From the IMG/VR virus record IMGVR_UViG_3300017743_000162, positions 1 through 21,701 of that record: a stretch of DNA of 21,701 nt. The stretch is one strand, 5' to 3'. A program made the position numbers and the translations under genes. Positions 1 to 21,701 of the stretch are shown here, piece by piece. The notes beneath the pieces are model-generated. The model was not told where the DNA came from, did no database searches, and saw only the letters and a list, made by a program, of their open reading frames with translations. Position 1 is the first letter of the stretch. Each line of letters opens with the position of its first letter. Source of the stretch: a virus.

Positions 1-347
1 CAAATTGGATCTATTGGTATATTATGTACCGGTGTTTTTGGATATTCTGGTATACGATTTAAGAATACTAAGAAACTTTTAATCGCTGGCCATAAATCCT
101 CTTCTAAATTGTAAAACAAAAGGGCGATTGCTGCGTCATTGAATACATTAAACAACACCGTAAGGTGATTCAGTATTAAATGAGTTTTCAATACCCCTGT
201 GTTTTTATATCTTTTTAGAAGTCTTTTAACATATTTGATTCGCTTCAAATCATCCTCAAAGTCATCTTTGGTAAGAGCATGCGGATTGTCGTAAAATTTT
301 ATAGCAAATAACAAATAGTTGTCATCATTCAATTCATCAAATCTCAT
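1..347 (-). CDS. Conserved phage protein of unknown function, C-terminus cut by the window edge
   Basis: An open frame starts at an ATG at 347 and runs without a stop to base 1, giving 115 codons. It begins MRFDELNDDNYLLFAIKFYD and continues with a charged segment rich in Lys/Arg (around residues 35-50), then a hydrophobic, probably helical stretch (LILNHLTVLFNVF) and an aromatic part (LWPAIKSFLVFLNRIPEYP). The pattern matches a conserved unnamed protein I recall from many T4-like marine phages, but I cannot assign a function. It lies 24 bases downstream of the structural gene ending at 371, so it is probably co-transcribed with it. A CATAAATA sequence at 368-375, one base off the T4 late box, may add a late promoter. 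I am confident that it is coding. Confidence 0.8.
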   Translation of the reverse strand, partial: MRFDELNDDNYLLFAIKFYDNPHALTKDDFEDDLKRIKYVKRLLKRYKNTGVLKTHLILNHLTVLFNVFNDAAIALLFYNLEEDLWPAIKSFLVFLNRIPEYPKTPVHNIPIDPI

Positions 348-367
348 ATGTTTAAGTCATCCTGCAA

Positions 368-375
368 TATTTATG
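368..375 (-). promoter_or_regulatory. Possible T4-like late promoter box (CATAAATA)
   Basis: The minus strand reads CATAAATA, one mismatch from the T4 late consensus TATAAATA, 21 bases upstream of the ATG at 347. It overlaps the stop codon of the preceding gene, so chance is a real possibility. Confidence 0.3.
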
Positions 376-943
376 CAGCAACAGTTAATGTACCAGCAGC
401 AGTTCCGATTGCAACTGCACTAGTAATTGTAGATGCAGTGTTTGTTCCTGTATCCTTAATTGTTCCACTATTCAATGAAACTGGGTTTGCTACAACCTTA
501 AGAACATCATTTGCGTTAGTCGCAGCATTAGCAGCAGCAATTACTTTTCTGAAGGTAAGTTCGTTTGTACCTGATCCAGATAAGTAATCACATGTAATAT
601 TTCTGGAAGATGATGTATTGTTAGTAACTAAGAACTGTGGTGTACCTGTAACAGTAACTGGTTCGTTGAATCTAACTAACATATCAATGTTACCACCATC
701 TGACTTATCAAATGCTGTTGATTTAAATTCAATCTCTGTGATATCAGCAGAACCAATACTGGTTGCCAATCCACCTATCGCTACAAGAACTTCTGGTGTT
801 GCACTTGTATTATCGTTTCCACTAAGAGCTGATCCAGCTTCGAGAACCCATCCGCTTGCGTTAGCAAATACCAGTTTCTTCTCAGCTGTAGTCAAATTCT
901 TAGGTTTTGACTCATCTGAGTCACTTGCTCCCCAAAGAGACAT
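371..943 (-). CDS. Virion structural protein with an SWM/Ig-like beta repeat
   Basis: This 190-residue protein starts MSLWGASDSDESKPKNLT, a head I recognise from short structural proteins of T4-like cyanophages (an MxLWG...KPKxLT...EKKxxFAxxxGWV pattern). Residues of about 60-150 form a beta-rich segment with the signature of bacterial SWM/SwmB-type repeats: a MLVRFNEPVTVTGTPQF strand, then CDYLSGSGTNELTFRKVIAA. The C-terminus is rich in Thr, Ala, Ser and Gly. Such repeats occur in surface and adhesin-like proteins, so a role in the virion exterior (neck, tail or fibre-associated) is an inference. An exact TATAAATA late box sits 28 bases upstream of the start, consistent with late expression. 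The precise structural role is unknown. Confidence 0.75.
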   Translation of the reverse strand: MSLWGASDSDESKPKNLTTAEKKLVFANASGWVLEAGSALSGNDNTSATPEVLVAIGGLATSIGSADITEIEFKSTAFDKSDGGNIDMLVRFNEPVTVTGTPQFLVTNNTSSSRNITCDYLSGSGTNELTFRKVIAAANAATNANDVLKVVANPVSLNSGTIKDTGTNTASTITSAVAIGTAAGTLTVAA

Positions 944-970
944 GTGTTGTACCTATAATCTTTATAATGA

Positions 971-978
971 TATTTATA
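971..978 (-). promoter_or_regulatory. T4-type late promoter box TATAAATA
   Basis: The minus strand reads TATAAATA exactly, in the 49-base gap between the 64-residue gene and the structural gene starting at 943. In T4 this box is the -10 element read by gp55 sigma with gp33 and the gp45 clamp. Placement 28 bases before the ATG leaves room for a start site and a short leader. It is in true intergenic sequence, which makes it the best late-promoter candidate here. Confidence 0.7.
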
Positions 979-992
979 AAAATTACAGATCT

Positions 993-1187
993 TTATCTTG
1001 CTTTGATAGCCGCAGTGACTGTTTCGAGTAACTTATCATCCATGTCAGTCTTAGTAAGCTTAACTGCTTTTCCAAGAATAACGAGGCATAAGTCAATAAG
1101 TTTCTCTCCCAGTTCTGAGTCTTCTGGGATCTTATCGACAGCATCTTTAATAATTTTTGATGCGAATGGTAGTAAAAAAGAGAGCAT
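993..1187 (-). CDS. Small helical protein of unknown function
   Basis: This encodes 64 residues. It opens with a hydrophobic/amphipathic segment (MLSFLLPFASKIIKDAVDKI), then a charged turn (PEDSELGEKL), a second hydrophobic segment (IDLCLVILGKAVKLT) and a charged tail ending in AIKAR. The layout resembles a short conserved protein found near structural genes in marine T4-like phages. No catalytic motif is visible. The N-terminus could associate with a membrane, so a holin-like or membrane-active role cannot be excluded, but the helices carry charges and look amphipathic more than transmembrane. It lies between the DUF3008 gene and the late promoter of the structural gene. Confidence 0.7.
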   Translation of the reverse strand: MLSFLLPFASKIIKDAVDKIPEDSELGEKLIDLCLVILGKAVKLTKTDMDDKLLETVTAAIKAR

Positions 1188-1217
1188 TGTATTATATTGA
1201 ACTCACTCTATATATAA

Positions 1218-1589
1218 TCAATCGTATATTTTTTTGCCTTGTTTAATTCTGCCAGATCCTTTCTTGTCGTAGAATTTAACTCCGTGTCTCTTGGAGTCCA
1301 TAGAAAGTTGATCTTTTTCTTTCTTTTTTGCTCTTGCTCTTTCCTTCGCATCCCTTATACGCTCTTGCATTTGGGGGAATGAAATCTTACGGTTTAACTT
1401 AATTTCTTCTGTAGTGACTTTTTTATTAGGTAAACCTTTATGTTTGGTTGATGCAAATTTCTTTACATCGGTTTTCTTCATATCTGCGGCTGCTTTTGCA
1501 GTCTCAGGTGTAGTTGGTGCTTGTTCGCCTTTTTGAATGGCACGAACGATTCCAAAAAATCTCTGTTGCTTCTTTGATAAAGCTGGCAT
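1218..1589 (-). CDS. DUF3008-like small basic protein
   Basis: This 123-residue protein is very rich in lysine. It begins MPALSKKQQRFFGIVRAIQK, the signature start of the DUF3008 family (MPAxSKKQQxFFGxV), followed by a conserved TPETAKAAADMKKTDVKKFAS block and TKHKGLPNKK. The C-terminal half (residues 65-123) is a basic, probably helical extension (ERARAKKKEKDQ) ending in KQGKKIYD. The function of the family is unknown; its members are common in T4-like phages near head genes. The start codon overlaps the stop of the upstream capsid-targeting gene as TAATG, so translation is probably coupled. Its charge suggests DNA binding or a place inside the head, which is inference. Confidence 0.8.
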   Translation of the reverse strand: MPALSKKQQRFFGIVRAIQKGEQAPTTPETAKAAADMKKTDVKKFASTKHKGLPNKKVTTEEIKLNRKISFPQMQERIRDAKERARAKKKEKDQLSMDSKRHGVKFYDKKGSGRIKQGKKIYD

Positions 1590-1795
1590 TACTTCATATC
1601 CATGACAGACTTGCCATACTTCTTTTTGACAAGTTCAACTGCAGAAGGGCCTTTATTTACCTTCTGAGTCTTTTTCATTTCTTTACTTGGTGGCATTGTA
1701 GTTGCATCTTTCTTATCCTTGGATGGTCTTACCCTTCCTTGATCCCTTGCGACATCATACCCTTCTTCACTTATGAATTCTTTAAAAGTTTTCAT
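1589..1795 (-). CDS. Small basic protein with T4-type capsid-targeting leader
   Basis: This encodes 68 residues. The N-terminus MKTFKEFISEEG closely matches the capsid-targeting leader of T4 internal proteins and Alt (MKTYQEFIAEA), which directs proteins into the prohead and is removed by the gp21 protease after an (I/L)xE site. Here ISE at residues 8-10 would be the site. The remainder is hydrophilic and basic (VARDQGRVRPSKDKK, KKTQKVNKG, VKKKYGKSV), as expected of a DNA-associated internal head protein. GGTGAG upstream of the ATG can serve as a ribosome site. It lies between the 592-residue protein and DUF3008 in the late region. The role is inferred from the leader. Confidence 0.72.
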   Translation of the reverse strand: MKTFKEFISEEGYDVARDQGRVRPSKDKKDATTMPPSKEMKKTQKVNKGPSAVELVKKKYGKSVMDMK

Positions 1796-1798
1796 CGG

Positions 1799-3577
1799 TT
1801 ACTCACCTTCTCTTGCTTTATATCCTTTGTAGTGCATTCTTGCTCCACCTTCACTTGTGTAAGTTTCTCTCTCCATTCTACCACCCATCTTACCTGATCT
1901 TCTTAAAGCATTCCTATCTGCTGCTCTTTTTGCTGCTGCTTTTCTGTTTCTATCATAAGAGGACATCGCTTCACTCATACCCTTAGTTTTTACACCTCTT
2001 TTTGCTTCATGTTCTTTCTTTCTTTGAACTGCAAGTTTTGCTCTTTGTGATATGTCTTGCCCACGAGGCCCAGATCCTTGTGGATCAAATTTACCTTTTG
2101 TACCAAACCTTCTCTCATTTCTTGCTGCATCTTTTCCAAAGATCATTCCTTTGTCTACTTTTGCTTCATCAACTTGATCATAGATCTTTTGGTAAGCATC
2201 TACAAGACCTTGATCAGGTTTATAACCCATGTTAAGACCCATTGCTCTCATCTTATTCTTTGCCAAATTAATCTTTGTAGGCATTGAACGAGGATCATCT
2301 TCCTCTTTCTTTTCCTTCTTAGACTTAGGTTTAGTATCCATTTCTGGTTTCATCATCTCTTCTTCTTTCAATCCCTTCTTGATACCCTTCATTGCACCTT
2401 GACCTGCACCTTTAATTGCACCACCGACTGCACCTGCAGTACCACGAAGAACTGCCATACCAGTTTTCTTAGCGACCTTCTTAACATTCTTAACTGCTGG
2501 TTTCACAACCTTTTTCATAGTTGCTTTAGTAATTTTGTCGTCAAGTTTATTGAACTTTTTAACTCCTGACTCTACACCTTTAGCAACATTAACTAACATT
2601 CCCTCATCAACTAAATCACCATCTGCTTCTTTAGATGCCTGAATATCACTACCAGCACCCATGCGAACTGCTTGAAGTTTCTTCATAAGAACTTGCTTCT
2701 TCGCCATGTTTGCTTTCTTTTCCTTTGATGCTAATGCAGGATCTGGTTTTGTCTCCATCTCCTCCCTTACTTCATCAGGGAAAACTTTAATAAGTTTCTT
2801 GTTATTAACTCCATCACCTGTAATTTTCTTTTCTTCAGTATGTTTCTTCTCAACGAGTCCTTTGAAATCAGTCCAAACTTTATCTTCACTTGAAGCAATT
2901 GCTTTACCAATAGCCTTACGACGCTTCATAAGATACTTATCAGAACTATCCTTATCACCATCATTATCTACATCACCATCTTCTTTTCCAACTGGATCTA
3001 AACCTTGCTTTGCTTTTGCAGTAGACTTACCTTTATACTTCTCAGATTTAGTAGGTTCACCATATGCAGTCATCTCAACAGATGAGATATTTGGATTACT
3101 ACGAAGATCAGAAATCTTTGAACGACTTGCCATTCTTACATATGAATTGCCAGTCTTTTTATCAGTAACTCTTACCTTAAAAGTTTTCTCATCAGTCTTC
3201 TCTTCTTCGTTTATATCTTCAGAACTAGGAGTACCATCACCATGCTCTATAACTTTACCATTAGCATCTTTCTGATGATGCTCTACGAATACTCTATATA
3301 ATGCTCTTGCTGTATGCTCTTGAACCAAATCTTTTACATCAATATATCCTTCACCCATAAGCATTTGTTTTGCTCTTGCCTTTATAGCAGGTGCAGAAGG
3401 TGACTTTGCAAGTTGTGATAAAAATGCCTTTCTCATTGCAGCAGGATCGATACGACCACCTGCCTTTGCTTTCATACTTTGCTTTACTTTATAGCGTGTA
3501 TCGTATGCAAGTTGTCTCGCCTGTTTATCGATTTTTTCCTTTGCTCCAACCGCAGGAGCTGCCACTGGTTTGTCCAT
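1799..3577 (-). CDS. Large lysine-rich virion-associated protein with an EF-hand-like loop
   Basis: This 592-residue protein has low-complexity, highly charged composition (many K, E, D, G, A, M) and no enzyme motif. Visible parts are a basic Ala-rich N-terminus, an acidic spacer (residues 115-130), a short beta-like domain (KTFKVRVTDKKTGNSYVRMA, about 131-150), a calcium-loop-like DVDNDGDKD at 202-210 followed by the helix SSDKYLMKRRKAIGKAI, a Gly/Ala-rich stretch at 380-402, and a basic C-terminus. The Asp loop plus KYLxxRRKAIGKAI recurs in structural proteins of T4-like cyanophages as I remember them. An exact TATAAATA box 31 bases before the start supports late expression. A virion or head-interior role is inference. 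Confidence 0.7.
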   Translation of the reverse strand: MDKPVAAPAVGAKEKIDKQARQLAYDTRYKVKQSMKAKAGGRIDPAAMRKAFLSQLAKSPSAPAIKARAKQMLMGEGYIDVKDLVQEHTARALYRVFVEHHQKDANGKVIEHGDGTPSSEDINEEEKTDEKTFKVRVTDKKTGNSYVRMASRSKISDLRSNPNISSVEMTAYGEPTKSEKYKGKSTAKAKQGLDPVGKEDGDVDNDGDKDSSDKYLMKRRKAIGKAIASSEDKVWTDFKGLVEKKHTEEKKITGDGVNNKKLIKVFPDEVREEMETKPDPALASKEKKANMAKKQVLMKKLQAVRMGAGSDIQASKEADGDLVDEGMLVNVAKGVESGVKKFNKLDDKITKATMKKVVKPAVKNVKKVAKKTGMAVLRGTAGAVGGAIKGAGQGAMKGIKKGLKEEEMMKPEMDTKPKSKKEKKEEDDPRSMPTKINLAKNKMRAMGLNMGYKPDQGLVDAYQKIYDQVDEAKVDKGMIFGKDAARNERRFGTKGKFDPQGSGPRGQDISQRAKLAVQRKKEHEAKRGVKTKGMSEAMSSYDRNRKAAAKRAADRNALRRSGKMGGRMERETYTSEGGARMHYKGYKAREGE

Positions 3578-3584
3578 TAATTTA

Positions 3585-4778
3585 TTATTTGGATTTTTTT
3601 CTATATTTATTTATAAAGTGTCGTCCGTAACTACTTCCGGGAACCATAGTTTCTGCGTATTTACGGTGTGCATCAGTGCCAACTTCCCTTTGATTTGCAG
3701 GGACACCAGACTGTGTTGTTCCATTTACAATTGATTCTGATACATCTTTAATCCATGATTTAAACATAAAGTTCTCCTCGGTCACACAGATCAAATGATT
3801 TGCACCACGACGAATGATACGACCAACTAGTCCATTATTCATATTCTCTACCATCTGACCAACACGATATATTTTTTCTTGTACATAATTATCACGAAGA
3901 CCTTTCCAATCAAACTTAGGTGCAATCTCCCACATGTTGAAACCTTCTTTAACATTCATTGCAGTTCTTATCTTCTTAAACAATTCCTCTGCATCCTTTT
4001 GATTAAGTGATTTGGGTACACCTTTCATAAAGGTTTTGATGTCTCCTTCAGCAGCAGCCTTTCTCTGCTTTGATGCAGACATACCTGTTATATCATCTGA
4101 ATCTGGATCACGATCACCAGCAGATTTAATCTCTAATTTATCAAACTGATATAACTTACCATTATAATTACCTGTTAACTTCTCAAACTCTTTAACACGA
4201 TCTGCTCCACCAAGTATACGAACATTTGCATATCCATCAGTATGTGCCTTCTTTAATACATCAAAGATAGTTCGATTTGCTTTATCATTTACAATCTTAT
4301 CCTTATGCTTTGGAAACATCTTTTGCATGACAGATACTTTTGTATCAGCATCTAATGGATTCTTCTTCTTATCCTGAGTTCTTGAAGGAACAATCATATA
4401 GTCATTATCATCTGAAGATGATGCTACAGTATCTAATAATTTTTCATGACCTGTTGTTGGTGGATTAAAACGACCAAATGCAATCGTCAGAGTTCCTTTC
4501 GTCTTCTTGACCTCTGGGGGTTGCATTGTCATTGTTGGTTCTGCTGCAGGTTCGGCAGATGATGCTACTGATAATCTCTTTTCTTTATCTGACTGTGGTG
4601 GATCTTGCTCGCCTACTTTCTGTCTTTTATTATAAAACTTTAATGTTCCTTTTTCAGTCTTTGCTACAAACTCTCCCTTTTTATCGTACCATCCTCCATG
4701 ACCGTCACCCTTCAGACCCATTCTTGTGGCCTGTTGAACAGCATTTGATTCTGATAAAAATTGGAATAGTGATTTCAT
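3585..4778 (-). CDS. Nucleotidyltransferase (HxGH superfamily) with capsid-targeting-like leader and KOW-like C-terminus
   Basis: I prefer the start at 4778 (MKSLFQFLSESN), two codons inside the longest frame; the 4784 ATG is possible. Counting from 4784, there are three parts. (1) The leader MKSLFQFLSE resembles T4 capsid-targeting sequences, followed by a small GWYDKKGEFVAKTE segment. (2) The nucleotidyltransferase core at about 97-245 has IAFGRFNPPTTGH with TTGH at 110-113 and the second nucleotide-binding motif SASKQR at 236-241, as in NMN adenylyltransferase and cytidylyltransferase relatives. (3) The C-terminal domain at about 303-350 (YRVGQMVEN, GLVGRIIRRG) resembles an SH3/KOW barrel. 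Substrate cannot be read from sequence. The first residue of the TTGH motif is Thr instead of His, as in several family branches. The combination suggests an enzyme carried in the virion. Confidence 0.78.
   Translation of the reverse strand: MKSLFQFLSESNAVQQATRMGLKGDGHGGWYDKKGEFVAKTEKGTLKFYNKRQKVGEQDPPQSDKEKRLSVASSAEPAAEPTMTMQPPEVKKTKGTLTIAFGRFNPPTTGHEKLLDTVASSSDDNDYMIVPSRTQDKKKNPLDADTKVSVMQKMFPKHKDKIVNDKANRTIFDVLKKAHTDGYANVRILGGADRVKEFEKLTGNYNGKLYQFDKLEIKSAGDRDPDSDDITGMSASKQRKAAAEGDIKTFMKGVPKSLNQKDAEELFKKIRTAMNVKEGFNMWEIAPKFDWKGLRDNYVQEKIYRVGQMVENMNNGLVGRIIRRGANHLICVTEENFMFKSWIKDVSESIVNGTTQSGVPANQREVGTDAHRKYAETMVPGSSYGRHFINKYRKKSK
3608..3615 (-). promoter_or_regulatory. T4-type late promoter box TATAAATA
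   Basis: The minus strand reads TATAAATA exactly, 31 bases upstream of the ATG of the 592-residue gene. It lies inside the last codons (Ile-Asn-Lys) of the nucleotidyltransferase gene, so coding constraint could also explain it. Spacing to the downstream start resembles that of the box at 971-978. Confidence 0.55.
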
Positions 4779-4996
4779 CTGCAAAGTTTCATTGTGATCG
4801 TCTTTTCATTCGCGATCAGATAATTTATTAACTTTTGTCTCATTATAACATATTTATCTTTCTTTCGTTTATGCTTTTTATTTTTAATTAATTTTTCAAA
4901 TGCCTGAAAACAATGATATAAAAAATCATTATATCTTTGTCTTCTGTTTGTTGATTTCGATTCAAAGGATCGAATGAGTTCGTCGATGTTAATCAT
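4775..4996 (-). CDS. Small basic protein of unknown function
   Basis: This encodes 73 residues, MINIDELIRSFESK onward, with a strongly basic middle (KLIKNKKHKRKKDKYV) and a C-terminus ending TMKLCR. No known domain is apparent. The start ATG overlaps the stop of the 390-residue gene by four bases (ATGA), and its own stop lies at or just past the nucleotidyltransferase start, so it fits the tight operon. The minus strand carries GATAAATA inside it at 4851-4858, which might be a weak late promoter for the nucleotidyltransferase. It is probably real because of the overlap geometry. Confidence 0.6.
   Translation of the reverse strand: MINIDELIRSFESKSTNRRQRYNDFLYHCFQAFEKLIKNKKHKRKKDKYVIMRQKLINYLIANEKTITMKLCR
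4851..4858 (-). promoter_or_regulatory. Possible late promoter box (GATAAATA) inside the 73-residue gene
   Basis: One mismatch from TATAAATA, about 73 bases upstream of the preferred nucleotidyltransferase start. It would let that gene be expressed late, apart from the replication genes upstream. It is a short match inside coding sequence, so confidence is low. Confidence 0.3.
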
Positions 4997-6165
4997 TTCT
5001 TTTTGTAGTCACACATAATATGAGATGGATATAGTCCACCTTGTTTATTTCTAAGGTTGAACATAAACTTATACTTACTACTCTCACAATGAATATCTAG
5101 TCTTTTACCAGACCCTCTTGCTCCACCATAATGTAATTTAACTTTACCAGTTAACTTTGAACTTGTTTTCATCAACTGTTCTGTCATTTCAAATGTAGTA
5201 AATTTAGGGCCACTTTGATGAACCATATAGTAATTATATCCAATTGCATATTGCAATAGATCTTCAATCTTAGTTGTCTGACATTTTTGAGTTACATCTA
5301 CAACTTTTCCTTTATAACCTTTACCATATTGATTGAAGATTCTAGCATATTCTATCTTATCAATATTAAACATTTCAAATAATGCACTACCAATATTATT
5401 TTTATAACCCTTAAAAGAATTTTTATAATCTTTATCTGTAAAAATTGTTTTTACACCAGAGTTGATAAATGTCAATGTATCTCCAAACTTGCATGAAAGA
5501 TAAATTTGTTTTGCACCTCCAAATGTAGCAGTAATATCTGAGACTGTGCTTCCAATATCTTTAGTTTTTTTACCACCTGCTGTTACATACAAACCACCAG
5601 AATAGTTTAGTGGTCTTGGTTTATTTGCACCTCCAACTTTAATTGCTTCAGAGATACCTCCTTTTATTTTCTGGTTTTTATTAATAAGTGCGATCAACTC
5701 TTTTGCTTGATCTTCATATTTTGTATGTTCACAAATACATTCTATTTCACATTGAAGACTTTTTAAAAATTCATCTTCATAAGCATTTCCCCTATTACCA
5801 CCACCTTGACCACCAAACTCAGAAGTTTTTTGCAAGTCACCCAATCCAAGAGTTGCAACAGTATTATCATTTTGAAATTTGCCAACAAGAAGAATTTGAT
5901 TTCTTGGGCCTGTTAACTCCATGTTCTCTTGCATCCTTGCAAGTGCCTCTTGATAATCACCAGATTGATCTGATAAGTATGATACGACTTCATCACCATC
6001 AACTTTAAAAACTAAGTATGATGGAGCAAAGATACCCTCTTTTGGTTTACCATTTTTTCTTTTTACATTAAAAAGATTCATGCGATGATCCATCTCAAAA
6101 AATTTTTTCAAGAAGATTTCCTCATTACCTCTTTTTCCCAAATCAGATTTGGTTAAATTAGCCAT
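4993..6165 (-). CDS. Unknown 390-residue protein, possibly PD-(D/E)XK nuclease-like
   Basis: I do not recognise this gene by name. It has a charged N-terminal domain (MANLTKSDLGKRGNEEIFL), a Gly-rich linker GGQGGGNRGNAYED at about 118-131, and then a domain with an order reminiscent of restriction-like nucleases: a helix with Glu (YEDEFLKSL, E130), an Asp (GSTVSDITATF, D210), and a strand IYLSCKFGDT with K226. The D-x(n)-xCK pattern lacks the usual acidic residue before Lys (S224 instead), so a nuclease call is tentative. The C-terminal part (LHYGGARGSGKRLDIHCES) is basic. It overlaps the neighbours on both sides (TAATG upstream, ATGA downstream), so it sits in the same transcription unit as the unknowns below MazG. 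Confidence 0.75.
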   Translation of the reverse strand: MANLTKSDLGKRGNEEIFLKKFFEMDHRMNLFNVKRKNGKPKEGIFAPSYLVFKVDGDEVVSYLSDQSGDYQEALARMQENMELTGPRNQILLVGKFQNDNTVATLGLGDLQKTSEFGGQGGGNRGNAYEDEFLKSLQCEIECICEHTKYEDQAKELIALINKNQKIKGGISEAIKVGGANKPRPLNYSGGLYVTAGGKKTKDIGSTVSDITATFGGAKQIYLSCKFGDTLTFINSGVKTIFTDKDYKNSFKGYKNNIGSALFEMFNIDKIEYARIFNQYGKGYKGKVVDVTQKCQTTKIEDLLQYAIGYNYYMVHQSGPKFTTFEMTEQLMKTSSKLTGKVKLHYGGARGSGKRLDIHCESSKYKFMFNLRNKQGGLYPSHIMCDYKKK

Positions 6166-6368
6166 TACTTTTTAAAGTACTTTTTTATTACTTCAACTTG
6201 ATCTTCATACTTAGCGATCATGTTCAATTCTTCTTCTATTGCTTCCACAATATTAGAGTGCTCACCTATACCTACTGGGTTTGTTAAGTATACCTCTACA
6301 TTTGCTACATGTTTTTGAATGTCACCTTGTGCATGAGCTAGAAGTGCTTTGATTAATTGATCTCTCAT
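6165..6368 (-). CDS. Small alpha-helical protein of unknown function
   Basis: This encodes 67 residues, MRDQLIKALLAHAQGDIQKH onward, made of amphipathic helices: ALLAHAQGDIQKHVANVEVYL, then a Pro/Gly turn (TNPVGIGEHSN), then IVEAIEEELNMIAKYEDQVEVIKKYFKK. It resembles a short conserved protein of T4-like marine phages. No catalytic or zinc motif is present. Its stop overlaps the start of the 390-residue gene as TAATG, which supports coding and coupling. Confidence 0.7.
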   Translation of the reverse strand: MRDQLIKALLAHAQGDIQKHVANVEVYLTNPVGIGEHSNIVEAIEEELNMIAKYEDQVEVIKKYFKK

Positions 6369-6387
6369 GATGTTTAAGTTTCTTCAA

Positions 6388-6588
6388 CTATTTATCTTTT
6401 ACTTCTTCATTATAGCATGGTTTTCCAAAAGTTTTATAATTTAGTTGCTCTTTTAAAAACACTATTTGTGCATTCAAACTTTTGTTTTCTTTTTCTAAAG
6501 TTTTAATATGTTCTTCGTATACAGTGATCATACTTTCTAATTTGTGATTTTTAGTTTCTAAATCCCAGTCCATTTTAGGGGTTGTCAT
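6388..6588 (-). CDS. Small coiled-coil protein
   Basis: This encodes 66 residues. Residues 10-52 show a heptad-like pattern of Leu/Ile spaced by charged residues (LETKNHKLESMITVYEEH, then IKTLEKENKSLNAQIVFLKEQL), typical of a parallel coiled coil. The rest is unremarkable. It probably oligomerises or binds a partner, but no function can be named. The stop codon region reads GATAAATAG, which also contains a late-box-like GATAAATA 21 bases before the next gene; this is probably incidental. Confidence 0.6.
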   Translation of the reverse strand: MTTPKMDWDLETKNHKLESMITVYEEHIKTLEKENKSLNAQIVFLKEQLNYKTFGKPCYNEEVKDK

Positions 6589-6614
6589 AGTATATTATAA
6601 GTTTAACAATTGCT

Positions 6615-7076
6615 TTATCTATCGTCAATAGACCGATTCTCTGAATAATGAACATCAAAGTCTCCACCGGGATATCTCTTTTTTAACTTGTTTACATTAC
6701 CTTTTATCACATCATCAAGTGATACATTGAGTGCTGCACATGCTTGCATTACATACCACATAACATCACCGAGTTCAATAACAAGATGATCGTGATTGTC
6801 TTCGTTCCATGGCTTTCCTTGGAAAATAACTTTCTTAACGATCTCCATAAACTCACCACCTTCAGCACTAATCCCAACAGCAGCAGTAAGAAGCCTGTGA
6901 ATATTGGCACCCTTTCCGTCAAGGGTACTAAGACTCTCAAGAAAAGATTGATAATCTTTACTGGGATCGGATGTGACACCATCCACGAATATAGCATACT
7001 TATTAAGGTCAACTTGTTTATCAGTATAGTTTATATTTGGTTGCTGTTCGTTGTGTGTGTTGTAGTCTCCAGACAT
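6615..7076 (-). CDS. mazG: MazG-like nucleoside triphosphate pyrophosphohydrolase
   Basis: MazG-family enzymes hydrolyse NTPs or dNTPs to the monophosphate and pyrophosphate; cyanophage versions have been proposed to alter host nucleotide pools or (p)ppGpp, which is still debated. The 153-residue protein has an N-terminal extension of about 45 residues and one MazG domain. The metal-binding acids appear as AEGGEF (E72, E75) and ELGDVMWYV (E101, D104), followed by the typical NVNKLKKRYPGGDF and a YSENRSIDDR ending. This all-alpha single-domain form is common in marine T4-like phages. It starts two bases after the gp41 stop, so it is the distal gene of the replication unit. Confidence 0.92.
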   Translation of the reverse strand: MSGDYNTHNEQQPNINYTDKQVDLNKYAIFVDGVTSDPSKDYQSFLESLSTLDGKGANIHRLLTAAVGISAEGGEFMEIVKKVIFQGKPWNEDNHDHLVIELGDVMWYVMQACAALNVSLDDVIKGNVNKLKKRYPGGDFDVHYSENRSIDDR

Positions 7077-7078
7077 AA

Positions 7079-8452
7079 TTAAAATTTAAATTCGGCAAAA
7101 GTTTTTTTAGGAACCTTTTCTTCAGTATACTCCTCTTTGGTTCCAGAGTCAAGCACATCTTCCTGTGCCTTCTGTTCACAGTCATATAATCTCATCTTTG
7201 CACGATCAATACCTACGATAAATCTTTTGTATATAGTAGGATCATTATACCGATTCTTGAGTTGTTTGACCATTATCTGTCCCAACCCCTCAAGCTCCTC
7301 CGTACTAATAAGAGCGAACATAAGATCAGCAGTGGCAGGAAGACCGAATGACTCGCTTGTATCAGTAAGATCCACATCACTGCTAGCAAAACCAGAGCGA
7401 GTCGTCTGAGTAGCGGAGAAGATAGGAACATTAGCCTCAACTGCAAGACCCCTGAGCTCTTCAGCAATCGCCTTAATATAGGAATACGAGTTAACATTTG
7501 TTCCAGTTCTGTAACGAGAAGATGCACATATGTTTAAGTAATCTATGAATATTATATCAGGTTTAAATGATTTTTTCAATGCCAATTCATTAAGCAATGC
7601 TTTAAAATGTCCAGAATGTGCAGATGCAGTTGGATATTCTTTGATAATTAACTGTCCTTGTGTCTTACTTGATATCTTCTTAACCTTCTTATCAAACATT
7701 GGTTTAGGTAAATCGGTTAAGTTTTGTATCGGAGTGTTTAGTAAGTTTGCGTCAATTCGTTCAGCAATTTTCTCTTCTGCCATTTCCATTGTAATATAGA
7801 GTACATTCCGTCCTTGGAGCAACACGGAGCTAGCGAAGTGGCACATGAATAAAGATTTGCCGACACCTGTACCAGCCAACGCGATGTTAAGAGTCTTATT
7901 AGGTAAACCACCTTTGGTAATTTTGTTAAAGTATTCAAGATCAAAGGGGATTTTGTCTTCTGTTCTATGGTAGTACTCGTATCTGTCATCAGAGTTTAGT
8001 ATGTAATCGTGTCCAATATTGTTATCGAAAGAAACAGCAAGTGCATCAGAAAGAATTGAAGGAATCGCATCACGATTTCTTTTCTCATCTTCACCATCAG
8101 CAATATGAATTGACTCCATCAAAGCAAGATAAATCGCACGGTCACGACACCACTTCTCAGTTGTATCTAATAACCATTGATGATCTATAGGTGAGTCATT
8201 TAATTCTTTACTGATATCATTAATGTTCTTAACTTCTTCTGCTGTTAAGTCTGTTCGATTTTCAACCTCAATATTTAGTGCTTCAAGAGTTGCACACGAA
8301 TCATACTTTGTAATAAAAGAAACAAGTTCATCAAATATTATCTTTTCACTTCTTTCTTCAAAGAAATCAGATTGTATAAAAGGAATTGTTTTACGAGCAT
8401 ACTCTTCACTATAAACAAGATTCCGAAGAATCGTAGTTTCAATTCGTTCCAT
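7079..8452 (-). CDS. 41: Replicative DNA helicase gp41 (DnaB-like)
   Basis: This is the hexameric 5'-3' helicase of the T4-type replisome. It unwinds at the fork and works with primase. The 457-residue protein is close to T4 gp41 (475). An N-terminal helical domain (to about 160) precedes a RecA-type motor: Walker A AGTGVGKS at 193-200, the ITMEMAEEKIAERI segment after it, Walker B IFIDYLN at 301-307, and SATQTTRSGFASSD with the downstream arginine-rich segment GIDRAKMRLYDCE. The start ATG at 8452 overlaps the end of uvsX by 14 bases. MazG follows after two bases. All key ATPase residues are present. Confidence 0.95.
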   Translation of the reverse strand: MERIETTILRNLVYSEEYARKTIPFIQSDFFEERSEKIIFDELVSFITKYDSCATLEALNIEVENRTDLTAEEVKNINDISKELNDSPIDHQWLLDTTEKWCRDRAIYLALMESIHIADGEDEKRNRDAIPSILSDALAVSFDNNIGHDYILNSDDRYEYYHRTEDKIPFDLEYFNKITKGGLPNKTLNIALAGTGVGKSLFMCHFASSVLLQGRNVLYITMEMAEEKIAERIDANLLNTPIQNLTDLPKPMFDKKVKKISSKTQGQLIIKEYPTASAHSGHFKALLNELALKKSFKPDIIFIDYLNICASSRYRTGTNVNSYSYIKAIAEELRGLAVEANVPIFSATQTTRSGFASSDVDLTDTSESFGLPATADLMFALISTEELEGLGQIMVKQLKNRYNDPTIYKRFIVGIDRAKMRLYDCEQKAQEDVLDSGTKEEYTEEKVPKKTFAEFKF

Positions 8453-9446
8453 ATGAGAATGATGCCTTTGAGATTTCGTCTAATTTTTCCAATACTTCTG
8501 GTGTGAAGTACTTTTCTGGTTCTGCATATATCTGTTTTGCATATATTTTCTTACCATCTATCTCATATCTACCAGCAACATTCTTCCACATACCACCGAG
8601 TTCTCCCAATTCAAGAAGACCATAGTATCTATCAAGACCTCTCTCATCATAGTAGAGTCTTATTTCGACTTGTTTGTTTTCTCTTGAGAGTCTACTTTTA
8701 GCCGTCTTAGCTTTAATAATGTTTCCAACAACCTCTGTCTTATCCTTTTCCTTTTTTTTGCTGAGATAAATGATTGTAGACGAGGCATATTTGAGGCCAC
8801 TGCCTCCTCCCATTTCTTTAGTTGGGACATAAGATCCGATAACATCGTAAGTGTGGTTTGTAACTATAAGTGGAATATTTGCTTGACCAAGTTTTAGTGT
8901 GAGCATACGGAATGCTCCCTTAACAAGTTGAGATTTGGTCATGTCTCTAACCTGTTTATCATCTAATGCGTCTCTTATTTCCTTCTCTGTAGAGAGCATA
9001 CCTAAAGAGTCTAACACAAACATACAGGGTTTGCGACTCTCCTCTTCTGTCTTGAGGTATATATCTACTGCACGAAGTGCTTTACTTCTAAACTCTTCAA
9101 TTGTTACGACATTGACAACAACCAACCGTGATGTATCAATTCCACGAGACTCCAGTAATCCTTTAGTGACTGCTGCTTCAGTGTCAAAATAGAGACAATA
9201 CCCATCAGGGTTAGTGTCCAAAAAGTTCTTGACGACAGCAAGTGCAAAATAAGTTTTACCAGTAGACGACTCACCAGCAATGGCAGTAATACGATTGCTA
9301 GAAACCCCGCCAAGAATAGACCCACTAATGAGTCCATTAAAAATGTAGGATCCAGTGTCAATGAATCTTTCAGTTTCATCAATATCCGACGCAAGTTGCG
9401 TATATTCATCCCCGATCTCTTTTACTATCTCTTTTAAAAAATCCAT
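8439..9446 (-). CDS. uvsX: UvsX recombinase (RecA-like)
   Basis: UvsX is the phage strand-exchange ATPase used in recombination-dependent replication and repair. I place the start at the ATG at 9446 (MDFLKEIVKEIGDEY); the longer frame uses a TTG at 9470 that would overlap the upstream 46-residue gene, and the ATG lies one base after that gene's stop. The 335-residue product has Walker A GESSTGKT at 58-65, the ATPase Glu region YFDTEAAV, Walker B MFVLDSLG around 142-148, and GGGSGLKYASSTIIYLSKKK corresponding to DNA-binding loop 2 and the strand after it. The C-terminal region ends SYGTN. It overlaps gp41 by 14 bases. Confidence 0.95.
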   Translation of the reverse strand: MDFLKEIVKEIGDEYTQLASDIDETERFIDTGSYIFNGLISGSILGGVSSNRITAIAGESSTGKTYFALAVVKNFLDTNPDGYCLYFDTEAAVTKGLLESRGIDTSRLVVVNVVTIEEFRSKALRAVDIYLKTEEESRKPCMFVLDSLGMLSTEKEIRDALDDKQVRDMTKSQLVKGAFRMLTLKLGQANIPLIVTNHTYDVIGSYVPTKEMGGGSGLKYASSTIIYLSKKKEKDKTEVVGNIIKAKTAKSRLSRENKQVEIRLYYDERGLDRYYGLLELGELGGMWKNVAGRYEIDGKKIYAKQIYAEPEKYFTPEVLEKLDEISKASFSYGTN

Positions 9447-9447
9447 A

Positions 9448-9588
9448 CTATGTTTCAATGTTGTATTCAATAGTTACTATTTTAGATGACTTACCTTGAC
9501 TATTCCCATAGGAGTTGTAAGTAATCTTACCTTTGAGTTGTTTTGCAATGTCATCAAGTTGTTGCAAAAGTTCTTTTTCATCTTTCAT
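9448..9588 (-). CDS. 46-residue protein between the 61-residue gene and uvsX
   Basis: I read this directly. The ATG at 9588 overlaps the stop of the 61-residue gene as TAATG, and the frame ends TAG at 9448-9450, one base before the uvsX start. The product begins MKDEKELLQQLDDIAKQL (a charged helix), then KGKITYNSYGNSQGKSSKIV and ends TIEYNIET. It fits the spacing of the operon perfectly and leaves no intergenic base unused, which is the main evidence for coding. Function is unknown. A small partner of UvsX (as UvsY is in T4) is a possibility only because of position; no sequence similarity to UvsY is claimed. Confidence 0.65.
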   Translation of the reverse strand: MKDEKELLQQLDDIAKQLKGKITYNSYGNSQGKSSKIVTIEYNIET

Positions 9589-9773
9589 TATATCACCATA
9601 TTATGTTCTTCGCGAAGAATCCTTTTGTAAGGCCCTCCGGGATTTGCATCCATAACTTCTTGAACTAACTTCATTTTATCATATAAATCACCACACTTAT
9701 CTTCACTCTTTCGACATCTCCACAGTGCAGTAACTATGTAGTCGAACTCTTGTTTATCAATTGGTAAGTCCAT
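9588..9773 (-). CDS. Small conserved protein of unknown function
   Basis: This encodes 61 residues: MDLPIDKQEFDYIVTALWRC, then RKSEDKCGDLYDKMKLVQEV and MDANPGGPYKRILREEHNMVI. It is a short, probably helical protein with two cysteines that are too far apart for a CxxC zinc site. I recall similar short proteins between gp43 and uvsX in T4-like cyanophages. Its start overlaps the end of gp43 by one base and its stop overlaps the next ATG, so it is translationally coupled on both sides. Confidence 0.75.
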   Translation of the reverse strand: MDLPIDKQEFDYIVTALWRCRKSEDKCGDLYDKMKLVQEVMDANPGGPYKRILREEHNMVI

Positions 9774-12274
9774 TATGTAAAAAATAGTTCAAGGTTTACA
9801 GTTTTTTCGACATTCCACCCAATAGCATCAAGTATTGCTTTAAGTGGTTCTAAGAAACTCTTCTCAAATTGTAGTTCATAATCTATGTATTTGTCAAGTT
9901 TAAGTTCTCTTGGAAAGTCCTGAATAAAGGATACTACATTTTCTTGGATGATGTTTGGTTTTTTAAGATATATGAATTTGATCTTTTCACCATTACCAAT
10001 CAGTGAATACTTCTTGTCAAGTTTATTCTTTTTAATATAGAAATTAAAAAGCAATGCCCCACGAGCATGTATCGGTGTGCCTTTACAATAGATGTCTGTG
10101 CGTGAATGATACTTCTTGACATTTGATACTGTGCGAGGGAATGCAATCTCTTCTGGTGGAAGTGTTTTGAACTTTGTACGACATTCATCAATATAATCAA
10201 TCACTTCCTCTTCAGTTCCATTCATCATAATCTTGAGACCATTCTTAATCATTGTGCGACAAGGTGCAGGAGTTGAGGATTTAACTGCCTCAATACCCAT
10301 CATCTTGAGATTAGGTTCTTCATATCTTACACCCTCACTATCCCATACATTTAGAATATATCTTTTCTTTGCTGTCCATATACCACGCTCTGCGATGTTT
10401 TCCCTTTTCATAAACATCATTTGATCATAAGCATTTACATAATTTGCTAATTCTTTGTATGATGTGTCGATGAAGGGTTCAAACTTCTCTTCACAAATTT
10501 TATCGATGAACGAAACAATGCTCTCAGCATCCTTCTCTCTATCTTTGTAGACAACATCCACCAAAGGGCCAAGATTGAGATAGATTGAATCAGTATCACT
10601 AGCAATAACATAATCGGTATCTTCTGTTTTAAGGATTTTATTTAGATAAGCATTCATCTTATTCTCAATCCATCGAATACTTACCTGACCTGAAAGAGTG
10701 ATTGCTTCAGCATTTGCTAGTTTGTAATAACGAAAGTACTGATTGCCGATAGCACCATAAGCACTATTAAGTTGTATCTTCCTCGCCATTTGAATGTTGT
10801 TACATCTGGAAATCTCTTTCTCAAGAGTTTTCGTCTTCGTCTTTTCATATTGTTGCTTTGCCTCCAACATCTTCTTTTTATATATTGTTCGATCTTTGTA
10901 GATCTTTTCCATCAATTCAGGTAAGAATCCACGAACATCTTTACGATACATTGCACCATTTGCACAGACAGCACTGTCTTTATACAATTCAAAGTTTACA
11001 TCTTCTGCGAGGATTTTATCAACAGTAGCAGAGGGATGCCTTTGATCAATAAGAGTTTCTGGAGAAATATTATACTGCATAATCAAATGCGGATATAGAG
11101 AGTTAAGGTCAAAACTCACCACCCAATCATACTTTCCGGGAATTGGTTCTTTAACATATGCACCTGCATACTTTTCATTCTTTTGTGATCGATTCTTTGG
11201 AGGAATAACAATATTTCTTTTTTTAAGATAATTATAGATGATGGTATCCCACATACGAACCTGCGAGAATACATCAACATAGTTTGCTTTTGCATCATAT
11301 GCCATTGTAATTGCAAGTTCAATCAACTTCATCTTATCTTCCAAGCGGTCAACAAGTTCCACATCAATGATGTTGTATTCAACAAACTTCTGCCAACCTT
11401 GTGTATAAAAGTCCTTGAATGTATCAAACTCACTGTGATCTAACTTCTTCTGTCCAAGTTCAACACTTGCAATATAATCCAAACGATAGGACTCTTGTGC
11501 CTTGTATGTAAATTTCTTGTAAAGATTTAAATAATCAAGTTGAGTAATGCCACCAACATCATATGCAATATTCTTACGACCTGCAATATAAATCTCATCT
11601 TCAGTAACAAGGCCCCAAGGAGAAAGTCTCTTCATTAACTTAGAACCAAGAACTCTTTCCAATCTACGCGATAGATAGGGGATATCATATAATTCAATGT
11701 TCCAACCTGTAATTACTTCTGGAGTATTCTCTTCAATCATCCACCAGTTGATAAAAGCATTTAGAAGTTCATACTCTGAATTGAATGACTTGTAAATGAC
11801 ATTATCTTGTTTGTTATTAAATGGCCCCTGACCCCATGTGCGAATCTGTTTTGTTGTATAGTCCTGTATTGATATAAGTAGTATTTCTTCTGCCGAAGAT
11901 TCTACATCAGGGAATCCATTCTCAGACTTCACCTCAATATCAAGTGTAGTTAATTTAATCTTGCTTATATCAAACTTGACTTCTGGTTCCGGATACATCT
12001 CAGAGATGTATTGATAGATATATCTGTCATTTCCGTAGATATCAAAATTCTGTACACCATCATATCTTTTGAAGAACTCACGACAATCACGAACTGAACC
12101 GGGATTGATTGGTTCAACAGATTCACCAGTAAGAGTCTTATACTTAGTATTCTTTTTTGAAGAGACGAAAAGAGTTGGGGCAAAAGATTCTCGTACCATG
12201 AAATGTTTACCATTCTCATAACCACGAACTAAAAAATTATTTCCAACTAATTGAACATTAGTATAGAATCTCAT
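9773..12274 (-). CDS. 43: DNA polymerase gp43 (family B)
   Basis: This is the replicative DNA polymerase with proofreading. The 833-residue protein is somewhat shorter than T4 gp43 (898). Exonuclease motifs are Exo I LDIEV (D112, E114), Exo II NIELYD (N192, D197) and Exo III YNIID (Y300, D304). Polymerase motifs are A DLNSLYP (from D389), B KIQLNSAYG (K499 to G507) and C SDTDS (D560, D562), with a KKRY segment downstream. The C-terminus VNLELFFT looks like a clamp-binding tail, the place where T4 gp43 contacts gp45. No intein or split is seen. The ATG at 12274 overlaps the stop of the endonuclease gene by four bases. Confidence 0.97.
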   Translation of the reverse strand: MRFYTNVQLVGNNFLVRGYENGKHFMVRESFAPTLFVSSKKNTKYKTLTGESVEPINPGSVRDCREFFKRYDGVQNFDIYGNDRYIYQYISEMYPEPEVKFDISKIKLTTLDIEVKSENGFPDVESSAEEILLISIQDYTTKQIRTWGQGPFNNKQDNVIYKSFNSEYELLNAFINWWMIEENTPEVITGWNIELYDIPYLSRRLERVLGSKLMKRLSPWGLVTEDEIYIAGRKNIAYDVGGITQLDYLNLYKKFTYKAQESYRLDYIASVELGQKKLDHSEFDTFKDFYTQGWQKFVEYNIIDVELVDRLEDKMKLIELAITMAYDAKANYVDVFSQVRMWDTIIYNYLKKRNIVIPPKNRSQKNEKYAGAYVKEPIPGKYDWVVSFDLNSLYPHLIMQYNISPETLIDQRHPSATVDKILAEDVNFELYKDSAVCANGAMYRKDVRGFLPELMEKIYKDRTIYKKKMLEAKQQYEKTKTKTLEKEISRCNNIQMARKIQLNSAYGAIGNQYFRYYKLANAEAITLSGQVSIRWIENKMNAYLNKILKTEDTDYVIASDTDSIYLNLGPLVDVVYKDREKDAESIVSFIDKICEEKFEPFIDTSYKELANYVNAYDQMMFMKRENIAERGIWTAKKRYILNVWDSEGVRYEEPNLKMMGIEAVKSSTPAPCRTMIKNGLKIMMNGTEEEVIDYIDECRTKFKTLPPEEIAFPRTVSNVKKYHSRTDIYCKGTPIHARGALLFNFYIKKNKLDKKYSLIGNGEKIKFIYLKKPNIIQENVVSFIQDFPRELKLDKYIDYELQFEKSFLEPLKAILDAIGWNVEKTVNLELFFT

Positions 12275-12684
12275 TGTTTCCCCTCAAGATATACAATTAT
12301 TTTTTTGATGCCCTCTATATCATCACCATGCAAACCCATAGATGTATTACATTTTTTACATATCCAACCACGAAACTCTTCTTTGACTGAATCATGATCA
12401 AAACACACACCTGACATTTCTTTATCATGAGTCATTGAAATGCCACAACATTCACAGGGAGTTCCTGCAGGAGGTTTTGTATATGTTCCTTTTTTCTTGA
12501 TAGCAACTCTTTTAGTCCTATCAGAATGTGTCCGACATGATATACAGATCTTACGACGAAATCTTTGTGAACCATAACAATTCCAACCAAAAGCATCAAT
12601 AGGTTTTATCTCCCCACATTTATTACACTTTCGAGTTGAATCCTCTTCTAATTCAATTCCAAGTGCTTCAGCAAGTGCATTCAT
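12271..12684 (-). CDS. Endonuclease VII-like nuclease with extra zinc ribbon
   Basis: This 137-residue protein is a member of the recombination endonuclease VII family (beta-beta-alpha-metal fold). T4 endonuclease VII (gp49) resolves branched DNA before packaging. The core is visible: CECC (C77, C80), CFDHD with D96 and H97, FRGWICKKCN with C109, C112 and N113. The cysteines would hold zinc, and the Asp-His and Asn match the catalytic Asp, His and Asn of the family. An additional N-terminal ribbon has CNKC (C20, C23) and CISC (C47, C50). It overlaps gp43 by four bases. It could be the phage resolvase or a freestanding homing-type nuclease; the sequence alone does not decide. Confidence 0.85.
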   Translation of the reverse strand: MNALAEALGIELEEDSTRKCNKCGEIKPIDAFGWNCYGSQRFRRKICISCRTHSDRTKRVAIKKKGTYTKPPAGTPCECCGISMTHDKEMSGVCFDHDSVKEEFRGWICKKCNTSMGLHGDDIEGIKKIIVYLEGKQ

Positions 12685-12947
12685 CAGGCAATCAAATCAA
12701 GATACTCAGCCAGTATAGCAGATGTTGGAGTAACTAGTGTAAGAATACTGTCAGAATGTATCATCATTTCAGTCTGTGATGTATAATCCAACCAAGTTTC
12801 TAGTTTATATTCATCATTTTCTTTGACCATTTTATATGGTTTGATCATTTTACAATCAGGGCCACCAAGTTCGGTATCCATTTCCATGATCTGTGATATC
12901 AATAAATCACCATTCTTAAGTAGTAAGCAATTAATAATCTGATCCAT
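12684..12947 (-). CDS. Small Sm-like beta-barrel protein, paralogue of the next gene upstream
   Basis: This encodes 87 residues, MDQIINCLLLKNGDLLISQI then MEMDTELGGPDCKMIKPYKMV and a C-terminal strand region (DSILTLVTPTSAILAEYLDL). The order of a K-x-G-D/E-x-x-I-x-x-hydrophobic first strand pair, a later xxPxxV strand and a terminal VTP segment repeats in the proteins at 12931-13239 and 20945-21229. That pattern resembles the strand layout of Sm/LSm folds, but the similarity is weak and by eye. The start overlaps the upstream gene by 17 bases and its stop overlaps the endonuclease start as TGATG. Confidence 0.7.
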   Translation of the reverse strand: MDQIINCLLLKNGDLLISQIMEMDTELGGPDCKMIKPYKMVKENDEYKLETWLDYTSQTEMMIHSDSILTLVTPTSAILAEYLDLIA

Positions 12948-13239
12948 TTATCTTCTCCGTATACATTTTTTTGACGCTTTCAATTGGTTCGACTAAGGCA
13001 ACTACCTGATTTACAGATACAGGTACATCTTCCTCATCACTAATTATAATCCAACTTGTCAGTGTAATTTCAACTGATGTCTTTGGATCTTTTTCTTCGG
13101 TGAGATATACCGGTGAGTTTATAACAACCTTATGAGGTTTGTTAAACAGATATGCGATTGGTTTATCTTCAGATACGATTTCTTTCATATCTGCAATAAT
13201 CTGATCACCTGATTGAAGAACTGCAAGTTTGATTGACAT
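12931..13239 (-). CDS. Small Sm-like protein, first gene of the polymerase operon
   Basis: This encodes 102 residues: MSIKLAVLQSGDQIIADMKE, then a hydrophobic strand YLFNKPHKVVINSPVYL, a strand EITLTSWIIISDEEDVPV, and VNQVVALVEPIESVKKMY. The SGDQIIADM motif parallels SGEDVIADI in the protein at 20945-21229, and LKNGDLLISQI in the downstream neighbour, so these are three diverged copies of one family. The family recurs in T4-like cyanophages with no assigned function that I know. It is preceded by an AU-only hairpin ending one base before the ATG, and by a strong promoter about 95 bases upstream. Confidence 0.75.
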   Translation of the reverse strand: MSIKLAVLQSGDQIIADMKEIVSEDKPIAYLFNKPHKVVINSPVYLTEEKDPKTSVEITLTSWIIISDEEDVPVSVNQVVALVEPIESVKKMYTEKINGSDY

Positions 13240-13240
13240 C

Positions 13241-13256
13241 TTTAATAATAATTAAA
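13241..13256 (-). promoter_or_regulatory. AU-only hairpin abutting the start codon of the first polymerase-operon gene
   Basis: On the minus strand TTTAAT and ATTAAA pair (6 bp, loop TATT), and the stem ends one base before the codon ATG at 13239. No clear purine-rich ribosome site is left upstream. In T4, RegA binds AU-rich sequence at start codons, and gp43 binds a hairpin before its own gene, so a translational operator is a reasonable hypothesis. Confidence 0.35.
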
Positions 13257-13332
13257 ATGGCAGATTCCTATAGCCGCTATTCCTGAACCTACCAAAGGGG
13301 AACACCGCAGCCAGTATTTCTCTGACTCTTTT

Positions 13333-13360
13333 ATTATACCATAAAAAAAGGGATCGTCAA
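13333..13360 (-). promoter_or_regulatory. Near-consensus sigma70-type promoter for the polymerase operon
   Basis: On the minus strand TTGACG (13360-13355) is followed after 16 bases by TATAAT (13338-13333), with an extended -10 TGG directly before it. Both boxes are at or near consensus for host sigma70/SigA. Transcription would start near 13325 and give a leader of about 85 bases before the ATG at 13239. The -35 box lies in the loop and 3' stem base of the terminator hairpin at 13349-13367. It fits early expression by host RNA polymerase of gp43, uvsX, gp41 and mazG. Confidence 0.72.
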
Positions 13361-13367
13361 GATCCCT
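13343..13367 (-). terminator. Rho-independent terminator after the 105-residue gene
   Basis: On the minus strand AGGGATC and GATCCCT form a perfect 7-bp stem (13367-13349) with loop TTGAC, followed by a run of seven T (13349-13343). It begins inside the stop codon of the 105-residue gene. This is the cleanest intrinsic terminator in the window and ends the gp62-regA-Hsp20 unit. Confidence 0.85.
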
Positions 13368-13683
13368 AAAGTATTGCTTTCATAATAAACTCATTAGATA
13401 ATATAGGATCACCAAATAGATCTAATTGTATTTGATCTGCATCTACCTCAACATCATCCTTATTCTTACGACAATGCAACCAGTAATAAGTACCATTCTC
13501 CCTCTTATAGAAGAAACTGGTGTTGTGTGAGTCTAGACATGCTACATGAAGCACATATGGATATGTTACCTTACGATTTGGATCTGGTTTGGTTGACTTA
13601 CCCATGCTTCCATACATGGGTTCTTTACCACTACCATGAGCAGAAGGTGTGTCTCTTATGACATGCCAATCATAACCTGTCAT
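13366..13683 (-). CDS. Unknown 105-residue protein downstream of Hsp20
   Basis: The product begins MTGYDWHVIRDTPSAHGSGK and contains a Gly/Ser/Lys-rich loop, then a compact beta-like region (VTYPYVLHVACLDSHNTSFF, followed by GTYYWLHCRKNKDDVEVD) and an acidic C-terminus (QIQLDLFGDPILSN). I see no catalytic motif. QLDLFGD resembles the QxxLxLF clamp-binding type of peptide, so an interaction with the gp45 clamp is conceivable, but that is a weak motif. It starts two bases after the Hsp20 stop and ends in the terminator, so it is the last gene of that unit. Confidence 0.7.
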   Translation of the reverse strand: MTGYDWHVIRDTPSAHGSGKEPMYGSMGKSTKPDPNRKVTYPYVLHVACLDSHNTSFFYKRENGTYYWLHCRKNKDDVEVDADQIQLDLFGDPILSNEFIMKAIL

Positions 13684-13685
13684 AT

Positions 13686-14120
13686 TTAAAGGTAATCCTT
13701 TCTTGCATGATGATCTGGTACTATCTTACCCAACTTAACGGTAAGAAGTCCATCTTTGAATTGAACCTCTCGGACTTCAACATCTTCTGAAAGTGCCCAT
13801 TCTCTTGTGAAAGATCTCTGAGCCAGTCCTTGATGGACATACTCGGATCCTGTCTCCTTAGTTTCTTTCTGTCCCTCAACAATAAGTTTTCCATATTCAG
13901 TGTAGACCTTAAGTTCTTTTTTACCAAATCCTGCAAGAGCAATCTCAAGTAATGACTCAACATTATTTACATGAATTAGATTGTAAGGTGGATAGTTTGT
14001 TGCGGTTTCGTAACTATTAAAAAAGCGGTCAAGGTAATCATCCATACCAATCCCGTTCTTTGAAATTATTTTCATCAACTCTGGTAAGTTTGCAGAGTGA
14101 TATCTCTGTAGTGAAGTCAT
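13686..14120 (-). CDS. Small heat-shock protein Hsp20 (alpha-crystallin type)
   Basis: Small heat-shock proteins hold unfolding proteins in an ATP-independent way. The 144-residue protein shows an alpha-crystallin domain like IbpA/HspA: YPPYNLIHVNN (43-53), LLEIALAGFGKKEL (57-70), GKLIVEGQKE (77-86), YVHQGLAQRSFTREWALSED (94-113) and FKDGLLTVKLGKIVP (121-135). A 40-residue N-terminal arm precedes it; the short C-terminal tail lacks an IxI motif, which may limit oligomer size. Hsp20 genes are characteristic of T4-like cyanophages. The start at 14120 has the strong ribosome site AAGGAG, and a structured leader lies upstream. Confidence 0.93.
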   Translation of the reverse strand: MTSLQRYHSANLPELMKIISKNGIGMDDYLDRFFNSYETATNYPPYNLIHVNNVESLLEIALAGFGKKELKVYTEYGKLIVEGQKETKETGSEYVHQGLAQRSFTREWALSEDVEVREVQFKDGLLTVKLGKIVPDHHARKDYL

Positions 14121-14148
14121 AGTTCTCCTTTTAAGCGAGTGTAAATTA

Positions 14149-14165
14149 TGTCCCCGAAGGCGACA
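14149..14165 (-). promoter_or_regulatory. UUCG-tetraloop hairpin in the Hsp20 leader
   Basis: On the minus strand TGTCGCC-TTCG-GGGACA folds as a stem closed by a C(UUCG)G tetraloop with one bulged G. It lies about 29 bases before the Hsp20 ATG and well upstream of its AAGGAG site. No T-run follows, so it is not a terminator. It may stabilise the 5' end of the mRNA. Confidence 0.45.
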
Positions 14166-14169
14166 TTAC

Positions 14170-14177
14170 TATTTAAC
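14170..14177 (-). promoter_or_regulatory. Weak late-promoter-like box (GTTAAATA)
   Basis: Two mismatches from TATAAATA, about 50 bases before the Hsp20 start in the 98-base gap after regA. It would allow Hsp20 expression late, when head proteins are being folded. The match is weak. Confidence 0.2.
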
Positions 14178-14193
14178 CATATAAACATTATAA

Positions 14194-14212
14194 AGGGGAT
14201 GTTGAATCCCCT
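14194..14212. terminator. Hairpin after regA, probable weak terminator
   Basis: AGGGGAT and ATCCCCT pair (7 bp, 5-base loop) seven bases after the RegA stop. On the minus strand the stem is followed by TTATAATG, a poor T-tract; on the plus strand it is followed by ACTTTTTT. It may attenuate the regA transcript or protect its 3' end. Confidence 0.5.
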
Positions 14213-14218
14213 ACTTTT

Positions 14219-14659
14219 TTATTCAGTTTCTTCTACCTTTTTCTTCTTACTTCCTATATTATACTTTGTTTCCAATATCCATTCACCCTTATCCTTATAA
14301 GATAATACTTTGATTTGATTTAAAGGTGCTACATCTTGTATAGAATCGGCACTTACAATACCAACAAGTCCCCAATCTACCAATAATTGTGCTATGCGAT
14401 TTCTTCTTTGTACATCATTTGAAGTAAGATTGGCATGCTTACCATCTAATGCAAATAATTCTTTGAAGTGTACTAAAAAATACCTTCCCTGTTTGTGTAA
14501 AATATGACAAGACTGATATATTTTCTTTTCTTTTCTTGATGCAACACCAATACGAGTCAGTGTTTCTCTCACCTTCAGAAAATCATCTGGTTCATTTAAT
14601 GTCACTTCAACCATTTGGTTTGGATCCCAATTCACCTGTGGTTCCTTAAGAACACTCAT
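14219..14659 (-). CDS. regA: RegA translational repressor
   Basis: RegA binds AU-rich sequence around start codons of early phage mRNAs and blocks translation. The family core starts at residue 16 (MVEVTLNEPDDFLKVRETLTR) and shows the strongly conserved YQSCHILHKQGRYFLVHFKELF and LDGKHANLTSND...RRNRIAQLL. I keep the upstream start at 14659, because GGAGGA lies six bases before that ATG while the inner ATG at 14614 has only a distant GGGA. This gives a 15-residue N-terminal extension relative to T4 RegA. The C-terminus is basic (GSKKKKVEE). The ATG overlaps the gp62 stop (ATGA). Confidence 0.93.
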   Translation of the reverse strand: MSVLKEPQVNWDPNQMVEVTLNEPDDFLKVRETLTRIGVASRKEKKIYQSCHILHKQGRYFLVHFKELFALDGKHANLTSNDVQRRNRIAQLLVDWGLVGIVSADSIQDVAPLNQIKVLSYKDKGEWILETKYNIGSKKKKVEETE

Positions 14660-15045
14660 TGTCTTCCTCCAATATCAAGTTTAGATTTAATAAAATTCAG
14701 TTGTTCTTGTGTAAGAATCTTTAGAATCTGTTCCGCTTTTGCATTACTACATTCATAGTATGTCTTGACACTATCAAGTTCTTTGATTTTGTCTTTACGA
14801 AGCCAAGGAGAAAACCTTCGTTTTTTCCTCACTATATGTATAAAAAAGTCATGTTGCATCTTCTTTGGTAGAAATGGATACTTATTCATTTCATTTGCAA
14901 ACATAACTGTGTCAAGATGTCCTGATAAACACTTGTTAATTATGAAGGAAGGATATTCTTTTTCTATTGATGGATCTTCATCAATTTGATTATTTTTGTT
15001 TAGGTTGATCGAGTTCAACCAATCTTTCAGTTCCATCAGTTTCAT
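14656..15045 (-). CDS. 62: Clamp-loader small subunit gp62
   Basis: gp62 with four gp44 subunits loads the gp45 clamp. Characteristic segments are [58 protein letters not shown] and [11 protein letters not shown] choose the ATG at 15045 ([10 protein letters not shown]) or the one at 15036; the longer frame from 15096 would read antisense-free but out-of-family residues through the conserved end of gcvP. The product has 126-129 residues, shorter than T4 gp62 (187) but usual for marine T4-like phages as I recall. Its start lies inside the gcvP gene by 47-56 bases, and no good ribosome site is seen. regA follows with an ATGA overlap. Confidence 0.9.
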
Positions 15046-17776
15046 TATCAAAGTAGGAAGAACATGAGCAGACAAGATTACGATCACCGTAAACATTATC
15101 TATTCTTGCTACTGCAGGCCAAAACTTACTAGTTTGTTCTACAGGATATGCTGCTTGTTCTCTGGTATAATTATACACCCATTCTGTTGAACTTACAACC
15201 CTTGCAGTATGTGGTGAATTCTTCACTATCTCAGGTATTGCAAATATTTCTCTCTTAATCATCTCCATTGCTTTTGCAAATCTTTTCAATTCATCTAAAG
15301 ATTCTGATTCAGTTGGTTCAACCATCATCGTATTTGCAACTGGCCATGATAATGTAGGTGCATGAAAACCATAGTCCATTAGTCTCTTTGCAATATCCTC
15401 TGCTGTAACGGGAAAATTGCGACAATCAAATATACATTCATGTGCGATTCGATCATTATCTCCTCGATATAATACTTTAAAATATGGATCAATTTGATGT
15501 GCCAACCAGTTAGCAGATAGTAAAGATACTTCACTTGCCTTTCTGAGTCCTTCTCCACCCATCATTCTTATATACATCCAACTGATAGGTAAAATTGATG
15601 CACTACCATATTCTGCTGATGATACTCGATGAGTCACAAAAGGTGTTAGATGTTCTGCAACACCAATCGGGCCAACTCCGGGGCCTCCACCACCGTGAGG
15701 AATACAGAATGTCTTATGTAAGTTAAGGTGACATACATCTGCACCATAGTCACATGGTTTTGCAAGACCAACCTGTGCATTTAGATTTGCACCATCAAGA
15801 TATACCTGACCACCATTCTCATGAACGATTCTACAAATATCTTTGATAGTTGGTTCAAATACACCATGAGTCGATGGGTATGTAATCATAATACATGAAA
15901 GTTCAAATGTATTCATGATTGCTTTCTTCTCTAAATCTTTTAAATCAATATTTCCACTATCATCACACTTGACTGGAACTATCTTCATGCCCGCCATGAC
16001 AGCACTTGCAGGATTAGTTCCATGTGCACTCTCCGGTATAAGACAAACATTTCTCTTATCATCATCGTTACTTCTATGGTAATCTTGTATTGCTAATAGA
16101 CCTGCATACTCTCCTTGTGATCCTGCATTTGGTTGTAGTGATATAGAATCAAATCCTGTGATCTCACATAACCATCCTTTTAATTCCTTGATAATAATAT
16201 CATAACCAATTGTTTGAGATGCTGGTGCAAATGGATGAATGTTTGCAAACTCTGGCCATGAAACTGGCATCAGTTCTGATGCTGCATTTAATTTCATAGT
16301 GCAACTGCCAAGTGGCATCATACCATTTACTAATGAGAAATCTTTTGAAACTAACTCATTAATATATCTCATCATATTTGTTTCACTATGATAATTGTTA
16401 AATACTTCTTGAGTCAACCAAGGTTTAGTTCTCTCTGGCACACCTAACCAATGATAATCTCCGATTGAATCGATCACATGATCAATAGTGTCAAATTTAT
16501 TTGTAATATCTAATTGAGAATCTACAAGTTGTTTTAGTTCTTCTAATGTCGTACATTCATCTAGTGTAATTAAAGTGTGACCGTCTTCATAACGAACATT
16601 AAATCCTTCTAAAGCAAGAAAACTTTTAAAACGAACAGTATCAAATCCTTCAGACTGATCAACTTCTATCCCACACCATGCTAATGCCTTTTGTAGGGTT
16701 TGCCTATATCTTAATACTCTGGTTGCTATTCTTTTCAGACCTTCCGCACCGTGGTAAGCAGCGTAAAAACCTGCCATATTTGCGAGGAGTGCTTGAGCAG
16801 TGCATATATTGGATGTTGCTTTGTCTCGTCTTATGTGTTGTTCCCTTGTCTGTAATGCTAGTCGTAGTGCTTTATTACCTTGGGAGTCTAGAGACTGCCC
16901 TACAATTCGTCCGGGAATCTTTCTCTTATACTTTTCATTTATTGCAAAGAATGCTGCATGAGGCCCACCAAATCCCATAGGTATACCAAACCTTTGCATA
17001 CTACCAACTGCAATATCAAATCCCATCTCCCCTACAGGTTTCATTAACACCTGTGCCATTGGGTCTACAACCGCAATCTTCATACACTTATATACATCTG
17101 CAATACGAATAAGTGCATTCGGATCACGAAGTCTACCTTTATTATTTGGTAACTGAACTAATAATCCAAAAGCATCATCAAAATCTTCTAGTGCTGCTAC
17201 AGTATGCCAATCAAGTAATTTTATTTCTATCCCTAAAGGTTTTGCTCTTGTTTCTAATACTTGTAATGTTTGAGGAAATACTTCACTATCAACCAAAAAT
17301 ACATTTTTCTTAGATGCACTATGAGCAAGTAACATTGCTTCTGCTGCTGCAGTTCCTTCATCTAACAAAGATGCATTTGCTATTGGCAACCCAGTAAGTT
17401 CTGTAATCAGTGTTTGATAATTAAATAATGCTTCTAATCTACCCTGAGATATCTCTGCCTGATATGGTGTATAAGATGTATACCATGCAGGATTCTCAAA
17501 AACATTTCTTTGTATTACTGGTGGTGTAATTGTACCATAGTATCCTTGACCAATTAAGGATCTTTTAACTCTATTCTGACTTGCTATTTCTTTTAATTCA
17601 GTAAGTGCCTCTTGCTCACTACACCCATCAGGTAGTTTATAATCCCCTCTTAATAATATAGAATCTGGAACTATTTGTCTGACAAGTTCATCCAAACTAG
17701 AAAGACCCAAATCCTCTAGCATTTGAGTCTGTTCTGCCTCTGATGGGCCGATGTGTCTAGAAATAAATTCTGTCAT
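14990..17776 (-). CDS. gcvP: Glycine decarboxylase P-protein (GcvP), full length
   Basis: GcvP is the PLP enzyme of the glycine cleavage system: it decarboxylates glycine and passes the aminomethyl group to lipoyl-GcvH; with GcvT and Lpd the system yields CO2, ammonia, NADH and methylene-THF. The 928-residue protein (E. coli 957) is intact: N-terminal RHIGP (7-11), [16 protein letters not shown] (100-115), GGPHAAFFA (270-278), second half [10 protein letters not shown] (489-498), [11 protein letters not shown] (582-592) and the PLP lysine in LNLHKTFC (K688) followed by a Gly loop. The conserved end [10 protein letters not shown] is followed by about 18 extra residues overlapping gp62. The ATG overlaps the upstream stop as TAATG. 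No gcvT, gcvH or lpd is in the window, so host partners are needed. Confidence 0.97.
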
Positions 17777-18033
17777 TAAATACCTTGATCTTTTTGACTT
17801 TTAAAGAAATCTGATAGTGTTGATTGCAATTGACCTTCATTTTCTTTTGGATCTAATTTATTATAACCTTTAATTTTTTTCCAATCATTATACATTGCCT
17901 GTAAGAACCAACTTGAAGCAAGACTATCTGCTCCTGATTCTAATAATTGAACTTGTCTTGAAGATAGTTGACGAGATTTGATGTCAATATATTCTGATCT
18001 CCAGTTAGAGTCATCGTAAAGTGGTGTTGCCAT
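17776..18033 (-). CDS. Small conserved protein of unknown function upstream of gcvP
   Basis: This encodes 85 residues: [20 protein letters not shown], then [40 protein letters not shown] and a polar C-terminus ([18 protein letters not shown]). It looks like a small helical protein; I recall relatives in T4-like cyanophages, without a function. The stop overlaps the gcvP start as TAATG, so the two are translationally coupled. Its start overlaps the last base of the capsid-targeted gene upstream. Confidence 0.72.
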
Positions 18034-18521
18034 TATCCGTATGTAAAAGTTTTTCCTTTGATTTGTGATTGACCTTCTGGGTTTTTACCCTGTGGTTTGA
18101 ATTTACCTAATTTAACATTTTTTGCTTTGCCCAATCCACCTTTGCGTGTTGCTGATAGTGTACCAGTTTTTTTCGTTTGTGTCAACACAGAGTCCTGTCC
18201 ATACTTTTTACCAAGTGCCTTTACAGTTTTCTTAAACTTTCTCTTACCCATCTTACCTGATGAGACAACATGACTTCTCTCTTTAACTTTTTTCTCTTCA
18301 CCAGTCTTCTTATCTTTCTCCATATATGAACCAGTTACTTTCGTAGCACCACCTAGACCTTTACCACGAATATCTTTATCTAATTGCTTTGCTCTTGCAC
18401 TATTTTCCTTTGCAGACTTACCTGCTCTGGATGCAGACAATGCGGCCATTCCACCTTTATCAGACTTGCTTTTTATTCTAGAAAGACTACTCTCGTCTAA
18501 AAACTCTTTAAATGTCTTCAT
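18033..18521 (-). CDS. Basic protein with T4-type capsid-targeting leader
   Basis: The preferred start is the ATG at 18521 (MKTFKEFLDESS); the longest frame starts at a TTG three codons earlier. The leader matches the T4 internal-protein capsid-targeting sequence (MKTYQEFIAEA), with a likely gp21 cleavage site after LDE (residues 8-10 of the 162-residue product). The mature part is extremely basic and rich in Lys, Gly and Ser (KSKSDKGGMAALSASRAGKS, KMGKRKFKKTVKALGKKYG, GGLGKAKNVKLGKFKPQ) and ends KGKTFTYG. It is probably packed in the head with the DNA. It sits among early and metabolic genes but has an AATAAATA late-like box 21 bases upstream. Confidence 0.72.
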   Translation of the reverse strand: MKTFKEFLDESSLSRIKSKSDKGGMAALSASRAGKSAKENSARAKQLDKDIRGKGLGGATKVTGSYMEKDKKTGEEKKVKERSHVVSSGKMGKRKFKKTVKALGKKYGQDSVLTQTKKTGTLSATRKGGLGKAKNVKLGKFKPQGKNPEGQSQIKGKTFTYG

Positions 18522-18541
18522 CCCTTGCAACAGTTTTTAAG

Positions 18542-18549
18542 TATTTATT
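18542..18549 (-). promoter_or_regulatory. Late-promoter-like box AATAAATA before the capsid-targeted gene
   Basis: One mismatch from TATAAATA, 21 bases before the ATG at 18521. It overlaps the stop codon of the 379-residue gene. It would give late timing to an internal-head protein embedded in the early region. Confidence 0.4.
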
Positions 18550-19687
18550 ATCTAATGATTTGTATGTCATCATCCTGTGTCCATAGTTCTACCTTATCTC
18601 TAAATCTACCTTCTGCCTTTAACTTATCATATCTTTTAGTTGCTTTCTTCTTCCACCATGTAAGTATGTTCTCAAGATGAAACTTATCCCAGTTTTGACC
18701 ATGAACTAATTTATCTTGTTCACCATTAATAACTTCACGAACATTTGCATAACCATAATCAGATATGTAGAATCTCTTCTTTTGAGTTAGATTGAGAGCC
18801 ATATCAATAATGCCTGTAAACTGTTCCAATTCATTTTTCATATCATACTCTTTCATAGAGTTTTTAATTATAGATATCATCTTTGATTGTCTCTTCATCT
18901 TCTTAGAAGATGCTTTATTATCAGTCAATGGAGTATTATCATTCCATTCTTTAAAACGATTATGTAATTTATGAAATGCATCATCATGAAGCAATGGAGT
19001 AAATTTACTTTCAGTTAATCCTTTGTATCTCATGAATGGTTTTAAACCATCATACTGAGATGCCGATGTTGTAGATCCATACAAAGATGTTGTTTCAAAT
19101 AATGCAATCTCTTTATCAAATACTTTAGATATAGTTTCTCTAGCAAAATGTGAACAACATAATAATGCTAACAATTTACCACCAAGATAATTATATCCAA
19201 ATGGTTGCGAGGGAACAATCACAAAACCCATCGCAGTATGTCTATTCATTAAACTTAGATTAGCTGGTTTACCTAACCAAAGATTTCTAGGTTTGGAATT
19301 GATTGTAGGAGAACCAAATCGGATAAATCCAATAAGTTTCTTTGTATTCTTTTCATATACCATCCAACGCAACTCTCTACCGGGAATATTTGCTTCATTA
19401 TTATGAGATGATACAGCACCCAACATTGTCTTATAATAATCTTGAGGTAAACCATTTTGAAATCTATCACCGACAAAACGAATATCAAACTCCATATCGT
19501 TTGGATGAATATCTTCATTTAAAAATTCATCTTCAAAAGATGTAAGTGCACTAAAACTTTTAATAGTTTCTTTTTTAACATATCTAAGGTAATCTTCTAT
19601 ATTTCCCATACGAGAAAAATACTGTATAAACTCATCAGCAGCCCATAGAGTATTATCTTTAGAAATAAGATTAATCGTCATGGTCAT
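18548..19687 (-). CDS. 379-residue protein with a possible DUF4338 (DruA-like)/GNAT-like core
   Basis: The start may be the ATG at 19687 or 19681. The central part reads RELRWMVYEKNTKKLIGFIR (about 104-123), GSPTINSKPRNLWLG (125-139), then MGFVIVPSQPFGYNYLGGKL (153-172) and LALLCCSHFARETISKVF (172-189). This order (W-x-V, LxGxIRxGSP, RxxWxG, hydrophobic strand, Gly-rich GGK turn, helix) resembles the acyltransferase-like DUF4338 family that includes DruA of the Druantia defence system. I make that comparison from memory and cannot test it. The C-terminal half is charged and helical with no motif. It overlaps the PsbN-like gene at its start. Confidence 0.7.
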   Translation of the reverse strand: MTMTINLISKDNTLWAADEFIQYFSRMGNIEDYLRYVKKETIKSFSALTSFEDEFLNEDIHPNDMEFDIRFVGDRFQNGLPQDYYKTMLGAVSSHNNEANIPGRELRWMVYEKNTKKLIGFIRFGSPTINSKPRNLWLGKPANLSLMNRHTAMGFVIVPSQPFGYNYLGGKLLALLCCSHFARETISKVFDKEIALFETTSLYGSTTSASQYDGLKPFMRYKGLTESKFTPLLHDDAFHKLHNRFKEWNDNTPLTDNKASSKKMKRQSKMISIIKNSMKEYDMKNELEQFTGIIDMALNLTQKKRFYISDYGYANVREVINGEQDKLVHGQNWDKFHLENILTWWKKKATKRYDKLKAEGRFRDKVELWTQDDDIQIIR

Positions 19688-19817
19688 CCCAAGGGTCTGT
19701 TAAATCTTCATTGGCAAAGAATCCTTTATAGATTCCATAACCTGTGAGTAATACCATCATTATAGCAATAGAAATGACAGTTGTATACTCCGGTGAATAT
19801 GATGCATGCGGAATCAT
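19671..19817 (-). CDS. PsbN-like one-pass membrane microprotein
   Basis: I translated this 48-residue frame directly. It begins at the ATG at 19817, overlapping the upstream stop as ATGA, and ends TAA at 19671-19673. After a short N-terminus (MIPHASYSPEY), residues 12-30 form a membrane helix (TTVISIAIMMVLLTGYGIY), followed by KGFFANEDLTDPWDDHDD. Cyanobacterial PsbN is of similar size, with one helix near the N-terminus, a TGxxxYxxFG stretch and an acidic DPF(E/D)(E/D)HxD end. The match in length, order and C-terminus is striking. PsbN acts in photosystem II assembly or repair. I am confident it is coding and fairly confident of the PsbN relation. Confidence 0.8.
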   Translation of the reverse strand: MIPHASYSPEYTTVISIAIMMVLLTGYGIYKGFFANEDLTDPWDDHDD

Positions 19818-20002
19818 TTAAATCTCCATTCTCTTTCATCTAAAACTTCATTAATAAGTTCTTTTAATTCTTTCTTAAGAGTGTCAGATAGAAGATTCAT
19901 TTCATTCTTTACCATAGGTGGAATAGCATCACGCTGTTCTTGAAGTGATTTACCGCCACTCTTCTCAGATCCAAATGACATTCCTTGAGTATCAATCTTC
20001 AT
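19814..20002 (-). CDS. Small helical protein of unknown function
   Basis: This encodes 62 residues, MKIDTQGMSFGSEKSGGKSL then QEQRDAIPPMVKNEMNLLSD and a C-terminal helix TLKKELKELINEVLDEREWRF. The start overlaps the upstream membrane-protein gene by 11 bases and the stop overlaps the PsbN-like start (ATGA). No motif is recognised; the C-terminal helix may pair with a partner. Confidence 0.65.
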   Translation of the reverse strand: MKIDTQGMSFGSEKSGGKSLQEQRDAIPPMVKNEMNLLSDTLKKELKELINEVLDEREWRFK

Positions 20003-20258
20003 AATTTTCTATTGTTTCCCAAATGATATAGTCATCAGGATTAACCATTGGCATATATCCTCCACTATTTCTTCTTGGTATAGTAATAATATCAATAGTC
20101 TCTTCAAACCATCTATTCATTGATTTTGCCATCTGACGATATCCAGTGCCGACATAGACTTGGCCTGCAACAACTGCGACTGTTGCTATACCCCAGAATA
20201 AGTAATAACTTGACGATTTCATTTGTGCTTTTCTTTTTGTGAATGTTGATTTAGTCAT
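19992..20258 (-). CDS. Single-pass membrane protein
   Basis: I take the ATG at 20258 (MTKSTFTKRKAQMKSSSYYL), which overlaps the end of the zinc protein by eight bases; the longer frame from 20291 would overlap it more. The 88-residue product has a basic N-terminus and one transmembrane helix YYLFWGIATVAVVAGQVYVG (about residues 18-37), then GYRQMAKSMNRWFEETIDII and a hydrophilic C-terminus ending ETIENYED. A positive N-terminus suggests it stays inside, with the C-terminus out or in the lumen side. I recall similar proteins in T4-like cyanophages. Function is unknown; being next to the PsbN-like gene hints at a membrane role. Confidence 0.75.
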   Translation of the reverse strand: MTKSTFTKRKAQMKSSSYYLFWGIATVAVVAGQVYVGTGYRQMAKSMNRWFEETIDIITIPRRNSGGYMPMVNPDDYIIWETIENYED

Positions 20259-20409
20259 TTTGATCTTCACGCGGATAATAGACCTCAACATAAGAATTAC
20301 ATTGAGGACATGATAAATTTGTAACTATACTATACTCTGGAGTCATGTCCATGTCAAGGTCATGATCCCCACCCCAGATTAATTCAGTGTTACAGTGCCA
20401 ACAGTTCAT
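20251..20409 (-). CDS. Zinc-ribbon microprotein (two CxxC pairs)
   Basis: I translated this 52-residue frame directly: ATG at 20409 overlapping the pyrE stop (ATGA), TAA at 20251-20253. The product starts MNCWHCNTELIWGGDHDL and later has LSCPQCNSYVEVYYP, giving two CxxC pairs (C3, C6; C34, C37) that make a plausible zinc ribbon, separated by an acidic loop. I recall close relatives in T4-like cyanophages (MNCWHCxTELIWGGDHD). Its role is unknown; zinc ribbons of this size often serve in nucleic-acid or protein binding. Confidence 0.8.
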   Translation of the reverse strand: MNCWHCNTELIWGGDHDLDMDMTPEYSIVTNLSCPQCNSYVEVYYPREDQND

Positions 20410-20945
20410 TCAATAATATCCTCTAATTTGTATAGAGAAATAAATTCTATCTTATTATTTTCCCATATGATGTGATCATCTTGTCTATCAACGATTGCAA
20501 CAACACGATTCACAATGTAACCTGCATCACGCAAAACATTTACTGCTTTGATTGCACTACTACCTGTTGTAGTTACATCTTCTAATACTGTAACGATAGA
20601 TCCTTTAGGTGGTTTGTTACCTTCAATAACTTCTTTTGTTCCATATCCTTTCGGATTCTTTCTTACGATCAAAGCATCAATATGTTTACCAGAGTAGTAT
20701 GCTTTCTGTGCGATACCACAAACTAAAGGATCAGCACCAAGAGTAAGTCCACCAACTGCTACAGATTTATCTTCCACATGCTCTATCATTAAATGTGATA
20801 GAAGTGCATTTCCCTCACAGGATAAAGTAACAGGTTTACAGTTAATATAATGCTCCGATTCTTTACCAGAAGATAAGGTAAATTTACCTTTCTTGTATGC
20901 TCTTTCTCTTAGAAGATGTAGTAATGTCTTTCTATGATTTTCCAT
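20406..20945 (-). CDS. pyrE: Orotate phosphoribosyltransferase PyrE
   Basis: PyrE makes orotidine 5'-phosphate from orotate and PRPP, the fifth step of de novo UMP synthesis. The 179-residue protein shows the expected N-terminal FTLSSGKESEHYINCKPVTL (23-40), the GGLTLGADPL segment (65-74), the flexible loop VRKNPKGYGTKEVIEG (94-109) and the PRPP signature VLEDVTTTGSSA (120-131) with E122 and D123. Length is slightly short of bacterial PyrE (about 200) but complete. Its start overlaps the upstream stop as TGATG. Location between gp44 and the accessory genes puts pyrimidine supply in the replication operon. Confidence 0.95.
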   Translation of the reverse strand: MENHRKTLLHLLRERAYKKGKFTLSSGKESEHYINCKPVTLSCEGNALLSHLMIEHVEDKSVAVGGLTLGADPLVCGIAQKAYYSGKHIDALIVRKNPKGYGTKEVIEGNKPPKGSIVTVLEDVTTTGSSAIKAVNVLRDAGYIVNRVVAIVDRQDDHIIWENNKIEFISLYKLEDIIE

Positions 20946-21229
20946 CAGAGAATTAATTGTTTAGTTGGTTTTGATATCTTACCAAACATTGAATTGTATT
21001 GTTCGATAATCTCATCTTGAGGATCTCCAATATAAACCACATATTTTTTAGTGACTTCAAGTTTATCTTTTTGAAGTAAAGGAGACCAAGGAGCAAATGC
21101 GATTTGTCCTTGTTTTTGTGACGGTACTGCCACAATCGGATCAGTGATTGTTATTGAATCAGTGTCCTCTTTTGTAATGTCAGCGATTACATCTTCGCCA
21201 GACCACATACGAATTAATTTTACAGTCAT
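20945..21229 (-). CDS. Small Sm-like protein downstream of gp44
   Basis: This encodes 94 residues: MTVKLIRMWSGEDVIADITK, then EDTDSITITDPIVAVPSQK, IAFAPWSPLLQKDKLEVTKK and YVVYIGDPQDEIIEQYNSMF. The SGEDVIADI strand followed by DSITITDPIVAV matches the layout of the two proteins at 12684-13239, so it is a third copy of this family. The pattern suggests a small beta barrel of Sm/LSm type, by eye only. The start overlaps the gp44 stop (ATGA) and the stop overlaps the pyrE start. Confidence 0.75.
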   Translation of the reverse strand: MTVKLIRMWSGEDVIADITKEDTDSITITDPIVAVPSQKQGQIAFAPWSPLLQKDKLEVTKKYVVYIGDPQDEIIEQYNSMFGKISKPTKQLIL

Positions 21230-21701
21230 TTGAATTCACACTCCACCATAATTTCGGTTAAACAAGCTAATAGGTTAATTTCCTGATCTGCCACAAATGC
21301 TACTTGGTATTGATATTTAGCCAAAACAAGAATGGCAGCAGGAATAGAACTAGCGACCAAGGTTTCATACAAACTATCGTAAATGCGACGAAACAATAAA
21401 GTGGTATCATTATCCAAGTTAGTGTTGACCCATTTACGGACTTCAGAAAAGTTTTTTTCCTTAAGACTCTTAGTAAGTTCATTAATTGAAACATCAGAAA
21501 AGGACGCTAGAATGCCGGAATCTATTTCACCTCCGACTGAGTATCTTTGACACTCGTTGAGGACTCTCCTCCAGTCAGGAAAGTGTTTACTGATTAACTC
21601 AGCAACAACTTTCTTATCACTCTTTATGTTCTCTTTGTCAAGAATATAATTAATCCTTGCAAAGAACTGTGCTGCTATTGTTGGTTTGTCTTTTTTATTA
21701 A
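21226..21701 (-). CDS. 44: Clamp-loader large subunit gp44, 5' end off the window
   Basis: The frame continues from the window edge (first full codon at 21699) to TGA at 21226, giving 157 C-terminal residues. The sequence is typical of gp44: QFFARINYILDKENI, VVAELISKHFPDWRRVLNEC, QRYSVGGEIDSGILASFSD, KNFSEVRKWVNTNLDN, and an end AFVADQEINLLACLTEIMVE followed by CEFK. This is the sensor/collar part of the AAA+ subunit; the Walker motifs lie outside the window. gp44 forms the 4:1 clamp loader with gp62, whose gene here is about 6.2 kb away. The stop overlaps the next gene as ATGA. Confidence 0.93.
   Translation of the reverse strand, partial: NKKDKPTIAAQFFARINYILDKENIKSDKKVVAELISKHFPDWRRVLNECQRYSVGGEIDSGILASFSDVSINELTKSLKEKNFSEVRKWVNTNLDNDTTLLFRRIYDSLYETLVASSIPAAILVLAKYQYQVAFVADQEINLLACLTEIMVECEFK

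Follow-up and report, generated by a model that had tools for sequence, protein, structure and literature searches.

Internal proteins of the T4 head, and T4 Alt as an injected enzyme, are already known. Within the IPIII leader, residues 4 and 7 govern targeting and residues 8 and 10 govern processing (PMC9026906, a review of Black's work). IPII and IPIII of T4 (AF158101) both start MKTYQEFIAE, while IPI starts MKTFKEFTSTTTPVSTITE and has its site at residue 19. The preliminary description of the DNA considered here gave MKTYQEFIAE as the leader of T4 internal proteins and of Alt alike; this holds for IPII and IPIII and fails for Alt, which begins MELITELFDE.

Enzymes in cyanophage particles have been found by several groups, for whom cargo and contamination were undecidable. 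The published virion proteome of S-CREM2 covers 52 of its 219 coding sequences (PMC10665884, Table 3). In the available text of that report, the authors propose entry of the virion SAM hydrolase into the host, where it would block restriction, while leaving contamination open, and a targeting leader is not mentioned. Cytidylyltransferase is likewise detected in virions of S-SZBM1, S-SCSM1, S-SM1 and S-CREM2, with virion presence reported for S-CBWM1 too. The main text of open-licence papers yielded none that links capsid-targeting sequences, a prohead protease or internal proteins to cyanophage virion enzymes, and the priority of the link between leader and virion enzyme is not certain.

The window, meaning the whole stretch analysed here, is a complete 21,701-bp IMG/VR record. 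It carries T4-like cyanophage replication genes (polymerase, UvsX, helicase, RegA and clamp loader), and its phage is a T4-like cyanophage of the Kyanoviridae. Three of its genes encode proteins with a T4-type leader: a SAM lyase, a predicted nucleotidyltransferase and a 68-aa basic protein. From the leaders we infer targeting, cleavage, ejection and activity in the host, and it is quite likely that the tagged proteins enter the head, lose their leader to gp21 and are injected.

Leaders at three gene starts

The three genes had been singled out in the preliminary description for a shared N-terminus with (I/L)xE at residues 8-10, and all three open reading frames are present with that site, each on the minus strand with an ATG start. 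The 68-aa basic protein (1589-1795) begins MKTFKEFISE, encoded at 1766-1795; the 162-aa SAM lyase (18033-18521; pI 10.4) begins MKTFKEFLDE, encoded at 18492-18521; and the 397-aa cytidylyltransferase/NMNAT-like enzyme (3585-4778) begins MKSLFQFLSE, encoded at 4749-4778. All four T4 IPIII positions (4, 7, 8 and 10) are satisfied by these leaders. Their targeting positions hold F4/F7, F4/F7 and L4/F7, respectively, and positions 8-10 read hydrophobic-x-Glu in the form of ISE, LDE and LSE.

A strict form of the leader, M[KRQN]x[FYL]xxF[ILMVF]xE, was scanned across six genomes (the window, two IMG/VR relatives, S-CREM2, S-SZBM1 and T4), where it matches 17 of 1104 gene starts versus 0 of 3957 internal methionines. 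Chance and general start-codon bias are ruled out as sources of the leader because not one internal methionine matches. Within the window, the strict pattern falls at 3 of 34 gene starts. A fourth match, at a TTG start within 8439-9470, is a false positive inside a UvsX/RecA-like gene. A looser version of the pattern served as a control, and in T4 it recovers ipII, ipIII and gp61.1.

In T4 gp61.1 (54 aa, annotated as hypothetical; 18966-19130 of the analysed T4 sequence) the leader is perfect (MKTFKEFIKE) and precedes a D; gp61.1 may itself be a T4 internal protein that has gone unrecognised. It also has a VNKGP motif in common with the module that forms the 68-aa protein. Homology of the two proteins was rejected: leader and VNKGP are shared, but a body-only shuffle test (30/2000) is too weak. 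Identity of gp61.1 with TifA was dropped as well, the gene in the TifA paper having 85 codons versus a 54-aa gp61.1. Small leader proteins also occur directly after gp23 in a 210-kb relative (MKHFRKFMEE; 8379-8627 of the analysed sequence) and adjoining the SAM lyase in P-SSM2 (MKSFKQFLEE; 3007-3267 of the analysed sequence).

Unrelated bodies behind a common site

The preliminary description counted two small basic proteins and one enzyme among the three. The enzyme at 3585-4778 stands, and one of the small basic proteins, that of 162 aa, turns out to be an enzyme as well: Pfam (PF23780, E 2.2e-19, 70.2 bits against a cut-off of 28), fold search and catalytic residues agree that it is a SAM lyase, with catalysis predicted. 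Its S-CREM2 homologue shares 57% identity over 96% of the query. Fold comparison was needed because sequence-only searches for solved SAM lyases gave insignificant phmmer matches and no profile match. The AF2 model is of modest confidence (mean pLDDT 59, pTM 0.56), and its best solved-structure matches are the phage SAM lyases 6zm9, 8bb1 and 7ock; Foldseek ranks 6zm9 first (E 4.6e-4) and returns 8bb1 too, and VIA gives Z scores to T3 SAM lyase of 9.1 (7ock) and 9.0 (8bb1). Svi3-3 contacts its ligand through Gly56, Tyr58, Glu69 and Gln104 (PMC7877911), and the counterparts in the window protein, assigned by motif rather than by superposition, are G64, Y66, E81 and Q109. G64, Y66 and Q109 are kept in 42 of 42 sequences; E81 is kept in 11 of 11 in alignment A1, and its column shifts in 10 rows of alignment A2.

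The predicted mature SAM lyase begins SSLSRIKSK, after LDE10, with a pI of about 10.5. A hydrophobic-x-Glu stands immediately before the SAM lyase domain in 81 distinct contexts, fusion proteins included; 80 of these were scored by script, and the remaining one, S-CREM2, where the script took an earlier Glu, has its true boundary at LEE|SS. Although the script anchored on Glu, the conserved Glu is not a search artefact, because the only 8 entries without it were all mis-anchored inside the domain. The distance between the targeting residues and the Glu varies, from MKTFKEFLDE|SSLSR in the window to MKTYKEFIQDIQE|SSLSR in P-TIM68, MKNFEEFKDQAQEELEE|SSLSR in S-H34 and MKDFDSFLEEFDRDQESLEE|SSLSR in S-CREM2, a range comparable to that of T4 (10 residues in IPIII, 19 in IPI). 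In S-WAM1 and S-SZBM1 the SAM lyase forms the final domain of a larger protein, with its leader internal (KSFKEFLEE|GNRT and ITYREFIAE|GNRT, respectively), and some further fusions retain hydrophobic-x-Glu only.

The surroundings of the SAM lyase gene hold several other genes of note. Directly upstream (18548-19687, minus strand) lies a gene for a 379-aa protein with a DruA-like domain (PF14236, 35.8 bits against a cut-off of 27; PADLOC DruA, E 6e-6). Two genes downstream of the SAM lyase, which consumes a one-carbon product, is gcvP, an unusual metabolic gene for a full-length, 928-aa glycine dehydrogenase (14990-17776, minus strand; PF02347, E 3e-171; phrog_22305). Elsewhere in the window, at 4993-6165 on the minus strand, a 390-aa phrog_8438 protein weakly matches the candidate defence family PDC-M35B (E 2e-4). 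In S-CREM2 (5245-6135) and in S-H34 (1449-2342; coordinates of the analysed sequences), a gene for a DNA adenine methylase is found close to the SAM lyase; the methylase itself needs SAM, and two SAM users should conflict unless their timing differs. Most marine picocyanobacteria are without restriction-modification, according to the available text of PMC9602691.

Behind its leader, the 68-aa protein consists of a module, EGYD..RD.G..PSKDKKDATT, with a predicted mature start of EGYDVARDQ. The module either stands alone behind a leader or lies within much larger basic proteins, and in each of its 31 distinct contexts a Glu stands at P1 (31/31) and one of I, L, M and V at P3 (31/31), P2 being variable. 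A segment related to the module occurs together with a SAM lyase in one protein in S-SZBM1_194 and S-WAM1_099. The 123-aa basic protein MPALSKKQQRFFG of the window (1218-1589, minus strand; DUF3008-like, below the Pfam cut-off) has its homologue at the N-terminus of S-SZBM1_194, the fusion that ends in a SAM lyase. Separate genes in the window therefore correspond to one fusion there, and fusions of this type would be polyproteins cut by gp21. A 592-aa basic protein without a leader (1799-3577, minus strand; pI 9.8) is likely co-transcribed with the 68-aa gene and is possibly a head-core precursor.

These features bear on whether the 68-aa protein is cargo at all. It could instead be a component of the head core, like the internal peptides that gp21 cuts from T4 gp67 and gp22, in which case only the two enzymes would act in the host. 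Such a role fits a small lysine-rich module that recurs within larger basic proteins and invariably follows [ILMV]xE, whereas its 10-aa leader is of the IPII/IPIII type; we put the core-peptide assignment at somewhat under an even chance.

The 397-aa protein matches PF01467 (35.2 bits against a cut-off of 21) and phrog_395 (E 1e-100), contains the (H/T)xGH motif of nucleotidyltransferases (GRFNPPTTGH), and is a predicted cytidylyltransferase/NMNAT-like nucleotidyltransferase. Its leader, MKSLFQFLSE, is followed by a DGHG module and then by the nucleotidyltransferase domain. The leader or a shorter form of it is found in 103 of 103 distinct N-termini of the family, the shorter forms being exemplified by the 9-residue MRFRQFIIE and the 8-residue MKSFFQFLE|S, and nearly all T4-like cytidylyltransferases examined carry it. 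A methylotroph phage enzyme of the same family begins MKKFSEIIE|A, and the neighbouring gene has MKKFSELTSELIE. In jumbo-phage homologues (GAP32, PA5oct and an Erwinia phage) the enzyme domain comes first, with no leader ahead of it. The block after the window leader, GDGHGGWYD..GEFVAKT, recurs in the S-CREM2 virion kinase, in two copies, and in the virion nuclease, and may be a second head-related module. Its S-CREM2 carriers, a Cas9-annotated nuclease and an APH/ChoK-like kinase (7704-10313 and 10579-12846), are both detected in virions.

With all three bodies in view, one may ask whether the leader is cut. It might target the proteins to the head and stay in place, the hydrophobic-x-Glu marking only the start of each domain. 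In T4 IPIII the targeting residues (4, 7) can be separated from the processing residues (8, 10), and some fused SAM lyases retain only the last residues before the domain, as an uncleaved leader would allow. Set against this, a P3/P1 pattern recurs across three unrelated bodies with P2 and spacing free to vary, which is how a protease motif behaves, and retention of an intact leader is very unlikely.

Leader proteins in published virion proteomes

All 219 S-CREM2 coding sequences were rebuilt from its record for a leader scan, and exactly five have the strict leader: ORF6 (the SAM hydrolase), ORF13 (78 aa), ORF14 (the APH/ChoK-like kinase), ORF136 (237 aa) and ORF154 (the cytidylyltransferase). 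All five are detected in virions (Fisher p = 6.5e-4), under a pattern that was fixed only after the S-CREM2 N-termini had been seen. The association gives p = 5.6e-5 among non-structural proteins only and p = 6.4e-4 once these are limited to lengths of 78 aa or more. With a looser pattern derived straight from the T4 positions, five of six matching proteins are in virions (p = 0.003); the sixth, ORF175 (MNWLKNYLIE), matches the loose pattern only, is absent from the virion list and is likely spurious. ORF12, the Cas9-annotated nuclease found in virions, has a leader-like LRFASFMAE that is internal and opens with a CTG codon, and was not counted. The leader genes 191 and 192 of S-SZBM1 and its fusion 194 are missing from the shallow, 30-protein proteome of that phage.

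The cytidylyltransferases allow a comparison between phages. That of S-SM1, detected in virions, begins MKKFSAFLNE, and no other leader gene was found within 49 kb of S-SM1. The S-PM2 homologue is without a leader as annotated and, in the available text of PMC3037559, was not detected in virions. The contrast associates the leader with the virion, and is only suggestive because laboratories and instruments differed.

These data speak to a competing account, in which the enzymes are late proteins abundant in the cytoplasm and carried along when virions are purified, the leader has another use such as scaffold binding or expression, and nothing is packaged or injected. The S-CREM2 and S-SCSM1 authors themselves say, in the available text of both reports, that their virion enzymes might be co-purified cytoplasmic protein, and purification on CsCl alone may leave adhering protein in place. 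Detection nevertheless tracks the leader, both in the five S-CREM2 proteins and between S-SM1 and S-PM2, and the bodies that share the leader, with its T4 targeting and processing residues, are unrelated. Co-purification is accordingly an unlikely explanation.

Protease, late expression and relation to known systems

A search of the 21.7-kb window fragment for gp21 (PF03420) gave no match, and neither did its controls, which makes the search uninformative. The 210-kb relative encodes gp21 between the portal and scaffold genes (PF03420, E 4e-35), and a 79-kb relative has a match to the gp21 N-terminus. The gp23 proteins of the window phage's clade have LSE|A or LTE|A near residue 55, which is consistent with the same specificity as at the leader sites.

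Among clusters of standalone SAM lyases, 23 of 30 have a T4-type late promoter upstream, counted as TAAATA at -40 to -15, versus 7.5-27% of all genes in three genomes. The window gene has a late-promoter-like ATAAATA in the context AATAAATA (18542-18548, minus strand), 27 nt upstream of its start. Late synthesis of the SAM lyase fits packaging. A T4-type late promoter, TATAAATA (3608-3615, minus strand), also lies upstream of the run of genes for the 592-aa, 68-aa and 123-aa proteins, and [ATC]ATAAATA is found within 70 nt of the 592-aa homologue in 22 of 22 distinct upstream regions. The motif is weak at cytidylyltransferase genes (7/80), and an upstream comparison of homologues found no consistent late promoter of their own for the 68-aa and cytidylyltransferase genes.

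The preliminary reading of the three as internal head proteins is thus supported by leaders that match at positions 4, 7, 8 and 10, by the S-CREM2 virion association, by virion homologues of two of the three window proteins (SAM lyase and cytidylyltransferase) in published proteomes of relatives, by a site kept in many unrelated contexts and by gp21 in the closest long relatives. On this reading the SAM lyase, the cytidylyltransferase and the 68-aa protein would be synthesised alongside the head proteins. Leader residues 4 and 7 would bring them into the prohead core, where gp21, the prohead protease, would trim them after the Glu of (I/L)xE. The trimmed proteins would remain in the DNA-filled head and pass with the genome into the next host cell; the phage particle, then, probably carries working enzymes that are injected with the DNA. 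Injected SAM lyase would deplete S-adenosylmethionine before any phage gene is expressed, and might also act on SAM synthase, like T3 SAMase. The cytidylyltransferase/NMNAT-like enzyme would be a second cargo, and the 68-aa basic protein a third cargo or a core peptide.

A broader scheme can be offered tentatively, as a possibility rather than an expectation. Marine T4-like phages may carry a modular first-strike cargo in the head, assembled from interchangeable modules (SAM lyase, nucleotidyltransferase, kinase, nuclease and basic peptides). Each would be addressed by a leader or embedded in a large basic head polyprotein, and gp21 would free it at hydrophobic-x-Glu. A late-made SAM lyase might be harmless until trimmed in the head, and then strike the host SAM pool.

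Three points are new here: a SAM lyase and a nucleotidyltransferase both bear the tag, the tag has predictive value for published proteomes, and its site is used in a modular way. The address tag names proteins to seek and predicts their exact mature N-termini, and it supplies a simple rule by which injected proteins for host takeover or counter-defence can be sought among marine T4-like phages, which are very abundant. The cyanophage virion reports concern a homologous cytidylyltransferase; the available text of those reports gives no packaging mechanism, and the leader offers one.

Like T4 IPI, IPII and IPIII, the window proteins have a leader of about 10 residues with aromatic or hydrophobic residues at 4 and 7, a hydrophobic residue at 8 and Glu at 10, as well as basic bodies and phages that encode gp21, seen here in relatives. 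T4 IPI and gp61.1 open with the same MKTFKEF as two of the window leaders. The bodies, however, are unrelated to those of the T4 internal proteins, and two are predicted enzymes; site spacing with window-type leaders runs from 8 to about 20 residues, and internal copies occur in fusion proteins. Ejection is extended to the window proteins, which are known from their genes, by analogy with T4-type cargo.

The T4 Alt ADP-ribosyltransferase is a precedent for an active enzyme that travels in the head, undergoes trimming by gp21 and is injected; it differs from the window enzymes in its leader and its chemistry. Fold and ligand-binding residues of the window SAM lyase are shared by T3 SAMase, by Svi3-3 and by the SAM hydrolase of S-CREM2 (ORF6), a homologue reported in virions. 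T3 SAMase is early and newly made, whereas the window SAM lyase begins with a head leader of the T4 type and its gene has a late promoter. Delivered in the particle, a SAM lyase would be at work before transcription, and would be better suited to defeating SAM-dependent defences than one that must first be expressed.

Follow-up and report, generated by a model that had tools for sequence, protein, structure and literature searches.

The window analysed here, a 21.7-kb virus record, is of the cyanophage type, with genes for a family B polymerase, RegA, clamp-loader and Hsp20, and DNA like it is present in phages of Synechococcus and Prochlorococcus, P-SSM2 (Kyanoviridae) among them. On its minus strand, a sigma-70-type promoter (13333-13360; -35 TTGACG at 13360-13355 and -10 TATAAT at 13338-13333, with a gap of 16 nt) is near-consensus at 11 of 12 matches and opens a gene-free leader of 87 nt, measured from the predicted start at 13326 to the ATG at 13239, which confirms the leader of about 85 bases described from the letters of the window. 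Behind the leader, also on the minus strand, come genes identified through Pfam: one for a DUF6561 protein of 102 aa (12931-13239), a second DUF6561 gene (12684-12947), an endonuclease VII-like gene (12271-12684) and a gp43-type polymerase gene (9773-12274). On the other side, regA (14219-14659) had been placed directly upstream; it is in fact two genes from the leader, with a 105-aa ORF (13366-13683) and hsp20 (13686-14120) intervening. The upstream unit ends in a terminator-like hairpin (13349-13367, minus strand) that contains the -35 hexamer of the leader promoter, a fusion seen by eye in several relatives as well. Farther along, the phage contig harbors a full-length gcvP, encoding the glycine cleavage system P-protein (14990-17776, minus strand; GDC-P, 570.6 bits).

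Composition and conventional folding gave limited guidance to the leader. Its G/C-rich segment, already noted in the sequence-only reading, is real in its surroundings, as G+C of 13260-13319 is 50% and every other 60-base window between 13000 and 13600 has 25-43%, but coding windows farther away reach 48% (13820-13879), so that G+C alone is weak proof of structure. Ordinary folding of the leader, with a program that does not model pseudoknots, did not set it apart from shuffles (43 of 200 folded equally well; z -0.63), and a pseudoknot is the structure that comparison yields. The A/U hairpin before the ATG (13241-13256, minus strand) does appear in the predicted fold, as had been claimed, but it occurs in two of the 11 folded leaders of the DUF6561 type, the window's own locus (L001) and one with the same spacer (L033), and is missing from the other nine; because it is not conserved, we judged it incidental and dropped it. 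Conservation is pronounced elsewhere in the leader. From the -10 box to the end of the last helix described below (S2), a stretch of 83-84 bases, identity is 92.8-94.0% in P-SSM2, AG-345-F15 and AG-345-E02, for which mean identity over the whole 1.7-kb region (all aligned pieces, leader included) is 74-79%; in S-SKS1 the same stretch is 77.8% identical. The genes behind this conserved element differ, being an ORF annotated purM in P-SSM2 and small ORFs in S-SKS1.

Comparison of related loci shows that the leader belongs to a conserved RNA family built of a P1 hairpin followed by an H-type pseudoknot, in which helix S1 has 6+2 pairs and helix S2 has 9 pairs. In the window (minus strand throughout), P1 occupies 13310-13326, pairing GUCAG (13326-13322) with CUGGC (13314-13310) around an AGAAAUA loop. 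S1 spans 13275-13307, with 13304-13299 paired to 13283-13278 and, beyond a G.G mismatch (13305/13277), two further pairs, 13306-13276 and 13307-13275. S2, the pseudoknot helix, spans 13258-13294 and pairs 13293-13285 with 13267-13259, to which U13294-A13258 can be added. Loop 1, CCUU (13295-13298), lies between S1 and S2, and loop 3, GCUAUAG (13268-13274), lies 5' of the S2 3' arm and is nearly invariant, a property that the search patterns mostly fixed.

Family members were collected by pattern scans of IMG/VR, of which the core pattern gave at least 120 stretches and three further viral patterns gave 45, at least 120 and at least 120, and all family counts are lower bounds. The patterns fixed UUC/GGAA of S2 (the three inner pairs), parts of the S1 3' arm and most of loop 3, so that invariance at these bases is partly a matter of how the sequences were selected, and left free the S1 5' arm, the outer S2, P1, UGC and CCUU. 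A first alignment of 66 cores (64 distinct) supported 15 pairs in two crossing helices, with 99.6% of cells paired and 113 doubly changed cells compared with 31.7 in shuffles. For a second alignment (A2), 89 cores were drawn for diversity from 191 distinct ones, and 84 of these were aligned together with the window row; those left out were L001 (the window's own locus), three with longer loops (L111, L126 and L320) and L142. Across these 85 diverse cores, 99.4% of the cells in 17 pairs are paired, doubly changed cells number 256 relative to 69.3 after shuffling, and the covariation score is 0.571 relative to 0.205, all in related sequences, so that the cells do not represent independent events. 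When the register is slid, no more than 15-51% of cells pair. S1 is paired in 100% of cells with both-side changes at five of its eight pairs, and S2 in 98.9% with both-side changes at six of its nine. The count of pairs changed on both sides is itself not clearly above shuffles, either in the 66 cores (8 vs 6.9; 88 of 500 shuffles) or in A2 (11 of 17 vs 10.5; 282 of 500).

The pair beyond the G.G mismatch, 13306-13276, covaries (GC in 218, UA in 71 and UG in 11 of 300 elements), UGC precedes S1 in 300 of 300 elements, and loop 1 reads CCUU in 298 of 300 even though CCUU is absent from every search pattern that gave matches. The spacer measures 3 nt at all 126 sites examined after the core-pattern search, although that pattern allowed 2-10. 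The covariation is strong enough to give the fold directly, and the suggestion of a structured RNA in the leader passed the check proposed with it, namely covariation and conservation in the leaders of relatives.

The distance between the promoter and P1 is conserved among relatives. A hairpin of at least five pairs closing on the base before UGC is found in 67 of 78 unique upstream sequences as opposed to 9% of shuffles, with arms that vary and hairpins from 12 to more than 100 nt, and some members carry large inserts inside P1. With P1 chosen without regard to the promoter, the distance from the end of the -10 box to the first P1 base is exactly 6 nt at 74 of 79 unique loci. In a larger set the exact gap recurs at 200 of 230 loci, 13 being at 5 or 7 nt, eight elsewhere and nine having no -10 box. 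P1 falls short of five pairs in 67 of 297 loci within the 45 nt examined; a joint search over 160 nt, which unlike the independent choice of P1 makes use of the promoter, succeeded for 259 of 289 loci, with P1 and a -10 box 5-7 nt from it, and missed 30; after shuffling it succeeded for 5 of 289. Since bacterial transcription commonly begins about 7 nt past the -10 box, the RNA is predicted to begin on the first paired base of P1.

Several observations concern P1 and its surroundings. Inserts recur in the P1 loop (L076, L128, L059), among them GGC-UUCG-CUACC, GGGCA...GUAAGUCC and GGGGCUGAGUAUAAGCAGC..., and words of the T4 RNA rnaD (GUCGCUACCGGUAAGUC) resemble them, a likeness that may be due to chance. 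In one subtype (L279/L288) P1 extends over 119 nt; in L288 (about 2196-2606) some 240 nt after S2 contain no same-strand ORF of at least 40 aa, the subtype has no Rfam match, and it is perhaps a larger RNA. By eye, the promoter and P1 5' arm seem to lie within the 3' end of an upstream coding gene in S-SM2, Bellamy, L054 and L384, and RNA and protein may therefore share sequence there.

The elements come mostly from IMG/VR contigs, and the named carriers are cyanophages or Kyanoviridae records. A model of the element core (R1), which scores clear members at 48-78 bits, finds one copy in the window at 73.5 bits. Clear R1 matches were obtained in 18 of 20, 7 of 12, 20 of 20 (seven already in the first set) and 1 of 16 whole records, giving 39 distinct records, 38 of them single-copy and one (G012) with two copies; most of the searched records were chosen for carrying the element, and those from IMG/VR may be incomplete. 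Two contig pieces (L174, L384) each contain two copies 1.2-2 kb apart on one strand. Among 15 cyanomyovirus records chosen by flanking-gene similarity, the element is present in two, S-SM2 and Bellamy, and is thus a minority trait in this small sample; weak R1 matches in S-CAM9 (11.2 bits) and DSL-LC03 (10 bits) were rejected as false, the motif being absent on reading. Among 20 long element-bearing records from IMG/VR, 14 have genes of the psbA/psbD family, which mark them as cyanophages, and the other six have none on the available piece. A single pattern scan covering 84,980 species genomes returned no convincing host copy: its 17 matches, none titled as a cyanobacterium and none above 24.8 bits with R1, are taken as chance.

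The family is matched by no Rfam 15 model in the window or the 24 loci scanned. None of the 4227 Rfam 15 families reached its gathering score in the window, and the best permissive match over the leader scored 22.1 bits against a cut-off of 45. In 16 loci all 47 matches are to tRNA, tRNA-Sec or wcaG, each lying clear of the element, and eight more loci gave no matches. The portions of the open-licence literature covered by our search contain no description of the element. The cyanophage RNAs that appear there are CfrI, PhotoRC-II, wcaG, manA, the glutamine riboswitch and abiF, with CfrI described as a psbA-linked antisense RNA (PMC9964418, PMC9602691, PMC12197685). Among the closest parallels in kind are manA (RF01745) and wcaG (RF01761), which one report presents as conserved structured RNAs of marine cyanophages before varied genes and as riboswitch candidates (PMC2864571), and the element resembles them in being a conserved structured marine-cyanophage RNA upstream of varied genes. 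Identity with manA was rejected, as its covariance model matches only a separate site, in three of six records: in P-SSM2 the manA RNA lies at 142837-143034, just after regA and about 1 kb before the element, two AG-345 records also have manA matches, and the window has none at gathering score. The wcaG model matches other places in L003, L018, L022 and L103, never the element.

By eye the element shares the words GUUCA and GGAAC with the glutamine riboswitches RF01739 and RF01704, and the glutamine-II riboswitch is likewise a pseudoknot. These models were nonetheless rejected, as in none of five records did they match the element, even with E allowed up to 10; in P-SSM2 a glutamine riboswitch match does occur, elsewhere in the record. 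The stable RNAs rnaC and rnaD of T4 are described as small phage RNAs with 'yet unknown functions' (PMC9697503). In the T4 annotation both are neighbours of tRNA-Arg within the tRNA cluster and lie after it, whereas the element stands before its tRNA. They were rejected as members, as R1 scores at most 3.8 bits on them, and R1 found nothing in the whole T4 record.

What stands downstream of the element varies. At least 305 distinct elements were collected, at least 300 of them with an S1 of at least five pairs; eight of these lie at contig ends, leaving 292 contexts. A tRNA begins within 30 nt after S2 in 154 of the 292, at a distance of 2-4 nt in 145 cases, and is tRNA-Arg-UCU in 123, tRNA-Pro-UGG in 29 and tRNA-Lys and tRNA-Val in one each. 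Tight tRNA spacing is usual at these loci, where 219 of 687 neighbouring same-strand tRNA pairs are 0-4 nt apart. An ORF starts within 60 nt of S2 in another 105 contexts, 44 of them at 16-20 nt, and in 33 there is neither tRNA nor near ORF. The non-tRNA partners comprise DUF6561 genes, a purM-region gene and other ORFs. S-SM2 has the order element, tRNA-Pro, ORF with SVEYWQ, and in L054 and L039 the element directly precedes an SVEYWQ-like ORF without a tRNA, indicating that ahead of similar ORFs the tRNA is present in some phages and absent in others. In three loci (L036, L102, L466) an ORF of about 153 aa, HNH-like by eye, appears to interrupt the tRNA-Arg just after an intact element. For 119 of the 123 non-tRNA members whose flanking sequence is long enough, a same-strand ORF of at least 40 aa begins no more than 400 nt away. 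A second promoter with 11 or 12 of 12 matches stands just past the element at seven loci (L352, L407, L131, L003, L047, L090, L263), and in the 123 non-tRNA contexts one with at least 10 of 12 within 80 nt is found in only eight, compared with two in shuffles. A U-rich stretch (five T in eight) directly after S2 is present in 50 of 298 elements.

These patterns led us to favor, tentatively and at somewhat less than even confidence, a reading in which the main working form of the element is an independent small RNA, some 70 nt long, released from its transcript. We favor it because the RNA persists while its partner changes, is usually single-copy and, in its tRNA contexts, offers no start codon to control; further points in its favor are the covariation, the fixed spacing of promoter and P1, the tRNA that is present or absent ahead of similar ORFs, the seven loci with a strong second promoter and the large P1 inserts. 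Our confidence is held down because the ORF gap, the same-strand neighbour in 119 of 123 members and the U-rich tails keep cis-acting roles alive. Transcription starting on the first paired base of P1 would give a 5' end without free nucleotides, a known guard against attack by pyrophosphohydrolase and RNase E. Where a tRNA follows 2-4 nt behind S2, RNase P would set the 3' end of the RNA, and where an ORF follows, an endonuclease cut with trimming in the A/U-rich spacer may do so. The near-invariant UGC, CCUU and GGC-N-AUAG would serve to contact a protein or RNA of the host or the phage. Whatever gene follows would be a passenger, which is our proposed reason why it changes while the RNA stays. 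Arguing against the passenger is the ORF start at 16-20 nt in 44 of 105 cases, a spacing that a mere passenger need not show, and arguing against an independent RNA are the rarity of second promoters (8 of 123), the two-copy cases (G012, L174, L384) and the 50 of 298 elements in which a U-rich stretch makes terminator-like use of S2 possible.

The same start and spacing could also serve a function in cis, and the foremost alternative, though rather unlikely, is a 5' cap, where the sealed end and pseudoknot would shield the following tRNA or mRNA from 5'-dependent decay by RppH, RNase E and RNase J. The predicted start on the first paired base fits such a cap, as do the short gaps between S2 and the payload, which measure 2-4 nt for 145 of 154 tRNAs and frequently 16-20 nt for ORFs (44 of 105). 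A general shield, however, is harder to reconcile with an element usually present once per record and protecting different genes in different phages, and the near-invariant loops exceed the needs of a plain 5' stem.

Those loops, set in a compact pseudoknot, do resemble small riboswitch folds, and with the U-rich stretches and the cyanophage precedent of the manA and wcaG candidates they suggest a cis-regulatory leader switched by a small molecule or a phage protein (riboswitch, attenuator or operator), which we consider unlikely. A U-rich stretch after S2 is lacking in most elements (248 of 298), DNA rich in A+T is expected to contain some, no common theme is evident among the downstream genes, the Rfam glutamine and manA models have no match at the element, and the 154 of 292 members that precede a tRNA have no start codon there to control. 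The variety of contexts also weakens the particular operator proposed in the sequence-only reading, an autoregulatory site for RegA or gp43 at the head of the polymerase operon, although the structure itself passes the conservation check. That operator lacks support: two genes separate regA from the leader, conservation does not extend to the A/U hairpin, and the element stands directly before a tRNA in more than half of its contexts or, elsewhere, before varied ORFs. T4 RegA operator sites, moreover, lie at or next to the start codon, and the window has 18-19 nt between the end of S2 and the ATG.

In most loci the element comes straight after its promoter, and it frequently heads a tRNA array or, in the window, a set of replication genes; such a position would also suit an RNA antiterminator of the HK022 put kind, which modifies RNA polymerase just after initiation. 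Like the element, put is structured RNA near the start of a phage transcript, but it differs in consisting of simple hairpins at two sites. The element is usually present once per record and does not consistently precede long operons, as the small ORFs in S-SKS1 illustrate, which makes this role improbable. A self-cleaving ribozyme trimming its own transcript, to which a pseudoknot with many near-invariant bases might point, is the least credible of all, as no Rfam family, ribozymes included, matches and the predicted constant 5' end requires no cleavage.

Returning to the independent small RNA, we can offer a fuller account, itself doubtful and less probable than the general reading: a pseudoknot RNA with a sealed 5' end, freed by RNase P from tRNA precursors, that would target host machinery in trans, be it the ribosome, an RNase or RNA polymerase, while cyanophages infect their hosts throughout the oceans. 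The comparison brings to light a large RNA family of ocean viruses that is often fused ahead of a tRNA. Its predicted start on the first base pair, together with a tRNA a few nucleotides behind, makes for clear predictions that can be tested in cultured phage, and the family may shed some light on the long-standing puzzle posed by the stable small RNAs next to tRNA-Arg in T4.
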